Of a DNA stretch of 64,000 nucleotides, positions 1 to 64,000 are shown piece after piece. How positions within the stretch are numbered: the first letter of the stretch is position 1; each line of letters opens with the position of its first letter. The notes under the pieces were generated by a model. That model saw nothing but the letters and a program-made list of their open reading frames with translations, had not been told where the DNA came from and ran no database searches. The stretch is from Blastopirellula sediminis (GTDB lineage Bacteria; Planctomycetota; Planctomycetia; Pirellulales; Pirellulaceae): NCBI RefSeq assembly GCF_020966755.1, contig NZ_JAJKFT010000010.1, positions 3,126,720-3,190,719 on the forward strand. The letters run 5' to 3'. The position numbers were made by a program, and so were the translations under genes.

Positions 1-953
1 CCTTCACGCTCGAACTGACGACCCACTCGGCGCCGTTGTGGGAAGAGACGAAACAAAAGGCGATCGACTTGCTGAAGGCCGAGTTGCCGAGCCTGAAAGA
101 GATCCAAGTCAATCTCGCCGAGTACAAGAGCAAGATTGAAGCGATCGGCCAGGTTGGTTTGACCGTACGCAGCGTGATCGCCGTTGGGTCAGGGAAGGGG
201 GGCGTCGGCAAGAGCACCGTCGCGACGAGTCTCGCGTTCGCGCTGAAAGACGCCGGCGCAAAGGTTGGTTTGCTCGACGCCGACGTCTATGGTCCCAGCG
301 TCCCTCACTTGCTCGGTTTGTCGGGACGTCCGGAACTGATCGCCGAGAAGAAGATCGCGCCGATGGAGCGTGACGGCGTCAAAGTGATGTCGATGGGCTT
401 CCTGGTCGAACCCGATCGCGCCGTCATTTGGCGCGGTCCGATGTTGCATGGCGCGATCACGCAGTTCTTGCGCGATACCGCATGGGGCGAACTCGATTAT
501 TTGATCATCGACATGCCTCCCGGTACCGGCGACATCGCGCTGACCCTCAGTCAACTGCTGCCGCTGACCGGGGCGGTCGTCGTCTGCACGCCGCAAGATG
601 TGGCGCTCTTGGATGCGGTCAAAGCGATCGCGATGTTCAACACGGTGAAGATCCCGGTCTTGGGAGTCGTCGAGAACATGAGCGGCTTCATCTGCCCTGA
701 CACCGGCAAAGAGTGGGACATCTTTGGCAAAGGGGGGGCGAAGAAGAAAGCGGAAGAGATGAACGTCCCCTTCCTGGGAGACGTGCCGATTACGATCTCG
801 ATCCGCGAGAAGGGAGATCAAGGCGCCGCGCCGCAGGTGGTGAAGGACGAATTGACAGCGCCCCACTTTCAGAAGATCTGCCAAAACCTGGTGCGGGGCC
901 TGGCCGAAACCGCCGCCGCGAACCCGCCGATGCCGACGTTGACCGTTTTGTAA
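1..953 (+). CDS. mrp: Mrp/ApbC (NBP35-type) iron-sulfur cluster carrier ATPase, 5' end outside window
   Basis: P-loop ATPase of the Mrp/ApbC/NBP35 family, known to carry and transfer Fe-S clusters in the cytoplasm. The frame is open to the left edge (first whole codon at base 3). The first visible residues, FTLELTTHSAPLW, match the N-terminal MIP18-like domain seen in bacterial Mrp, so a start at TTG 36 would be false and the gene begins upstream of the window. The deviant Walker A motif SGKGGVGKST is encoded at about 189-218, and DMPPGTGD lies near 510-535. The usual CxxC cluster-binding motif reads CPDT (about 694-705), so the second cysteine is missing. A hairpin terminator follows. The family call is firm; cluster binding by this copy is uncertain. 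Confidence 0.93.
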   Translation, partial: FTLELTTHSAPLWEETKQKAIDLLKAELPSLKEIQVNLAEYKSKIEAIGQVGLTVRSVIAVGSGKGGVGKSTVATSLAFALKDAGAKVGLLDADVYGPSVPHLLGLSGRPELIAEKKIAPMERDGVKVMSMGFLVEPDRAVIWRGPMLHGAITQFLRDTAWGELDYLIIDMPPGTGDIALTLSQLLPLTGAVVVCTPQDVALLDAVKAIAMFNTVKIPVLGVVENMSGFICPDTGKEWDIFGKGGAKKKAEEMNVPFLGDVPITISIREKGDQGAAPQVVKDELTAPHFQKICQNLVRGLAETAAANPPMPTLTVL

Positions 954-990
954 GGCCGGTTAGGCAAGATAGGCGAACAAGAAAAGGATA

Positions 991-1014
991 GAGCCGCCAT
1001 TTGGCGGCTCTTTC
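991..1014 (+). terminator. Rho-independent terminator after mrp
   Basis: An 8-bp perfect stem, gagccgcc / ggcggctc with a 4-base loop, is followed by a short T-rich tract. It begins 37 bases after the mrp stop and lies before the convergent histone-like gene. Confidence 0.75.
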
Positions 1015-1076
1015 TCGTTGTATCGCTTGTGAAAAGCAAGCGATCGACAAATCAGAGAGACTGCGTGGTCCGAGGA

Positions 1077-1298
1077 CTACGTGGTCTTCTTCTTGGCGAC
1101 CTTCTTCTTCTTCACGGTCTTCTTCGGCGAAGCTTTCTTCGCGACCTTCTTCTTGGCGACCTTTTTCTTAACGGTCTTCTTCGGCGAAGCCTTCTTGGCA
1201 ACCTTTTTCTTGGTTACCTTTTTGGCGACCTTCTTCTTGGGCGACTTCTTCGCCACTTTCTTGACGGCCTTCTTCGCAACTTTCTTCTTGGTGGCCAC
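1077..1298 (-). CDS. Lysine-rich histone H1-like DNA-binding protein (73 aa)
   Basis: A very basic 73-residue protein made almost only of K, A, V, P and T in KKxVAKK, KKAVKK and SPKKTVKKK units. This is the composition of bacterial histone H1-like proteins (Hc1/AlgP C-terminal type), which bind DNA through an unstructured cationic tail. The start is taken as GTG at 1298, because GGAGG on the minus strand (1310-1306) sits 7 bases ahead of it. The open frame reaches to 1397, but that extension is not lysine-rich. It converges on mrp. A nucleoid-associated role is inferred from composition alone; low-complexity sequence cannot prove homology. Confidence 0.85.
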   Translation of the reverse strand: MATKKKVAKKAVKKVAKKSPKKKVAKKVTKKKVAKKASPKKTVKKKVAKKKVAKKASPKKTVKKKKVAKKKTT

Positions 1299-1682
1299 GA
1301 TACGTCCTCCGTTCGTTAGCGCCGTCAGCGTGATTCGTTCATCCGACTTCCTACCATGGAAGAACGGCAATGAACAAAAGCGCCTTCGGCAAAACAAAAA
1401 TTCCTACGAAGCGTTCTCGTCGCCGTGCAGCTAAGTGAATCGCTTCGCTCTAGCAATTGGCCCATGCTAGACAAAGTTGTTTTAAGTTGTACGCATAATC
1501 GGATTTTTTGCAACACGTTTTCCACACAAATTGTTACGCGCTTGAAAGAACTTGAAACTTTTTTACGTCGCGCGACCAAACAATTGAATCGCACGAAGCG
1601 CTGCGCAGCGCGCTTGATGAAGAGAAGAATCGCACAAGCGCGCTATCGATCAACGCACATGCGCGCTCGCGCAGCGCATCGT
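1299..1682. other. Gene-free spacer upstream of the histone-like gene
   Basis: 384 bases with no convincing gene. The left part is relatively A/T-rich and should hold the promoter of the minus-strand histone-like gene. The right part (about 1590-1690) is dense in GCGC-containing palindromes, including the perfect 14-base palindrome gcgctgcgcagcgc at 1598-1611. No clear terminator is seen for the SGNH hydrolase gene that ends at 1683. Confidence 0.5.
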
Positions 1683-2486
1683 TTAGTAAAGCGAAACGAC
1701 GCTGCCGCTCTTTAACTGAATCGATGGTTGCGCGCGCTGTTGACGACGTCCCATGATCCAACGTTCATGCGGCGTAATTGCTTGATAGTAAAGGGAATTC
1801 GACACTTTCGGTCTCTCTGCAAACGCTTGCGCAGCGCCGCTTAAGTAACAGCGCCACGCCTCTTGCGCATGCGCGCTGCGCAAGTGAATCGGATCAAGTC
1901 CGTACCACGTTGGATGCGGTTCAACGAACGCCGCGCCGCACTCTTGCGCTGCCGCGCGCAAGCGCTCATCGACCTCTTCGGCACGCTTCAAAGTGGTCTG
2001 CAAATCCATCCGACTGCGCGGGATCAGGAAAGTGCGAAAAAAATAAAACGCGCGAGCATTTAGTCGCCGAACGCGCGCCAAGGGAAGCCCAACCAGCGTG
2101 ATCTTGGCTTGGAATCCGCATAACCGCGCCAGACATTCATGCACCCAAGCGTTGATCGTATCGACGCTGCGACCATAAAGAATGTCGTTGCCGACGTCGG
2201 TCACGACGGCGGTGGTCGTTTGCATCGGCTGCGCTGCGGCGGCGTTCCAAAGTTCGCAGTGCAAGATGCTGGGCAAGCGCCGCATCGCGAAGTAGCTGCT
2301 TGATCCAAACGAACGGCCGCGACCGCCGGCGATCATCAGATTCATCCGCGGGCCGAACGATTGATCGGCCAGTTGGATGACGCGGCCAAGCGACTGAGCG
2401 ACGTTACTCGCGCCGATCACGATCGTGCGATGCGACGTCGGGTCGAGGGTAGGGGAGGGAAGTGCGCTACCAGGGACGTCCGCCAA
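1683..2486 (-). CDS. SGNH/GDSL-like hydrolase family protein
   Basis: A 267-aa protein with the order of SGNH-hydrolase blocks. GASN at residues 25-28 puts a serine where block I has it, GND at 99-101 matches the oxyanion block III, and DPIH (D198, H201) matches the catalytic Asp/His block V. The substrate cannot be read from sequence. There is no obvious signal peptide, so it may be cytoplasmic. Its start overlaps the end of the upstream M50 protease gene by 20 bases, which implies one transcript and coupled translation. The fold call is fairly good, the enzymatic role only probable. Confidence 0.72.
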   Translation of the reverse strand: MADVPGSALPSPTLDPTSHRTIVIGASNVAQSLGRVIQLADQSFGPRMNLMIAGGRGRSFGSSSYFAMRRLPSILHCELWNAAAAQPMQTTTAVVTDVGNDILYGRSVDTINAWVHECLARLCGFQAKITLVGLPLARVRRLNARAFYFFRTFLIPRSRMDLQTTLKRAEEVDERLRAAAQECGAAFVEPHPTWYGLDPIHLRSAHAQEAWRCYLSGAAQAFAERPKVSNSLYYQAITPHERWIMGRRQQRAQPSIQLKSGSVVSLY

Positions 2487-3273
2487 ACGAATTCCCTCCG
2501 GAGAGTTGCTGGTAATTCCCCATCGCCATCATCGCGAACATGATCGCCAGAAACGGCGACCGCGTTTGGAGGCCATACAAAACGAGGAGGCCGGCGAATC
2601 CGATCGATACGTAAAGCGAATAACGGACGCCGTTGTAAGGAGTAAACCACAGAAAAAGTTCGCGCGCGATCTGTCCGCCGTCGAGCGGGTAGACCGGGAC
2701 CAGATTCAAGATGCCCCACCAGATGTTGACGTACAAGATGATCATGACGAGCGCACGAACGCCGAAGGTGGCGGCGCCCAAAACTTCTCCTTGACCGGTG
2801 AGCAGTTCAAACGCCAACGGCGGACGACCAGAGATGTAACCGGCGCCAATCAAAATCGCGATCGTGAGACCGGCGAACAAGAAGTCGGCGCCAGGTCCAG
2901 CGAACGAAATGGCGATTTGCGCCCAGGTCGAATTGTTGACGCGTCGATAGGAATTGCGCGGAGCGAAGCCTTCCGCTTGATAGTGGGCCAGGCCGCCCAG
3001 GTGATAGAGCGTGATGCTCGGCGAGTGGCCGAAGTAGCGCATCAGAACTGCGTGCCCCAATTCATGAAGCAGGATCGACAAAAAGATCACCACGACCGCA
3101 ATGCCAAAGACGCGCGGATCGGCGCTGCCGTAACCTTCTTCGTTGAAGGCCTGGCCGAATTGATAACCGATCAGGCCTGCCATGATCCAAAAGTAAGCGC
3201 TGACCCGCACCGGAATTCCGAATGCGTCAAAGTGAATGTCGAAGCTGGTCGGTTGCGGAGCGGTGAGGTTCAC
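2467..3273 (-). CDS. Site-2-protease-like M50 family membrane zinc metalloprotease
   Basis: A 268-aa polytopic membrane protein. The zinc-binding motif HELGH is at residues 70-74, inside a hydrophobic segment. The second M50 signature appears as NLVPVYPLDGG at 190-200, where the Asp completes the metal site. Further hydrophobic segments lie around 25-42, 120-145 and 170-190, with more near the C terminus. There is no PDZ or CBS domain, so this is the compact form of the family. It probably cleaves transmembrane substrates, as site-2 proteases do, but the substrate is unknown. It is first in an overlapping pair with the SGNH hydrolase gene. Confidence 0.88.
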   Translation of the reverse strand: MNLTAPQPTSFDIHFDAFGIPVRVSAYFWIMAGLIGYQFGQAFNEEGYGSADPRVFGIAVVVIFLSILLHELGHAVLMRYFGHSPSITLYHLGGLAHYQAEGFAPRNSYRRVNNSTWAQIAISFAGPGADFLFAGLTIAILIGAGYISGRPPLAFELLTGQGEVLGAATFGVRALVMIILYVNIWWGILNLVPVYPLDGGQIARELFLWFTPYNGVRYSLYVSIGFAGLLVLYGLQTRSPFLAIMFAMMAMGNYQQLSGGNSFGGRPW

Positions 3274-3350
3274 GTTGGATCCTGAAGTAACGCGTAAGTG
3301 GCTGCTGCCGGAATTTTAGCACGAAGCGAAGAACGACTCGATCCGAAACG

Positions 3351-3384
3351 AAAAAACGCCGCACATTTCTATGCGGCGTTTCTT
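3351..3384 (-). terminator. Terminator of the DUF1080 gene
   Basis: Read on the minus strand, a stem of about 10 bp (aaacgccgca / tgcggcgttt) is followed by a run of six T. It lies about 20 bases after the DUF1080 stop codon. Confidence 0.8.
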
Positions 3385-3406
3385 TACGTTCAGCTGCGAA
3401 AGAGCG

Positions 3407-4096
3407 TTAGTCGAGCTCTTTGATCATGATGTTCTTCCAGCGAACCTGGGTTCCGTTTTTCGACTTGTCGTTGCCGATCCCGTGAACTTGCAGCGCGATC
3501 AGGCCCTTCGGAGTCAGGCCGTCTTTCAGGTCCGCGGCCGGAACGCCGTTGATCCAGGTCTTGATCGAATCGCCGCGGCATTCGATGCGGTAGTGATTCC
3601 AGTCGTCCTGCTTGAACGCCTTTTGCGCTTCCGGGTTGTTCTTCAGGTCGTTCAACCAGCCGCGACGCGCTTCGTCGTAGATGCCGCCGCTCCAAGCGCG
3701 AGCCGACGGATCGATTTCAACTTGATAACCATGGACGCGATCCTTGGCCATCTTCTTCATTTGACCGCCGCCGAAGTCGACTTCTTTTTCTTCGGCGAAA
3801 ACCTGGCTGCGGATCTGGATGCCTGAGTTCAGCTTCGGATCGACCTTGAAATCGACTTCCATGATGAAGTCGCCATATTCTTTGTCGGTGCAGAGGAAGG
3901 TGTTCGGCGTGTTGAGCGTCGAAGTGCCGACGATTTCGTCTCCTTCGATCGTGTAAGTCGCTTTGCCGCCGTGCTGGGTAAAGCCTTCCAGGTTCTTGCC
4001 GTTGAAGAGCGGCTTGAAGCCATCTTTGTCATCGGCCAGCGAGAAAGAGCAGAGAGCCAGGCCAAGCAGGATGGCCGGAACGATTCGCTTCAACAT
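3407..4096 (-). CDS. Exported DUF1080 (3-keto-disaccharide hydrolase-like) protein
   Basis: A 229-aa protein with a clear signal peptide ([21 protein letters not shown]). The DUF1080 pattern follows: [13 protein letters not shown], then [13 protein letters not shown] and a long stretch ending [13 protein letters not shown]1080 proteins have a concanavalin-like beta-sandwich fold and are abundant in planctomycetes; some members hydrolyse 3-keto-glycosides. It is a single gene with its own terminator. It is probably periplasmic or surface-located and acts on sugars, but activity cannot be concluded from the sequence. Confidence 0.88.
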
Positions 4097-4341
4097 ATTG
4101 GTTTCCAGAGTAGGGCAGGGGGGTGAATGGGTTGGTGGCTAAAAACTCAGAATAGTTGAGAATCTGTGCATTGTCGATCAGTCCTCTGGTTTTGTACCCC
4201 ATGATTGACGGTAGGGTCCGTGCCAACCGAAAATAGTCCCCATTTCTTGTGAAACGCCATTTTGCACTTTTGGCAACTATAATGGCCGATTCCCGCCAAA
4301 TGGACCCCACCACTCATTCACCTCTAGATGGGAGATTCTCG

Positions 4342-5856
4342 ATGAAGCTTCGATTTCGCCAGATTGCCGCCGCGGCGCTTGGACTGTCGGCGTTGTTCGC
4401 TGCCGGCCGCCTGCAGGCAGAAGTAAAAGTGCCCGCTTTGTTTACCGATCACATGGTGCTGCAGCGCGATCTGCCGATCGTCGTCTGGGGAAAAGCGGCC
4501 AAGGGAGAAGAGGTTACCGTTTCGGTCGCTTCGCTCGAAGGGAAAACGACGGCCGATGATGACGGTCATTGGTCAGTGAAGCTGGGCGAGCTCCCGGCCG
4601 GCGGTCCGCATCGCCTGGTGATCAAAGGTCAGAACGAAATCGCGATCGAAGACGTGCTGGTCGGCGAAGTCTGGGTTTGCTCCGGACAATCGAACATGCA
4701 GTGGCCTCTCTCGCGCGCCAACGATCATGAGTTGGAAGCGATGACCGCCAAGTTGCCGCAGCTCCGTTTGATCACCGTTCCCAACGTCGCCGCCCAGGCG
4801 CCGAAGGATGACTTCAACGGCAAGTGGGAAGTTTGCACGCCGGAAACGGTTCGCGAATTCTCCGCTGTCGGTTACTTCTTCGGTCGTCAGTTGCAACAGA
4901 CGCTCGACGTGCCGGTCGGTTTGATCGACAACGCGTGGGGCGGTTCGGCCGCTGAAGCGTGGGTTCGTCGCGACCTGCTCGAAGCCGATCCGCGTTACGC
5001 CGATATGCTCAAAGGTTGGGACGCTCGCGTCGTCGACTACGAAGCGAAGCTGGCCGAATACAAAACGGCTGCCGCCGCTGCGAAGGGGACTGACAAGAAG
5101 CCGGAGCCGCCGAAAGATCCCGGCGTCAACGGTAACCATCGCCCGGCCAACCTTTACAACGGCTGCTTGGCGCCGGTGATCGGTTACGGCATTCGTGGCG
5201 CGATCTGGTACCAAGGGGAATCGAACTCGGGTCGTCCCGAAGAGTATGGTCATCTCTTCCCGCTGATGATTCAGAATTGGCGCGACGTCTGGAAGCAGGG
5301 AGACTTCCCGTTCTACTGGGTGCAGTTGGCCGACTTCATGGGCGAAAAGCCGGAACCGGCCGAAAGCAACTGGGCCGCTCTGCGCGAATCGCAAACCTTC
5401 ACGATGGACAAGCTGCCGAACACCGGCGAAGCGGTCATCATCGACATCGGCGAAGGTCGCGACATTCACCCGCGTAACAAGCAAGCCGTTGGCATGCGTT
5501 TGGCTCGCATCGCGCTGGCTCGCGACTACGGCATTGACGTTCCGTATCGCAGCCCCCGTTTCAAGAGTTTGGAAGTGAAGGGGGACAAGGCGATCGTCAC
5601 CTTCGACACCTTCGGCACGCCGCTTTACTCGTTCGACGCTCCGCAGCCGAAAGGTTTTGCGATTGCCGGCGCCGACGGCAAGTATGTCTGGGCCGAAGCC
5701 AAATTGGTCGGCGACGACAAGGTCGAGGTCTCGAGCAAAGAGGTCAAGGAGCCGGTCAGCGTTCGTTACGCTTGGGCCGACAACCCGGTCAACACGCTGC
5801 AAAACAAAGCGGGCCTGCCGGCCACGCCGTTCCGCAGCGACAAGCCGGCCGAGTAA
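4342..5856 (+). CDS. Exported sialate O-acetylesterase family protein
   Basis: A 504-aa protein starting at ATG 4342. GGGAG at 4330-4334 lies 7 bases before it, and a signal peptide ending near LQA begins there. The open frame extends to 4249, but that part is not signal-like. The SASA-type block I is SGQSNMQW at residues 114-121, with S117 as the predicted nucleophile. Later come [11 protein letters not shown] and [11 protein letters not shown], the latter holding the Asp/His block. An immunoglobulin-like stretch (about 30-105) precedes the SGNH core, as usual for the family. It probably removes acetyl groups from exported or environmental glycans. It ends at a strong terminator. Confidence 0.92.
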
Positions 5857-5883
5857 GCGGCTCGCTGAATGTTGAAATCAGAA

Positions 5884-5917
5884 ACGCTCGCGTCGATCCG
5901 ACGCGAGCGTTTTTTTA
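5884..5917 (+). terminator. Terminator of the sialate O-acetylesterase gene
   Basis: A 12-bp perfect stem (acgctcgcgtcg at 5884-5895 with its complement at 5899-5910) with a 3-base loop is followed by seven T. Confidence 0.92.
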
Positions 5918-5925
5918 TGCGCTCA

Positions 5926-6075
5926 CACTAGCCCGCAGCGCAAGCGAGGGAATGAGTATGGCTAAATGACGAATGTCGAAGCCAGAATGACGAACCCGTC
6001 TTCCTTCGTCATTCGAGCTTCGACATTCGTCATTTCATAGAGACCGCATTCCCTCGCTTGCGCTGCGGGCTAGTG
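5926..6075. repeat. Nested inverted repeat, copy A (complete, 'gacgaatgtcgaag' core)
   Basis: A perfect 29-bp outer inverted repeat (left arm 5926-5954 beginning cactagcccgcagcgcaagc, right arm 6047-6075) encloses an 18-bp perfect inner inverted repeat (5964-5981 with 6018-6035). That in turn encloses a 10-bp pair (5985-5994 with 6005-6014). The three nested arms could form a long hairpin or cruciform. It sits between a terminator and dtd, in the same orientation as both flanking genes. Related copies are listed at 14.6, 47.0, 54.0, 59.7 and 60.9-61.1 kb. No transposase is present. Confidence 0.95.
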
Positions 6076-6136
6076 TTTGCGTTCCTGCTATAATCGGCCG
6101 TTTCCAATTTTGGGCGTCGATTAGGAGCCGCAAGCA

Positions 6137-6586
6137 GTGAGAGCCGTCGTTCAGCGAGTTTCCTCGGCCAGCGTGCGCGTCGAGGGAGAAGTGGTTGGCC
6201 AGATCGACAGGGGGCTGCTCGTCCTGTTAGGCGTTGAGCCTGAAGATGGCGCCGCCGACATCGCTTACATGGCCGACAAGACGGCGAACCTGCGAATCTT
6301 TGAAGATGACGCCGGCAAGATGAATCTTTCGGTCGTCGACATCGGCGGTGCGGTCCTGGCCGTCAGTCAGTTCACGCTGCTCGGCGATTGTCGCAAAGGG
6401 CGTCGTCCAGGATTCACCGGCGCAGCGCCGCCGGAGTTGGCCAACGCGCTCTATCAAGAATATGTCGCGGCCGTTCGTCAGTTGGGACCGAAGGTCGAAA
6501 CCGGCATCTTTCGCGCCGACATGAAAGTGTCGCTGGTGAATGATGGACCGGTCACGCTGTTGCTCGATAGCCGCAAGCAGTTCTAA
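6137..6586 (+). CDS. dtd: D-aminoacyl-tRNA deacylase (D-Tyr-tRNA deacylase)
   Basis: 149 aa, the normal length for Dtd, which hydrolyses D-amino acids from mischarged tRNA in the cytoplasm. [13 protein letters not shown] at the N terminus, the SQFTLLGD catalytic motif (Thr nucleophile region) and [10 protein letters not shown] with the cross-subunit Gly-Pro motif are all present. The start is GTG at 6137 with TAGGAG about 10 bases ahead. Its stop overlaps the stop of the convergent membrane-protein gene by four bases. Confidence 0.97.
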
Positions 6587-7062
6587 CCTGCGTCGGTCGG
6601 CGATGGGTTCCGCAGGAAGTGGTCGCGGTATTCGTTCAGCAGTTTCGCGAGCGACTCGGCGCTGCGGCCGTAGTTGTTCGGCAACAGTTCGTCCAAACGG
6701 TTCGGCTTTCTCTCGTCTAGCGGCGTCGATGGACGATTAAAGCCGACCATCTCTTGTCCCCACATGCCGGAGTGGCTGACCAGCTCGATCTCGAAGCTCT
6801 CGGTCTCGTTCCACGCGACATGGTGCGACGTGAACAAGTAGCAGTAGCGAATCCCGGTCTCATCGATTCGAAGCCAACTGCTGCCGGGCCAGATCTCCAT
6901 CGTCCCGAGCACGCCGCAGCCGACGAAGAACGCCGCAGCGATATAGCCGATATCTTTGCCGGTCGCGCCCAGTCCAACGCAAAAGAGCGCCAGAACGGTG
7001 CTGGCGCTGGTGATCAATATGGCGCGGCGGCCGCTGGGATAAAGCGTAAGCGGGATTTCCAT
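6583..7062 (-). CDS. Small membrane protein of unknown function with two N-terminal TM helices
   Basis: A 159-aa protein with two adjacent hydrophobic segments (about residues 13-30 and 36-55). A soluble C-terminal part follows, with a beta-rich pattern ([15 protein letters not shown], then SFEIELV). This two-helix plus PH-like layout resembles the STM3941-type family, but I cannot confirm that by eye. The start is chosen as ATG 7062, because it shares one base with the stop of the upstream gene (TGATG), a coupled arrangement; the open frame continues to 7233 without a better start. It shares an operon with the YdjM-like gene. Confidence 0.7.
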
Positions 7063-7817
7063 CAGCGCGTGATCGGGAAGGTCAGCGGCTCGGTGGCGAT
7101 TGCCGGCGTCGGATTGGCCGTTGGCGTTTCTTCCGGCGTCGGATGCAGATGGTAATGCTGCATGAGGAGCGGATCGCCGACCGCCGCCATGATTAGGACC
7201 GCCAGCTTCGAGTACGTCGAAATGTTCGACCACATGCTATTGGGGTTCCAGAACTTGATCGCGGTCCCGAATGACTTTTTGAAGTGAGGCGTGATCCCAT
7301 GCCATTCGACGCTCCATATCTCGTCGAGGATCAAGTGGACCATGAAGCCAAGGAAGACGGCGCTCGCCTTCAATAGTCGCACGTCGAGTCGTTCGCTAGA
7401 GACGACCAGGAACGCAAGTAGCGCGACGCTGATCGCAGCCGGGATGCTATGCCACATGCCGCGATGCTTGGTGTATTTTTTGAAGACCTCGGCGACGCCG
7501 AAGCGGATCACCATATACATGATGGCGCCGGCCAGCGCGATCTCTTCCGGACCCATGCCGAAGCGACGAAAGCGGTCGATCATCAGCATCGGCGCCATCG
7601 CCGCGACGAACGCCGAGATTTCTTTCACCGGGCGACCCGATCCGCTGTCGAGGTCGGGCAAAATGCCGGCGATGCTGCAGAGCCCCGCGGTCAGCATGCA
7701 AGTGGTGATCGTCACCGTCTCGCCATTGGCGATTTCCGGCATAAAGACGTAGGCCGCGGCGCCATAACCAATGCCGACGATGGTGCTGGTCGTGATGTGG
7801 GTGTTGAAACCGGCCAT
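7062..7817 (-). CDS. YdjM/DUF457-like inner-membrane putative metal-dependent hydrolase
   Basis: A 251-aa polytopic membrane protein. MAGFNTHITTSTIVG at the start, an early LPDLDSGSG acidic motif, the HRGMWHS motif in the middle and a later HLILDEIW histidine/aspartate cluster match the DUF457 (YdjM-like) family. Those conserved His/Asp residues are thought to bind metal. The start is ATG 7817, preceded on the minus strand by AGGGG; the open frame runs to 8021 but overlaps the divergent promoter region. It is followed directly, with TGATG overlap, by the small two-helix membrane protein gene. Confidence 0.8.
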   Translation of the reverse strand: MAGFNTHITTSTIVGIGYGAAAYVFMPEIANGETVTITTCMLTAGLCSIAGILPDLDSGSGRPVKEISAFVAAMAPMLMIDRFRRFGMGPEEIALAGAIMYMVIRFGVAEVFKKYTKHRGMWHSIPAAISVALLAFLVVSSERLDVRLLKASAVFLGFMVHLILDEIWSVEWHGITPHFKKSFGTAIKFWNPNSMWSNISTYSKLAVLIMAAVGDPLLMQHYHLHPTPEETPTANPTPAIATEPLTFPITR

Positions 7818-8044
7818 GAGTCCCCTGCTTCGATCCTTCGAAATCGGTATGCGTCGTCTGGTGATTGGTCGAGTGGCGGTTGTACGCGAAACGGGCGACG
7901 CGACGCCAGTCCAATACGTCGACGCTGCTAGCAGCGATGGGAAACTGACCTTCGGACCAGTCCTTTGGCTCGATATACTGCTTCGCCGCGGTGCGCATGT
8001 CCGCACCGCAACTGGAACCAATTGAAGTAAGAAGGCGCCGAGCG

Positions 8045-9034
8045 ATGGCGAACGGATACGACGTGTTGATGGTGATTGTGCTGCTCGGGGCGACTGCCTG
8101 GGGTTTGTACAAAGGAATGGCGTGGCAATTGGCCTCGTTCGCGTCGATCTTCGCCAGCTACGTTCTGTCGGTGCAGCTGCGCGAGCCGGTCGCTGCGCTC
8201 TTTCCGCTCGAAGCTCCCTGGAACAAGCTGGCGGCGATGCTCGCGCTCTACGTCGGCTGCTCGCTGGTCGTCTGGGTTGGTTTTCGACTGATCTCCAAGT
8301 CGATCGAAAGCATGAAGCTGAAAGATTTTGATCGTCAGGTCGGCGCTTTGTTGGGCGCGGCCAAAGGCGCGCTGCTTTGCATCATCATTACGATGTTCGC
8401 CGTCGCGTTCGCCACCGGTGATCGCCGTCAGGAAATTGTGACTTCCAAGTCGGGCTACTATATCTCCCGCGTCATTGATAAAGCGCAGGCGATCATGCCG
8501 CAGGAAGTTCACGCTGCCGTGAAGCCGTACATCGACAACTTCCAGCAGCAGATCGGCGATCAGCCCCCGATTACCACGGCGAATATCCTGCCTGGCGTCG
8601 GCCAGGAGCAAACGGCGACGACTGGCGCTCCGGCGACTGGCCAGCAGCCGACCCAGTTCCAGCCGGTCCCGCAAGAGTGGCAACAGACCTGGCAGCAAAC
8701 CTATGGCCAGCTGAAAGCGGACTACGGTCAGATCCAAGGCGCCGTCGATCAGGCGCTTCAGAATCCGCAGCAATCGGCCCAGCCGTATGTGAACCAGTTC
8801 CAGCAGAACCTCCGCGATCAGGTCCAGCGCGAAATCGATCAGCGCTGGGGCGCGGCGTCGCAAGGCTATCAGCAGCAGCCGACGTACTCGCCGCAGCCTG
8901 GCTATCAGCAGCCGTATCCTTATCAGCAACAAAACTACGCACCGCAGCCAACCTATCCGCAACAGCCGCAGCAAGGCTACTATCCCCAAGGCTATCTGCC
9001 GCAGCCCAATGGCACGCAGTATCCGCGGTACTAA
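8045..9034 (+). CDS. CvpA-like membrane protein with a Gln/Pro/Tyr-rich C-terminal tail
   Basis: 329 aa starting at ATG 8045 (MANGYDVLM). The first 130 residues form four hydrophobic segments in the CvpA pattern, including YDVLMVIVLLGATAWGLYKG and the QVGALLGAAKGALLC motif. The central part is soluble. The last 100 or so residues are low in complexity, dominated by Q, P, Y, N and G in QQP, YQQ and PQP units. CvpA proteins are linked to envelope integrity and colicin V production; the tail is not part of that family. It is divergent from the YdjM-like operon, and the 227-base gap between them probably carries both promoters. Confidence 0.85.
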   Translation: MANGYDVLMVIVLLGATAWGLYKGMAWQLASFASIFASYVLSVQLREPVAALFPLEAPWNKLAAMLALYVGCSLVVWVGFRLISKSIESMKLKDFDRQVGALLGAAKGALLCIIITMFAVAFATGDRRQEIVTSKSGYYISRVIDKAQAIMPQEVHAAVKPYIDNFQQQIGDQPPITTANILPGVGQEQTATTGAPATGQQPTQFQPVPQEWQQTWQQTYGQLKADYGQIQGAVDQALQNPQQSAQPYVNQFQQNLRDQVQREIDQRWGAASQGYQQQPTYSPQPGYQQPYPYQQQNYAPQPTYPQQPQQGYYPQGYLPQPNGTQYPRY

Positions 9035-10390
9035 TCGCTGGCCATTTTCCTTCTGGGATAGGCCGTTTGAGTCTGCTGAAAATCGCTCGAGTTCTTGGGC
9101 GATTTTCCGGTTTCTTGAGGCCTGGGATTTGACGTTCAGAAACCGCTGAAAATCGGTCGGAGCGAGGCAGGGGAGTTGGCCCGGAATTTGGGGGTCAGCG
9201 AGGCACGCATTTCGCGCGATTTTTCGACGCGAAATGGCTCTGAAAATCGCGTCGCGAATCTCGCGTGCTCAGCGGCGAATCGCTCGTCGAATTTGTCTGT
9301 CGCCCTGGGCGGGTCGGACGCTGCGGAAGCTCGTCTGGCTGACTAGATTCGCGGCCCATTTTTGATCGCGAGACCTTGCCGCGATGCGGTCTCGCGGCCG
9401 CTTTAATCTCGATGCAAAAATTGTCCATCCAGGCTCTCAGGGCAGGGAATCGCCGTTTTGGCCCAAATACGTAAAACCCGGTAAAAACAGGCCCTCAACC
9501 AAACATAAGAAACATTATCGGACGTTGCGGTGGGGTTCTGGCTGGGGCCGGCTTGGCTGCGAATTGGCTGGGTTCCGGAGGCTTTGCCTGGGCTCCCCTA
9601 GCGTCTTGGGGCGGTAGTGGTGAATCTCTTGGCACGCCGCCAGGCGGATCGGAAATGCGGATGCATTTTGGGTGCGCGTCGGCTTCCGTCGCGGGCGGCA
9701 AGCGACCGCGCGAGAGCGACGGCTGCGCGATCGAAAATTGGTCTCGGCGAGATTCGTTTTGGGGTCATGTCGGGGATCGATTTTGGGTTCCCAAATCAGT
9801 TCGGTTTTGGGGATCGATCTTGTTCGATTTGGGGCGCCCAAGTCGGACCTAATTTGGATCACGTTTGGCTGCCGGAGCCGAGGCTCTGGATGCGGCTTTG
9901 GGGGTGACCTTTGAGCGGCCGAAAATTGGGTGCTACTCCCCTGCTCTGTCTTTGGTCTGATCGCCTAGGGTGGAATCGCGTTTCGGTTTCGGGTGGTCTC
10001 GCCGTACGTGTTGTTTGCAAGCCGGGCTGGCCGGTTTGCGATTCGTCGTTGACGCTGCGGCAAGCGGTTCTTCTGGCGGAATGCTCTTCGGTGCGCGGAT
10101 GCCGTGCTGTCGAAATGTCTCTTCATTCGACGTGTGGGCGGCGGATCATTGCAGCTTGGCGTCGCCGCCTGGACGGCGTGAGGTCGCATGGAAAGTTGTG
10201 CGGAATAGGCAGGGGGCCGCGGTCCGAAATTTCGTGACGGATTTCGTGGTTGGAAGCCAGGTTCCCGGCGTGACGATCGAGGTGATCTCTTGGGTTGGGA
10301 AAGGGGCGCCGGAGAGTTGGAAGGGGGCGGAAATCCGGGGCGGGTTGTCCGTCTGGCGGGAGAGTTGCCAGAGGCGCCGATTGGCCAGAT
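9035..10390. other. Long gene-free, G/T-biased region with several hairpins
   Basis: A stretch of about 1.4 kb lies between the 3' ends of two convergent genes. Open frames here are short and have unnatural composition, and no RNA gene is recognised. The plus strand is markedly rich in G and T, with repeated TTTTGGGG-like tracts around 9750-9840. The motif ctgaaaatcg recurs at 9076, 9146 and 9240 and pairs with nearby cgattttc copies (9078-9086 with 9099-9107). A 9-bp stem (cgcgagacc 9367-9375 / ggtctcgcg 9388-9396) is also present. It could be a decayed gene, a large non-coding RNA or a structural locus. Confidence 0.6.
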
Positions 10391-10428
10391 AAAAAATGGG
10401 CCCGGCCTGTAGGTTTCAGGCCGGACCC
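10391..10428 (-). terminator. Terminator of accA
   Basis: On the minus strand a long GC-rich stem (gtccggcctg with caggccgggc, inner 8 bp perfect) is followed by six T. It begins about 30 bases after the accA stop. Confidence 0.85.
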
Positions 10429-10460
10429 TGGAAGTTGTTGTATTGTGGAAGCTTGCCGGG

Positions 10461-11441
10461 TTAGGCGGTCGCTTCGGCTGCTTCCCGTTCCAGGAACTCG
10501 CCCATCTTGCGGAACTTGTCGTAACGCTGCTGGACCAGCTGGTCAGGCTCGATGCCGTTCAGCTCTTTGAGGGTCTTCAGCAGGTACATCTTCAAGCGAG
10601 CCGCCATTTGGCGATGATCGCGATGGGCGCCGCCGAGCGGTTCTTCGATCACGTCGTCGACCACGCCGAACTTCGGCAGGTACTTCGAGGTGAACCGCAG
10701 CGCGTCGGCCGCTTTCTCTTTGAACTGGTGGCTCTTCCAGAGAATGCCGGCACAGCCTTCCGGCGAGATGACCGAGTAGTAGGAGTGCTGCAGCATTGCG
10801 ACGCGATCGCCGACGCCGATGCCAAGCGCGCCGCCGGAGCCGCCTTCGCCGATGACGACGCAGATGACCGGGGTGCGGAGTCGCGACATGGCGAACATCG
10901 CATCGGCCACGGCCATCGCCTGGCCGCGTTCTTCAGCGCCGACGCCGGGATAGGCGCCAGGGGTGTCGATGAACGAGATGACCGGGATCTGGTACTTCTC
11001 AGCCATCTGCATCTTGGTGATCGCTTTGCGATAACCTTCGGGGTGGGCGCAACCGAAGTAGCACTCGCTCCGTTCCTTCAAGTTGCGACCCTTGAAGTGC
11101 CCCATGAACATCACTTTGAAGGCGTCGAGCTTGGCGAAGCCGGTTCGCAGCGCGCGGTCGTCGCCGAACTTCCGGTCGCCGTGCAGTTCGACGAACTCAT
11201 CGAAGACGAGGTTCAAATAGTCGGCCGACTGCGGGCGCTGTTGATGGCGCGCGACTTCGACCGTTTGCCAGGCCGAGAGGTTCTCGTAGATCGACTTCGT
11301 CTTGTCGGCGATTTCGCGCTTCAGCGAACGAATCTCTTCCTGCGTTTCGGCGCTGTCGTCTTTCTTCGCTTCGAGTTCGTGCAGTTGCTTCTCGAGGCGT
11401 TCGATCGGCTCTTCAAAGCCGAGGTAAATTCTGGCGGCCAT
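10461..11441 (-). CDS. accA: Acetyl-CoA carboxylase carboxyltransferase subunit alpha
   Basis: 326 aa, normal for AccA. With AccD it moves the carboxyl group from biotin to acetyl-CoA to make malonyl-CoA, the first step of fatty-acid synthesis. The crotonase-like core is clear: FIDTPGAYPGVGAEERGQ, VVIGEGGSGGALGIGVGD and SVISPEGCAGILWKS. The N-terminal stretch up to about residue 60 is the usual helical lead with LYLGFEEPI-like sequence. It is the last gene of a minus-strand run, 57 bases after a kinase gene, and ends at a strong terminator. Confidence 0.97.
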   Translation of the reverse strand: MAARIYLGFEEPIERLEKQLHELEAKKDDSAETQEEIRSLKREIADKTKSIYENLSAWQTVEVARHQQRPQSADYLNLVFDEFVELHGDRKFGDDRALRTGFAKLDAFKVMFMGHFKGRNLKERSECYFGCAHPEGYRKAITKMQMAEKYQIPVISFIDTPGAYPGVGAEERGQAMAVADAMFAMSRLRTPVICVVIGEGGSGGALGIGVGDRVAMLQHSYYSVISPEGCAGILWKSHQFKEKAADALRFTSKYLPKFGVVDDVIEEPLGGAHRDHRQMAARLKMYLLKTLKELNGIEPDQLVQQRYDKFRKMGEFLEREAAEATA

Positions 11442-11445
11442 GCGT

Positions 11446-11457
11446 GGAGTTAACTCC
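11446..11457. promoter_or_regulatory. 12-bp perfect palindrome at the accA ribosome-binding site
   Basis: ggagttaactcc lies just upstream of the accA ATG at 11441 and includes the Shine-Dalgarno-like GGAG. It could be an operator or could fold to hide the ribosome site. It may also be coincidence; a 12-bp palindrome is not rare. Confidence 0.3.
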
Positions 11458-11498
11458 CGTAGGATTGCGTGATTTCAGAACGACGCAGGTGCGCGTTC

Positions 11499-12416
11499 TT
11501 ATTTGGTTTCTTCTTCTACCGGAGGGATTTCTTCCGGAGCTTTACGGTCTTTTTCCGCCACCGAAGCCGGCTTCTTGGGCGGAATCTTGTAAATCTTGGT
11601 TTGTTGAAACAGTCGCAGCAGCGTCGACATGTCGTCGGGGCGATCTTCTTTCTTCTTCGCCATCATGCGGCCGACCAACGTCGAAAACTCGTCGGTCACG
11701 TTGGGATTGGCGGCGAGCAGCGACGGAATCTGTCCGCGGAGGTGTTTGTCGAGCAAGTGGTCGGCGCTGGTCGCCGTGTAGGGGAGCTTGCCGCTCATCA
11801 GCTCGAAGATGGTGCAGCCGAGGCTGTACAAGTCGGCGCGACCGTCGAGCGCTTCGCCCTTGATCTGCTCCGGCGACATGTAGCTGCGCGTTCCTTGGAT
11901 CTTCGAGCCGCCAAACCACTTGGAGATGCCGGATCGTTTCTTCTCGGCGATCGAGAAGTCGATCAGCTTGATGTTTCCTTCGTAGTCGAGCAGGAAGTTG
12001 TCTGGCTTCACGTCGCGATGGATCCACCCCAGTTTGTGAATGTAGCCGAGAGCGGTGGCCGCATCCTCAATGATCTTGGGGGTCCAATAAGCGAGGTTGT
12101 CTCCATCTTCTCGCAGCGCCATTTTCATATTGCGCGAGATGCCGCATTCCATGGTGATGTAAGGAATGTCGCGATGGATGTTGAATTCGTAAATGTGAAT
12201 GACCAGCGGATGGTCAAAGTTGTGGCCGACGTCGTATTCGTGCTTGAGCGCCTGGATCTGCTCTTTGTCTTTGCAGAACTTATCGTGCAGCGCTTTGAGC
12301 GCCACGCGGCGTCGGTCCAAGTCGTTGATCGCTTCCCACACTTGGCATGTCTGGCTAGCGCGTAGCATTCGCACTAAGCGATAAGAGCCAATGTAGTTAC
12401 GGCCTGCTGTAGCCAC
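11499..12416 (-). CDS. Hanks-type Ser/Thr protein kinase with atypical ATP loop and DFS motif
   Basis: A 305-aa cytosolic kinase domain without a transmembrane segment. VALK (K41), the C-helix glutamate near E60, HRDVKPDN (133-140), a SPEQ motif and DLYSLGC are all in order. Two parts deviate. The glycine-rich loop reads LVRMLRASQTCQVW with no GxG, and DFG is DFS (153-155). The metal-binding Asp remains, so activity is possible but not certain. The C-terminal 30 residues are Pro/Glu/Lys-rich. The start is GTG at 12416. Upstream lies a 178-base gap from the glycosyltransferase gene; downstream is accA, 57 bases away and probably cotranscribed. Confidence 0.88.
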   Translation of the reverse strand: MATAGRNYIGSYRLVRMLRASQTCQVWEAINDLDRRRVALKALHDKFCKDKEQIQALKHEYDVGHNFDHPLVIHIYEFNIHRDIPYITMECGISRNMKMALREDGDNLAYWTPKIIEDAATALGYIHKLGWIHRDVKPDNFLLDYEGNIKLIDFSIAEKKRSGISKWFGGSKIQGTRSYMSPEQIKGEALDGRADLYSLGCTIFELMSGKLPYTATSADHLLDKHLRGQIPSLLAANPNVTDEFSTLVGRMMAKKKEDRPDDMSTLLRLFQQTKIYKIPPKKPASVAEKDRKAPEEIPPVEEETK

Positions 12417-12594
12417 TCGCAGTCACCTAACGTCGACGGGGCGACGATCTTCTATGTTCCGGGGGCAGAGCGCAACTGGCCGCGCTCCACACGAAAAGTC
12501 CGTCAATTCTACCCTAATCGCTACAATTTCAAAAGAGCGAGCTGGGGTGCGGCTTTCGCGGTCAGAAAAAGACAAGTCGTTGTCGGAAAAGCCT

Positions 12595-13755
12595 TTAGGG
12601 CTTATCGGCCAACACCTGCTCGTAGGTCTTGCGAATCTCGGCCGTCATGTGCCGATGGGGAAAAACCTGGGCGGCACGGCGGCGACCTTCTTCTCCCAGG
12701 CGCTGTCGCAGCGCGGCGTCGCTGGCCAGGCGAATCAGCGCGTCGGCCAGTCGGTCGACATCTTTGGGGGGGATTAGCTCGCCGGTTTCGTCCGTGACGA
12801 CCACTTCCCGGGCTCCATCGACGTCAAAACTGACCGCCGGTTTGCCGGAAAGAAGGGCCTGCGGCAACGCCCGGGCGAGTCCTTCCCGTAGGCTGGCATG
12901 CACCAGAATATCCATCGCGCCGCAGTACCGCGGGATCTCGGTCGGCGGGACGAGGCCGACCAACTGGAAGTAGTCGGTCAGTCCGGCCGCATTAATCTCT
13001 TCCACATACTTGTCGTGCAGTAGTCCGTCGCCGATCCAGAGAAAGCGGACATTGGGGACCGCATCGATCACCCGCCGCGCGGCGGCCAGGACATACTCGT
13101 GCCCTTTCAGGTGAAACAGTCGCGCGATCTTGCCGATGACTACATGCTCGTCGCTGTAGCCCAGCTTCTGGCGCATCTCGTCGCGCCACTGGCCTGACTC
13201 GAGAAACGGCTCGACTTCCATGCCGCTATAGATGGTGACGAACTTCTCGCGCGGCGCGACTTTGGCGTCGACCATCAGGTCGGTCATCGCATCGGCGACG
13301 CAGATCATTTTGTGACAACGCTTCGCGGCGTAACGCTCGCAAGCGATGAAAAAGTTACGCGCCGCCGCCGACTGGTACGGATGGAAAGGGGCGCCATGGA
13401 CGGTGTGGATCACCGCCGGCACGCGTAACGATGTCGCTGCAATCCGGCCGAGCATGCCCCCCTTCGCGCTATGCGTATGCACGACGTCAGGGCGAAAGTC
13501 GCGGAGGATCTTTTTGATCTCGTAGTAGCCGCGGAGGTCGTCCCACGGGTAGATGTTGCGAACCAGGTGCGGCGCGAGTGCGACCGGAACCTGGTGTTCG
13601 GTTCGATCGAGGAGCGTCCCTTCTCGTCCCGGCGAAGGACCGGTGATCAGCAGAACGTCATCCCCAAAATCGCGGATCAGGTCCTGGCAGTTGTAGAGCG
13701 TGTTCTCTTGCGCGCCGCCGACGATCATGCGCGTAATGACGTGCGCGATGCGCAT
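12595..13755 (-). CDS. GT4-family glycosyltransferase
   Basis: 386 aa from ATG 13755 (MRIAHVITRMIVGGAQ). The N-terminal Rossmann domain shows GGAQENTL and VVHTHSAKGGMLGR. The C-terminal domain shows GKIARLFHLKGHEYVL, LWIGDGLLHDKY and the EGLARALPQALLSGKPAV nucleotide-sugar motif, with the usual E-x7-E shape altered to E...Q. It probably adds a sugar to a cell-surface or polysaccharide acceptor; donor and acceptor are unknown. It follows truA with 17 bases between them, so the two are probably cotranscribed. Confidence 0.9.
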   Translation of the reverse strand: MRIAHVITRMIVGGAQENTLYNCQDLIRDFGDDVLLITGPSPGREGTLLDRTEHQVPVALAPHLVRNIYPWDDLRGYYEIKKILRDFRPDVVHTHSAKGGMLGRIAATSLRVPAVIHTVHGAPFHPYQSAAARNFFIACERYAAKRCHKMICVADAMTDLMVDAKVAPREKFVTIYSGMEVEPFLESGQWRDEMRQKLGYSDEHVVIGKIARLFHLKGHEYVLAAARRVIDAVPNVRFLWIGDGLLHDKYVEEINAAGLTDYFQLVGLVPPTEIPRYCGAMDILVHASLREGLARALPQALLSGKPAVSFDVDGAREVVVTDETGELIPPKDVDRLADALIRLASDAALRQRLGEEGRRRAAQVFPHRHMTAEIRKTYEQVLADKP

Positions 13756-13772
13756 GGAACTGGTCGCTTTCG

Positions 13773-14546
13773 TTAATCGAGCCAACAACTTTCGGGATAA
13801 TCGACGCGCAGCAAGTATAGCCCATGCGCCGGCGCCGTCATCCCGCCGATGGTGCGGTCTTTGGCGGCCAGCACTTCGGCGACCCACTCCGGCGGGCGCT
13901 TCCCCTTGCCCACCTCGACCAGCGTCCCGACGATGATCCGGACCATGTTGTACAAGAAGCCGTTCGCTTCGACTTCGATCGCAATCTTGTCGAACTCGTG
14001 CCGCTCGCTTTTCAAGACTTCCAGGTCGTAGACGTGGCGAACGGTCGAAACTCGCTCGGAACCGGCCGCTTCAAAGCTGGCGAAGTCATGCTCGCCAATC
14101 AGATGCTGGGCGGCGGCCTGCATCGCGTCGAAGTCGAGTTCCTTCTTCACGAACCAGGCGTACTGCCGCGAGAAAACGTCGTTGACCCGCCCTTCCTGCA
14201 CCAGGTAGCGATAGCGTTTTTTGATGGCGCAGTCGATCGCGTTGAAATGGGACGCGGCGTTCCGCGAGCTGCGAACGACAATGTCGGCCGGCAGTTCCGC
14301 ATTGAGCGCTCTTCGCAACACGTCGGCCGACAACTTCGACTCGGTCCGAAAGCTGACGACCTGGCCGATGGCGTGAACGCCGGAGTCGGTTCGCCCGCTG
14401 CCGGTGACGCGGATCTTCTCGCCGGTGATCGAAAGGAGCGCCGTTTCGATCGACTCTTGAATCGTCGGCTGGTCGTTTTGAATTTGCCAGCCGGCGTAGT
14501 TGGTCCCGTCATAAGAGACGACCAGTTGCACGGTTCGCTCAGACAT
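13773..14546 (-). CDS. truA: tRNA pseudouridine(38-40) synthase TruA
   Basis: 257 aa from ATG 14546 (MSERTVQLVVSYDGTNYAGW). The catalytic Asp is D54 in the family motif GSGRTDSGVHAIGQV. Later FLYNMVRIIVGTLVEVGKG and a C-terminal GLYLLRVDYP are also typical. It converts uridines at positions 38-40 of the anticodon arm. The open frame upstream of 14546 runs into repeat copy B and is not part of the protein. Confidence 0.97.
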   Translation of the reverse strand: MSERTVQLVVSYDGTNYAGWQIQNDQPTIQESIETALLSITGEKIRVTGSGRTDSGVHAIGQVVSFRTESKLSADVLRRALNAELPADIVVRSSRNAASHFNAIDCAIKKRYRYLVQEGRVNDVFSRQYAWFVKKELDFDAMQAAAQHLIGEHDFASFEAAGSERVSTVRHVYDLEVLKSERHEFDKIAIEVEANGFLYNMVRIIVGTLVEVGKGKRPPEWVAEVLAAKDRTIGGMTAPAHGLYLLRVDYPESCWLD

Positions 14547-14573
14547 CTGCGTCTCCCAATTGGAGACGCATGA

Positions 14574-14669
14574 CACTAGCCCGCAGCGCAAGCGAGGGAA
14601 TGTGCCTGGCTACTTCGAACCACGTAAGCGACGCCAACCGCTTTCCCTCGCTTGCGCTGCGGGCTAGTG
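14574..14669. repeat. Nested inverted repeat family, copy B (short, core reduced)
   Basis: The left arm 14574-14602 is identical to the copy A left arm. The right arm 14643-14669 matches its complement over 27 bases. The 40-base centre carries neither of the inner palindromes seen in copies A and C. It lies between asd and truA, both on the minus strand, 27 bases ahead of the truA start, so it would be in the 5' leader of truA or between cotranscribed genes. Confidence 0.95.
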
Positions 14670-14704
14670 TTGGACTGGATTGCGGCCGTGAGGCAGCCAC
14701 CGCG

Positions 14705-15721
14705 TTACACCGCGGCGGCCGAGTTGACCAGCAGTTCGGCGATTTGCACGGCGTTGGTCGCGGCGCCCTTGCGGAGGTTGTCGCTGACGCACCAGAAAGC
14801 GATGCCGTTTTCGCACGACAGGTCTTTGCGGATGCGACCGACGAAAACCCCGTCGTCTCCGCTGCAGCCGAGCGGCATCGGGTACTGACTGTTGGCCAGA
14901 TCGTCGATCACCGTGATCCCCGGGAAGTCGCGGAAGAGTTGCGTCGCTTCGGCGGCGGTCAGCGGCTTTTCGGTTTCGACCAGGATGCTTTCGCTGTGGC
15001 AGTTGGTGACCGGAACGCGAACGCAGGTCGGACAGACCTGGATCGATTCGTCGCCGAAGATCTTGCGGGTCTCGTAGACCATCTTCATTTCTTCGGAGGT
15101 GTACCCTTCATGCTTCAAGCTGCCGATCTGCGGGATCAGGTTGAACGCGATCGGGTGGGCAAACGCCTTGCGGCTGTATTCATGACCGTCGAGCGAAGCC
15201 CGCGAGCTGTCGATCAGTTCAGCCTGGCCGGCGACCCCTGCTCCGCTGGTCGCTTGATAGGTCGAGACGACGACGCGGCGAATTTTGGCGGCTGCATGCA
15301 GCGGCTTCATCGCAACGACCATCTGGGTGGTCGAGCAGTTGGGGCTCGAGATCAAGCCCTTGTGGTTCTTGATCGCTTCCGGGTTCACTTCCGGCACGAT
15401 CAGCGGGACGGTTTCGTCCATGCGCCAGTAGCCGCTTTCGTCGATGACGACGCAGCCCCGCTCAATCGCCCAGGGAGCGAATTCCTTGGCGGTTTCGTCC
15501 GGGGTGCTGCCGATCACCAGATCGAGACCGGTGAACGCATCCGGAGTCAGTTCGACGACGGTGTGCTCTTCGCCTTTGAACGTCAGCTTCGTGCCTGCCG
15601 AACGTTTGGATGCGAGGAACGTGATCGTCTTGTAGGGAAAGTTTCGTTCTTCCAATAGCTGGCGAATGATACTACCTACGGCCCCGGTGGCCCCGACGAT
15701 TCCAATGTTCTCGTACACCAT
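14705..15721 (-). CDS. asd: Aspartate-semialdehyde dehydrogenase
   Basis: 338 aa. It reduces aspartyl phosphate to aspartate semialdehyde, the branch point to lysine/diaminopimelate, threonine and methionine. The NADP-binding motif GATGAVG is at 10-16, the catalytic cysteine is C129 in SSPNCSTTQM, and CVRVPVTNCHSESI carries the substrate-binding Arg/His. The start is ATG 15721, but CAGGAG (15730-15725) is only 3 bases away; GTG at 15718 would have better spacing and would shorten the protein by one residue. It is the first gene in the minus-strand run towards truA, with repeat copy B in the gap. Confidence 0.97.
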   Translation of the reverse strand: MVYENIGIVGATGAVGSIIRQLLEERNFPYKTITFLASKRSAGTKLTFKGEEHTVVELTPDAFTGLDLVIGSTPDETAKEFAPWAIERGCVVIDESGYWRMDETVPLIVPEVNPEAIKNHKGLISSPNCSTTQMVVAMKPLHAAAKIRRVVVSTYQATSGAGVAGQAELIDSSRASLDGHEYSRKAFAHPIAFNLIPQIGSLKHEGYTSEEMKMVYETRKIFGDESIQVCPTCVRVPVTNCHSESILVETEKPLTAAEATQLFRDFPGITVIDDLANSQYPMPLGCSGDDGVFVGRIRKDLSCENGIAFWCVSDNLRKGAATNAVQIAELLVNSAAAV

Positions 15722-15895
15722 CAACTCCTGTGGCGAAATTGTTTTGTTTCAGTCCCCTACCGCGGCACGTGCGGACAGGACAAACCCGCATTATAGCGAG
15801 TTTTCAACTGACAGTTCAATCCTGCCCAGGGTTCGCAGACCGAACCCTGGGGGGAGGAATTCGTAGAAAGGAGCGGCGAAAAAACGCCTATCCGC

Positions 15896-17923
15896 TTACT
15901 CCGTAACGAGATCCCCCAACAGCTGAATCTGGCCGACCCAGATGTTGGTCCCAGTGTACTTGGGAGATTTCAGCTCGGTTTCGGGGTCTTTCAGGCGGAA
16001 AGCGACCGGCTGGCGGTCGGGCTGCTCGGCATCGAGCTTGATCGTGACCGTGTGAACGGCGGTCGGATCGAGGTCGTTGGCCACCTTCAGCAGGGCGAGC
16101 CGATGGTAGGTGCAATAGCTGTCGAACCGGGCGACCAGCTTGTCGCGGGTCTTGCCGTCGACGGTGACGCTGACCTGGCCCCCGTTGGGGCCAAGCAGGT
16201 CGTACAGTTGGGCCAGCGAACCGCGGAACTTGAAGGTCAGCTCGCTCCCCGGCTCGCTCGCGTGCCAGATTTGGCCGAGCCGATTGCCGAAGCTCTTTTG
16301 CAGCTGTTCCGTATTGGCCAGTTTCTCCCAGTTCCCTTTCAGCATCGACGGCTGCAGCGGAATCATCTTGGCCGCTTCCCAGTTGTCGGCGACGAACGGA
16401 GTCGCGAGCTTCGCCGCATGATCGACCGGCGGCAGGTCTATCATCTGTTCGACCGCGGCGGCGACGTCGCCGGCGTACAGGTCATGCCCGCCATCGAGCG
16501 GGTGAACGCCGTCGGTCGAAAACTGGATCACGCCGTCGGCCGGCTTTTCGGCCGATTGGAAAACGAGGGTCCCCTCCCCTTCCCGCTTCACGACGTCAAC
16601 GCAGAAGTTGACCGACGGGATGCCGTAATGCTCGGCCAGCATTTCATCGGCCGCAGCGGCTCGCGAGCACATGCCGCGGCGGGTCGGTTCTTCGTAGCCG
16701 ACCTTGAAGGTGTAGACGAAGCAGATGTCGGTTTCGGGGTTCGCTTTCCAAGTCTGGCGAACGATCCCTTCCATCGCTTTCCAGATTTGCTCCGGCTGCG
16801 CGCCGCCGTCGTTGACCGAAAACTCCACGAACAGCAGGTCGGGCTGGTACTGCAGGGCGTCATGCTGAACGCGGAAGACCCCCAGATCGCTGCCGGTGCC
16901 GCCGATCGCCGCATGGATTTCCTCGACCTTGGCTTTCGGGAATTCCTTTTGGAACCACTCGCGGGTTTTGACGCGCCAGCCATTGGCCGCGGTGATCGAA
17001 CCGCCGAGATAGGCGATCTTCACCGGTTGACCGGCGTTCAGCTTCTTCAGGACGTTCCCCAGTCCGTCGCGCGGGACGACCTTCTTGGCCGGCTGTTCTT
17101 CGTAGATCGGTTCGACCGCAGCGTACTTCACGACGAAGTTGACGATCGGCGTCGGATCTTCCAGGCCGTGCGGGTGATGGCCGATTCCCGGTTTGGCGAT
17201 CAGCTCGATGGCGCCGCCGAGCTTCTTATAACGTTCGGCGATCACGCCGGTGTTTTCGTCCCACGGGACGACGTCGTCGGCGTCTCCGTAGACGTGCAGC
17301 AAAGGAATGCCGGCCTTGGCGAGCGGCTCCAGCTTGTCGACCGGGTTCTGGTCGTAGGCGAGCGCTTCCGCTTCGTCGGCAAAGCCATAGACTTCCAGCG
17401 TCCGCTTCCATTCGCCGGCGCTCCCCTTCCCTTTTCCTTTGCCGCCGGGCCAGCTTTTGAAGTCGCAGACCGGCGCGTCGCCATAGATGCAGGCAACCTT
17501 CTCTGGATTAGCGGCGGCCCAGTTGTAGGCGTACAAGCCGCCGCGGCTCAGTCCAGTCAGGGCCGGCTTTTTCGCCAAGCCGTACTTCTCGGTCAGCTCT
17601 TTGTAGAGCGCGTTCCAGTGGGCGACCGCGGTGGGCGAGCCGAGCATGTTCGGCACGTGCATGTAGACGATGTGGAAGCCCTTGTTGAGGAGCATGACGT
17701 CCGGTTCGGTCTTGTGGCCGAAGAACTCGCCGTGCCAGAGCCACGGATTGCCCGCCGCCGCTTCTTTCGGCGTGACGACGGTCACCTGCTTGCCGTCGAC
17801 TTCAAAGTCGTAGCGGTCGAAGCCTTGGTATTGGCTCTTCTTTCCAGAGAACTGCGGCGCGGCGATCGCTGATGTCGCAAAGAGAACGAGCAGCGCAAAC
17901 GAGCAGAGTGCGTTTCGGATCAT
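15896..17923 (-). CDS. Exported two-domain esterase: alpha/beta hydrolase fused to SGNH hydrolase
   Basis: 675 aa from ATG 17923, with a signal peptide ([21 protein letters not shown]). Residues 40-270 are an alpha/beta hydrolase: the nucleophile elbow is GLSRGG with S126, the acidic region is DADDVV near 215, and the His is in GHHPHG (about 249-252). Residues 300-490 are an SGNH hydrolase: GGSI with S309, VNDGG with N371, and DGVHP with D471 and H474. The last 120 residues look like a beta-sandwich accessory domain. It probably deacylates a complex glycan at the surface. Both catalytic sets look complete. Confidence 0.86.
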
Positions 17924-18132
17924 GTCGGATGTTTTCAGGGGGGAAGTAACGGCGGGGCGAACAAGCATTCAGACCTTCTATCATGGTCGACCCGCGGTGG
18001 GGTCGCAATCAGCGGTCTAAAGGAGCCATCGTAAGCCGGGAGCCGACTTATTCTCCCCCCCTCCCCTGCCCCGCCGTTGTTTCGCCTATGGCCAAACTAA
18101 CGGGGAAATCGCTCGCCTAAGTTGGCCGCGCC

Positions 18133-19545
18133 TTAGGCGAGAATCTCGTTCACGACGCGGCCATGGACGTCGGTTAGGCGGAAATCGCGTCCCTGATGGC
18201 GGAAGGTGAGCTTCTCGTGGTTGATCCCCAAGAGGTGCAGCATCGTCGCATGGAAGTCATGGACGTGCATGACGTCTTCGACCGCGTTGTACCCCAGCTC
18301 GTCGGTCTTGCCGTATTTGAGACCCCCTTGGATTCCGCCGCCGGCCATCCAGATCGAAAACCCTTTGATGTGATGGTCGCGGCCGTTCCCTTGCGCCATC
18401 GGAGTTCGCCCGAACTCTCCACCCCAGACGACCAGCGTGTCGTCGAGCATGCCGCGGTTCTTCAGGTCGGTCACCAAGGCGGCTGACGCTTGATCGACTT
18501 CCGAGGCGCAAATCTGCATGCTTCGTTCGATGCCGCCGTGATGGTCCCAGCCGCGATGATAAAGCTGGATGAACCGGACGCCGCGCTCGGCCAAACGCCG
18601 CGCCAGCAAGCAGTTCGCAGCGAACGTGCCGTCGGCGCCCTTGGTACCGTACATGTCGAGAATATGTTGCGGCTCGCCAGAGACGTCCATCAAGCTCGGG
18701 ACGCTCGTCTGCATCTTGAACGCCAGTTCGTACTGCGCGATCCGAGTTGCGATCTCGGGATCGTCGAGGGTTGGTTGCCGCAGCGCGTTCATCTGGTTCA
18801 CCGCGTCGACCACGTCCCGCTGGCGTCCCGCGGTAATCCCTGGCGGGTTGTTCACATACAGAACCGGATCGCCGGCCGAGCGGAACTCGACCCCTTGATA
18901 ACGGCTCGGCAAGAAGCCGCTGTGCCACTGCCGAGCGGCGATCGGTTGAGCCTGGCCCCCTTTGCCGATTGACGTGAGGACGACGAAGCCGGGCAAATCG
19001 TCCGCTTCGCTTCCCAGGCCATACTGCACCCATGATCCCATCGATGGACGCCCGGAGATCGACGTTCCGGTGTTCATGAAGGTGTGGGCTGGATCATGAT
19101 TGATCTGTTCGGTCACCATCGAATTGACGATGCAGAGCTGATCGGCGATTGCTCCCATTTTCGGGAAGAGGGAGACAATCGATTGGCCCGACTCGCCGTA
19201 ACGATTGAAGTCGAATCGCGGCGCAAAGCACTTCAGCTTTTGTCCTTGCAGCTGGGCGATCGGCTGTCCCTTGGTGAACGATTCCGGCATCGGCTGACCG
19301 TCGAGACGTTTCAGCTCCGGCTTTTCGTCGAAGGTCTCCAGGTGCGATGGTCCGCCTGCCTGGCAAAGGACGATCACCCGCTTCGCCTTCGGGGCGAAGT
19401 TGGGAAACGCGCCCGATGCGACTTCCGCCTGGGCCGCCGGCGAGTTTAGCAGCGACGCGAGCGCGACTGAACCGAGTCCAGCCATTCCTTGCCCTAGAAA
19501 GGTGCGTCTCGTTTGTCGCAAGGCCGCTTCGTCGTGGAAAAACAT
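18133..19545 (-). CDS. DUF1501 family exported protein (pair 1)
   Basis: 470 aa with a twin-arginine-like signal (RRTFLGQGMAGLGSVAL at 13-29). The DUF1501 pattern follows: KRVIVLCQAGGPSHLETFDEKPEL, HDPAHTFMNTGTSISGRPSMGSW split by short variable parts, GRTPMAQGNGRDHH and a C-terminal GRVVNEILA. The family has an alkaline-phosphatase/sulfatase-like fold; the metal-type residues (D, H and GRDHH) are visible. It lies 51 bases downstream of a cytochrome-c/DUF1549/DUF1553 gene, the standard planctomycete pairing. The substrate is unknown, and a role in handling polysaccharide or sulfated material is inference. Confidence 0.93.
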   Translation of the reverse strand: MFFHDEAALRQTRRTFLGQGMAGLGSVALASLLNSPAAQAEVASGAFPNFAPKAKRVIVLCQAGGPSHLETFDEKPELKRLDGQPMPESFTKGQPIAQLQGQKLKCFAPRFDFNRYGESGQSIVSLFPKMGAIADQLCIVNSMVTEQINHDPAHTFMNTGTSISGRPSMGSWVQYGLGSEADDLPGFVVLTSIGKGGQAQPIAARQWHSGFLPSRYQGVEFRSAGDPVLYVNNPPGITAGRQRDVVDAVNQMNALRQPTLDDPEIATRIAQYELAFKMQTSVPSLMDVSGEPQHILDMYGTKGADGTFAANCLLARRLAERGVRFIQLYHRGWDHHGGIERSMQICASEVDQASAALVTDLKNRGMLDDTLVVWGGEFGRTPMAQGNGRDHHIKGFSIWMAGGGIQGGLKYGKTDELGYNAVEDVMHVHDFHATMLHLLGINHEKLTFRHQGRDFRLTDVHGRVVNEILA

Positions 19546-19596
19546 AGGAAATCGCCTAATGGGAATGATTCGAACGTAGCTTCGAGCTGGTTGGCG

Positions 19597-22500
19597 TTAG
19601 TAACGCGTGATGGTCTCGTGCAAATTCAACAAGACGCGACTGACCGAAATCCAAGCGGCCAGCGCCACTGGATCGGTTCCTTCAGGCGGTTGGAACTCGC
19701 CAACCGAGAGCAACTCTTTGGCCGACTCGGGATTGTCCGCATACTGCTGCAAATGTTTCTCATAAACGCCGAGCAGAATCTTCGCTTCTTCTTCCGTCGC
19801 ATCGCGCTGCTGGACGGCCTGCATGCCGAAATTGATTTTGGCTTGCGGCGAATCGCCCCCTTCCTGCAGCAGGCGGACGGCTAATGCCCTGGCCGCTTCC
19901 ACGTAAGTGGGATCATTCATCAGCACGAGCGCCTGCTGCGGCGTGTTGGAGATGTTACGGCGCACGGTGCATTCTTCCCGCGTCGGCGCGTCGAACGCGG
20001 CCAAACTCGGATGAAGGTAGGTGCGCTGCCAATGCGTATAGAGCCCGCGACGGTAGAGACTATCTCCTTTGTCGCGTTGGTATTCCCGTTTCGGGAAATT
20101 AAGGTGCGACCAATACCCGGCCGGCTGGTAAGGACGGACGCTTTCGCCCCCGATCGTTTCGACCAGCAGTCCGCTCGCCGCGAGCGCGTTGTCGCGAATC
20201 ATCTCGGCCGGAAGTCGCCGCGCCGACTGGGCTTCGAGCAGCGCGTTGGCGTGGTCTTTCTCTTTTTGGCCGGCGGTGCGGACCGAAGAGCGCTGATACG
20301 CTTCCGACTCGGCGATCAGTTGCATCATATGCTTCACATCCCAGCCGCTCTCGATGAACTCGGTCGCGAGCCAATCAAGCAGTTCCGGGTGACTCGGGAA
20401 CGCTCCCTGCGAGCCAAAGTCGTCGGCCGTCGCGACCAGGCCGCGGCCGAACATCAGTTGCCAAAGGCGATTGACGAAGACGCGGGCCACCAGCGGATTG
20501 CGGCGATCGATCAGCCAGTTGGCCAAGTCACGACGCGTCGCTCGCTGGCCGTTGGTTTCCAGGTCGTAGCCGAGGAAGCCGGGGATTCCTGGCTCCACCT
20601 CTTCGCCGCTATCGTCGAGCCAATTCCCACGCGGCAAGACGCGCATCGTGCGAGGTTGCGTCGATACGGAGACGAGCGTCGTCGTGATCGCGTCGGCCAG
20701 CTCTTGGCGTCGCTTCGTTTTGTCGGCGAGTTCCTTGCGAACGTCATTCAGCCGAGGAGCGATGGTGCGATAGAAGGTCGCTAACTCTTGCCGCTGCTGG
20801 TCGCTCCGTTTTTCATTGGGGAGCGCGACGATCTCGCGAATCTGGTGAGGAACGCCGGAGTCTTGGCCGGCGACGATTGGCCGCGGAGCGTCGATCAGCG
20901 AAATGCGAAAACGTCCGATCGCGTGACTGCTGCCGTAGGTGTGCTTCATCGTCAGCGTGAGCTTGCTCTCCGGCGTCAGCGCCAGATCATCCTTCAGTTC
21001 AAAGACCGCTTCGTTCGCTTTGCCGATCGCCGGCAAGGCGGCCCAGCCATCTTTCTCATCCTTCGAGAGCAAGCCAGCGACCGGCCAACCATCTTGCGAA
21101 TGTGTCGCCGTCGCCGCTTGGAACTCTACCGGCTTGCCGTCGAGTTGGAGGTCGAAACCATTCAGCACGAAGTTGCCGTTCCCCGCTCGCCCTGGACCTT
21201 TGACCGGTAGCGAATCGTCCGGCATCACTTCCAGGCGAATCGCCGTCACCTTCGGAACCTCCAGTGAGAATTCCAGTTCATACGTCGGTTTGTCAGGATT
21301 GGCGCCGGTCGCCAAGACCGAACCACCCTCCAGCTTCCGCCACGTGACTTGGGGATTTGATTTCAGATTGGTCGGTTCGACAACTCGCCATGATGCAGCG
21401 GCCGGAAGTTCCGCTTCCCATTTGCTCTGATCGCTCGCGAGTTCCGGCGTCGGCGTCTCCAGCGTTTGCTTGAGCTTCGCGATCTCGTCGTCAAGCTTCT
21501 GCAAATCGCTCGTTTGCGACGGTGTGGGGACGGCGATCTTCGGTCCCCAATCGCTGGTCCGGCTGCTGCCGCTGTAGACCCCCTTCTCCGTCAGATCGGC
21601 GAAGAAGGCGGCGAATTGGTAGAACTCTTTGATGGTGTAGGGATCGAACTTGTGATCATGGCACTCGCAGCACCCCATCGTAGCGCCGAGCCAGACGACG
21701 CTTGTCGTCCGGACGCGATCGGCGGCGTACTTGGCGAGATACTCCTTCGCCTGAGCGCCCCCTTCGGCGGTGATCATATTCAAGCGGTTGTAGCCAGAGG
21801 CGATCTGTTGCTCTTGCGTGGCGTTGGGAAGCAAGTCGCCGGCGAGTTGTTCGATTGTGAACTGATCGAACGGCTTGTTCTCGTTGAACGATTGGATCAC
21901 GTAGTCCCGATACGGCGACATGCTCCATTCCTGGTCGCCATGAATCCCGACCGAGTCGGCGTAACGAACCAGATCTAACCAATGGATCGCCATCCGTTCG
22001 CCGAAACGCGGCGACGCGAGCAGCTTCTCCACCAGTTTGGCGTAAGCCTCCTCCGACGGATCGGCTTCAAACGCGGCGACTTCCTGGGGAGTTGGCGGCA
22101 GGCCGGTCAAATCGAAGTAGAGGCGGCGGATCAGCGCCCGCGGCGTCGCTTTCGCCGCCGGTTCGATTCCTTGCTCAGCAAGTCGCCGGTCAATAAAGTA
22201 GTCGATCGGCGTGGCGCTCTGGACTTCGGGCACGGCGGCGTGCTGGGCCGGTTTGAACGACCAATGTTCGTCGTACTTGGCGCCCTGGGCGATCCACTTC
22301 CGTACCAGGTCGACCTCTTGCGGCGAAAGCCGCGGCCGGTTTGATGCGGCCGGCGGCATTTGTACATCCGCGTCGTCGCTTGTGAGGCGAGCGATCAGTT
22401 CGCTCTCGTCCGGTTTCCCGGGGACGATCACGCTGTCGATCGCCGACTCGCGTGCGTCCAACCGGAAGTCGGCTTTGCGCGTGTGTTCGTCCGGGCCGTG

Positions 22501-22659
22501 GCACGTATAGCAACTGTTCGACAGCAGCGGCTTGATGTCGCGGGTGTAGTCGATCGCGGCCGAAGCGGGATCGGCGCCGCTGGCCCACGTCACTGGGAAG
22601 AGGGACGCAATCAACGCGATCAGTAGGCTGGCAAAGCGATTCATGCGGGGCGCGATCAT
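19597..22659 (-). CDS. Exported PSCyt1/DUF1549/DUF1553 cytochrome-c-containing protein (pair 1)
   Basis: 1,020 aa. A signal peptide is followed by a single c-type haem motif CYTCH (C50-H54) in the planctomycete cytochrome C domain (DIKPLLSNSCYTCHGPDE). The DUF1549 domain (YFDLTGLPPTPQEV, then FGERMAIHWLDLVRYADS) and DUF1553 (FVNRLWQLMFGRGLV, ending with RNISNTPQQALVLMNDP) follow. An inserted stretch near 420-560 looks like a carbohydrate-binding or beta-sandwich insert. ATG 22659 and ATG 22644 are both possible starts. The downstream partner is DUF1501. An envelope redox or polysaccharide role is inferred from context. Confidence 0.93.
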   Translation of the reverse strand: MIAPRMNRFASLLIALIASLFPVTWASGADPASAAIDYTRDIKPLLSNSCYTCHGPDEHTRKADFRLDARESAIDSVIVPGKPDESELIARLTSDDADVQMPPAASNRPRLSPQEVDLVRKWIAQGAKYDEHWSFKPAQHAAVPEVQSATPIDYFIDRRLAEQGIEPAAKATPRALIRRLYFDLTGLPPTPQEVAAFEADPSEEAYAKLVEKLLASPRFGERMAIHWLDLVRYADSVGIHGDQEWSMSPYRDYVIQSFNENKPFDQFTIEQLAGDLLPNATQEQQIASGYNRLNMITAEGGAQAKEYLAKYAADRVRTTSVVWLGATMGCCECHDHKFDPYTIKEFYQFAAFFADLTEKGVYSGSSRTSDWGPKIAVPTPSQTSDLQKLDDEIAKLKQTLETPTPELASDQSKWEAELPAAASWRVVEPTNLKSNPQVTWRKLEGGSVLATGANPDKPTYELEFSLEVPKVTAIRLEVMPDDSLPVKGPGRAGNGNFVLNGFDLQLDGKPVEFQAATATHSQDGWPVAGLLSKDEKDGWAALPAIGKANEAVFELKDDLALTPESKLTLTMKHTYGSSHAIGRFRISLIDAPRPIVAGQDSGVPHQIREIVALPNEKRSDQQRQELATFYRTIAPRLNDVRKELADKTKRRQELADAITTTLVSVSTQPRTMRVLPRGNWLDDSGEEVEPGIPGFLGYDLETNGQRATRRDLANWLIDRRNPLVARVFVNRLWQLMFGRGLVATADDFGSQGAFPSHPELLDWLATEFIESGWDVKHMMQLIAESEAYQRSSVRTAGQKEKDHANALLEAQSARRLPAEMIRDNALAASGLLVETIGGESVRPYQPAGYWSHLNFPKREYQRDKGDSLYRRGLYTHWQRTYLHPSLAAFDAPTREECTVRRNISNTPQQALVLMNDPTYVEAARALAVRLLQEGGDSPQAKINFGMQAVQQRDATEEEAKILLGVYEKHLQQYADNPESAKELLSVGEFQPPEGTDPVALAAWISVSRVLLNLHETITRY

Positions 22660-23095
22660 GCTGGAAGGTGGGGTGGGCGAAGAGGATGCCGGCGGGGGAA
22701 AAGTACCGGATTGGCCCAGTGGGGTTCGGGCTGACTCCTTGCCTCAAATTAATGGGAGAAGACGGCTCAGGCAAGCGAAAAAGGGAGGCCGTCAACGTTC
22801 GTTCGCACGGTCAGTCGCGGCCCAGAAGCAGGCGATCCTCACTACAATGATCCGTAGCGAGCTAGAAAGTTTGTTCGCCGCAAAGTCGAATCGCTAGGTT
22901 GGTGAAAACCGGGCAATCTAGTTTTTGGGCCGGGAACCAACCGGCCGAATCGAGCGGTTTGACCTACCCCCCGAGAAAAGAGTAGGCTGTTTAGTTCGAT
23001 TCCGAAGAATCGCCGGCCCTTCCCTGCTGCTGGCGATTCCTTTTTGATGGATCGCAGGGTGCTAGCTAGTTACGGATGGTGTCGGGGCGCCGGTA
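22660..23095. other. Divergent intergenic region between cytochrome operon and recQ
   Basis: 436 bases between divergent genes, so it should hold promoters for both. No small gene with a ribosome-binding site, no RNA gene and no repeat was found. A TTGACC at about 22959 has no convincing -10 partner at 17 bases. Confidence 0.45.
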
Positions 23096-25288
23096 ATGGA
23101 AACGACTTCAAAGGGAACGCGCGAGCAGCTCCTCGCCACGATGCGGCAATATTGGGGCTACGAGGGATTCCGCCCGCTCCAGCTCGAAGCGATGGAGTCG
23201 GTGCTGGAAGATCGGGACTCGGTCGTCGTCATGCCGACCGGCGGCGGGAAGTCGCTCTGCTACCAGGTCCCTGCCCTCTGCAAGCCGGGCTTGGCGGTCG
23301 TCGCTTCGCCGCTGATCTCGCTGATGAAAGACCAGGTCGACGCACTTACCGCGTGCGGCATTCCAGCGGCTTGTCTGAATAGCACGATCACCGCCGAAGA
23401 ACGCCGGCAGATCGCCGCCGACGTCCGCAGCGGCGCCATCCGAATCTTGTACCTGGCGCCGGAACGGCTTCTAAGCGAGCGGATGCTCGAATTCCTCTCC
23501 GGCGTCGAAGTCTCTTTCTTTGCGATCGACGAATCGCACTGCATCAGCGAATGGGGACACGATTTCCGCCCTGAGTATCGCATGATGAACATGCTGAAAG
23601 AAACCTTCCCCGGCGTCGGCGTGCATGCCTACACCGCGACGGCGACCGAGCGCGTTCGCGACGATATCGCGCAGCAGCTCGGCCTGATCAATCCCGAGAT
23701 GTTGGTCGGCTCGTTTGATCGGCCGAACCTCAACTATCGCATCGTCCGTCGCGGCGATCGCTTCTCCCAGATCCACGAGGTGATCGCGCGGCATCCGAAC
23801 GAGTCAGGCGTCGTCTACTGCATTCGCCGCGCTGACGTCGAATCGATCGCCGAACAACTTAACTCGGTCGGCGTCAAAGCCCTTCCCTACCATGCCGGCC
23901 TGAGCGACGAAGAGCGGCAAGCCAATCAAGACGCGTTCATCCAGGAGCGGACCGATGTGATTGTCGCGACGGTCGCCTTCGGGATGGGGATCGACAAGTC
24001 GAACGTCCGCTACGTCGTACACGCCGGCATGCCGAAGTCGCTCGAAAGTTATCAGCAGGAAAGCGGTCGCGCCGGCCGTGATGGGCTGGAGGCGGAATGC
24101 GTCATGCTCTATTCGAGCGGCGACCTGGTGACCTGGAAGCGGATGCTGGGCGACTTGCCCGATACCGCCCAGCAAGCGGCGATGCATTCGCTCGATGCGC
24201 TCGATCACTTTTGCATTGGGACCGAATGTCGCCACCGGATGCTCGTCAGCTACTTCGGCCAAGAGCTGGAAGCGGAAGAGTGCGAAGCGTGCGACGTTTG
24301 TCTCGGCACGGTCGACCTGGTCGAAGATGCGACCGTATTGGGACAAAAGATCCTGAGCTGCATCTTACGCACCGGCGAACGCTTTGGCGCCGATCACAAC
24401 GCGAAGGTCCTCTGCGGGTCGCGCGATAAACGCGTGCTGGAGCTTGATCATGACAAGCTCAGCACCTATGGCCTGCTGCAAAGCGAGAACCTGCGCAGCG
24501 TTCGGATGTGGATCGAACAACTGGTCGGTCAACGTTTTCTGGCCAAGGTGGGCGAGTACAACGTGCTGAAGGTGACCGAATCGGGACGCGTGTTGTTGCG
24601 CGGCGAAGCGTTGCCGAAGTTGACCAAGCCGGACGCCGCCGAGCGCGCCGAGAGTCCGAAGCGAGCTCGCAAGCTCGACGACTGGGAAGGCGTCGATCGC
24701 GGGCTGTTCGAGTCGCTGCGAACGCTCCGTCGCGAAAAGGCGGAAGCGGCCGGCATTCCCGCCTACATCGTCTTCGGCGACAGCTCGCTCCGTGAAATGG
24801 CCCGTCATCGCCCCTCATCGCTTGAGCGTTTCCGTTTGATCAAAGGGGTCGGCGAAAAGAAGTGCCAGGATTACGGCGAAGCGTTCACGCAGCACATCGC
24901 CGACTATTGCAGCCAGGAAGGGCTGACCGTCGACGCGATGGATACCGAAGTGATCGTCGCTCCGAGACGCGAGCCGCCAAAGAATCAGGCGCCGGCCCTG
25001 AAGGACGCCTTCGCTCTCTTCTCAAAAGGGCAAACCGTACTGGAAGTCGCCAACATCATCGGCCGCGCCGAGTCGACAGTGCAAGGTTACTTGGAGCAAT
25101 TCATCCGCGAAGAAAAGCTGGAAGATCCCACCGCCTGGGTCACCGGCGAAACGTCGCGCCGCGTGGAAGAAGCGATCGAAGAGTGCGGCGCCCGAGCTTT
25201 GCGCCCTATTTACGAATACCTAAACGAAGAAGTCTCGTACGAAGAAATTCGGATCGTCGCGGCATGTTTGCAGAATCGCTCTCTGTAA
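23096..25288 (+). CDS. recQ: ATP-dependent DNA helicase RecQ with HRDC and C-terminal HTH
   Basis: 730 aa. SF2 helicase core: PTGGGKS (Walker A, 47-53), the DESH box (145-148) and SGRAGRDG motif VI. The RQC zinc site comes next, with cysteines in FCIGTECRHRM and ECEACDVC. An HRDC domain (about 530-605) contains LRREKAEAAGIPAYIVF and LIKGVGEKK. The C-terminal part (KDAFALFSKGQTVLEVANIIG, then STVQGYLEQFI) is a helix-turn-helix of the kind appended to some bacterial RecQ. It unwinds DNA in recombination and fork repair. It appears to be a single gene. Confidence 0.96.
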   Translation: METTSKGTREQLLATMRQYWGYEGFRPLQLEAMESVLEDRDSVVVMPTGGGKSLCYQVPALCKPGLAVVASPLISLMKDQVDALTACGIPAACLNSTITAEERRQIAADVRSGAIRILYLAPERLLSERMLEFLSGVEVSFFAIDESHCISEWGHDFRPEYRMMNMLKETFPGVGVHAYTATATERVRDDIAQQLGLINPEMLVGSFDRPNLNYRIVRRGDRFSQIHEVIARHPNESGVVYCIRRADVESIAEQLNSVGVKALPYHAGLSDEERQANQDAFIQERTDVIVATVAFGMGIDKSNVRYVVHAGMPKSLESYQQESGRAGRDGLEAECVMLYSSGDLVTWKRMLGDLPDTAQQAAMHSLDALDHFCIGTECRHRMLVSYFGQELEAEECEACDVCLGTVDLVEDATVLGQKILSCILRTGERFGADHNAKVLCGSRDKRVLELDHDKLSTYGLLQSENLRSVRMWIEQLVGQRFLAKVGEYNVLKVTESGRVLLRGEALPKLTKPDAAERAESPKRARKLDDWEGVDRGLFESLRTLRREKAEAAGIPAYIVFGDSSLREMARHRPSSLERFRLIKGVGEKKCQDYGEAFTQHIADYCSQEGLTVDAMDTEVIVAPRREPPKNQAPALKDAFALFSKGQTVLEVANIIGRAESTVQGYLEQFIREEKLEDPTAWVTGETSRRVEEAIEECGARALRPIYEYLNEEVSYEEIRIVAACLQNRSL

Positions 25289-25412
25289 TTTCTCCGCAGG
25301 TTTTCCCGCTTCTTGCATCGTCCTCCGCGAGACCCGATCATGGTAAGGTCCGCCGATACGCCGGATTCCAGTATCGGAAGATCTAGCCTTTCTACGGAAC
25401 TTGGGGAGTAGC

Positions 25413-26981
25413 ATGCAAACGAGAGTCGACCGAAACGCCCCACTTTTTTTCGCTTTGTTCGCGCTCTGCGTGGTTCTCTCGTTAAACGTTTCTGCCGTAA
25501 ACGCTGCTGACTACGAGTTGGCGTTCTCAACGTATCTGGGTGGGAAGAACTGGGAGCACGCTCGCGACATTTGCGTCGATCAGGCCGGAAACGTTTATGT
25601 TGTCGGTGGGACCGTGTCGGATGATTTTCCTACGACCGAACAGGCGTTTCAACGTAAGCAAGACAAGACGGGAGACAAGGTCAGCAGCGGCGGGTATTGT
25701 GACGCGTTCGTCTGCAAGTTTAGTCCAGAAGGACGCTTGCTCTGGTCAACGCTGCTCGGCGGTCCAAACTATGATCGGGCGTATGCGGTCGAAGTTGGCG
25801 TCGATGGTTCTGTTTATGTCGCGGAGCGCGGCGGGCCAGGCTTTCCTGTCACCGAAGGAGCGTTTCAAACGACGTTCCAGGGGGCGAAGCAAAGCATCTA
25901 CGGCATGCAGAATGGCTTTGTTGTGAAGCTGAAACCGGATGGCAGCGACCTTGATTGGGCCGCCTATGTGGGAACGAACTGGCTATGTCGCGATTTGGCG
26001 ATCGATGAGACCGGCGACGTTTACTTGCCGCTCGACTTTATAGGAAGCGGTCCTATGCCGCCAGCTTCCTGGTTTGGCAGCGCGTATCAAAAGCAGCCTT
26101 CCGGCGGCGCTGAGGTTGGCGCTTTAAAAGTAGCCGGCGATGGCAAATCGGTTCTCTGGGCTACTTGGTTTGGAGGGTCAAAAGATGAAGTCGCCAATTG
26201 CGGTATTCGCGTTGATCCTGAGAAGAATGTCTTCTTAAACTTTACGACCGATTCACCCGATGTGCCGACGACCGACGGAGCGCACGATCGCACGCACCAT
26301 GGAAAGCATGATGCGTTCATCGCGAAACTTTCCCCGGATGGGAGGAAGTTGATCTACGGAACCTATTTTGGCGGCAGTGGTGAAGAAGAAGGAAACAGTA
26401 CTCACAATCTTGCCGTCGATTCCTCGGGTAACGCCTATCTGGCGACGTCAACGACTAGTCATGACTTGCCGGTAACGAGGGGAGCGTTTCAGGCGAAACA
26501 CGCCGGCGGAGAACGGGATGTCGTCGTGGCGAAGTTTTCCCCTGCCGGCGCGCTGATTGGATGTACGTATATCGGCGGTACTGCGAATGATGGGATCGAT
26601 GGCGTCGATTCCGACGATCAGGGGAACGTCTTTTTTACTGGCAGCACTTCGTCTCGCGACTTCCCCACGACGGACGGCGCATTGCAAGCGGAACTAAGCG
26701 TTCCAGACGATGCAATCCTGGTCGTCTTGTCCGCGGATTTCGCTCAGTTGAACTTCAGTACTTTGATGGGAGGATCAAACTACGACAGTGGTCGTTGCGG
26801 ATGTCTCGATCAGCAAGGAAATCTCTACGTTTCTGGATCGGTCAACGGGCCAGGCTGGCCGCTGAAGAACGCCTATCAACCGCAATTCGCCGGCGGCGGT
26901 GGTGGTCAAGAGTTGTGTTACAAAGGAGGCTGTTACGCTGGCGATGTGATTATCGCTAAGTTTCAAAAACGAAGCGAATAG
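25413..26981 (+). CDS. Exported SBBP-repeat beta-propeller protein
   Basis: 522 aa from ATG 25413, with GGGGAG just ahead and a signal peptide ending in VNAA. The rest is built from repeated blades with SBBP motifs: DICVDQAGNVYVVGGTVS, FPTTEQAFQ, DAFIAKLSPDGRKLIYGTYFG split into several blades, and FPTTDGALQ. At least six blades can be counted. SBBP proteins are extracellular propellers, probably used for adhesion or recognition. There is no catalytic signature. It is followed by a convergent dehydrogenase gene with only five bases between the two stop codons. Confidence 0.9.
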   Translation: MQTRVDRNAPLFFALFALCVVLSLNVSAVNAADYELAFSTYLGGKNWEHARDICVDQAGNVYVVGGTVSDDFPTTEQAFQRKQDKTGDKVSSGGYCDAFVCKFSPEGRLLWSTLLGGPNYDRAYAVEVGVDGSVYVAERGGPGFPVTEGAFQTTFQGAKQSIYGMQNGFVVKLKPDGSDLDWAAYVGTNWLCRDLAIDETGDVYLPLDFIGSGPMPPASWFGSAYQKQPSGGAEVGALKVAGDGKSVLWATWFGGSKDEVANCGIRVDPEKNVFLNFTTDSPDVPTTDGAHDRTHHGKHDAFIAKLSPDGRKLIYGTYFGGSGEEEGNSTHNLAVDSSGNAYLATSTTSHDLPVTRGAFQAKHAGGERDVVVAKFSPAGALIGCTYIGGTANDGIDGVDSDDQGNVFFTGSTSSRDFPTTDGALQAELSVPDDAILVVLSADFAQLNFSTLMGGSNYDSGRCGCLDQQGNLYVSGSVNGPGWPLKNAYQPQFAGGGGGQELCYKGGCYAGDVIIAKFQKRSE

Positions 26982-26986
26982 CTCGA

Positions 26987-27892
26987 TCAAGTCAACGCGG
27001 AAATGTTTGCTCGCACCGCATCGGCCGAACGCTGAAACGCCGCTTGCTCCTCTTCCGATAGCTTGGGCCGTAACACTCGGGTCACCCCTCCCCTGCCGAT
27101 CACGGCCGGCAAGGATAGGCAAACGTCGCGCACTTCTAAAAAGCCGTCGATCAATACGCTCACCGGCATTGTATGTTTCAGGTCATAGACGATGCTGTCG
27201 ACGATCGACATCGTCGCCAGCGCAATGCCGTAACTGGTGTGCCCTTTCAGCGTCGAGACGTCGTAGCCCATCGAGACTGTTTGGCGGAAGAGCTTGGCCG
27301 ACATGTCGCTAGGGTAGAACCGCTCGCCGCCGGTCATCGCCAGCGAGTGGGCGGCGAACTGGGTGTCGCCATGTTCTCCCAGGATGTAGGCCCGGATGTC
27401 GTCAGGATGAATGCCGAGTTCTGCGGATAGTAGAGCGCGGTAGCGGACGCTGTCGAGGAGCGTGCCGGTGCCGATCACCCGCTCCGGCGGATAGCCCGTC
27501 AGCTTGATCGCCGCATAGGTCAGTGCGTCGACCGGATTGCTGACCATGATCAGAATCGCGTCGGGACTGACGGTGGCCAGTTGCGGGAGCCAATCTTGGA
27601 GGATCGCGTAGTTTTCGATCGCCAGTTCGGTCCGCTTCCGCGTCGGGGAACCGTAGGGAACCGAGGCGGTGAAGATCAGGATGTCGGACCCGCCGGAGTC
27701 GGCGATCTGACCGGCCCGGATCCGCATGTTGCTGTTTTGCAGGGCGCTGGCGTTCGCCAAGTCGATCGCTTCCCCTTCGGCCTTCGCCAAATTGCGGTTC
27801 ACCAACAGCAGTTCCGCGGCGAGCGGATTGATGGTCGCGGCGAAGGCGATCGCCGAACCGACATGGCCTGTACCGACGATGGTGATTTTCAT
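26987..27892 (-). CDS. Lactate/malate dehydrogenase family protein with unusual specificity loop
   Basis: 301 aa. The NAD-binding Rossmann motif is VGTGHVGSA (6-14), D147/R150 lie in the TLLDSVRYR region, and the catalytic His is H174 in LGEHGD. The specificity loop that normally reads QKPGETR is PYGSPTRKRTEL (79-90), with no clear Gln or Arg at the substrate-selecting position, so lactate or malate cannot be assigned. It lies 27 bases downstream of the DUF6790-like membrane protein gene and is probably cotranscribed with it. Confidence 0.88.
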   Translation of the reverse strand: MKITIVGTGHVGSAIAFAATINPLAAELLLVNRNLAKAEGEAIDLANASALQNSNMRIRAGQIADSGGSDILIFTASVPYGSPTRKRTELAIENYAILQDWLPQLATVSPDAILIMVSNPVDALTYAAIKLTGYPPERVIGTGTLLDSVRYRALLSAELGIHPDDIRAYILGEHGDTQFAAHSLAMTGGERFYPSDMSAKLFRQTVSMGYDVSTLKGHTSYGIALATMSIVDSIVYDLKHTMPVSVLIDGFLEVRDVCLSLPAVIGRGGVTRVLRPKLSEEEQAAFQRSADAVRANISALT

Positions 27893-27919
27893 GGGTGCGA
27901 TCCTTCTGACGGAAACAGC

Positions 27920-28462
27920 TTAAGCGGGCGCCTCCGGGGCTACGGTCGATTGTCGAGTCGGCGCGGTCATTCGCCAACCTGCAAGAAAGAAAAAGCCGAT
28001 GATCGGCAGGAAAATGTCGGCCCAGAACATCGTGCCGGCGTTGCCAGGGGCGAAGTTGTGATTTGCGACCATCTGGTAAACGTGCCCCGCGGCCGCGCCC
28101 CACATGAAACAGGCCGGCCCCAAGTTGGCCGCCAATCGAAGACCGAAGTCAGGGCAAAACGCGAGCAACCCCACCAGGCCGAACCCCAGACTCGCAAAAC
28201 CAACCTCCAGCTGAAACGGACTATCGGCCCAGCCGATGAATCTGGCCGCGAACTCACCAAAGAAGACGTGCATCACGAAGTTGTAGATGTAGAAGAAGCC
28301 GACCGCACTGAGGCAGTAATAGGCGAGCAGCTTTTCAAAAACGACGTGCTTGGTCAGCGGTTTCGGCTGCCGGGAAAGCGAGATGGCCGAACAGATCAGC
28401 CCGACCACAAGGAACGTGATCGGGTAGTTGCTCAGCACCAGCCGCAGAATCGTTTCAATCAT
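27920..28462 (-). CDS. DUF6790-like polytopic membrane protein
   Basis: 180 aa from ATG 28462 (MIETILRLVLSNYPITF). Five hydrophobic segments are visible, including ITFLVVGLICSAISL, LLAYYCLSAVGFFYIYNF, VGFASLGFGLVGLLAF, ACFMWGAAAGHVY and IFLPIIGFFFLAGW. The motif WGAAAGHVYQM and the overall layout resemble DUF6790; this is recognition by pattern and could be another small membrane family. It is first in a two-gene unit with the dehydrogenase. The function is unknown. Confidence 0.75.
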   Translation of the reverse strand: MIETILRLVLSNYPITFLVVGLICSAISLSRQPKPLTKHVVFEKLLAYYCLSAVGFFYIYNFVMHVFFGEFAARFIGWADSPFQLEVGFASLGFGLVGLLAFCPDFGLRLAANLGPACFMWGAAAGHVYQMVANHNFAPGNAGTMFWADIFLPIIGFFFLAGWRMTAPTRQSTVAPEAPA

Positions 28463-28621
28463 GTGCTCGATCCATTTCGCTTCACGAGAAATGTCCCTGA
28501 GGGGCGGGAAGTTGCATTTTGATTTCGGAAATGGCGGATTGACGCTCAGTTTCCGAGGTTGTCGAGGCAATTAAAGATACGACGCCCTTGAAGCGAACGT
28601 CGGACATATTAAGGAGCTGTG

Positions 28622-28687
28622 ATGGGTATTCCGCGGTACCCCAAATTAGGAGCGTATACTTGTTGCGTCGGATCGCTCGCCAAGTAA
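28622..28687 (+). CDS. Candidate 21-residue leader peptide upstream of the PIN-like gene
   Basis: An ATG at 28622 follows a perfect AAGGAG (28611-28616) at a 5-base spacing and opens a 21-codon frame (MGIPRYPKLG..., containing two adjacent Cys) ending in TAA at 28687. It ends 29 bases before the start of the PIN-like gene, which itself has a poor Shine-Dalgarno sequence. That arrangement suggests a translated leader or a coupled microprotein. A chance match is possible, and there is no homology support. Confidence 0.4.
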   Translation: MGIPRYPKLGAYTCCVGSLAK

Positions 28688-28716
28688 TCTCAAACGCCAG
28701 ATCGCTCTCTCCGCCC

Positions 28717-29322
28717 ATGAAGACCAACTATCTCTTGATCGACTACGAAAATGTGCAGCCGAGGACGTTGGCGCTATTGAATGGAGTATCGCCGCTGAAG
28801 GTCCGCATATTTCTCGGCGAGCAGCAGTCGAAAGTGCCGCTGGAATTCGCGAAGGAACTTCAGCAGCTTGGCCCTGACGCAGAATACGTTCAGATTTCGG
28901 GCAGTGGCGCCAACGCCGTGGATTTCCATATCGCATTCACCATTGGCGAGCTCTCACAGGTCGATCCCGAGGGACGCTTTTATGTGATCTCGAAGGACAC
29001 CGGATACGATCCCCTGATCCCGTTCGCGAGGAAGAAAGGGATCCACGTCCATCGCAGCTGCGACATCGAGGATCTGCCAATGCTGAAGCAAGCCAGCGCG
29101 AAGGCTCGCTCTGATAAGATCGCGGTGATCGTCGAAAACTTGACCCCGCGCGGCGAATCTCGCCCGAAGAAGGTCAAAACGCTCTCCAGCACGATCAACT
29201 CGCTGTTTGAAAAGCGGCTGTCGAATACGGATCTCGTGAAGCTGATCGCGTCGCTCGAAAAAGAGGGACACATCTCCGTCGATGGGGAAAGCGTCAGCTA
29301 CCCCGCGCAGCCGACGACCTAG
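28717..29322 (+). CDS. PIN-like domain protein
   Basis: 201 aa from ATG 28717. The N-terminal two-thirds has a PIN/NYN-like layout: YLLIDYENVQ (Asp and Asn at the first strand), RIFLGEQQ, VDFHIAFTIGELS (a conserved Asp) and FYVISKDTGYDPLI with DTGYD. These acidic residues could form a metal-dependent nuclease site. The C-terminal 50 residues form a basic linker (RPKKVKTL) and a small helical domain. The start has only a weak ribosome site. A candidate leader peptide precedes it. No antitoxin partner is adjacent. The target is unknown. Confidence 0.78.
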   Translation: MKTNYLLIDYENVQPRTLALLNGVSPLKVRIFLGEQQSKVPLEFAKELQQLGPDAEYVQISGSGANAVDFHIAFTIGELSQVDPEGRFYVISKDTGYDPLIPFARKKGIHVHRSCDIEDLPMLKQASAKARSDKIAVIVENLTPRGESRPKKVKTLSSTINSLFEKRLSNTDLVKLIASLEKEGHISVDGESVSYPAQPTT

Positions 29323-29378
29323 TGCATCGACCGTTAAGCGGCGCATCGGCTGGCCCACCGCCAACGCGCCGCGATTGG

Positions 29379-29900
29379 CTAAATCAGGTCGACCTTCCGC
29401 TTTTGCCGGCGCGACTTGCGTTGGCATTCCAGGCACGTGCCGTTGACGATGAACTTGTGCCCGCTGACGCGGAAGCCATGTTCACGCGCGACGGCGTCAC
29501 GCAAGCGGATCAGCTCTTCGCTGTGAAATTCCGACAGGTCGCCGCACTGGGTGCAGTAGAGGTGGTCGTGGTCGGGGTAGCCGTAATCGTGTTCGTAGAC
29601 CGCCCGGCCGCCGATGTCCATCTTCCGCAGCAGTCCGGCTTCGACCAGTTCGTTCAACGTGCGATAGACGGTCGGCCGGCTCACCCGTTTGGGGCCGGCG
29701 TCACGCTGGGCGAGTTCTTCGATCAGCGCGTCGGCGTCGAAGTGTTCGTGCTTGGAGAAGACATGCTCAACCAGAATGCGACGAGGCTGCGTAATCCGCT
29801 TCCCTTTGGCCTGAAGATACTCTTCAAAGCGTTCCATCGGGGGAAGCGCGACGTCTACGCTGGTCAAAGCGTACGATTCGCTGGTGGGGGACTGCGACAT
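29379..29900 (-). CDS. Fur-family metal-dependent transcriptional regulator
   Basis: 173 aa from ATG 29900 (MSQSPTSES). A DNA-binding winged helix is visible (KRITQPRRILVEHVF; SRPTVYRTLNELVEAGLL), followed by the metal/dimer half with HDHLYCTQCGDL and a second Cys pair GTCLEC, which form the structural zinc site. It could be Fur, Zur or PerR type; sequence alone does not decide. The first 25 residues are longer than usual. It is monocistronic and convergent with the PIN-like gene. Confidence 0.94.
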   Translation of the reverse strand: MSQSPTSESYALTSVDVALPPMERFEEYLQAKGKRITQPRRILVEHVFSKHEHFDADALIEELAQRDAGPKRVSRPTVYRTLNELVEAGLLRKMDIGGRAVYEHDYGYPDHDHLYCTQCGDLSEFHSEELIRLRDAVAREHGFRVSGHKFIVNGTCLECQRKSRRQKRKVDLI

Positions 29901-30070
29901 GATGGTCTCGATTTGCGGTGGCGTTGCTAGCGAGCTTGTTGAGACAGTTTCACAACAAGCAATCTCGTTTAGCAGCACATAGTTACGTGAACGGGGTCTA
30001 TGGGTAGTCTCAATAACGATTGTAGACCTGCGGCCGAGTTTTGCAAAGGCAACTCAGGCCCTGAGCGCGC

Positions 30071-30104
30071 AAAAAAACCGGCGTGACTTCCAAGTCGCGC
30101 CGGT
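30071..30104 (-). terminator. Terminator of the FlgM gene
   Basis: On the minus strand, accggcgcgactt pairs with aagtcacgccggt (one mismatch) around a 2-base loop and is followed by seven T. It lies about 60 bases past the stop. Confidence 0.88.
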
Positions 30105-30162
30105 CAGGAGACGTTAAGCGAGCGGTCCGGGGGGGACCGAAAGTTCAGCGATTTGCTGCGGA

Positions 30163-30444
30163 TTAGCCGAATTCGTCCAGCAGACGTTCCAGAGCGATGT
30201 CGAGCTTGTCATCACTAAAGTACGTGCCGTCGGCGATTTGCGCCTTGATCTGGGCGACTTTGTCGGCGCGGATATCGGGCGTTTCCCGAACGCGGCTGAC
30301 AATGTCGGCTTCGGCCGAAATGTCGAGCGAATCGACCGTGTCGAAGCGCGACGTCGGTTCCAGCGTCTGCGTAGCGCCACCGGCTCGGTGGGGACCGCTG
30401 ATCGACTGAGCACCGTGCAAACTAGTTGGGCCGTTGATGTACAT
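30163..30444 (-). CDS. flgM: FlgM-like anti-sigma-28 factor
   Basis: 93 aa from ATG 30444 (MYINGPTSLHG). The C-terminal half carries the FlgM pattern: SLDISAEADIVSRVRE, then PDIRADKVAQIKAQIADGTYFSDD split by turn residues, and a final amphipathic helix LDIALERLLDEF. FlgM binds and holds sigma-28 until the flagellar hook is complete. The first 40 residues are disordered-looking, as expected. No flagellar gene is nearby, so it is an orphan here. Confidence 0.85.
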   Translation of the reverse strand: MYINGPTSLHGAQSISGPHRAGGATQTLEPTSRFDTVDSLDISAEADIVSRVRETPDIRADKVAQIKAQIADGTYFSDDKLDIALERLLDEFG

Positions 30445-31453
30445 ATAGCTTTTCCTACTCCCTTTTGGGCGCTGTGGAACCATAGGCCGCGTTTGCGGGC
30501 GACGGCTTCAAGTCCCGTTTCGTCCAGGCGATATTGACCGGAAAGTTGGAGGCCCCAGCTGGTCATTTGCCTGGGGAGCCAGGCAGTGACTGCTTCCGTA
30601 CCTCAAAAATATAGTTCAAAGCTTGCCGCTGAGCGCCGCTTTCCGTGTCTAGCCGACAATCCGTGCGAAGCATCTGACTTCGCGGCTCGAGAATAGCGTA
30701 AGCACTACTCTCATCGACATGCTAGCACCGGCGTTTCATTGCAAATGGTTGGATTCTTGTTGTAACAGCTCGCGGGGAGGCTGCCGGCTGGCGAAAGTTT
30801 GTCGCCTTTCGGCATCACGTCGAACAAACGCCGCACCAGGTGCGGTTTCGCGGCGACGTCGCCGCTTGTTCATTTGTTCAGTTGCCCTGTCGTAACTGTT
30901 ACGTCCCGACCCCAAACCCTGTTCGCGAATTTGGCGCCAAACGCTTTGAACCGATTATGCCGGTCGCCGTTTATAGGAAATGCCGCTCCGCGAATCAACG
31001 TCAACTGCGACCGACGCTCGGGAGGACTTGAGACGATTCTGCCGGCTATGACGAAAAAGTTTTCACGTCGTAGAGAATCTGCGTAAGTTGCGGTCTGTCG
31101 GGATATCTCCGGCCTTCCCAAGTGTCACGCGGCTAGCTTGCGCGCAGCCAGCAAAAAAACTTTCCAAAATTCTCGACCCTGTGTAGCAGTTGGGGATGCC
31201 GAGCCCCAATTTTTTCTGCAATCGCTTCCAACGCGATTGTCAACTTTACAATGACCCGTCTACACGAAGGTCGATTGCAGCTGGGGGTGTGGTTCGCCGC
31301 AAAGGCGGCGGCCAAAACGGAAAGGTCGAACCCTTTTCGTCTGCGAAACGTCCAATAGTTAGATGCGGACGTTAACCATTCAGCGGTGAAGGATCATCGC
31401 CTCCCAAGCTACAGGGATTCGTAGCGGACTTCCTTTGTTGAGGAGTTCGCAAC
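30445..31453. other. About 1-kb gene-free region with a candidate branched RNA structure
   Basis: No gene with sensible composition was found on either strand. The left end contains the flgM leader. At 30822-30871 three stems form a three-way junction: gaacaa/ttgttc outside, ccgcac/gtgcgg and gcggcg/cgccgc inside. The region to about 31440 is mixed, with the ribosome site of the next gene at its right end. Both flanking genes are transcribed outwards, so promoters are expected. Confidence 0.5.
30553..30585 (-). promoter_or_regulatory. Two mutually exclusive hairpins in the flgM leader
   Basis: On the minus strand, 110-140 bases upstream of flgM, two stems compete: ccccag (30553-30558) with ctgggg (30571-30576), and tgcctgg (30568-30574) with ccaggca (30579-30585). 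Both cannot form together, as in an attenuator. Transcription through the region is assumed, not shown. Confidence 0.3.
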
Positions 31454-31681
31454 ATGGACGAACCTCTTATTGATCAGCTTCAGATTCGTCTTCTCGATAA
31501 CCGGACGGGTGAAGAGCTTTTGGTTGGACTAGGTCCATACCTGGAGTTCGTGCACGATCTGGACGCCGAGTTGAACGAACTACGCCACGCATGGCGTCAT
31601 TTTGAAACCGAACGGTCGCTATCGCGTCCTTTCGAACGCCGCTCCGCCGCCTTGGGCGAAGCGACCAACGATACCTTCTAA
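31454..31681 (+). CDS. Small acidic protein of unknown function (75 aa)
   Basis: ATG 31454 follows GAGGAG at a good distance. The protein starts MDEPLIDQLQIRLLDNRTGEE split by charged positions, has a central helix LEFVHDLDAELNELRH, and ends in a basic/polar tail. There is no signal peptide, transmembrane segment or known motif. A strong terminator follows. It is a credible real gene because of its ribosome site and terminator; the function is not recognised. Confidence 0.65.
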   Translation: MDEPLIDQLQIRLLDNRTGEELLVGLGPYLEFVHDLDAELNELRHAWRHFETERSLSRPFERRSAALGEATNDTF

Positions 31682-31703
31682 ACCTAACCAAGAAACTCTG
31701 CGT

Positions 31704-33902
31704 CTAACGCGGAGCCGTCAGATAGGGGACGATCGAACTTCGATCGTCCCCATTTTTTTGCGCTTCCGCCGCTCCGCGAGCCGCATAGGCCCCTTTCACC
31801 AGCGGCAACCCTTCGGCCGGCTCTCCCAGGACCAGCGCCGATTGCGGCGCCGCCAAAGCCAGCAGCGCCGGCAAATCGCCATATTTGGCTCCGCCGGGGA
31901 TGAACGACGCATCGCGGAAATCGAGCAGCTTGGCGAAACGGAAGCCGCCGGTCGCGATCACCGCGCGATCGAAGAGGGCCGGGTCTTCGGCCCGAGCCGC
32001 CGCCGCGATCACGCCGCAGTTGCCGACGCCGACCAGGTCGACATACTTGGCCGCGCGCTCATGCCCTCGCAAAAAGGCGCCGACCGCCAGCACATCGGCG
32101 ACTCGATCGGCGAACAGCGTCCGGTTGTAACCATAGGTATAGCCGGCGAACTCCCGCGGGTTCTCCACGATCGGATTCAACTCCTCAACGCCGAATTCTC
32201 CTTGTCCCAGCAGATCGACGCCGACGACCGACGTTCCCTTCTCAACCAGCTGTTTCACCATCGGCGTCAGGTTGCCGTCGGCGCCATAGAGGCCCCCCTT
32301 CCCTGCCGGCGATAGCCACAGAACCGCCTGGCTGTTCCATTTCTCCGGATAGAGGAAGACGATCGGCAACTCGGTCTGCTGATCGCTGCCGGCGTTCTTC
32401 CGTAACAGTCCAGTGATCTGCAGGTAACCCTCCTTCGCCGTCTTGTCGGTCACTTCCAGTTGCAGCGCGTCGAAGGTCGGCGTCTTCGCGCCGATCAGCG
32501 ACTTCCAGGCCCCGCCGACCACTTCCTGGAACTTGGCGAAGCTCGCTTCGTCGGTCGGCGTGAGCGCGGCGATCGCCTTGTCTGATTCGGTCTTCATGTC
32601 GTGCAGTAGCTTCCGCTCGTAGTCTTCCGAGCCAGCCTCCGGACGTGGATGCTGATCGTCCCAGACGGTCAGCTGGTCTTTCGTCAGCAGCGTGTAGTCG
32701 TGCTCGACGATCGGCGCTTTGATTCCGAGTCCAAAGGCGCGGCTGAAGATGTCGTACATCGGCGCTCGAGCGACGTTGTTGTAGTTGTGCGGAAAGTGGA
32801 CGGCCGCGTGCAGCGAGACGTTCTTCGGAGCGCCGAGCTCTTCGTACAGCTTCTTCAGTTCGGGGAATCCCTTCGTCGCCATCTCCTTCGTCCAGTCGTC
32901 GGCCGCAGTCATCCCTTGCAGCTTCGGAGCGAACAGCGCCGCGAACTCGACGTTGCCGGTATCGATCCGCAGCATCGAGCAGTTCTCGCAGGTGCAGCCG
33001 CCTTGCATCGACGTCGAGACCATCACCGCCGGATACGAGGTAACAATGCGCGGATCGAGGGCCGCCAAGATCATGGTCTGCGTGCCGCCGCCGCTGGAAC
33101 CGGTGACGCCGAGACGCTTCTGATCGACGTCGGGGAGCGACTCGAGGAAGTCGAGCGCACGGATCGAGTTCCAGGTTTGCAGTCCCATGATCGACTGCAG
33201 GTTCGCTTCGGCTTGCGGGCTGAACATCCCCCAGTTCTCGGTCGTGTTCATCTCAGGTCGCTGCTTGGCGAAGCCATGGGCCAGTTCACGCGAGAGCTGC
33301 ACGCTGTCGGCGTAGCCGATCATGTCATACAGGAAGGCGACGCAACCCATGCGAGCTAATTGCACGCAGCGAGCTTGCAGCGGCGATCGGCCCCCTTCTT
33401 CAAAGCGTTCGCTGCCGCCGACCAGATCCTGCAGGATTCCCTCGGCGCCGCGGTCGTAGAAGCGACCGTCAGGCCAATGTCCGTGCGGACAGAGAACGGC
33501 CGGCACTGGGCCTTTGGCGTTCTTCGGGCGATAGAGACTGCCGGTAACGTAGAAGCCCGGCAGACTTTCAAAGTAAACCTTCTCGACCGTGTAGTCGTCG
33601 AACTCCAACTTGCCATGGACGACCGCGTTGAGCGGAGTCTTCGCCGGTTGCGGCCAGATGCCCAGGGCGACGCTCAGTTGCCGTTTCACCTCTTCGGCGC
33701 GAGCAGGCCACTGATCTTTCGCCGGAGGATTGAACGGAAAGTAGCCGTTCAGGTCTTTCGGCGGAGCGAGCCGATAATCGGCCGGCTTCGCCTCGGGGGC
33801 GAGCGCCTTGGGGGTTTGCGGCTCTTTCGGTGAGTCAGCCCACAAATTCGTGGCGATCGACAGCAACGATAGCGATACAATTACGGCGGAGAATCGAAAC
33901 AT
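31704..33902 (-). CDS. Exported alpha/beta-hydrolase, acetylxylan-esterase-like
   Basis: 732 aa from ATG 33902, which begins a signal peptide (MFRFSAVIVSLSLLSIATN). The open frame extends to 34112 but is not signal-like. The alpha/beta hydrolase domain shows VPAVLCPHGHWPDGR (oxyanion side) and the nucleophile elbow GVTGSSGGGTQT. Later sequence (about 500-720) looks like a second, partly degenerate hydrolase-like half containing VVGVDLLGQGEFG. It probably removes acetyl or other acyl groups from polysaccharide; the family is common in planctomycetes. The substrate is not determined. Confidence 0.84.
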   Translation of the reverse strand: MFRFSAVIVSLSLLSIATNLWADSPKEPQTPKALAPEAKPADYRLAPPKDLNGYFPFNPPAKDQWPARAEEVKRQLSVALGIWPQPAKTPLNAVVHGKLEFDDYTVEKVYFESLPGFYVTGSLYRPKNAKGPVPAVLCPHGHWPDGRFYDRGAEGILQDLVGGSERFEEGGRSPLQARCVQLARMGCVAFLYDMIGYADSVQLSRELAHGFAKQRPEMNTTENWGMFSPQAEANLQSIMGLQTWNSIRALDFLESLPDVDQKRLGVTGSSGGGTQTMILAALDPRIVTSYPAVMVSTSMQGGCTCENCSMLRIDTGNVEFAALFAPKLQGMTAADDWTKEMATKGFPELKKLYEELGAPKNVSLHAAVHFPHNYNNVARAPMYDIFSRAFGLGIKAPIVEHDYTLLTKDQLTVWDDQHPRPEAGSEDYERKLLHDMKTESDKAIAALTPTDEASFAKFQEVVGGAWKSLIGAKTPTFDALQLEVTDKTAKEGYLQITGLLRKNAGSDQQTELPIVFLYPEKWNSQAVLWLSPAGKGGLYGADGNLTPMVKQLVEKGTSVVGVDLLGQGEFGVEELNPIVENPREFAGYTYGYNRTLFADRVADVLAVGAFLRGHERAAKYVDLVGVGNCGVIAAAARAEDPALFDRAVIATGGFRFAKLLDFRDASFIPGGAKYGDLPALLALAAPQSALVLGEPAEGLPLVKGAYAARGAAEAQKNGDDRSSIVPYLTAPR
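31725..31759 (+). terminator. Terminator of the 75-aa gene, lying inside the 3' end of a convergent gene
   Basis: The stem ggggacgatcgaa (31725-31737) pairs with its near-perfect complement ending at 31751 and is followed by seven T. It overlaps the last coding bases of the esterase gene on the other strand. Confidence 0.85.
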
Positions 33903-33999
33903 GCGGCGAATCCTGGCGAAGTCGAAAAGCGGTGGGAGTCGATAAGAGAGAGGAAGGACGCGCGACGCAGATGGTCGCACGCGGAGGCTAACTAACAAG

Positions 34000-34458
34000 A
34001 TGACCGACGGCGACCCTAAGATGCAAGCAGAATTTTGTACAATTGGCTCCCCTGCCCCGCCGGCGAAACGTAATTCGTGGGACAATTGGCCGACTTGTCC
34101 CGGGTGCGGCAAGCGACGAATGACCCACTGCCCTGCGTGCGGGGAAGCGTCCGAAGAGTTCTCCTTGGCGGCGTATCAATCGCAAGGGGCCGAACCCCCT
34201 CCGTCATCGCTGCCGATTCTCGATCTCAGCGACGTGCACGAATACCCGCTCTTGGTCTGCCCAACGTGCGACGATCATTTTCATCCGCAGTTCTATCAAC
34301 AGTGCGCCTGGTGCGGACATGAGTTCGACGACGGTAAACGGGTCACGGTGACCCCGCCGATGCAGGCAATGTCGCGCCGCGAATGGTGGACGATCTTCGC
34401 TCTGGGAGCGATCGCGATTGGAACCTTGATCTGGTTTGCGATCGTGCTGCGCAGGTAA
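34000..34458 (+). CDS. Double zinc-ribbon protein with C-terminal membrane anchor
   Basis: 152 aa. Two zinc-ribbon-like halves are visible: CPGCGKRRMTHCPACG (CxxC-x7-CxxC) near residue 33, and CPTCDDHFHPQFYQQCAWCG (CxxC...CxxC) around 87-106. A single transmembrane helix (WTIFALGAIAIGTLIWFAIVL) ends the protein, so it is probably a tail-anchored cytoplasmic zinc protein. The start is ATG 34000; ATG 34021 is possible. It diverges from the esterase gene. The function is unknown. Confidence 0.78.
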   Translation: MTDGDPKMQAEFCTIGSPAPPAKRNSWDNWPTCPGCGKRRMTHCPACGEASEEFSLAAYQSQGAEPPPSSLPILDLSDVHEYPLLVCPTCDDHFHPQFYQQCAWCGHEFDDGKRVTVTPPMQAMSRREWWTIFALGAIAIGTLIWFAIVLRR

Positions 34459-34482
34459 ACGTCGCGAGGCGACTTCGACCGG

Positions 34483-35517
34483 CTACGAACTGAGTAGCGT
34501 CGCCTTGGTCTCGGCGATTTCCTCAGAAAGCGGTACGGGCGACGGGACATAGTCCCAGGTCTGCCGCAACAACGTCGTCGCAGGATGTTCGCCGCGGAAC
34601 TGTTCCTGCCACGACTCGGTGACCAGCAGGCAGATCAACATCAGCGTCGTGTGACGCGGACGTCGGCAAAACTGCCTCACAAGATTGCCAAAGATTCGCG
34701 GTCCGTTCTTCAGCGACATCATCTGGCGACGGACGTGGGCGAACCACTGTTCCGAGGTCAGGTGATAGTCTTCCGTTCCGTCGACTTCGCCCGATAGTCG
34801 AAAGTAGTCCTGTGCGCAACGTTCGAGTTGCTGGGGTTCGGGATAGAAGCCGCCAAACGTCTGTTGAATCATCGCATAGTGGAACTTTGGCGATCGCCAT
34901 GCGAAGGCGAACGGAGACTTTTTCAGTTCCGCGAACGTTGGGACAGGCGTACGGTCATTGCAGTGAATAATGGTCGTCGCAAATCGCCGCGACGGCGATG
35001 CAGGATCGATCAGGCGATGGCAAATGCGAAACAGCTCGCGATAGATTTGATCCGCCCGGCCGGCGATGATGTCGTCAGGATGGACGAAGTGTTCGGCCGA
35101 TCCGTTGGCGATCACCGCGTCAAACTGTTCGTTCCACTCTTCGCCCATGTTGCGATAGTTGAGCAAGCGGACGTCCAGGCCGTTAGCAAGCCCGCGCTCG
35201 ACCTGCGGTGGCGAGACCGAGATCCCAACGCCATGGGCGCCGCGATCACGCGCCGCTTCCAGCAGCGTTCCGTAGCCAAACCCAATGTCGAGAATTCGGG
35301 ACCCTGCCTGACAGTGGACCTGGTCCAATAGCCACTCGACCTGGTTACGCTGCGCCTGCTGGTAAGAACCCGTCGGATCGCCGTGGTACATTCCCTCGGT
35401 CAGATCCCGCAGTCCACAAGCGGGAAAGACGCAGTCAAAGAAATCGTAACATTCCTTGACCGTTTTCCGCGTTTTCGCCGGCGCGCTCGCCGATGTCTCG
35501 TCGACGTTTGGTGACAT
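34483..35517 (-). CDS. SAM-dependent methyltransferase, cyclopropane-fatty-acid-synthase-like
   Basis: 344 aa with a good ribosome site (GGAGG 7 bases ahead of ATG 35517). The SAM-binding motif I is ILDIGFGYGTLL, followed by acidic residues, GVGISVSPPQVERG and the FDAVIANGSAEHF post-motif. The layout is that of the CFA-synthase/mycolic-acid methyltransferase group; it may act on lipids or another substrate. It is convergent with the zinc-ribbon gene, with stops 24 bases apart. Confidence 0.85.
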   Translation of the reverse strand: MSPNVDETSASAPAKTRKTVKECYDFFDCVFPACGLRDLTEGMYHGDPTGSYQQAQRNQVEWLLDQVHCQAGSRILDIGFGYGTLLEAARDRGAHGVGISVSPPQVERGLANGLDVRLLNYRNMGEEWNEQFDAVIANGSAEHFVHPDDIIAGRADQIYRELFRICHRLIDPASPSRRFATTIIHCNDRTPVPTFAELKKSPFAFAWRSPKFHYAMIQQTFGGFYPEPQQLERCAQDYFRLSGEVDGTEDYHLTSEQWFAHVRRQMMSLKNGPRIFGNLVRQFCRRPRHTTLMLICLLVTESWQEQFRGEHPATTLLRQTWDYVPSPVPLSEEIAETKATLLSS

Positions 35518-35694
35518 AAGACGCCTCCGAATGAGATGCTGCGATCCCGGAGTACTACGCGCATTCTAACGCCGCCAATGGTCGCCAACAAAGCGCCGAG
35601 CGAATCGTTTTTTTCACATCACGGCAGGCGAATGAATAGCGCCAAGGTTGGAATTGCGCCGGGAGGGGCGAGGAATTTGAAGCTCGCGTGGCCG

Positions 35695-37248
35695 CTACGC
35701 GCCAGGGCGATTCGCCAGCGCCGTCCACACTTCTTCAAACTGGCGATTGAAGTCGGCGTCGACTTCGATCGACTTTTGCAGCACTTTCGCGTCGACGGCG
35801 ATTTCGCGGGCTCGCTTGTAATCTTCCATGCGATACAAGCAGATTGCCTGGCCGGCGGCGCCAAACGCGCGAGCTTCCGTTTCTGAGCTGTCCTGCGAAG
35901 CGAGTTCGCGAAAGATGCGAAGCGCTTTGGCGTAGTTCTCGGCGCCACCGCGGTTCATCAGGATCGTCGCTTCCTGTTTCATCGCTTTCAGCGTCCAAGC
36001 TTTGGCGTCGGCGCTCGACTCGAGCGGAAAGTATTGGCCGACGCTATGAAACGCTTCCGGGGAACCGTCCATCATGGCGCGATAGAACTGCTCTTCGGCC
36101 GAGCCATGATTGGGGAACTCTTCGCTGGCGAGCGGACGATCCGGCTGCAGCAGCGGCGCTTCGCGACTCGACCAGGCGAGCGCCGCTCCCAGCCCAAAGC
36201 AGAGGAGCACCAAGGCGATCGCCCCAATCCACATGCGAGCCGCAGCGAAGTGCTTGCCCGAGCGGCCGGCGATCTTCATCAACCGATCCAGTTCCCGCGT
36301 GGCAGCGGAGCGATCGCCGATTGCGGCCAGTTCCGGCATCGACCAGTCGTGGACGCCGCCCCCTAGCTTGTCAGGACCAACCGCCTCCAAAACCTCACGC
36401 AACTCTTGCAGCAGTTCCGAGGCGTTCTGTTGACGTTTCTCCGGCTTCTTGGCGAGCATCTTGTGAATGACGCGCGTCAATTGCGGCGGTAGGTCTTTGC
36501 GAAGCGTTTCGAGCCGCGGCGGTTCGGTCTGCAGATGTTGCACCGCAACCGCTAGCGCCGTGTCGCCGTCGAACGGCGGACGACCGGCGAGCAGATGGTA
36601 AATCGTCACGCCGAGCGAGTAGATGTCGCTGCGGGCGTCGACCTGCTTCCCTTCGACCTGTTCGGGACTCATATAAAGCGGCGTACCAAGCGTCACGCCG
36701 ATCTCGGTCAGGTTCAGCCCTTCGCCGTTCTGGCTGACGACGCGCGAGAGGCCGAAGTCGGCGACCTTCACTTCGCCCGAAGCGGTGATCAGGACGTTCT
36801 CAGGCTTGATGTCGCGATGGACGATCCCCTGCTCCGCCGCTTTGATCAGCGCGGCGGCGACCTGCCGTAGAATGGCGAAGCCCGCTTTGGCGTCGACCGA
36901 GCCGGTCTTGCCGGTCAGTTGCTTCAGCGTCTGACCGGGAACGTACTCTTGTGCGATGAAGTGAATGCCGTCGATGCAGCCGACTTCAAAAATCTGGACG
37001 ATGTTGGCGTGCGTCAGCGCCGCGGCCGCTTGGGCTTCGCGGTGAAACCGTTTGACGTACGACTCCTGCTGCGCCAGCGACGGCAGCAAGATCTTCAGCG
37101 CGACCTGCCGTTTCAGGCTGGTCTGTTGGGCCAGATAGACCTCAGCCATCGCTCCACGACCCAGCCGCCGCAGCACTTGATAATCGCCCAGCGACTTACC
37201 TGTAAGGTCATTCGTCGTGGCGAAGGCGGATGGTGAGGAATCGGCCAT
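35695..37248 (-). CDS. Membrane-anchored Hanks-type Ser/Thr protein kinase
   Basis: 517 aa. A full kinase domain: glycine loop LGRGAMAEVY (29-38), VALK with K52, HRDIKPEN, DFGLSRV and SPEQVEGK with SDIYSLG. A membrane helix near 345-365 (WIGAIALVLLCFGLGAALAW) separates it from a 150-residue extracytoplasmic C-terminal part with TPR-like helical repeats. This is a canonical receptor-like planctomycete kinase, in contrast to the atypical one at 11.5-12.4 kb. It lies 101 bases upstream (by orientation, downstream of 37349) of the polytopic membrane protein gene. Confidence 0.93.
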   Translation of the reverse strand: MADSSPSAFATTNDLTGKSLGDYQVLRRLGRGAMAEVYLAQQTSLKRQVALKILLPSLAQQESYVKRFHREAQAAAALTHANIVQIFEVGCIDGIHFIAQEYVPGQTLKQLTGKTGSVDAKAGFAILRQVAAALIKAAEQGIVHRDIKPENVLITASGEVKVADFGLSRVVSQNGEGLNLTEIGVTLGTPLYMSPEQVEGKQVDARSDIYSLGVTIYHLLAGRPPFDGDTALAVAVQHLQTEPPRLETLRKDLPPQLTRVIHKMLAKKPEKRQQNASELLQELREVLEAVGPDKLGGGVHDWSMPELAAIGDRSAATRELDRLMKIAGRSGKHFAAARMWIGAIALVLLCFGLGAALAWSSREAPLLQPDRPLASEEFPNHGSAEEQFYRAMMDGSPEAFHSVGQYFPLESSADAKAWTLKAMKQEATILMNRGGAENYAKALRIFRELASQDSSETEARAFGAAGQAICLYRMEDYKRAREIAVDAKVLQKSIEVDADFNRQFEEVWTALANRPGA

Positions 37249-37349
37249 GAGGGGTCCGGGTGGTGAGTTGACGGCAACCTAGATTCAGTATGGGCGGCGT
37301 TGTCCGGTTAGGCAACCAACGGGCAAATCCGTTGCGGGGAAGCGGCCAG

Positions 37350-38306
37350 CTACAAGTGTGCCTCTGGCGGAGGGGTTTTGCGCGAATCTTCCGGTTTCTC
37401 CGGCGGCATTCGCTGACGGAGCCATTCGTCCGAGACGAACCGCCGCAAGAGGGATCGCAAACTGACCCGCAGCGCCGAATTCACCTCTTCATTCACTTCG
37501 CCGGCGACCCCAACGAACTCGACTTGGCTAAAGCCGTTCCAGGTCAGCCACAGCCCCCATTGATATCGTGACGCGGAGGCGTTGATTCGTTCAGCGACGC
37601 GCAGCGCCCAAAACGCGCCGAAGCTGTCTCGAAAGTCGAGCCAGACGCGGTCTTCGGGGCGAGTTGCGTGACTCTTGGGAGGCCAAGCGATCACCGTCAG
37701 GAAGATCGCTGTCAGGAGGAGCAGTATCGCCAGGCAAGCTCCGCCGGCCGCAAGCCCGACGCCAATCCCCGGCAGATGTTTCGCCAACAGGAGCGTTTGC
37801 GACGTCCCGAGCAGAATCGCCGTCATGCAAAACCGCGTTGGTCCGTTGTTCAGCAAGCCGGCGACAATCAGAACGAACAGCAGCCAACTGCGGACCCAAT
37901 GAAGCGACAATTCGCCGCCGCGTCCCAGGGCGAGCTGTTCGCCGACCGGCATCATCAGCACCGCCCATAGCGTGACGACGACCCATTGCCAGGCGACGTT
38001 CTGCGGGCGTTTGGCGCCGAGCTGGGCGATCTGCGGGCAGAAGAGGGTCATGCCGGCGGCGAAGCGGAGCGAATCGCGAAACGGAACGGGATAGCCGGCC
38101 GAGACCGCCAGCCCGATCCAGGTTTCGACCCCGGTCACCGCCAGCCAGGCGATCAGCACCCACCACCAAGGCGCAACCAGGGTCGTACCGTCGAGCACGC
38201 GACGACGCGAAGCCAACAGCAAGACGCCGACGATACCGGACAGCATCGCCGTCAGGCCGGTAACGACGCCTGGCTGAATATCCCCGAGAGTCTGCAAAAT
38301 CGGCAT
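37350..38306 (-). CDS. Polytopic membrane protein of unknown function (318 aa)
   Basis: 318 aa from ATG 38306 (MPILQTLGDIQPG). Several hydrophobic segments are visible, for example TAMLSGIVGVLLLAS, WVLIAWLAVTGVETW, SWLLFVLIVAGLL, and a longer one near 210-235 (LAILLLLTAIFLTVIAW). A soluble C-terminal part of about 100 residues is rich in Arg and Pro at its end. It shows no motif I know. It is on the same strand as, and upstream of, the membrane kinase gene, so the two may be cotranscribed. Confidence 0.72.
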   Translation of the reverse strand: MPILQTLGDIQPGVVTGLTAMLSGIVGVLLLASRRRVLDGTTLVAPWWWVLIAWLAVTGVETWIGLAVSAGYPVPFRDSLRFAAGMTLFCPQIAQLGAKRPQNVAWQWVVVTLWAVLMMPVGEQLALGRGGELSLHWVRSWLLFVLIVAGLLNNGPTRFCMTAILLGTSQTLLLAKHLPGIGVGLAAGGACLAILLLLTAIFLTVIAWPPKSHATRPEDRVWLDFRDSFGAFWALRVAERINASASRYQWGLWLTWNGFSQVEFVGVAGEVNEEVNSALRVSLRSLLRRFVSDEWLRQRMPPEKPEDSRKTPPPEAHL

Positions 38307-38584
38307 ATTGCGGTCCCGCACACGGCTGCCTGTCGCCGCCGCATTGCGACCGCGAGCCCATCTGATCGTAGCACCAACTGCTTCTGCGAACAAAGGATAG
38401 AACGATTCTCAGGTCGCCGCCAATTCGCAATTTCTCCAAAAATCAACGTGATGCGTTTGCACAACGCAAGTCGTGAGCAATGTTTCTCCTGAGCGACGCT
38501 CTCGCCTGCCTGTTTCCCAACTTGGGATCGCGGCGATATCGATGCGATTCGCTGCGATGCACTGAATTGAATGGAGATTGATCA

Positions 38585-39124
38585 ATGAACGGTAAAGCCT
38601 GGAGCTCGCTGCTCGGCGTCATGATCTTCGCCTCGCTCGGTTACGCCGGCGGCTGGGGCGAAATGTCCGGATCTGCCGGCGCCGATTGCGGCTGTGCGAC
38701 TTCGCCCGCGTGCGGTCATGGTTGCGGTCTGAACTGCGCCAACGTCTGGGACGGCTACTGTGCCCCGCCGGCTTGCGGTACGCGGATTCATAGCCGTTAT
38801 CACTGGTTCGCTCGTCCGTCGACTTGCGGCTGCGGTTCGACCTGTGCGACCGGAACCTGCTGCGATCAGTATCCGATGTGCGATTGCAATGGTCCCCACT
38901 TTGAACGCGTCTGCGAGAAGTGCCCGAGCTGCCTGAAGATGTTCCGCGGCTACAACAGCTACAGTTCGCAAGGTTGCTCGACCTGCGGTCAGTCGGGGAC
39001 CCGCATGATTCAGCTCGGCTATCCGACCGGTTACGAAGTCGAAATGATGCCGGCCTCCCAGGTGATGCCAACCAAAGAAGCGAAGCTGATCTCGCCGGGT
39101 TACCGCGCGACGCTGCCGAACTAG
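38585..39124 (+). CDS. Exported cysteine-rich small protein
   Basis: 179 aa. GGAG lies 8 bases before ATG 38585. A signal peptide (MNGKAWSSLLGVMIFASLGYA) is followed by a mature chain with about 20 cysteines in CxC and CxxxC spacings (ADCGCATSPACGHGCG..., TCGCGSTCATGTCC). The last 50 residues lack cysteine. Such proteins occur in planctomycetes and may be cross-linked cell-wall or surface components. No enzyme signature is seen. A hairpin terminator follows. Confidence 0.85.
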   Translation: MNGKAWSSLLGVMIFASLGYAGGWGEMSGSAGADCGCATSPACGHGCGLNCANVWDGYCAPPACGTRIHSRYHWFARPSTCGCGSTCATGTCCDQYPMCDCNGPHFERVCEKCPSCLKMFRGYNSYSSQGCSTCGQSGTRMIQLGYPTGYEVEMMPASQVMPTKEAKLISPGYRATLPN

Positions 39125-39172
39125 GTCGAAGCCGCTTTCAGGCGAATTCGCCGCAACAACTCAGAGCAACGT

Positions 39173-39213
39173 GAAGGGGGCGTCTTCTCTCCAAGGCGCC
39201 CCCTTCTCTGTTT
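39173..39213 (+). terminator. Probable terminator of the cysteine-rich gene
   Basis: A perfect 10-bp stem, gaagggggcg (39173-39182) with cgcccccttc (39197-39206), is followed by a broken T-rich tract. Confidence 0.7.
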
Positions 39214-39592
39214 CTTGGCGCCTCAAAGTTCCGACTCCCTTGGTGGAGGCTTTGTCGCTACAGACGTTGCTAGCACTATTTTCCGAAAATTCGACTTCAG
39301 AAGCGATCGTTTTATCGCCGATGATTAAAAGCAGAAATAAGCCGGGAGGACGAAATGCAAGACGCGTTTCGTTTGAATTGGGTCATGGGGATCGACGGAC
39401 CGACCAACCATGACCTTTTTTTATGCGCCCTCCTCGCCGCATCGGCTCACCTCTCAAGGGCCTCCCTAAAAAAGAGGGATTTCTCTCCCCTATCTGGATT
39501 GCGGGGCCCCCTCTCTGGGTATAAGCTCCTACGTATTGGATAGTAGTTTTTGGCACGGAAGCTTCCATCTCATTTGAGTAGGAGAATTTCCT
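39214..39592. other. Gene-free leader/spacer upstream of the Spy-like gene
   Basis: 379 bases with no convincing gene. It ends in GTAGGAG, the ribosome site of the next gene. GC-rich tracts around 39470-39515 (ccctc/gaggg and cccc/gggg pieces) may fold into an attenuator, but there is no clear T-tract. Confidence 0.4.
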
Positions 39593-39997
39593 ATGCCTTG
39601 TTTTCGATCGATTTCTGCTTGGATGGCGTTGTTGGGACTCTGCGTCGCTGGCTTGGCGACGACGCCAGCGACCGCGGCGGAAGAAGCTGCGGTAGCGGCG
39701 GAGCAAAAGATGGAGGCGAAACCGCGGAGCGAGCCGCGGGGGCGATTGCCGAACTTCTATGGGCAAGTCGTCAGCGAAAAGCAAAAGGAAGAGATCTACG
39801 AGATCCAGAGTTCGTACCAAGCCAAATTGGACGAACTGATTCGGCAGATCGTCGCGATTAAGGCGGAACGAGACGCCAAAATCAACCAGACGTTGACGCC
39901 CGAGCAGCTAAAAGAGGTCGCGAGCCTGCGAGCCGAATCGGAGAAACGGCAGACCGAGCGTCGAGCGGCGGCCACAAAATCGGAAAATGCGAAATAA
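39593..39997 (+). CDS. Exported Spy/CpxP-like small helical protein
   Basis: 134 aa. AGGAG lies 8 bases before ATG 39593. A signal peptide (up to about ATAAEE) is followed by a charged, entirely helical chain. VVSEKQKEEIYEIQSSYQ and LTPEQLKEVASLRAE resemble the paired LTxxQ motifs of the Spy/CpxP chaperone family, which bind unfolded proteins in the periplasm. The match is short, so the function is a suggestion. A terminator hairpin follows. Confidence 0.72.
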   Translation: MPCFRSISAWMALLGLCVAGLATTPATAAEEAAVAAEQKMEAKPRSEPRGRLPNFYGQVVSEKQKEEIYEIQSSYQAKLDELIRQIVAIKAERDAKINQTLTPEQLKEVASLRAESEKRQTERRAAATKSENAK

Positions 39998-40062
39998 TCG
40001 GTAACGCCAACACCGAATTGTTGGGTAATTCAGCGCCGGTTGCGAAAGCGACCGGTTGGGGC

Positions 40063-40097
40063 AGCGCGTGCTCGAGCTTTCGAGCACGCGCTGATTT
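40063..40097 (+). terminator. Hairpin terminator after the Spy-like gene
   Basis: A perfect 13-bp stem (agcgcgtgctcga 40063-40075 and its complement 40080-40092) with a 4-base loop; only a weak T-tract follows (gatttcgctt). Confidence 0.65.
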
Positions 40098-40162
40098 CGC
40101 TTCTTGGCTTGCTCCTCGCCGGAATGCGGTCAAATTGCCGATTCCAAGGCGTTTCAAGCGTT

Positions 40163-40522
40163 CTAGAGCAGTTCCGAGCGGATGGTCAGAGGATCGACTT
40201 GGACCGCTCCATCAAACGGGGTCGGAAAGACGGCGATCGTGTACTTCTGCTTCGCCAGCTTTTCGACGAACCGCTCCAGGAAACTAGATAGCTTAATGCT
40301 TTTCGGCGTGTAACGCTTCCATTTGTCGGTCGCGCAGAGTTGGGCGTGTTCCTGATCCGGGAAGACGACAAATCCTTTCTTCCGGTCGTCATCGACCGTT
40401 TCGGCCCAACCGTCGGCGTACAGTCCCCACAGCTCTTTGTTCTCTCGAACGACGCGAAGAAAGAATTGCAGGCGGTCCTGGCCGCCCAGGTCGACGGCGC
40501 TAAATCGTTTCGAGGAAAACAT
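40163..40522 (-). CDS. DUF2750 family protein
   Basis: 119 aa. The typical DUF2750 layout is visible: RLQFFLRVVRENKELWGLY, then GFVVFPDQEHAQLCATDKW, SIKLSSFLERFVEKL and IAVFPTPFDGAV near the C terminus. The family is small, cytoplasmic and of unknown function. The gene stands alone; its start (ATG 40522) has no good ribosome site. Confidence 0.82.
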   Translation of the reverse strand: MFSSKRFSAVDLGGQDRLQFFLRVVRENKELWGLYADGWAETVDDDRKKGFVVFPDQEHAQLCATDKWKRYTPKSIKLSSFLERFVEKLAKQKYTIAVFPTPFDGAVQVDPLTIRSELL

Positions 40523-40951
40523 GAGATTTGACTTCTGGTGAGAAATATGAGGAGATGGTCCTATCGCCTGTTCGTAGATAGGCCAGCATTCTTATTCCGT
40601 CCCTCTAGCATCTAACGAATGACGCCTGGAGCCAAGTAGGAGGGCCTCGGCAGTCCGCATCGCAACAAATAGGAAAATTGACGAGGAGTTGCGGGATCAC
40701 GTCGGCAGAGGGCGCCCGCGACGTTGTTGCCCATTAAATGAAGGCCAGTGGACAAGTAGTAGCCACTAACGTCGGTTCGTAGGCAAATGTCCAATATTTT
40801 ACCTAGTTTCCTCGATAAAATTCGAGACCATGGCCCCCATTAAAGGGTGTCCGAACTTGGGAAATCGAATAAACTCTTAGGGATTGTAACTGCCTTGGAG
40901 CGTGTCCAGGGAGTGCAAGTCCAGTCACCCTTGCCCCCGATCTTTTACAAT
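40523..40951. other. Divergent gene-free region
   Basis: 429 bases between the starts of the divergent DUF2750 and TANGO2-like genes. Nothing gene-like or repeat-like was found; promoters for both genes are expected here. Confidence 0.4.
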
Positions 40952-41728
40952 ATGTGCCTACTGGCAATCCAATACCGATCGGTTGCTGAAGCGCCCATTC
41001 TGGTCGCCGCTAACCGAGAAGAATTTTACGATCGCCCCAGCTCTGCACCGTCGATTCAGTCTGGCAAGCCGCGCGCTTTGTGCGGAATTGATCAGCAAGC
41101 CGGCGGAACTTGGTTGGGCGTCAATCAACACGGGCTGTTCGTCGGTGCGTGCAATCGCCGCAAGATGAATCGCCCCATCGCCCCTCGCTCGCGAGGACTG
41201 CTCTGCCGCGAATTGCTTCGCGCCAGCTCGGCCCAAGCGGCTGTCGACATGGCGATGGAAGCGCTGAACAACGATGAGTACGACGGGGTTAACTTCGTGG
41301 TTGCTGACGGCCGTAGCGGCTGGGCGATCCACGGGGGCGACGACATCAACGCTCAACCGTTGGAAGAAGGCTTGAACCTGATCGCCGGCGGCGATCTGAA
41401 CGATTCGCGTGACGAACGCGTGAAGTTGGCTCATCGCCTCTTGACGCTGCAGACGCTCGATTCGGCCGTCAAATTCCTCGCGGTGGCGAGCAAAGTGTTC
41501 GCTCGACCCGCGGCCGCTCCGGGACGTCCCGGAATGGTGATGGAAGGTCGCGAATGGGGAACGGTCAGCTCGACGCTGATCGCTCTCGGCAAAAAGCCGC
41601 GCGACGCCATCTATCAATTTGCCGGCGGCGCGCCGACCAAGACGCCGTATGAAGATTTCTCGCCGTTGCTGCGAGACATCCTCAGCCGCGGTCTTCGTGA
41701 ATCGCGTACCAAGACGCAAGCCAGCTAA
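40952..41728 (+). CDS. NRDE/TANGO2-family protein
   Basis: 258 aa from ATG 40952, chosen because the family begins with a conserved Met-Cys (MCLLAIQY). The signature block VAANREEFYDRP has NREE in place of NRDE, and the GGTWLGVNQHGLFV motif follows. A later GTVSSTLIALGK matches the C-terminal part of the family. The eukaryotic homologue TANGO2 is linked to haem/lipid metabolism; the bacterial role is unclear. A strong terminator follows. The open frame upstream (to 40847) is not conserved-looking. Confidence 0.9.
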   Translation: MCLLAIQYRSVAEAPILVAANREEFYDRPSSAPSIQSGKPRALCGIDQQAGGTWLGVNQHGLFVGACNRRKMNRPIAPRSRGLLCRELLRASSAQAAVDMAMEALNNDEYDGVNFVVADGRSGWAIHGGDDINAQPLEEGLNLIAGGDLNDSRDERVKLAHRLLTLQTLDSAVKFLAVASKVFARPAAAPGRPGMVMEGREWGTVSSTLIALGKKPRDAIYQFAGGAPTKTPYEDFSPLLRDILSRGLRESRTKTQAS

Positions 41729-41760
41729 CGCACTTGCGTTTACCAATTCGAGAACGACAA

Positions 41761-41791
41761 AGAGCCTCGCACGTGCGAGGCTCTTTTTTTT
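41761..41791 (+). terminator. Terminator of the TANGO2-like gene
   Basis: The nearly perfect palindrome agagcctcgcac/gtgcgaggctct is followed by eight T. Confidence 0.95.
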
Positions 41792-42144
41792 GCGCGTTTA
41801 AAAATCTGCCTACCGGGCGATTTGGCTGCGAACCTTTTACGGGGAATGCCGATCTAGATACCAAACCAAGTTGATCATGATTGTTTAAATGACTTTGGTA
41901 TGTCCACCAAGCTCGCCAATCCGACCAATCTTCGCCGGCATCGGTCCTCCGGCGCTCGATCGATGATTCACCCCGGCGCACTCTGGGCGCTGCGTTGCTG
42001 TATGACGTTGAGCTGTCGTCGCTGTCGCTAGACGCATTTTCTCGCTCCGTCCGTTTCTCTGTCGCCGCCGCGCTGCACTTACGTTTTGTGCCGCGCGCTC
42101 ATGCGGCGATTCTCTCGCAACGACAACAAAAGCTCAGGTGAAAA
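41792..42144. other. Gene-free leader upstream of the first prepilin-like gene
   Basis: 353 bases with no gene. Probable promoter region of the DUF1559 gene at 42145; no specific motif could be supported. Confidence 0.4.
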
Positions 42145-43110
42145 ATGAACAAATTCGTTTACGGCTACCGGTACGCGCGCACCGGATTCACGTTGGTCGA
42201 ACTGTTGGTGGTGATCGCGATCATCGGCGTTTTGATCGCTTTGCTGCTGCCGGCGGTGCAACAAGCCCGGGAAGCGGCGCGGCGCACGCAGTGCAAAAGC
42301 AATTTGAAGCAACTAGGCTTGGCGCTGCACAACTATCACGACATTCATCAATCGTTCCCGCCAGGAACGTTGATTTCGACCGGCGACTTTACGGCCGCCA
42401 ATATCGCCGCGTGGGGCTGGAACGCCTTTCTGCTGCCGCAGTTGGAGCAGGTAAATCTCTACGAGCAATTGACCGTCTCCACTCGCGATCTGCACGCCGT
42501 GATGAAAGACGCTGGGACGCGGCCGCTATCGCAAACGCGTCTGAGCGTCTTTCGCTGCCCAACCGATACGGCGACGGATACGAATGACCAGCGGAGATTC
42601 ACCAACGCCGTCTACGGCGATATCGCCGCCGGGACGTCGAACTACGTCGGTGTGACCGGCGCTCGTTGGTCGATGGCCGAGCAATGGAAAACGAACGGGC
42701 GAGATCCCTTTGGAATGCTCTGGCCGCTCAGTCGAACCCGCTTCGCCGACGTTACGGATGGTACGAGCAACACGTTCGTCATCGGCGAACGCGAATGGCG
42801 CGACTACGCTGCAACTTGGATTGGGGTCCGCAATTACAACGGAACCGGCAACTGGGGACTGCAGCAATCGCTCGGGCTGGTCGACGTCAAGCTGAATATC
42901 GGCGACGTCGAAGGGCAACGCGGCTTTAGCAGTCAGCATGCCGGCGGCGCCTTCTTCTTGTTTGGCGACGGACGGGTCAGCTTCATTCAAGAGGACATCG
43001 ACTTCAACAGCGGCGGCGTTAATCAAGCGAGTCCGCCGGCCAGTCAGATCGGTTTGTTTCAACGTCTCGGTCGCCGTAGCGACGGACATGTCGTTTCCGA
43101 AGCCTTCTGA
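42145..43110 (+). CDS. DUF1559 prepilin-like protein (cassette 1)
   Basis: 321 aa. A type-IV-pilin/pseudopilin-type N terminus, [19 protein letters not shown] at about 14-32, is cut after the Gly and methylated in pilins. The DUF1559 start ([19 protein letters not shown]) and the C-terminal [15 protein letters not shown] (the usual 'DGSV' element) follow. DUF1559 proteins are highly expanded in planctomycetes, probably as surface or secretion-related filaments. A stable hairpin and then a lipoprotein gene follow on the same strand. Confidence 0.95.
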
Positions 43111-43126
43111 CCGCTGCTGATCTCGC

Positions 43127-43160
43127 GGGGGAGCCAACGATGGGCTCCCCCCTTCTCTTT
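43127..43160 (+). promoter_or_regulatory. Intergenic hairpin between prepilin-like and lipoprotein genes
   Basis: gggggagcc (43127-43135) pairs with ggctccccc (43143-43151), a 9-bp GC-rich stem with a 7-base loop, followed by a T/C-rich tract. It could be a partial terminator or an mRNA-stabilising structure that makes the prepilin-like gene more abundant than the lipoprotein. Confidence 0.55.
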
Positions 43161-43193
43161 CGCTTCACCCAATCATTCGCTCAGGAGGCAAAA

Positions 43194-43628
43194 ATGCGCG
43201 CAATCTATCGACTGCAAACGGAATGGGCCTTGATCGGATTCTCGCTTTTGGCCGGCTGCGGCGATGCGGGAGATCCCCAGCTGGGGAAAGTAACCGGCCG
43301 CGTGACGCTGGATGGAAAGACGCTAACGGAAGCGCGAATCGAGTTCACGCCGCGTAGCGGCTCTCCTTCTTACGGAACGACCGATCAAGAAGGGAACTAT
43401 TCGCTGCGGTTCACCCGCGATCGCCAAGGGGCGATCGTCGGAACGCATACGGTAAGGATTCGGACGTTTCGTGACGAGGATGACGCTGGCCGTCGCCGAG
43501 CCGAACGTTTGCCCGACAAGTACAACACGCACAGCGAGCTTACCGGCGAAGTCATCGCCGGCGAAAATCGCATCGACTTCAGCCTGACGTCGCAGGGCCG
43601 CGTCACGCAACCGGATCGCGGCGGCTAG
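43194..43628 (+). CDS. Lipoprotein with carboxypeptidase-regulatory-like domain (cassette 1)
   Basis: 144 aa from ATG 43194, preceded by AGGAGG. The signal ends at a lipobox (LLAGCGD), so it is a lipoprotein. The mature part has the CarboxypepD-regulatory/transthyretin-like pattern: GKVTGRVTLDGKTLTEARIEF and TTDQEGNYSLRF. Such domains are single beta-sandwiches. It follows a DUF1559 gene, a pairing seen often in planctomycetes. The role is unknown. Confidence 0.85.
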   Translation: MRAIYRLQTEWALIGFSLLAGCGDAGDPQLGKVTGRVTLDGKTLTEARIEFTPRSGSPSYGTTDQEGNYSLRFTRDRQGAIVGTHTVRIRTFRDEDDAGRRRAERLPDKYNTHSELTGEVIAGENRIDFSLTSQGRVTQPDRGG

Positions 43629-43648
43629 ACCGCTTGATATTCGCAGCC

Positions 43649-44134
43649 CTACTTCGAGGAAATCACCAAAGGAATGTCGTTGTTGCCCGGCACGACGTCG
43701 ACGACCAGGCCCGACTTTTCCGGATCGGCGAACCGTTTCGGAAAGATTCGTTTGAGGGCGGCTTCGCTGTAGGCGACCGATTCCCCGGCGTCGATCTTGG
43801 CCTGAACTTCCGGCGCAAGCTCTACCTTCTCGACCGCCACCTGGTAGGCGCCGGGGAGAACGCCGGCGCCATGCTTCGGCTTCAGGCCGTCGATATTGCT
43901 TAGCGTGGTCAGACGATAGACGCCGGACGAATCGGAGACGCCGACGCCGGCGCATCCTTGACCCGGTTCCAGCGGTTGAAAGGTAACGGTGGCGTCGGCG
44001 ATCGGCACGCCGTCGAGCGTCACCAATCCTTCGACGTATTCGGTCGGTACGAACTTCGTCGCACTGCAACCAAGGGACAAAGCCAGCGCCGCCAAAAGCG
44101 AAAGCGACTTCCAGTGAGGGAAGAAGTTGGACAT
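43649..44134 (-). CDS. Lipoprotein with carboxypeptidase-regulatory-like domain (cassette 2)
   Basis: 161 aa from ATG 44134. A lipobox is at LALSLGCSA. The mature domain EGLVTLDGVPIADATVTFQP, then GVSDSSGVYRLTTL, is the same CarboxypepD-regulatory-like fold as the opposite-strand lipoprotein, only weakly similar in sequence. It is downstream of a DUF1559 gene on the minus strand (95-base gap), and its stop faces that of the other lipoprotein 20 bases away. Confidence 0.84.
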   Translation of the reverse strand: MSNFFPHWKSLSLLAALALSLGCSATKFVPTEYVEGLVTLDGVPIADATVTFQPLEPGQGCAGVGVSDSSGVYRLTTLSNIDGLKPKHGAGVLPGAYQVAVEKVELAPEVQAKIDAGESVAYSEAALKRIFPKRFADPEKSGLVVDVVPGNNDIPLVISSK

Positions 44135-44229
44135 GAGAAAACCTATCGCGGTGGGTTGTTGATGTTCCGAAATCGCGGTGCTCCGCCAGCGCAACTGGGC
44201 TGGCGAATTAGGAACGACTTGAAGACGCG

Positions 44230-45285
44230 TTAGGGAAGCGTCACCACTTCACCATCGCTGATCGCGCCCAGAGCGCCCCAGACGCCATAGTTCGACGGGC
44301 CGGTGTAATCTTCGGGGATCGCAACCGTCAACGAATTGCCAACGTCGATCGTGTCCGGAATGAAATGAACCGAGCCGTCAACAAAGAGCGAATTCACCCC
44401 GCCGGGATGAAAGCTGCTGGCCGTGACCATCGGAGCGCCTTCGGCGGTCCAGCCGCAGGTCGGTCCGTTGGGAGGCAAGATGGTTTGGAACAGCGTGTAG
44501 GGAGAATTGCCGCTATACCAACGCCAGCCAAGTTGGTGGCTATTCGTCGAGACGTTGCCGGTTAACATCTGATCGGCGCCAACGCGAGCCAGGCAACTGC
44601 TTGGTTTGCGATCAGGCGCCGAAATGGCGATGCCGGAGCCGACATGTCGATCCGATTTCGCCGGGGTTACTTTCACTTCGGCTACCATGACCGAGTTGCT
44701 GGTCCCGTCCGTGATGGAGGACATTTTTCGCTTTTGCACATCGCCGCGGGCAAGTACGCCGCGGGCAGTTGTCGTTTGATAGTGGGCCCAGACGTCTCCT
44801 TGGCAACCGTGGTAGTTGGTTCGCCCGCGACTATCGACATCGTCGATGACCGAAGCGGCGGCGTCCGATGGACACGTGAATGCCGAGAGGATCGTGCTTA
44901 CGCCGGCATCGTTATGGATGTTGGCGCCGCCGACCACCACTTTCGTTTGCAGGTCATCGTACAGGGCGTTTTGCTCGACGTACGGCAACAGCAGATAGAG
45001 GTAGCCCTGTTGCAAATACTTCGCCGCCGTCGAACCCCCTTGGGGCTGGCAAAGCGGATCGGCGTACGTCGACGGGAAGCGTCCATAGGTGTCATGAAAC
45101 GTGTGGGTGGCGATTCCGAGCTGTTTCATGTTGTTAGTGCAGCTCATGCGACGGGCCGCCTCGCGAGCTTGTTGCACAGCCGGCAGCAGCAGTGCGATGA
45201 GCACGCCGATAATGGCGATCACCACGAGTAGTTCAACCAGGGTAAAGCCGAGACGTCCAGCGGAAGATCGTGACGTGGACTGCAT
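44230..45285 (-). CDS. DUF1559 prepilin-like protein (cassette 2)
   Basis: 351 aa from ATG 45285, with GGAG 8 bases ahead. N terminus [19 protein letters not shown], then [21 protein letters not shown]-terminal HPGGVNSLFVDGSVHFI with the DGSV element. It has the same family and layout as the plus-strand copy at 42.1-43.1 kb but is clearly divergent in the middle, so these are not recent duplicates. Confidence 0.95.
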   Translation of the reverse strand: MQSTSRSSAGRLGFTLVELLVVIAIIGVLIALLLPAVQQAREAARRMSCTNNMKQLGIATHTFHDTYGRFPSTYADPLCQPQGGSTAAKYLQQGYLYLLLPYVEQNALYDDLQTKVVVGGANIHNDAGVSTILSAFTCPSDAAASVIDDVDSRGRTNYHGCQGDVWAHYQTTTARGVLARGDVQKRKMSSITDGTSNSVMVAEVKVTPAKSDRHVGSGIAISAPDRKPSSCLARVGADQMLTGNVSTNSHQLGWRWYSGNSPYTLFQTILPPNGPTCGWTAEGAPMVTASSFHPGGVNSLFVDGSVHFIPDTIDVGNSLTVAIPEDYTGPSNYGVWGALGAISDGEVVTLP

Positions 45286-45714
45286 GGGCAGAATCTCCAA
45301 GCGACTTAAGGGAGGAACGAATTCAAGCGAAGGATGAAGCTAGTTCGCTGCCCAAACCGCAAACGACGTTCCAGAATTTGCACTAATTCACTCGTCATTC
45401 CGGGAAATGGGGCCAAAACGCCATAACGCTAGGGATTCCCCGAGTTTTTCCTCCACTACGACAAGTGGTGGCGATCGGATAGGGCCATGTGGGGCATGTT
45501 ACGCCGTGACTTTGTGCACAATTATTTGGCGAATCGTCTGCTGCGTGGGTGATCAATGCGGTGAAAATCAACCGTCCAGGCCGAAAAAACAGGCGGTTTG
45601 ATTGAGTCCAGGCGTCGTTCGCGTTGTGGCCAAGCGCTGAGTCGCTGTTTATACTGCGCTCCGTTTTCAGGCCCCCCAAGCTCCGTCCGTCGAACTTTTT
45701 CGCCCGAGTAATTG
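45286..45714. other. Divergent gene-free region
   Basis: 429 bases between divergent genes; no gene, RNA or repeat recognised. Promoters for the minus-strand prepilin-like gene and the plus-strand pyruvyl-transferase-like gene are expected. Confidence 0.4.
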
Positions 45715-46992
45715 ATGACCCCAGCATCCATCAGCCGCCGCCAAGCTCTTGGCATTCTTGGTCTGTCCGCCCTCGGCGCTTCCCGCCTGTTCGCCGCCGA
45801 ATCAAAACCGAAGCGGATCTTGCTCCGCTCTTCGTGGCAGACGATCAACATCGGCGACATCGCCCACACGCCTGGCGTGCTCCGTTTGATCTCGGAGTAC
45901 TTGCCGGAGACCGAAGTGACCCTTTGGCCGAGCAAAGTCGACAACGGCGTCGATGAATTGCTGATGGCCAACTTCCCCCAGCTACGGATCATCAAGGACA
46001 AGAAGCAACTGTCGGCCGCCTTTGACGATTGCGATTTCCTGCTGCATGGATCGGGAGCTTCGTTGGTCGCCGAGAATGACGTCCGCCGCTGGGCGAAAGA
46101 GACCGGCAAGCCGTACGGCATTTATGGAATCACCTTCCCGCCGAAGAAGTCGCATCAAACGACCGCTTCGAGCGAAAAGGAGTTGGCCAGCGCCGTCGAA
46201 ATGCTCAATGGCGCCCGCTTCGTCTATTTCCGCGACTCCCGCTCGCTCGCCTTCGCGAAAGAAAAAGGCGCCCACGCGCCGATCATGCAGTTCGGTCCCG
46301 ATGGAGCGTTCGCCTGCGATTTGCGCGACGACGCTAAGGCCGATGCGTTCCTGAAAAAGCATGACCTGGAAACCGGCAAGTTCCTCTGCTGCATTCCGCG
46401 ACTCCGTTACACCCCTTCGTGGATCTATAAGAAAACCGACGTTGAACCGGACAAACATGCTCGCAACGAGGAAATGAAAGAGCACGATCACGCGCCGCTT
46501 CGTCAGGCGATCATCGACGTCGTGACCAAGACCGACATGAAGGTGCTGGTCTGCCCGGAAGACCAAACGCAGATGCAGATCGGCAAAGAGATGCTGGTCG
46601 ACAAACTGCCGGCCGCCGTGCGGAAGCGCGTCGTCTGGCGGCCAAACTATTGGTTGACCGGCGAAGCGGTCAGCGTCTACATCCGCAGCGCCGGCCTCTT
46701 CGGCAACGAGATGCACTCGCCGATCATGTGCATCGGCCACGGCGTTCCCGCCGTCGTCTGTCGCTGGGCTGAACAGACGACCAAGGGGTACATGTGGGAC
46801 GACATCGGCTTGTCCGATTGGCTGTTTGACATGGACGACCCGGCGAGCGTCGCCAAGATCGCCCCGACGGTGCTCAACATCGCCCAGCATCCGGCAGCCG
46901 CCAAAGAAAAAGCGGTCGCGGCCCAGCACCGCGTCGAAGCGATCCAAGCCGAAACGATGGCGGTGCTCGGGCGAGAATTGGCGAAGACGTAA
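45715..46992 (+). CDS. Tat-signal-bearing polysaccharide pyruvyl transferase-like protein
   Basis: 425 aa from ATG 45715. A twin-arginine signal ([22 protein letters not shown]) comes first. The mature part then fits the polysaccharide pyruvyl transferase fold: [11 protein letters not shown] at the N terminus, [14 protein letters not shown], a repeated middle [16 protein letters not shown] and [20 protein letters not shown], where the family has its conserved His/Pro loop. The usual members are cytoplasmic and use phosphoenolpyruvate, so an exported copy is odd; it may act differently. It is followed by repeat copy C. Confidence 0.8.
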
Positions 46993-47011
46993 AGATCGCC
47001 GTTTGACCAAA

Positions 47012-47175
47012 CACTAGCCCGCAGCGCAAGCGAGGGAATGCGGTTGCAAGTGAATGACTAAGGCCTAATGACTAATGTCTAATAGGGAAGAGAGACGCTT
47101 CTCGGCATTAGACATTAGTCATTAGACATTAGACATTTCCAACCGCATTCCCTCGGCTCGCGCCTCGGGTTAGTG
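47012..47175. repeat. Nested inverted repeat, copy C (hybrid arms, 'gactaatgtctaat' core)
   Basis: The left arm 47012-47040 is of the same subfamily as copies A and B. The right arm 47146-47175 matches instead the variant subfamily seen at 60.86-61.01 kb (cattccctcggctcgcgcct...). The inner palindrome differs from copy A: taatgactaatgtctaat at 47066-47083 with its perfect complement at 47107-47124. Located between convergent genes. Confidence 0.95.
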
Positions 47176-47199
47176 TCACGTCGCCTAGTGTAGGGCGTT

Positions 47200-47433
47200 T
47201 CAAACGCTGGCTTGTCTGCCGCAAAACGGGCACTTGTCCCCGTTCGGAAAGTCCTCCGCGTCCTCTTCCTCGTCGCTGCGCAGCGCCGAGGTTTCGCGGT
47301 GGCCGCAGTCGGGGCACTTGTGCTCCCAACTGTGGATTTCCAACTCGTCGTTTTGAAAGTGGTTGTAAGTGCAAGTCATCATGGCGGACTTGCACTTGGG
47401 ACAACCGCCGATCGTTTGACGATCGCGTGACAT
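47200..47433 (-). CDS. Small multi-CxxC zinc-ribbon protein
   Basis: 77 aa. Three CxxC pairs: CPKCK, CPDCG and CPFCG, with an acidic linker (DEEEDAED). It probably binds one or two zinc ions and is cytoplasmic. It starts 17 bases after the sugar-isomerase gene on the same strand, so the two are likely one operon. No specific family is recognised. Confidence 0.75.
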   Translation of the reverse strand: MSRDRQTIGGCPKCKSAMMTCTYNHFQNDELEIHSWEHKCPDCGHRETSALRSDEEEDAEDFPNGDKCPFCGRQASV

Positions 47434-47450
47434 AAGGAACGACCGCTTTC

Positions 47451-48464
47451 TTAGAAGCCGCGGGCGGCGCAGATGTCGTCAAAGTCGCGCAGGTGATAGC
47501 CGACGCCGGCGAAGTCGAGCGTCTTGCACAAACCGCGAAGGGCCACGCCCATGCCGTCCGGACCGCTGAAGCCGCCGAACTGACCGCCACCTTTGACGTG
47601 CGGTTCGAGATCGAGGAAGACGCCGGGGATGCCGCGCTTCTTCAGCTTCTTTTCCAGCTTCGGAATCATCGTCGCAAAGTCGCGCAAGATCCGTTCGTGT
47701 CCGCTGTCGCCCAAGTTGGCCGGGACGAAGTTCTTCAGCGCGTCTTCGTCGATGTGACCCTTCTCGGTGATCGGCTTGGTCACCTTGTAATCTTTGATGT
47801 GCATCCAGCCGAGGCCCGGCTTCATCGCGACGTACTGCTGATAAACTTCGTCCGGCGTATAACCTTGGCAAACCAGGTTGCCGGCGTCGAAGATCAGCAT
47901 CATCGCCGGGTGATTCACTTGCTTGTGGATCTGGGCCAGGATGTCGCCGTTTTGACCGATCAGGTTCGCTTCCACTTCCAGACCGAACGTCAGGTCGCTG
48001 CGATGGCACGCTTCGGCGATTTGACCGAGCTGATCGACCGCTTGCGAAATGTGATCCTGCGGATCCGAGCCGATCGGGTGATAGAACGAGAAGCCGCGGA
48101 TCAGCTTCGTTTCAAACGCATGGGCCAGTTCGCAAGCCTTTTGGACTTCGGTGCTGAGGTACTTGTCGAACTTGACGAAGCGGTTCTTCGAACCGTCGTT
48201 GCTGTCGATCAGCTTCACTTTGCCGATCGGCGAACCGATCGAAGCGACGTTCAGGCCGTATTCCCCTTCCATGTGGCGAATCTTGGCGATTTCCGACTTG
48301 TTCAGCGCCATCACGTTCTTGATGCCGTTGCCGACGTCGATGAAGCGGAGACTGTAATACTCGAGACCGAGAGCCGCGAAAGCGCTGAATTGTTGGACAG
48401 CCAATTTGTCGTTCGCCGCTTCGTCCGCAAAGCCGGAGAGGAGGACTTGGGGAAGCTCGTTCAT
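47451..48464 (-). CDS. Sugar phosphate isomerase/epimerase-like TIM-barrel protein
   Basis: 337 aa from ATG 48464 (MNELPQVLLSGFADEA). The xylose-isomerase-like TIM-barrel pattern shows LGLEYYSLRFID, FGLEVEANLIGQN, MLIFDAGNLVCQG and GWMHIKDYKV, with the Glu/Asp/His metal ligands in place; GVFLDLEPHV is the last strand. It probably interconverts a keto/aldo sugar or inositol derivative; the substrate is unknown. The next gene downstream encodes the small zinc-ribbon protein. Confidence 0.88.
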   Translation of the reverse strand: MNELPQVLLSGFADEAANDKLAVQQFSAFAALGLEYYSLRFIDVGNGIKNVMALNKSEIAKIRHMEGEYGLNVASIGSPIGKVKLIDSNDGSKNRFVKFDKYLSTEVQKACELAHAFETKLIRGFSFYHPIGSDPQDHISQAVDQLGQIAEACHRSDLTFGLEVEANLIGQNGDILAQIHKQVNHPAMMLIFDAGNLVCQGYTPDEVYQQYVAMKPGLGWMHIKDYKVTKPITEKGHIDEDALKNFVPANLGDSGHERILRDFATMIPKLEKKLKKRGIPGVFLDLEPHVKGGGQFGGFSGPDGMGVALRGLCKTLDFAGVGYHLRDFDDICAARGF

Positions 48465-48696
48465 GAATCGCCCTAGCGAAAATGGTTTCAGGAACACTGA
48501 GAAAGACGTGTATTGTGCGGGGGAAGCCGACATGTCGCAACCACCCTGGGGCCGTATATTTCCGGCAAAAAAAGGGTGTCGCTTCGCGCCAAAAGTCGGG
48601 TTATTCTAGAGCGAACCGTCTTCGTTGGAGACGAACTCTCACCTCTCCCCTCCTTATTCCCTCCCCCCTTCCCTGTTCCGACTGCGAGAAAACGTC

Positions 48697-49758
48697 ATGC
48701 GTATCGCGACGCTGCTGCTGCTGTTGTTGGTTTCCGCTTCCGCTTCGGCCAAGTCGTTCGTCTACGTCTCCAACGGCGGCGACAAGACGATCTCCATCTT
48801 TTCGATGGACGAAGAAAAGGGAGACCTGACGCTGGTCAAAACGCTGCAGCTGGAAGGGGCGCCCGGACCGATGGCGCTCTCGCCGGATCAGAAGTTCGCC
48901 TACGTGTCAGCCTCGCGCCCCGATCAACTGATTAGCTTCGCCACCGACCCCGAAACCGGCGACCTGAAGCAGCTGGAATCGACGCCGCTCGATGCGACCT
49001 CCTGCTTCATCTACTGCGATCCGACCGGCAAGTGGCTGCTGAACGCCTATTACAGCGCCGGCAAAGTGACCGTTCATCCGGTGAGCGGCGGCGATATCGG
49101 CGATTTGTCGCAGACGTTTCCGACGGCACAGAACGCCCACTGCATTCGGACCGACGCGACCAACAAGTTCGCTCTCGTTCCGCACACCGGCCCGAACAAG
49201 GTCTTCCAGTTCAAGTGGGACGCGACCAGCGGCAAGCTGACCGCCAACGATCCGCCGTCGGTCGATGCGCCTGGGATGAACGAGCCGCGACACATTCAGT
49301 TCCACCCGACGCTGCCCCTCTGCTTCTCGTCGGACGAGTACAACGACAGCATCACCTCGTACGACTACGATCCGGCCAAGGGAACCTTGCAGCCGCGTCA
49401 GACCGTGTCGACCTTGCCGGCCGACTACGAAGCTCGCAAAGCGAATACGTGCGCCGATATCGAGCTGACCGCCGACGGCAAGTTCGCCCTGGTCAGCAAT
49501 CGCGGGCACAACTCGATCGCCCGGTTTGCGATCGGCGACGATGGGCAGGTGACCGCACTTGGCCAAACGCCGACCGAAAACACGCCCCGATCGTTTAACT
49601 TGAGCCCCAGCCAGAAATTTCTCTACTCGGCCGGCCAAAAAAGCGACCAAGTGGCCGCCTATCGTTTCGATAAAACGACTGGCGACCTGACGCAATTTGC
49701 CGCCTACAAGACCGGCAAAACCCCCAGTTGGGTGCAGGTCGTTACCTTCGCCGACTAG
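48697..49758 (+). CDS. Exported lactonase-family seven-bladed beta-propeller (6-phosphogluconolactonase-like)
   Basis: 353 aa from ATG 48697, with a signal peptide (MRIATLLLLLLVSASASA). The rest is the lactonase/YbhE pattern: KSFVYVSNGGDKTISIF, GPMALSPDQKFAYVS, GMNEPRHIQFHPTLPLCF, FALVSNRGHNSIARF and a C-terminal PSWVQVV. Cytoplasmic relatives open 6-phosphogluconolactone; this copy is exported, so the substrate could be another sugar lactone. Confidence 0.87.
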   Translation: MRIATLLLLLLVSASASAKSFVYVSNGGDKTISIFSMDEEKGDLTLVKTLQLEGAPGPMALSPDQKFAYVSASRPDQLISFATDPETGDLKQLESTPLDATSCFIYCDPTGKWLLNAYYSAGKVTVHPVSGGDIGDLSQTFPTAQNAHCIRTDATNKFALVPHTGPNKVFQFKWDATSGKLTANDPPSVDAPGMNEPRHIQFHPTLPLCFSSDEYNDSITSYDYDPAKGTLQPRQTVSTLPADYEARKANTCADIELTADGKFALVSNRGHNSIARFAIGDDGQVTALGQTPTENTPRSFNLSPSQKFLYSAGQKSDQVAAYRFDKTTGDLTQFAAYKTGKTPSWVQVVTFAD

Positions 49759-49953
49759 TTTTAAGGGCGTAGCGCCGGTATTCCGGCAACAAGGCATCTC
49801 AAGGGCGGCTTGCGCAACTTTGCGCAAGTGTGCGCCGAAGGGAATCTTGTTGCCGAAACGGCGTGGATTGCGTACCTTAGATAGTAGGAAAACGTGCACA
49901 CCGGCCCCACTTGGCCGCTCCCCGCCTACCTACCACACTCCCGCCTCTAGGAT

Positions 49954-52563
49954 ATGCCGCCCATGCGCCGAACTTGGCTATGGATGCCGCTGGTAATTTC
50001 GCTGTTTGCGTCGGCTGTTGCGCGCTCGGAAGAAGCGAAGCCAGCCGAGGTGAACTTCACGCCGGAGCAGATCCAATTCTTCGAAACGAAGGTCGCTCCG
50101 CTGTTGGCCAAGCATTGCAACGAGTGCCACTCCGCCAACTCGCGCAAACTTGAAGGGGGCCTGATCCTTGACAATCGCGCCAGCATCCTTGCCGGCGGCG
50201 ATAGCGGGCCTGCCGCCGAACCTGGCAATGCCGACGAGAGCATGCTGGTTCAAGCGGTGCGCTATGACGACTCCGGCTATCAGATGCCCCCGAAAGGAAA
50301 GCTGAGCGCCGAAGAAATCGCCGTCTTCGAGAAGTGGGTCGCCGACGGCATGGCCGATCCGCGCGGCGGCGAAGCGATCACCTACGTCGAAAAAGATCCC
50401 CGCGACTTCTGGTCGTTCCACCATCCGCAGCGCCACGAGCCGCCGCAAGTGAAACAAGCCGACTGGCCCCAGAGCCGCGTCGACAACTTCATCTTGGCCA
50501 AGCAGGAAGAGAAAGGGCTCTCCCCTTCTCCGCTGGCCGACAAGCAAGTGCTGGTTCGTCGTCTCTACTTCGACCTGACCGGCTTGCCGCCGACCAAAGA
50601 GCAGATTGACGCCTACGTTAATGATCAAGAACCCAACGCGACCGAAAAGCTGGTCGACCAACTCCTTGCGTCGCCTCACTTCGGCGAACGTTGGGCTCGT
50701 CACTGGTTGGATGTCGCTCGCTACGCCGATACCAAGGGTTACGTCTTCCAAGAAGACCGCGGTTATCCCGGCGCCTACAAGTACCGCGACTGGGTCGTCG
50801 CTTCGCTCAACGAAGACCTGCCGTTCGACAAGTTCGTCGCGCAGCAGTTGGCCGCCGATCGTTTGCCCGAAGGGGAACGTCACCTCGAGGCGCTCGGCTA
50901 CCTGACGCTCGGTCGTCGCTTTTTGAACAACCGCCATGACATCCTCGACGATCGGATCGACGTCGTCGCCCGCGGCTTCTTGGGACTGACCGTCGCTTGT
51001 GCGCGTTGCCACGATCACAAGTTCGACCCGATCAGCCAGGCCGACTACTACAGCATGTACGGCGTCCTTGGCAGCACGAAGGAAGAGACCCCGGAAGGCA
51101 TGCCGCCGGTTCTGCAAGACGAGAAGCCGCACGACGTCCACATCTTCAAGCGTGGTCAGCCCGGCAACCGCGGCGACATCGCCAAGCGGCAGTTCCTGAC
51201 GGTGTTGACCGAAAAAGACAAACCGATGCCGCTGACCGACGGAAGCGGACGCCTGCAGCTCGCGCAAGCGATCGCTTCACGCGACAACCCGCTCACCGCG
51301 CGGGTCTTCGTCAACCGCGTCTGGGGCCATATCTTTGGCGAGAGCCTGGTCACGACGCCGAGCGACTTTGGCGTGCAAGGCGAACTGCCGAGCCATCCCG
51401 AATTGCTCGACGACATGGCGGTAGAGTTCATGGAAGATGGTTGGTCGGTCAAACGCTTGATCCGCCGCCTGGTCCTGACCGCCACTTATCAGCAGTCGAG
51501 CGCCGATCGTCCCGATTGCCGCGCCAGCGACGCGACCAACGTTTATCTCTGGCGGATGAATCGTCGCCGCTTGGACTTTGAATCGTCACGCGACAGCCTG
51601 CTGGTCGCAACCGGTTCGCTCGACGAAACGATCGGCGGTCCGGCGGTCGACATCACCGCTAGCCCTTCGCCGCCCCGTCGGACGATTTACGGCCAGGTCG
51701 ATCGCCAGAACTTGCCCGGCATGTTCCGCACGTTTGACTTCGCCGGCCCCGATTCGCATTGCCCGATTCGTCCCGAAACGACGGTCCCGCAGCAAGCCTT
51801 GTTCATGCTGAACAGCTCGTTCGTCTTGAACCAGGCCGAAAAGCTGGCCCGCGATTCGGCCTCGATCGCCGATCCTCGCCAGCGCGTCACGCAGCTCTAT
51901 CAACGAGCTCTCGGCCGCGATCCAAGCGATCAAGAATTGAACCTGGCGACGCAGTTCGTCACCACCGCGCCCAGTGATCCGGCCCCGGCCACTCCGTGGC
52001 TCTACGGGTACGGTAGCCGCGACGCCGAGACCGGCAAAATCGCCGAGTTCACGCCGTACTCGCACGTTTCGACCGACGGCAAGACCTGGCAAGCCGATAC
52101 CGAGCTGCCGAACAAGGTCGCCGGTTGGTCGAGCCTGCACGCCGCCGGCGGTCATCCCGGCAGCCTGAAGTTCGCCGCGATTCGTCGCTGGGTCGCTCCG
52201 GTCGGCGGTGAGATTTCGATCGAAGGGAAACTCCACCACAAGTCGGAAAACGGCGACGGCGTCTTCGTTTCGATCGTCGGTCCGGCCGGGCCTATCGGTA
52301 ACTGGAAAGCCAAACATGGCGGCGCCCAGACCAACGTCGCCAAGGTTGAAGTGAAGGCTGGCGACGTCATCGACTTCGTCTGCGAGTCGGGCGAAACGAT
52401 CTCGAACGACAGCTTTGAATGGGCCGTCAACCTGGTGATGCGGGGAGACTCGATTCAGGCCTGGAACAGCGCCTCCGACTTCAACACGCAGCGACCGGTC
52501 GACGCTTGGTCCCAACTGAGCCAAGTGTTGCTGGTCTCCAACGAATTTCACTTTGTTGATTAA
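49954..52563 (+). CDS. Exported PSCyt1/DUF1549/DUF1553 cytochrome-c-containing protein (pair 2)
   Basis: 869 aa. A signal peptide, then a c-type haem motif CNECH (C55-H59), followed by DUF1549 (YFDLTGLPPTKEQI; FGERWARHWLDVARYADTKG) and DUF1553 (FVNRVWGHIFGESLV; ETTVPQQALFMLNS). The last 150 residues (about 715-860) add a beta-sandwich-like module (WVAPVGGEISIEGKLHH, VKAGDVIDFVCESGE) that is absent from the end of the first pair's protein. ATG 49954 or ATG 49963 may be the start. The DUF1501 gene follows immediately. Confidence 0.93.
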   Translation: MPPMRRTWLWMPLVISLFASAVARSEEAKPAEVNFTPEQIQFFETKVAPLLAKHCNECHSANSRKLEGGLILDNRASILAGGDSGPAAEPGNADESMLVQAVRYDDSGYQMPPKGKLSAEEIAVFEKWVADGMADPRGGEAITYVEKDPRDFWSFHHPQRHEPPQVKQADWPQSRVDNFILAKQEEKGLSPSPLADKQVLVRRLYFDLTGLPPTKEQIDAYVNDQEPNATEKLVDQLLASPHFGERWARHWLDVARYADTKGYVFQEDRGYPGAYKYRDWVVASLNEDLPFDKFVAQQLAADRLPEGERHLEALGYLTLGRRFLNNRHDILDDRIDVVARGFLGLTVACARCHDHKFDPISQADYYSMYGVLGSTKEETPEGMPPVLQDEKPHDVHIFKRGQPGNRGDIAKRQFLTVLTEKDKPMPLTDGSGRLQLAQAIASRDNPLTARVFVNRVWGHIFGESLVTTPSDFGVQGELPSHPELLDDMAVEFMEDGWSVKRLIRRLVLTATYQQSSADRPDCRASDATNVYLWRMNRRRLDFESSRDSLLVATGSLDETIGGPAVDITASPSPPRRTIYGQVDRQNLPGMFRTFDFAGPDSHCPIRPETTVPQQALFMLNSSFVLNQAEKLARDSASIADPRQRVTQLYQRALGRDPSDQELNLATQFVTTAPSDPAPATPWLYGYGSRDAETGKIAEFTPYSHVSTDGKTWQADTELPNKVAGWSSLHAAGGHPGSLKFAAIRRWVAPVGGEISIEGKLHHKSENGDGVFVSIVGPAGPIGNWKAKHGGAQTNVAKVEVKAGDVIDFVCESGETISNDSFEWAVNLVMRGDSIQAWNSASDFNTQRPVDAWSQLSQVLLVSNEFHFVD

Positions 52564-52595
52564 CCGCACGAGCGCCTTTGGCGCCCGAGGATACT

Positions 52596-54026
52596 ATGGA
52601 TAACTGGATCACCTCGCCCAATCAGGACGTCCTCAATCGTCGTCAGATGCTTTCGCTGACCGGCATGGGGCTCGGTTCGCTCGCGCTCGGTTCGATCTTC
52701 GGCAACACGGCCCAAGCCGCGCCGGCCAATCCGCTATTGCCGAAGGCGCCCCACTTTCCGGCCAAGGCGAAGCACGTCATTCACATCTTCCTGAACGGCG
52801 GTCCGTCGCATGTCGACACCTTCGATCCGAAGCCGAAACTGCAGGAGTGGGCCGGCAAAGAGATCCCGGTCAAACTGAAGACCGAACGTCCGACCGGCGT
52901 CGCCCTTCCCTCGCCTTACAAGTTCCAGCAGTACGGCCAGAGCGGCATCGAAGTGAGCGAGATCTTCTCGAATCTCGGCGAGTGCGTTGACGACATGTGC
53001 TTCATCCGTTCGATGCACGCCAACGTCCCGAACCACGAGCCGTCGCTGCTGCTGATGAACTGCGGCGAAGCCCGCTTGCCGCGGCCGAGTCTCGGTTCGT
53101 GGTTGGTGTACGGGCTCGGTACTGAAAACCAGAATCTGCCGTCCTTCATCTCGATGTGCCCCGGCGGCTATCCGATTCAAGAGTCGCAAAACTGGCAGTC
53201 CGGCTTCCTGCCGGGCGTCTTCCAGGGAACCTACGTCGACACCAAGAACACCGACCTCGAAAAGCTGATCGCCAACGTCCGCAACCAGCGGATGGATCAC
53301 AACGCCCAGGTCCGCCAGCTTGAACTGCTGCGTCAGCTGAACGCTCAGCATCAAGCCGAACGAGGCTCTGACCCGCAGCTCGAATCGCGGATCCAGTCGT
53401 TCGAGCTCGCCTTCCGCATGCAAACCGAAGCGGCCGAAGCGTTCGACGTTTCCCGCGAACCGAAGCACATTCTCGACATGTACGGCGAAGGAACCCAGGC
53501 TCGCCAGATCCTGGTCGCTCGCCGTTTGGTCGAACGGGGCGTCCGCTTCGTCCAGGTTTGGCACGGCCAAGGTCAGCCTTGGGACAACCATGACGACATC
53601 GAAGTGAACCACCGCCGCCTGGCCAAGCAGTGCGATCAGGCGATCGCCGCCTTGCTGAAAGACCTGAAGCAATGCGGTCTGCTGGAAGAGACGCTGGTGC
53701 TCTGCTCCGGCGAGTTCGGCCGCACCCCGACAGTCGAAATGCCGAAGGAAGGCTCCAACGCCGGCAAGATCAACGGCCGCGACCATAACCACTACGGCTT
53801 CACCGCCTGGATGGCTGGCGGCGGCGTCAAAGGAGGCCACGTCCATGGCGCCACCGACGAGTTCGGTTTCGCCGCGGTCGAAGACAAGGTCCACGTCCAC
53901 GACCTGCACGCCACGATCATGAAGCTGATGGGCTTCGACCACGAGAAACTGACCTACCGCTACGCCGGCCGCGACTTCCGCCTGACCGACATTCATGGTC
54001 ACGTGGTCGAGGATATCATCGCCTAG
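52596..54026 (+). CDS. DUF1501 family exported protein (pair 2)
   Basis: 476 aa from ATG 52596, with GAGG ahead. The twin-arginine-like signal RRQMLSLTGMGLGSLALGS starts at residue 15. The DUF1501 core shows KHVIHIFLNGGPSHVDTF, NHEPSLLLMNCGEARLPRPS, GRDHNHYGFTAWMAGGGVKG split by short parts, and HGHVVEDIIA at the end. It lies 32 bases after the cytochrome gene, the second standard pair in this window; it is clearly divergent from the first DUF1501. The end of the gene is followed by repeat copy D. Confidence 0.93.
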   Translation: MDNWITSPNQDVLNRRQMLSLTGMGLGSLALGSIFGNTAQAAPANPLLPKAPHFPAKAKHVIHIFLNGGPSHVDTFDPKPKLQEWAGKEIPVKLKTERPTGVALPSPYKFQQYGQSGIEVSEIFSNLGECVDDMCFIRSMHANVPNHEPSLLLMNCGEARLPRPSLGSWLVYGLGTENQNLPSFISMCPGGYPIQESQNWQSGFLPGVFQGTYVDTKNTDLEKLIANVRNQRMDHNAQVRQLELLRQLNAQHQAERGSDPQLESRIQSFELAFRMQTEAAEAFDVSREPKHILDMYGEGTQARQILVARRLVERGVRFVQVWHGQGQPWDNHDDIEVNHRRLAKQCDQAIAALLKDLKQCGLLEETLVLCSGEFGRTPTVEMPKEGSNAGKINGRDHNHYGFTAWMAGGGVKGGHVHGATDEFGFAAVEDKVHVHDLHATIMKLMGFDHEKLTYRYAGRDFRLTDIHGHVVEDIIA

Positions 54027-54033
54027 CGGCGAA

Positions 54034-54122
54034 ATGCCTAATGACTAAGCTCTAATGTCTAACCGGGAGCGGAATTGCGTCTCGGTCTTCCCTTAGACAT
54101 TGGTCATTAGACATTAGTCATT
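54034..54122. repeat. Inner-module repeat, copy D (no outer arms)
   Basis: An imperfect inverted repeat made only of the 'taatgactaatgtctaa' module: left half 54034-54062, right half 54093-54122 (ttagacattggtcattagac...). This is the same core as in copy C but without the 29-bp outer arms, so the inner module can occur alone. It lies just after the DUF1501 stop. Confidence 0.88.
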
Positions 54123-54365
54123 CCCTGCCCCCGCCATTCGGTTTCCCACACCCAATCAGGTCTCCATCGGCCGGTTGACTAGGGCCCGATCGGCATTAAA
54201 ATCATGAAACCTTCGTTAACCTGCCCTTTCTCGGCTGCAGTAGAGCCGACAGCCGCCGGTTGACGATAAGTAGAGGGAACGGCAATCGCCCGTTCCGCAG
54301 CGAGCTAACCTCTTCGCTCGCTCCAAGTTGGGCTCCGCCCAACCGCCTCAAAACCTGAGAAATAC

Positions 54366-54438
54366 GCCCCCTTCGTCTAGTGGCCCAGGACGTTGGATTC
54401 TCAGTCCAAAAACACGGGTTCGACTCCCGTAGGGGGTA
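54366..54438 (+). tRNA. tRNA-Glu (anticodon CTC)
   Basis: 73 bases. The acceptor stem GCCCCCT pairs with AGGGGGT (G-T at the first pair). The D arm (TCGTCTAGTGG...), the anticodon stem ttgga/tccaa with loop ttctcag (CTC at 34-36), and the T arm with GGTTCGACTCC complete the cloverleaf. The 3' CCA is not encoded. A terminator follows at once. The sequence pattern is typical of bacterial tRNA-Glu. Confidence 0.95.
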
Positions 54439-54447
54439 CTTTTTCCA

Positions 54448-54472
54448 AGCCGCACTTGTGCGGCTTTTTTTA
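54448..54472 (+). terminator. Terminator of tRNA-Glu
   Basis: A 7-bp stem agccgca/tgcggct with a 4-base loop followed by seven T. Confidence 0.93.
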
Positions 54473-54600
54473 TGCGCTCGCAGGCATGCAACTCCACCTC
54501 CCAATCTTCGCTTGAATCTCCCCGTCCGCTCCGGTAGGTTGAGTTCTGATATCTCGCTATATCGCTTTCCTCCCTTCCCTCCTGTCGCTGCGAGACGATC

Positions 54601-55902
54601 ATGCGAACCGTTTCCCCCTTCGCTCTCTTGTTGCTCTTCCTGAACGTCTCGGTCGGTTTGGCGATCGATCCTTGGCGGACGTACTCGCCGCGGAAAGAGC
54701 TGGAGCCGGAGTTCCGCGTGACGTCGGAAGGTCCGGAGGGACAACCGGGCTACGTGATTGAGCATGACGAGCGCGACGCGTTGGATGGCGCCTGGATGCG
54801 GACGTTTCCGATCAAGGGAGGCCAGCACTTTCGATTGTCCGCGTCCGCCAAGCTGGCCGGCGCTTCTTATCCGCGTCGTCAGGCCTACGCCGAAGTTTGG
54901 TTCACCAATGACGACGAGAAGGTCCTGATCGACGACGCGAAGAATCAGTCGCGTCCTTACTTCGCCGCCGAGACCAATACCGACGACGCCGGCTGGACGC
55001 ATTTTGAAGGCGTCTTCCCTGCTCCGCCGTCCGCCACCAAGGCGATCGTCAAGCTCCACCTGCGCTGGGCGCCCAACAGCCGCATCGTTTGGACCCCGGC
55101 GAGCCTTGAGCCCGCCGATCCGCCGCAGCCGCGCAAGGTTCGTCTGGCCGCGATCAATTTTCATCCCCGCGGCGGGAAGACGACCCTCGACAACTGTCGT
55201 CAGTGCGAGCCGTACATCGCCCAGGCCGCCGAGCAGAAAGCGAACCTCGCCGTATTTGGCGAGATCCTGCCAGAGCTCGGCACGCCGCTCACCTTCGAAG
55301 AAGCGGCCGAGCCGATTCCTGGTCCCTGCACCCAACTGCTCGGCACGTACGCCAAGAAGTACGGCCTTTACCTCGTTACCAGCATGCACGAGAAAGCGGA
55401 CCACAAGATCTACAACACCGCCGTCCTGATTGGCCCCGATGGCGAGTTGGTCGGCAAGTATCGCAAGGTCTGTCTGGCCCGCGACGAATATCGCAAAGGC
55501 GTAGCGCCCGGCGACAGTTTTCCGGTCTTCGACACGCCGATCGGTAAGATCGGGATGATGATCTGCTTTGACGTCCACATGCCGGAAGTCGCTCGCGGCC
55601 TCTGCGGAAATGGCGCCGAGATCATCGCGATGCCGATCATGGGGGGCGATCCGAATCTGGCGAAGGCCCGCTGCATCGAGAATCAGGTCTACCTGGTGAC
55701 GTCGACCTACTCGCTCACCCCAGACTGGATGCAGTCCGGCGTCTGGAACCTGGCGGGCGAAATGATCGCCACCGCAACCGAAAAGGATAGCGTCACGGTC
55801 GCCGAAGTCGATCTCGCGCAGCCCTATCTCTGGCGTGCCAATATGGGGCAGTTCCGGACGCGACTGCGTCACGAACGCCCCGGCAATATTCTGCCGGAGT
55901 AA
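54601..55902 (+). CDS. Exported carbon-nitrogen hydrolase (nitrilase superfamily) with N-terminal beta domain
   Basis: 433 aa with a signal peptide (MRTVSPFALLLLFLNVSVGLA). Residues 25-170 look like a carbohydrate-binding-type beta-sandwich. The nitrilase domain covers 178-433, with the catalytic triad E221 (FGEILPE), K289 (GKYRKVCL) and C322 (MMICFDVHMPE). It hydrolyses a C-N bond of an unknown amide or nitrile, probably outside the cytoplasm. It appears to be monocistronic. Confidence 0.9.
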   Translation: MRTVSPFALLLLFLNVSVGLAIDPWRTYSPRKELEPEFRVTSEGPEGQPGYVIEHDERDALDGAWMRTFPIKGGQHFRLSASAKLAGASYPRRQAYAEVWFTNDDEKVLIDDAKNQSRPYFAAETNTDDAGWTHFEGVFPAPPSATKAIVKLHLRWAPNSRIVWTPASLEPADPPQPRKVRLAAINFHPRGGKTTLDNCRQCEPYIAQAAEQKANLAVFGEILPELGTPLTFEEAAEPIPGPCTQLLGTYAKKYGLYLVTSMHEKADHKIYNTAVLIGPDGELVGKYRKVCLARDEYRKGVAPGDSFPVFDTPIGKIGMMICFDVHMPEVARGLCGNGAEIIAMPIMGGDPNLAKARCIENQVYLVTSTYSLTPDWMQSGVWNLAGEMIATATEKDSVTVAEVDLAQPYLWRANMGQFRTRLRHERPGNILPE

Positions 55903-55906
55903 CGCC

Positions 55907-56311
55907 TCACTCGTTCTCGTCGCCTCGCTGCTCTTCTAACGTTGGGCCGTGACTTACCTTGACCACGCCGACCAACCCCAAGAACGCGCAGCAGGCCGCA
56001 ACGCCAATCAGCAGCGGCTTCGGCTCGGTCGGAAAGAGGAGGAAGAAGCCCTTTCCTTTGATCAGCGCCGAATAGCTCGAAACGCAGAACGGAAAAAGGT
56101 AGAGCCGGAAGATCACCCAGCGGTCGAGCGCCTGGTCTCTTTGCGCCGCTGCCAGGTTGAGGGCGAAGCCAATCAGAATGGCGATCCCCACTGACGAAAG
56201 CCATAGTTCCGGCGATGGCTCGAAATGCTGCAGAACGATCGCGAAATACCAAACCAGGTAACACCAGAGAATGAGCTTGGTCGGTTGAAGTTCCGCAAAG
56301 TATTTCTTCAT
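55907..56311 (-). CDS. Small polytopic membrane protein of unknown function
   Basis: 134 aa with about four hydrophobic segments: KLILWCYLVWYFAIVLQHF, WLSSVGIAILIGFALNLA, WVIFRLYLFPFCVSSYSAL and LLIGVAACCAFLGLVGVV. An acidic C-terminal tail (EEQRGDENE) ends it. No family is recognised. Its stop is four bases from that of the convergent nitrilase gene. Confidence 0.7.
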   Translation of the reverse strand: MKKYFAELQPTKLILWCYLVWYFAIVLQHFEPSPELWLSSVGIAILIGFALNLAAAQRDQALDRWVIFRLYLFPFCVSSYSALIKGKGFFLLFPTEPKPLLIGVAACCAFLGLVGVVKVSHGPTLEEQRGDENE

Positions 56312-56392
56312 ACGGCCGTCATCGCAACTCGCAAAGAAGGATGCTCACGTCCGGGGATAGCGGAACTTCGCGGGGCGACGCGCTTCGCGAAA

Positions 56393-56962
56393 TTAATCGT
56401 CCAATCCATCCAAGTCGTCATCGTCGTCGTCATCATCGTCCGACTTGCCACCCAGGACGTCTTCGACCACCACTTCGATCATCGCCGGTTGAATGATAAA
56501 GAACTTGGCGATCTCCACGTTCATCTTCTGCGATAACCCACTGATCAGCGGATCGTTCACCAGGTTGACCCCCGGCGGGCGCAGCGCAAACTCGACGTAC
56601 GGGCTCTCTTCAATCTGGGCGAGTCCGGCGATGTGCCGGATCAGACGCTCGTGCCACTCGGAATCGGCTTGCAGTTTTTCGGACTTCGCCAGCTTGTTGC
56701 GCAGCTGCATGATCGCGTTGGCCAACAGTAGAAAGGAGGCCTGCTTCACGGTGTCGGGGTCGAGCGCTTCAAGTTGCTGGTCCGAGAGGGACTCGTCGAT
56801 GATGCTGGGGACGAAGCTCATCAGAAAGAGTTCGATATAGTGGTCGATCGCGTCGATCCGGACCCCCTCAAACTCACCGCTCCGCAAGGCGTTGACCGCG
56901 TCACGGAGCGCCATGATCGGTTCGCCAACCTTTTCTCCGCCAAGTTCCCAGCGATTCGTCAT
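56393..56962 (-). CDS. Helical protein of unknown function with poly-Asp tail
   Basis: 189 aa, mostly alpha-helical by composition (DAIDHYIELFLMSFVPSIID; ASFLLLANAIMQLRNKLAKS), with no signal peptide. The last residues contain nine consecutive Asp (DDDDDDDDD) followed by LDGLDD. Acidic tails of this kind can bind metal or basic proteins. No enzymatic motif is seen and no family recognised. The gene stands alone on the minus strand. Confidence 0.7.
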   Translation of the reverse strand: MTNRWELGGEKVGEPIMALRDAVNALRSGEFEGVRIDAIDHYIELFLMSFVPSIIDESLSDQQLEALDPDTVKQASFLLLANAIMQLRNKLAKSEKLQADSEWHERLIRHIAGLAQIEESPYVEFALRPPGVNLVNDPLISGLSQKMNVEIAKFFIIQPAMIEVVVEDVLGGKSDDDDDDDDDLDGLDD

Positions 56963-57064
56963 GATCGTTCCGTTGCCGAAAAAAAGGAGCCTGGGGCGAT
57001 TCTACCGGAACCCCGGACGAGATCGCCAGTCGACTTTCGGCGAGCCGGCCCAAAGCCCTCCCCC

Positions 57065-58663
57065 TCACTTTTGCGGGACAAAGCGATTCCCGTCAATCGT
57101 CACGTTGGTGCATCCGTCAGCGTCGATCTCTTGCGCCGCGCCGCTGAACGTATTTCCCTGGATCACAATCTGGCCTCCGCCTGGGTGGCACTTGATCGCA
57201 AACTCGGCATGGTCTCCGCTGACGAAGATGTTGTCGCGGACGATCACGTTGCCGTATTTCCCCCCCGCCTCATGCGTCGTGAAATAGAGCTCCGGATAGG
57301 TTTCGTAGTCGCCGGTGACGAACGACCTACGTCCTCGCTGCGGCGACGGTTCGCACTTGGTCGTGTTGTTGACGAAGACGTTGTTGGCCAATACGAAGTT
57401 GGTCGGCTGATTGATCCAGCTGCCGCGGCCGCCGTTGCGAAACGTATTTCCCGTGATCACGACGTCGCGGCATGACTTCTCGACGCTGATCACACGCGAA
57501 CCATTGGTCCCGTCGACCGTGTTGCCGCTGATCACCGCGTTCTGGCAATACTCGGCCAAAAAGAAGGCGCCCATCCGCGAGCCGAGAATCTGGTTCGCGG
57601 TAAAGACGACGTTGCGGCAATATTGAATGTGCATCGTGTCGCCGAGCGCGCTGAGCTGACAGCCCCGCACGATCACGTCGTTGCAGTGAACGAAATCAAA
57701 CGCTCCCTTGCCCGGTCCGCTGCCGCTCGGCGCATACAACGCCAAATGGGCCCGGAAGAGATCCGTAATCATCTTCAGCTTGGCGCCCCCGTCGCTGGCG
57801 AACTTGATCGGCTCGCCGTGCGGCTCTAAGGCGATGCGAATAAACTCCGGCTGACTGTCGACGATGAAATATTGTCGCCCGCGGACCAAATTCGTCGGCA
57901 GCGTGTCGCCATAGAAACAGACGCACCCTTTCCCTCGTTCGCTGGTCGGCGTGACGGCGAGCGGCTTCGCATTGTCGAGCCAGACGCGGTCCTCCCCCTG
58001 TTTCATGGTCAGGGAAGTCCGAATCAGATCCCGCGGAAAATACTTCGCCGCCATCTGCTGCTGTTCGGCCGAAAAATCTTCCGGCCAGACGGTGATCTGC
58101 CAGAGGAGACCGTAGTCCCACATGAACTTGCCGCTGCGGATCAGCCGGCAACCTTCCAGCGTAACGCCGCTCGCTCCTTGCACGGTTACGACCGCGCCGG
58201 CGACGTCGCTTGATTGGATATTGGCGAACCGCAGGTTCTCGCTTTGTCCCTCTTTGCTGCTGCTGATCACGATCGGCCGCGAGTTGGCCTGCGGCTCCCA
58301 GACGTTGTCGCTCCGATCGAGGTCAAAGACGTGCCCGACGAACTTGCCCCCTTCCCACGAAAAGTTGCGGAGGTCAGTCCCGGTAAACATCACGCCGCGA
58401 TGGCCCGGCAGCGACTCCGGAAAGCGAAACTCCGCGCCTCGCGCGACCACCGCCAAGTCCGACTTCAGCACGATCGGCGACGCGCCATCCAGCCGATAAA
58501 CGCCCGGCGGGATCGTCACGACCTCCCCTGCCCCGGCGTCACGAAACAGCGCCTCTAGCGTCTCCCGATCATCCGCTGAGAGCCGAGCAGGAATGAGCAA
58601 CGTCCAAACGCCGAACAGGAGAGCCGCGGCAAACAGCGCGGAAGGAGAAAGCAGGCGAGTCAT
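57065..58663 (-). CDS. Exported right-handed parallel beta-helix protein (pectate-lyase-like)
   Basis: 532 aa with a signal peptide (MTRLLSPSALFAAALLFGVW). The start of the mature chain (GAGEVVTIPPGVYRLDG) is the usual beta-helix/pectin-lyase cap. The C-terminal half has a regular pattern of turns: NVVFTANQILGS, NAVISGNTVDGTNG, DVVITGNTFRNGG, NFVLANNVFVNN, NVIVRDNIFVSG, QIVIQGNTFSG, each about 22-26 residues. It probably binds or cleaves an acidic polysaccharide; no catalytic residues can be asserted. Confidence 0.87.
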   Translation of the reverse strand: MTRLLSPSALFAAALLFGVWTLLIPARLSADDRETLEALFRDAGAGEVVTIPPGVYRLDGASPIVLKSDLAVVARGAEFRFPESLPGHRGVMFTGTDLRNFSWEGGKFVGHVFDLDRSDNVWEPQANSRPIVISSSKEGQSENLRFANIQSSDVAGAVVTVQGASGVTLEGCRLIRSGKFMWDYGLLWQITVWPEDFSAEQQQMAAKYFPRDLIRTSLTMKQGEDRVWLDNAKPLAVTPTSERGKGCVCFYGDTLPTNLVRGRQYFIVDSQPEFIRIALEPHGEPIKFASDGGAKLKMITDLFRAHLALYAPSGSGPGKGAFDFVHCNDVIVRGCQLSALGDTMHIQYCRNVVFTANQILGSRMGAFFLAEYCQNAVISGNTVDGTNGSRVISVEKSCRDVVITGNTFRNGGRGSWINQPTNFVLANNVFVNNTTKCEPSPQRGRRSFVTGDYETYPELYFTTHEAGGKYGNVIVRDNIFVSGDHAEFAIKCHPGGGQIVIQGNTFSGAAQEIDADGCTNVTIDGNRFVPQK

Positions 58664-58896
58664 AGGGCGGCGAACTCACAAAGGCGGGGCGGCGAACATC
58701 GAGCGGGGCAACTTTACGCAAACCCTCTACTCTAATCCCCAGCCGCATCTCTCGCCACGCAACGGCGGCGGCTCTGTCCTCTGCCCCGGCGCGTCGTAAA
58801 ACTATTTCCTCTCCCCGGCAACTCTTGGTAGAGTAATCAACATCAGCAGGGTCGGATGTTTTAGCCATGGTCGGCTTGGTTCTGAGGAGCTTGGCC

Positions 58897-59622
58897 ATGA
58901 CAGCGCCTACCGTGCGAGATTTGCGACGCCAGTGGAAGCCTTGCAAAGAGCGGCTCAGTCAGCGGAGTGGGGAGCATCCCACCAACATCCGCTTTCATCG
59001 CGCTTGCAGTTGGTTGCAGCGGGCTGAGCAAATCGCCGCGGACGACGATCTTGATCTGGCGATTCTCAGCCAGTGGGTCGCTTTCAATGCGCTCTACGGT
59101 CAGTGGGATGGCGCCGAGCGCGAGCCGGTCGCCGACATCCTCTGCTGGCGTCACTTTCTAGAGCGAATGTTAGAACTGGACGAGAGCCGCTTCGTCGTCG
59201 ACGTGTTGATGGAGCACAAGCCGCTCGTGATGTCGATCTTTGACGACGAGTTTCTCAGCCGCTACTTTTGGCAAGAGCCGTCATGCGAGCGGGCCGGCAA
59301 GTCGAAGCGGACGAAGTTCGAATCGCGGACCTGGTACTTGGATGGTTCCTGGAGGCTGATCCTCGAGAAGCTGATGGATCGAATCTATTTCCTCCGCTGC
59401 CAATTGGTACACGGGGCGGCAACCTACAACAGTTCCCTCAATCGAACCGCCGCTCGCCACTGTGCCTGGATGATGGATCACCTGTTGCGAGCGTTCCTCC
59501 AGGTCTGGATCGAACATGGCTCCGGCGAAGACTGGGGCATCCTCTGCTACCCGCCGCTCCGGTCGCAACTCGAAGACGATTCGCAGCGCGGAACGCCGAC
59601 GCTTCGCAACGGACGAACATAA
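58897..59622 (+). CDS. Apea-like HEPN domain protein
   Basis: 241 aa from ATG 58897, with GAGGAG ahead. The first helices include LDLAILSQWVAFNALYGQW, the W-x-AFNALY motif of Apea-type HEPN proteins. Near the end RIYFLRCQLVHGA gives the R-x4-H pair (R167, H172) that in active HEPN proteins forms an RNase site. The protein is a single domain with no NTase or nuclease partner nearby. HEPN proteins are common in toxin-antitoxin and defence systems, but this one may be something else. Confidence 0.75.
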   Translation: MTAPTVRDLRRQWKPCKERLSQRSGEHPTNIRFHRACSWLQRAEQIAADDDLDLAILSQWVAFNALYGQWDGAEREPVADILCWRHFLERMLELDESRFVVDVLMEHKPLVMSIFDDEFLSRYFWQEPSCERAGKSKRTKFESRTWYLDGSWRLILEKLMDRIYFLRCQLVHGAATYNSSLNRTAARHCAWMMDHLLRAFLQVWIEHGSGEDWGILCYPPLRSQLEDDSQRGTPTLRNGRT

Positions 59623-59656
59623 AACCATTCGCCCCCCTCTCCACTCTCCCCTCCGC

Positions 59657-59683
59657 CACTAGCCCGCAGCGCAAGCAAGGGAA
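59657..59683. repeat. Solo outer arm of the repeat family, copy E
   Basis: cactagcccgcagcgcaagc followed by aagggaaag is an unpaired, slightly mutated left arm. It lies 35 bases after the stop of the HEPN-like gene; no complementary arm is seen within 250 bases. Confidence 0.8.
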
Positions 59684-59913
59684 AGCGTCCCCCATTCCCA
59701 ACAGCGCCCAGCGGTGTGGCGCCGCTTGACCAAGTAGTCGACATCAATCCCGCCCCGCCGATTAAATTTGACGCCCCCCTTACTCAGCCAATATCTTTGG
59801 ACAGAGACAACCAGGACGATAGCTGGTTCTCGTCCACAGAAGGCGATCCGCCGCCGCAACTTATCCGCAGCTCAGTCGAGCCCGAATGATTCAGCGGACC
59901 GGAGATTCTTGCC

Positions 59914-60867
59914 ATGAAAAGTTTGCTTCATGCGCTGCTTGCGATCGCCGCGCTCGGCTTGAGCGGTTCGCTTTCCCAAGCCGGCGAAGCGAATGATCTC
60001 ACCGATCATTCCCAGGAGGTCCTGACGGTTCCGCCGGTTTCCAGCGGCGCCCCCGCGCCAGGCAAACGGGTGGCGATCACGTCGCCAGAATACGCCGGGA
60101 CCGAAGTGCGTCATTACGTCTACCTTCCTCCGGATTGGGAGAAGAACCGTTCGACGCCGATCATTTTTGAGTACACCGGCAACTACTATCCCGCGAGCGG
60201 TTCGACCGGGCGACCCGAAGACGCCGCTTTGGGCTACGGCCTCTCCGGCGGTCGTTACATTTGGGTGTCGCTCCCTTACGTCAACCAGCAGGGAACCGCC
60301 AACGAGCCGACCTGGTGGGGAGACGAAGCGGCGACCATTCAATACGCCAAGGTCAATGTCCCCCGGATCATCCAGCAGTTCGGCGCCGACCCCAACGCCG
60401 TCTTTCTCTGCGGATTTTCTCGCGGCGCCATCGGGGTCAACTATCTCGGTCTGCATGATGACGAGATCGCCAAACTCTGGACCGCCTTCGTCACGCACGA
60501 TCATTTTGATGGCGCTAGAGCATGGGTAAAACCGTGGGGCTCGCCACTAGACGCCTATCGTGAAAGCGCGCGACAGCGCCTAGCGAGAGTCGCTGGCCGT
60601 CCCTATTGGGTCAGCCAGAACGGCAGCATTCGAGAGACGCAAGCGTTCGTCCAATCGGCTGTCGCCAACTCCGACAATTTCCACTTCGCCGAAATCAACG
60701 CAACAGAAATCCTCGGCAGCTTCCCCAACGCAACCGCCAAGTCCGCGCACACCGACCGCTGGCTGCTCAAACCAAGCCGATATCGAAGCGAAGTGTGGAC
60801 TTGGATGAACAAGGTGGAGAAAAGCGGAAAGCGGAAAGCGGAAAGCGGACAAGAACCAAAACACTAG
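59914..60867 (+). CDS. Exported alpha/beta-hydrolase whose last residues come from a repeat
   Basis: 317 aa with a signal peptide (MKSLLHALLAIAALGLSGSLS). The nucleophile elbow is GFSRGA with S169, and HTDRW is a likely catalytic-His region. The core fold covers about 65-290. The last codons are not part of the fold: VEKSGKRKAESG is coded by 'gcggaaa' tandem units, and the final His and stop (cac tag) are bases of repeat arm F. The ancestral end of the gene has evidently been replaced by repeat DNA. Confidence 0.82.
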   Translation: MKSLLHALLAIAALGLSGSLSQAGEANDLTDHSQEVLTVPPVSSGAPAPGKRVAITSPEYAGTEVRHYVYLPPDWEKNRSTPIIFEYTGNYYPASGSTGRPEDAALGYGLSGGRYIWVSLPYVNQQGTANEPTWWGDEAATIQYAKVNVPRIIQQFGADPNAVFLCGFSRGAIGVNYLGLHDDEIAKLWTAFVTHDHFDGARAWVKPWGSPLDAYRESARQRLARVAGRPYWVSQNGSIRETQAFVQSAVANSDNFHFAEINATEILGSFPNATAKSAHTDRWLLKPSRYRSEVWTWMNKVEKSGKRKAESGQEPKH

Positions 60868-61089
60868 CCCGAGGCGCAAGCCGAGGGAATGCGCACGCAA
60901 GCAAATGACGAATGCCGAAGCTCGAATGACGAATCAAGCACGAAGTCGCGAATGACGAATGTGCCCCCCCAAAAAAACACTAACCCGAGGCGCAAGCCGA
61001 GGGAATGCGGTCGAGAAGAAAAGCGGAAAGCGGAGAGCTGAAAGCGGACAAGAAGCAAAACACTAGCCCGCAGCGCCTGCAAGGGAATG
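60816..61089. repeat. Cluster of repeat arms (copies F, G, H) with 'gcggaaa' and 'gacgaatg' modules
   Basis: Three same-direction arms: F 60862-60891, G 60977-61006 (both of the 'cccgaggcgcaagccgag' subtype) and H 61061-61089 (the 'cccgcagcgc' subtype). Between F and G lie several 'atgacgaatg' units from the copy A core (about 60903-60960). 'agcggaaagcgg' tandem units precede F and H. It is a compound, partly degenerate array rather than a CRISPR, because spacers and repeat lengths are irregular. Confidence 0.88.
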
Positions 61090-61131
61090 CGTCCAACCAT
61101 CAAAAAACGCCCGCACCCCTCCCCTCCCCCA

Positions 61132-61851
61132 TCAAAACAAATACCACGCACTCCCCACCGCAATCCGCTCCACCGCCGACTCCACTACATACCGCCCCCG
61201 CTCATACCGATCGGTATGCCGATAGATCGCTTCCCGCTCCAGCCCGCTGTAGGTGAAAAAGGAGAGGGTGATCCTGCCGGCCTCTTCTGCGTAGGTCGGC
61301 GCCCACACGTCCGGCTCCGGGGCGTGCCAGGTCCAATGTTCGCGGTCGCTCATCGCGAGTCGTTCCGTCTGGCGAAAATCTTGGGGGTTCGCGCCGCATT
61401 GCCAAGGATCGGCGCCCAGGATCACCTGGGTCGACCAGCGGCAGCCATGCCACATCGCCCCCAACTCTTTCACTTCCCGCGCGAAGATCGACGCCGACAA
61501 GTAAGACCACGGCGTCCCATCCCCCTCGATCCCCACCATCACGTCATCGAGCGCCCCGGCCGGCTGCGGCGGCGGATCGACCGACTCCTTGTTCTACTCC
61601 GGTTCCGGCTCCGGAAACGCCGCCGTGATCGGCAGCGCCCAGACGACTCCGCGACCATTCCCGAGGTACTGCAACTGATAAGCCCGCAACACCAACCCGG
61701 GCCGAAGCCAAATCGAGGAAAAAACGGAGAGCATCTCCATCGGATCCAGCCGACTCACGCTCCAACCGAGCGGAGCGTCCACCGGCTCGCCGCAAGCGCC
61801 GGCCGCGGCGGTGCGTAGCGCGTTGACTTGGGTGATGGGGAAGGTTTGCAT
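61132..61851 (-). pseudogene. Gene interrupted by an in-frame TAG
   Basis: Two open parts, 61594-61851 and 61132-61593, are in the same minus-strand frame and are separated only by a TAG codon (61594-61596) within a Pro/Glu-rich linker (...PEPEPE, stop, NKESVDPPPQPAG). Joined, they give about 238 residues: a first part (MQTFPITQVNALRTAAAG, then WLRPGLVLRAYQLQYLG) and a second with aromatic-rich beta strands (HWTWHAPEPDVWAPTYA; GRITLSFFTYSGLERE). No family is recognised. It sits beside the repeat cluster, and a nonsense mutation is the simplest reading. Confidence 0.7.
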
Positions 61852-62060
61852 CTGGGCGATGGTGGCAGTTTCGAACGTGGCGGGCGAATATCGCGATGCG
61901 AAACCGTGCTGTTTGTCGAACGACCATCAAGCCGCCGGGTGCGCCCTTTCTGAAAAGAGAGAGAGCAAAGCAACTGAGCCCCCGGCATTTTTTGGGGCGG
62001 TGGATTCCCAAAGGATACCGCTCCGCTGACCCGTAAAGTTCCGGTCTTGCGTAAGCGATC

Positions 62061-64000
62061 TCAGCGACGTTTTCGTCGTCTTCTGGGCCTTGGCTTTCGA
62101 GTGGAAACAGCGATTGGCCGTATGTCAATTTCATTAAGAATCTTGAATGCGTCATCGAGGCCAATGCGCATTAGTTCCTCTAGAAGCGAAAGGGCGTTTG
62201 CTCTTGTATCTTGAAACCTCTGAAGCGTCATCGCAATGTTCACAAGAATTGGCCCTGGTTCGTAGAGGCTATAAACTACGGAGCTTGGGTCTTGTTTTGA
62301 GCCGTTTTCGACTATCCAACGGCAGATCTCTAGGATCTCGTGTCGATAGTCAGGGAGCAACTTCGAAAAAAGTTCCATCGCATCCAACATGAATTGAGGC
62401 GCTATCGCGCCGGGATTCCTGCAAAATGCTTGTATCAACAATTCGGTATTTGTTTCGACGGAAAAGTCCTCGGTTGCCCAAAAGACATTTCCAACCGCGT
62501 TCGCAATATCATTGGTGGCGAGCGGGATTATTCTGCAAAGAGCGTTGCATGCACTTTGCCTAGCCGCGGTCTCATCCCAAACGCTCGCGGACGTTAGCGC
62601 AATGCCCGAGAAGACGAGTTCTTCGTGCCTGTCTCGAGCTTTTGGCAACTCTAAATACTGATTCAGTTTAGTAATGGCCCAGTCATGAGGAGTGCCGCGA
62701 AATGCCAGTAACGCTAGAAGTTCGCCATAGGCTTGACAGTGCTTTTCGTCGTCTGACAGGAGTAGTTCGGATAGATAGCTTTGAACAAAGTCTTGTGACA
62801 ATGAATCACTGATCGAAGCGACAAGACGCATCGCGTGAATAGAAAATCTAATTTCACGCCTAATGCGGAACAATTTGGCAACTGTTTTTTCGCCTAACTC
62901 GGAATTGCAATTCTTTGTGCCGATCCATCGAAAGTGTCGACAGAAGAACGTCCAGGTGTCGTGATGTAAATTGCCGTCAACGAGAACATTAAGGTATTTT
63001 AGCCACGTATCGAAATCAGGTGATTTTCTGAGAAGCAAGCCATTTGTAAGAGCGACTAAGGGCCAAAAAGAGTTTCTAATTTGCAGCAACTCGACTGCAT
63101 GCGAATGCCAAAGAAAAGAGGTCAGTTGGTCTGAGGTATTATCGTTCTCACGGACCTTTTGCACATGTACGTTTTGAGTTTCAGAATCCCACGGCATTTG
63201 AAGCCACGAAAAAAGCAGAGTGCAAATGTCGTCAGCAAAGCCGGCCTCTTTTTCGCACTTCTTGTAAAGTAGATAAGCGGCTTGGGAGCGGTATTGCTCC
63301 GATGCAGGAGAGAATCTCGCATGTTGGCGGATTAGTTCGCATGAATCTGCCATTGAAAAGTCACTGTCCGCAAGGGAGCGGAGCACATCAGCAACCGGTC
63401 GCTCTACTCCTTTCTCTAACAATTGAGAAAGGAGGTGGAGGACACGAGGTCGGTCCTCTTTGGATAGCTCGATGAGTTCTTGCGTAGCGGCTCTCGCGCC
63501 TCCTTGACATGTCCAGCCGTCCTCTGTTCTGGTCATTTCGTTTGTCGTGCGATCATGTTGCCATGGAACGCTCAGGCACGCTAATAGCAATTGATCGGAT
63601 GACTCCTTCATCTGGTCCTTGGTGAGTTGAGGGATTTCGTCGATGCGTCCCCAGTGCAAGTCGTTCAACGGGTTCGTCTCGTTCCAGTTTGGAAAATCAG
63701 CCTCTTCTTTTTTAATGAAATCGCGAGTCGAGTCGGTAAGGAGTTGAGTCGGAATAGCCTTAAGCAGTATTAATCTCTTTTCTCGGCTCCAATCAGTTTG
63801 CTCGTCGCTAACGTCCGATGGATCTATGTATTGCGACCATGACAAGATTGCTGCTTCGAGAGACAGAAACCCTGCGCTATCGAGTTTTTGAGACAACGAG
63901 TGAATGAGTGATTTGGAGTCAGCCGAGTCGTCGCTAAGTGCGTTTCCTAGCCAGAGACGGCGGCGGTCTCCCAGCAGATACTCAAGTCCCGAGTGTGGAA
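62061..64000 (-). CDS. Large helical-repeat protein of unknown function, 5' end outside window
   Basis: At least 645 residues; the frame is open past the right edge, where the first visible codons give HSGLEYLLGDRRRLWLGNAL, so a TTG at 63896 is not the start. The chain is almost wholly alpha-helical (HEAT/ARM-like irregular repeats) with no enzymatic motif in the visible part. It ends in a strongly basic tail (RKPRPRRRRKRR). Base composition is lower in GC than neighbours (about 43-47% in three sampled 60-base rows against about 58% elsewhere), suggesting later acquisition. An NTPase or other domain could lie beyond the window. The function is unknown. Confidence 0.7.
   Translation of the reverse strand, partial: PHSGLEYLLGDRRRLWLGNALSDDSADSKSLIHSLSQKLDSAGFLSLEAAILSWSQYIDPSDVSDEQTDWSREKRLILLKAIPTQLLTDSTRDFIKKEEADFPNWNETNPLNDLHWGRIDEIPQLTKDQMKESSDQLLLACLSVPWQHDRTTNEMTRTEDGWTCQGGARAATQELIELSKEDRPRVLHLLSQLLEKGVERPVADVLRSLADSDFSMADSCELIRQHARFSPASEQYRSQAAYLLYKKCEKEAGFADDICTLLFSWLQMPWDSETQNVHVQKVRENDNTSDQLTSFLWHSHAVELLQIRNSFWPLVALTNGLLLRKSPDFDTWLKYLNVLVDGNLHHDTWTFFCRHFRWIGTKNCNSELGEKTVAKLFRIRREIRFSIHAMRLVASISDSLSQDFVQSYLSELLLSDDEKHCQAYGELLALLAFRGTPHDWAITKLNQYLELPKARDRHEELVFSGIALTSASVWDETAARQSACNALCRIIPLATNDIANAVGNVFWATEDFSVETNTELLIQAFCRNPGAIAPQFMLDAMELFSKLLPDYRHEILEICRWIVENGSKQDPSSVVYSLYEPGPILVNIAMTLQRFQDTRANALSLLEELMRIGLDDAFKILNEIDIRPIAVSTRKPRPRRRRKRR

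Follow-up and report, generated by a model that had tools for sequence, protein, structure and literature searches.

A nested palindrome upstream of dtd in Blastopirellula sediminis as a probable composite of a REP doublet and a heptad-word hairpin

A short intergenic stretch just before dtd, within the 64,000 nucleotides of Blastopirellula sediminis DNA analysed here (the window), folds back on itself at several nested levels, which raises the question of what kind of element it is and how such depth came about. A sequence-only reading had described perfect outer, middle and inner arms of 29, 18 and 10 bp centred near 6000, and considered that this depth implied selection or a recent origin. 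The three perfect arm pairs and their centre are recovered by an exact inverted-repeat search, with two lengths corrected: the outer arms reach 30 bp (5925-5954/6047-6076, one pair beyond 5926-5954/6047-6075), the middle arms 19 bp (5964-5982/6017-6035), and the inner arms 10 bp (5985-5994/6005-6014). When mismatches are allowed, the outer arm spans 35 nt and the inner arm 31 nt, both at 94%. The structure is better described as a REP pair (level 1) and one heptad-word hairpin (levels 2 and 3) with a mismatch inside it. The nested palindrome is two repeats of different origin, one within the other, and it is deeply palindromic because two inverted repeats are nested. The inference of selection or recent origin is thus only partly right. 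Ongoing arm-to-arm correction remains unproven, given an arm score of 18.1 within elements versus 18.9 between elements of the genome.

From left to right, the element comprises a REP of type A (ACTAGCCCGCAGCGCAAGCGAGGGAATG; 5925-5954, plus strand), a REP tail of the "beta" type that links it to the heptad array (5955-5963, plus strand), the left heptad array (5964-5994, plus strand), a 10-nt terminal loop placed by folding (5995-6004), the right heptad array (6005-6035, minus strand), a tail of the "alpha" type that links this array to the right REP (6036-6046, minus strand), and an inverted REP of type A (6047-6076, minus strand). The tails were typed by sequence and tail comparison. The left array, which holds both the 19-bp middle and the 10-bp inner arms, reads AATGACG, AATGTCG, AAGCCAG, AATGACG and a final AA; the right array is the reverse complement of AATGACG, AATGTCG, AAGCTCG, AATGACG and AA. 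For the 158-nt strand, the folding energy is -111.7 kcal/mol as RNA and -75 as DNA, with z of about -18 for RNA and DNA alike and none of 200 dinucleotide shuffles equally stable, in agreement with the very stable fold that had been anticipated. No known RNA family was matched at the element, and the window contains no rRNA family match, only a tRNA at 54366.

The element had also been described as an intergenic, multi-copy feature just before dtd, and this holds: 253 REP arms exist in the genome, and the copy studied sits between the terminator of the upstream gene and dtd. The latter (D-aminoacyl-tRNA deacylase; 6137-6586, plus strand) is an open reading frame whose orthologues in the genus are 85-92% identical. 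The upstream gene (4249-5856, plus strand), supported by its open reading frame and coding score, is sialate O-acetylesterase-like, a name given by eye from its sequence. Its probable intrinsic terminator, a 14-bp perfect stem with a 3-nt loop and a T run (5882-5919, plus strand), lies outside the element; it was found as an inverted repeat and is not listed by the pattern scan. Congeners lack the element at dtd. Given that upstream synteny with them is broken there, no clean empty site was obtained. The pattern scan found no promoter-like site at dtd, and its weak terminator-like matches fall within the REP arm. A dedicated regulatory role at dtd is probably absent; the very stable hairpin could insulate transcription there. 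In the closest congener (G001), the gap before dtd (L103) is occupied by another palindromic repeat, GGTAGCCCGGGCAG...GGGCCACCC, with arms similar to those around the own-genome Y1_Tnp gene L036.

The 253 copies of the outer arm ACTAGCCCGCAGCGCAAGCGAGGGA were counted in the 7.05 Mb own genome (G000) at no more than two mismatches in a 24-base core, and the reversed control pattern yielded none. Seven matches fall in the window, where zero are expected. This search rules out the two outcomes that would have undone the sequence-only reading, namely arms confined to the window and unrelated chance palindromes. Three congeners hold 46-110 REP copies each, copies also occur here and there in genomes from other families of the order, and a second REP type (B), CTAGCCCGAGGCGCAAGCCGAGGGA, is present alongside type A. 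In 1.6 Mb of contiguous sequence of G000, from which the cluster statistics were taken, all 66 of 66 REP clusters are intergenic and 33 of 66 lie between convergent genes, compared with 74 of 691 (11%) intergenic gaps of at least 100 bp. Inverted (+/-) pairs make up 28 of the 66 clusters, with a spacing of 29-151 nt that is variable rather than fixed, and the loop contents of these 28 pairs are often mutually unrelated. A bare pair with a 44-nt loop and no heptads (14573-14670) served as comparison copy. The 5' foot is CTAG in the common copies and GTAG in a minority and around genes L072 and L035, and CCAG is also found.

Since single REP hairpins fold only weakly on their own, covariation was used for the stem. 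Across 16 REPs flanking class-3 TnpA_Y1 genes, the stem is paired in 98.8% of cells, versus a shuffled mean of 91%; compensatory changes include CCC/GGG, CAC/GTG and CCT/AGG, and slid controls are 6-48% paired. The first base was assumed in some rows of the alignment and differs in some, a column that lies outside the tested pairs. Given that variants with compensatory stem changes flank class-3 TnpA_Y1 genes, the outer part is very likely a REPIN/BIME-like non-autonomous unit. The earlier remark on likeness to short planctomycete intergenic repeats is supported: the outer part resembles known bacterial intergenic repeats, as a REP pair linked to class-3 TnpA_Y1.

Eleven Y1_Tnp matches occur in the own genome, one group of which carries the class-3 signature (NHVH, Y----Q). 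The class-3 genes with inverted REP flanks in this genome are L072, L035 and L040. L072 has the motifs TNHVHVV and YTLDAQ and matches the NCBIfam models of IS200/IS605 and REP transposases weakly, both under cut-off; its REPs are one or two bases off the common REP (GTAG foot, GAAGCGC). L035 and L040 are flanked by type B REPs. The congener gene L073 has complete REP dimers on both sides, one change from the common REP, and class-3 genes of order relatives from other families are flanked by further REP variants. For the commonest REP (CTAG foot, GCAGCGC), the search of the own genome gave no exact cognate next to an intact gene; one fragmented assembly (G038) has 73 REP arms and no class-3 transposase match; and co-divergence of REP and protein is not significant (Mantel r 0.28, p 0.09), hence suggestive only. 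The anatomy is that of a REP/REPtron system, atypical in its CTAG foot, and on balance we take class-3 TnpA to be the mobilising enzyme, movement in trans being inferred and none having been seen.

In comparison with REPINs, REP doublets that form a hairpin (Bertels and Rainey 2011, PMC3116915), the element likewise has two inverted REPs and a spacer that fold into one long hairpin, is high-copy and extragenic, and is associated with a Y1 tyrosine transposase whose genes are flanked by nearly the same REPs (L072, L035/L040, L073). Yet the spacer of this element is a repeat in its own right, the cross-phylum heptad hairpin; the foot is CTAG, so the 5' GTAG (GTRG) criterion is unmet; and the enzyme is of class 3 rather than a classical RAYT. 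Class-3 TnpA_Y1 genes are reported mainly from Planctomycetes, with atypical flanking structures and a 5' foot CnGA (PMC6006769). The planctomycete host, the NHVH, WT and Y----Q motifs, and the weak, high-copy flanking structures agree with that description, whereas the CTAG/GTAG/CCAG feet do not meet the CnGA criterion and heptad cargo is absent from that account. GTAG/CGTC tagged REPs (PMC3733652) share the imperfect palindrome, the unpaired 5' tag, the dimers and the preference for gene 3' ends. Their dimers are, however, reported inside larger palindromes, whereas the REPs here enclose one, and the tag here is mostly CTAG.

The middle and inner arms are built of the 7-nt words AATGACG, AATGTCG, AAGCYNG and AATGACG. 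These two levels belong to a repeat family of their own, whose partner in the genome is PF05635 genes, and the copies fall into recognisable families. Clusters of such words number 18 in the 1.6 Mb, versus 0 in the control, and a REP lies within 60 nt of 17 of them, on both sides in 11, a proximity found for 3.7% of random intergenic positions. The pattern AATGACGAATGTCGAANNNNGAATGACGAA, with 26 specified bases, occurs in at least 119 stretches titled Planctomycetota, Verrucomicrobiota, Bacteroidota, Chloroflexota or Acidobacteriota, at least five phyla, where a composition estimate with uniform base use predicts about 1e-4 matches by chance. Only 4 of 84 heptad hairpins in other genomes lie inside REPs, hence the association of REPs and heptads is limited to some lineages; the window itself holds a heptad hairpin without REP arms, 6 nt past a gene (54033-54122). 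BOX/MITE-type repeats are, like the present element, short, modular, intergenic, hairpin-forming and gene-less. Heptad hairpins differ from them in that no target-site duplication signal was found around them. A general habit of inserting into hairpin loops was considered and not adopted, the excess of palindromic flanks being weak (11%, 5% expected, with five strong cases). In the papers that were searched, neither the heptad words nor the REP strings are mentioned in any relevant context.

The same words as in the window copy appear at a gene-bearing locus of G000 (C10:845541-846012), where AATGACGAATGTCGAAACCAGAATG arms bracket a 127-aa PF05635/TIGR02436 gene (C10:845640), of the IVP/Avd-like four-helix-bundle family, and the element directly follows the stop codon of the gene before it. 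At this junction, the gene is also present in G003 and G076, with heptad arms, and in G001, where the arms are degraded; G002 holds there a different, decayed member with AAAGCGG words. The window-copy words also bracket PF05635 genes at three loci of further genomes. Other PF05635 genes are flanked by other words (GTGGACC, GGGTCAG, GGCTGTC, GAGGATT), and their flanks are still inverted period-7 arrays. When scored against mismatched flank pairs, 19 of 25 PF05635 loci lie above the 95th percentile and 15 of 25 above the 99th. The mean period-7 score of the 25 loci is 0.802, compared with 0.503 for control flanks (p 5e-9), and a replication on 23 loci from outside the order, mostly of other phyla, yielded 0.791 versus 0.516 (p 6e-7), the comparison being run after removal of one genome common to both sets. 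Flanks of class-3 TnpA genes, taken as a control, present no period-7 excess (0.514 versus 0.505), and in PF05635 flanks no periods other than 7 and its multiple 14 stand out.

Of the genomes selected through a match to the heptad pattern, 25 of 25 have PF05635, compared with 0 of 14 control genomes. Given that the 25 were preselected for heptad words and that PF05635 is widespread in these groups, being found also in 17 of the 32 relatives that lack the 16-mer, this co-occurrence is supporting evidence rather than proof. The window copy has inverted arrays of 7-nt words and no PF05635 gene between its arms, nor room for one in a 10-nt loop. We consider its inner part likely to be a gene-less relative of the PF05635-type heptad elements.

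We know of no established function for PF05635 proteins outside diversity-generating retroelements. In the papers that could be searched, which exclude subscription literature and preprints, no description of 7-nt arrays around PF05635 genes was found, so the period-7 rule may be new in kind. A wider proposal, for which we see about even chances, is that PF05635 genes make up a broad group of cross-phylum mobile elements defined by structure and not by sequence, with inverted terminal arrays of 7-nt words in which the words are free and the period is fixed; that they shed gene-less hairpins which other mobile repeats, REP pairs for instance, can carry; and that the intervening sequences (IVSs) of 23S rRNA are the sole site class noticed so far. 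Those IVSs encode S23p/IVP (PMC4990558), and the gene-bearing relatives resemble them in the complementary terminal arms that bracket a PF05635 gene and in a patchy distribution that suggests horizontal transfer. The window copy, in contrast, is gene-less, intergenic and not in an rRNA helix, the setting from which RNase III removes IVSs, and its arms are 7-nt word arrays. As to the junction itself, the PF05635 element is seen there in several species, including one of another family (L365 5541-6012, L358, L368, L370, L357); in G003 (L368) the upstream gene takes its stop codon from the heptad array (GGC TGG AAA TGA), and several PF05635 arms start right at a stop codon.

The window has two further copies that combine both parts. 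The one at 47011-47180 consists of a type A REP, heptad arrays of AATGACT/AATGTCT words and a type B REP; the other, at 60861-61089, is a mosaic of REP B, heptads, REP B, an AAAGCGG heptad array and a degenerate REP A. The 47 kb composite aligns almost end to end, from one REP through the heptads to the other, with about 20 or more places in G000 at roughly 72-85% identity, each match clearly better in one orientation. Full-length matches of single polarity indicate, as far as sequence can tell, that whole units descended from one shared ancestral composite. At the 47 kb site itself, G001 carries heptads enclosed by type B REPs, and another repeat, of 170 nt, lies within an arm; the REP dimer of G003 is bare and its loop short, and G002 has other repeats. 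Given these differences, heptads are also gained or lost within REP pairs that stay in place. Movement of units with exchange of parts is moderately favoured over repeated separate insertion.

We therefore read the feature, with a probability of about 0.6, as a composite non-autonomous mobile-type element, in which a REP doublet of the class-3 TnpA_Y1 type carries a heptad hairpin of the PF05635 kind. Under this reading, a class-3 TnpA_Y1 (a RAYT-like HUH/tyrosine transposase that acts on single strands) would be the cognate enzyme of the outer doublet and would recognise the REPs as structured ends in single-stranded DNA. Sequence between two inverted REPs would travel along with them, and in this lineage the cargo would be the heptad-word hairpin, copied with the enclosing pair. 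That the enzyme moves units in trans and that the hairpin derives from a PF05635 element by gene loss are both inferred; no movement of units has been seen. A possible but unlikely alternative is that the two parts are independent, the REP pairs being old fixtures into whose loops heptad hairpins inserted later, in the way that 23S rRNA IVSs occupy rRNA helix tips, the known ones sitting in helices 9, 25 and 45 (PMC4990558). The 47 kb site can be read this way, since the loop is short and bare in G003 and filled with heptads in G000 and G001, and homologous heptads are enclosed by A/B REPs in G000 and by B/B in G001; heptad hairpins free of REPs elsewhere fit as well. Against it stand the many copies that align across both REPs and the heptads in one polarity and the weak palindromic flank excess of non-REP hairpins. 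Tail type also tends to pair with third-heptad type, in only 10 of 12 arms.

The composite reading has also to be weighed against two explanations that involve no cargo of the PF05635 kind. We find it improbable that the inner array is simple slippage DNA whose words are shared with PF05635 elements by convergence. Tandem 7-mers with words that vary between elements would suit slippage, as would some REP-adjacent AAAGCGG arrays without an inverted partner; however, the 26-base pattern recurs in stretches titled from five phyla, its words bracket PF05635 genes in G000, G003 and G076 and at three loci in further genomes, and no period other than 7 and 14 is raised. More improbable still is a selected structural or regulatory element, a giant gene-end hairpin that serves to terminate or insulate transcription or to stabilise mRNA and was spread by ordinary recombination. 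The position between a terminator and dtd, the strong enrichment between convergent genes and the extreme folding energy would all accord with it, yet REPs flank transposase genes, the element is absent at dtd in congeners, the scan at dtd gave no promoter-like site and only weak terminator-like matches inside the REP arm, and convergent gaps are also the least harmful place for an insertion.

With the composite reading, a puzzling palindrome becomes two systems that are open to test. In one, the cargo of a REP family with its class-3 HUH enzyme is a foreign hairpin; in the other, inverted arrays of period-7 words connect orphan "four helix bundle" genes with widespread gene-less hairpins across phyla. 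An element with recognisable ends makes the mobility of PF05635 directly testable.

Some minor arrangements were observed as well. AAAGCGG arrays standing alone beside REPs, with no inverted partner, occur in the window (60861-61089) and at C10:2695192, 3077135 and 3187733 of G000. A repeat of about 170 nt (CAGTCCGTTGATTTTCTCAACGGGCTGCTGGATC...) lies within heptad arms at L408 and L192 (G001), adding a level of nesting. Finally, AATGACG hairpins are nested in inverted arrays of other words, GGGTCAA and GGGTGAG, at L295 (6818-6899) and L239 (6295-6382), an arrangement that resembles one heptad element within another.
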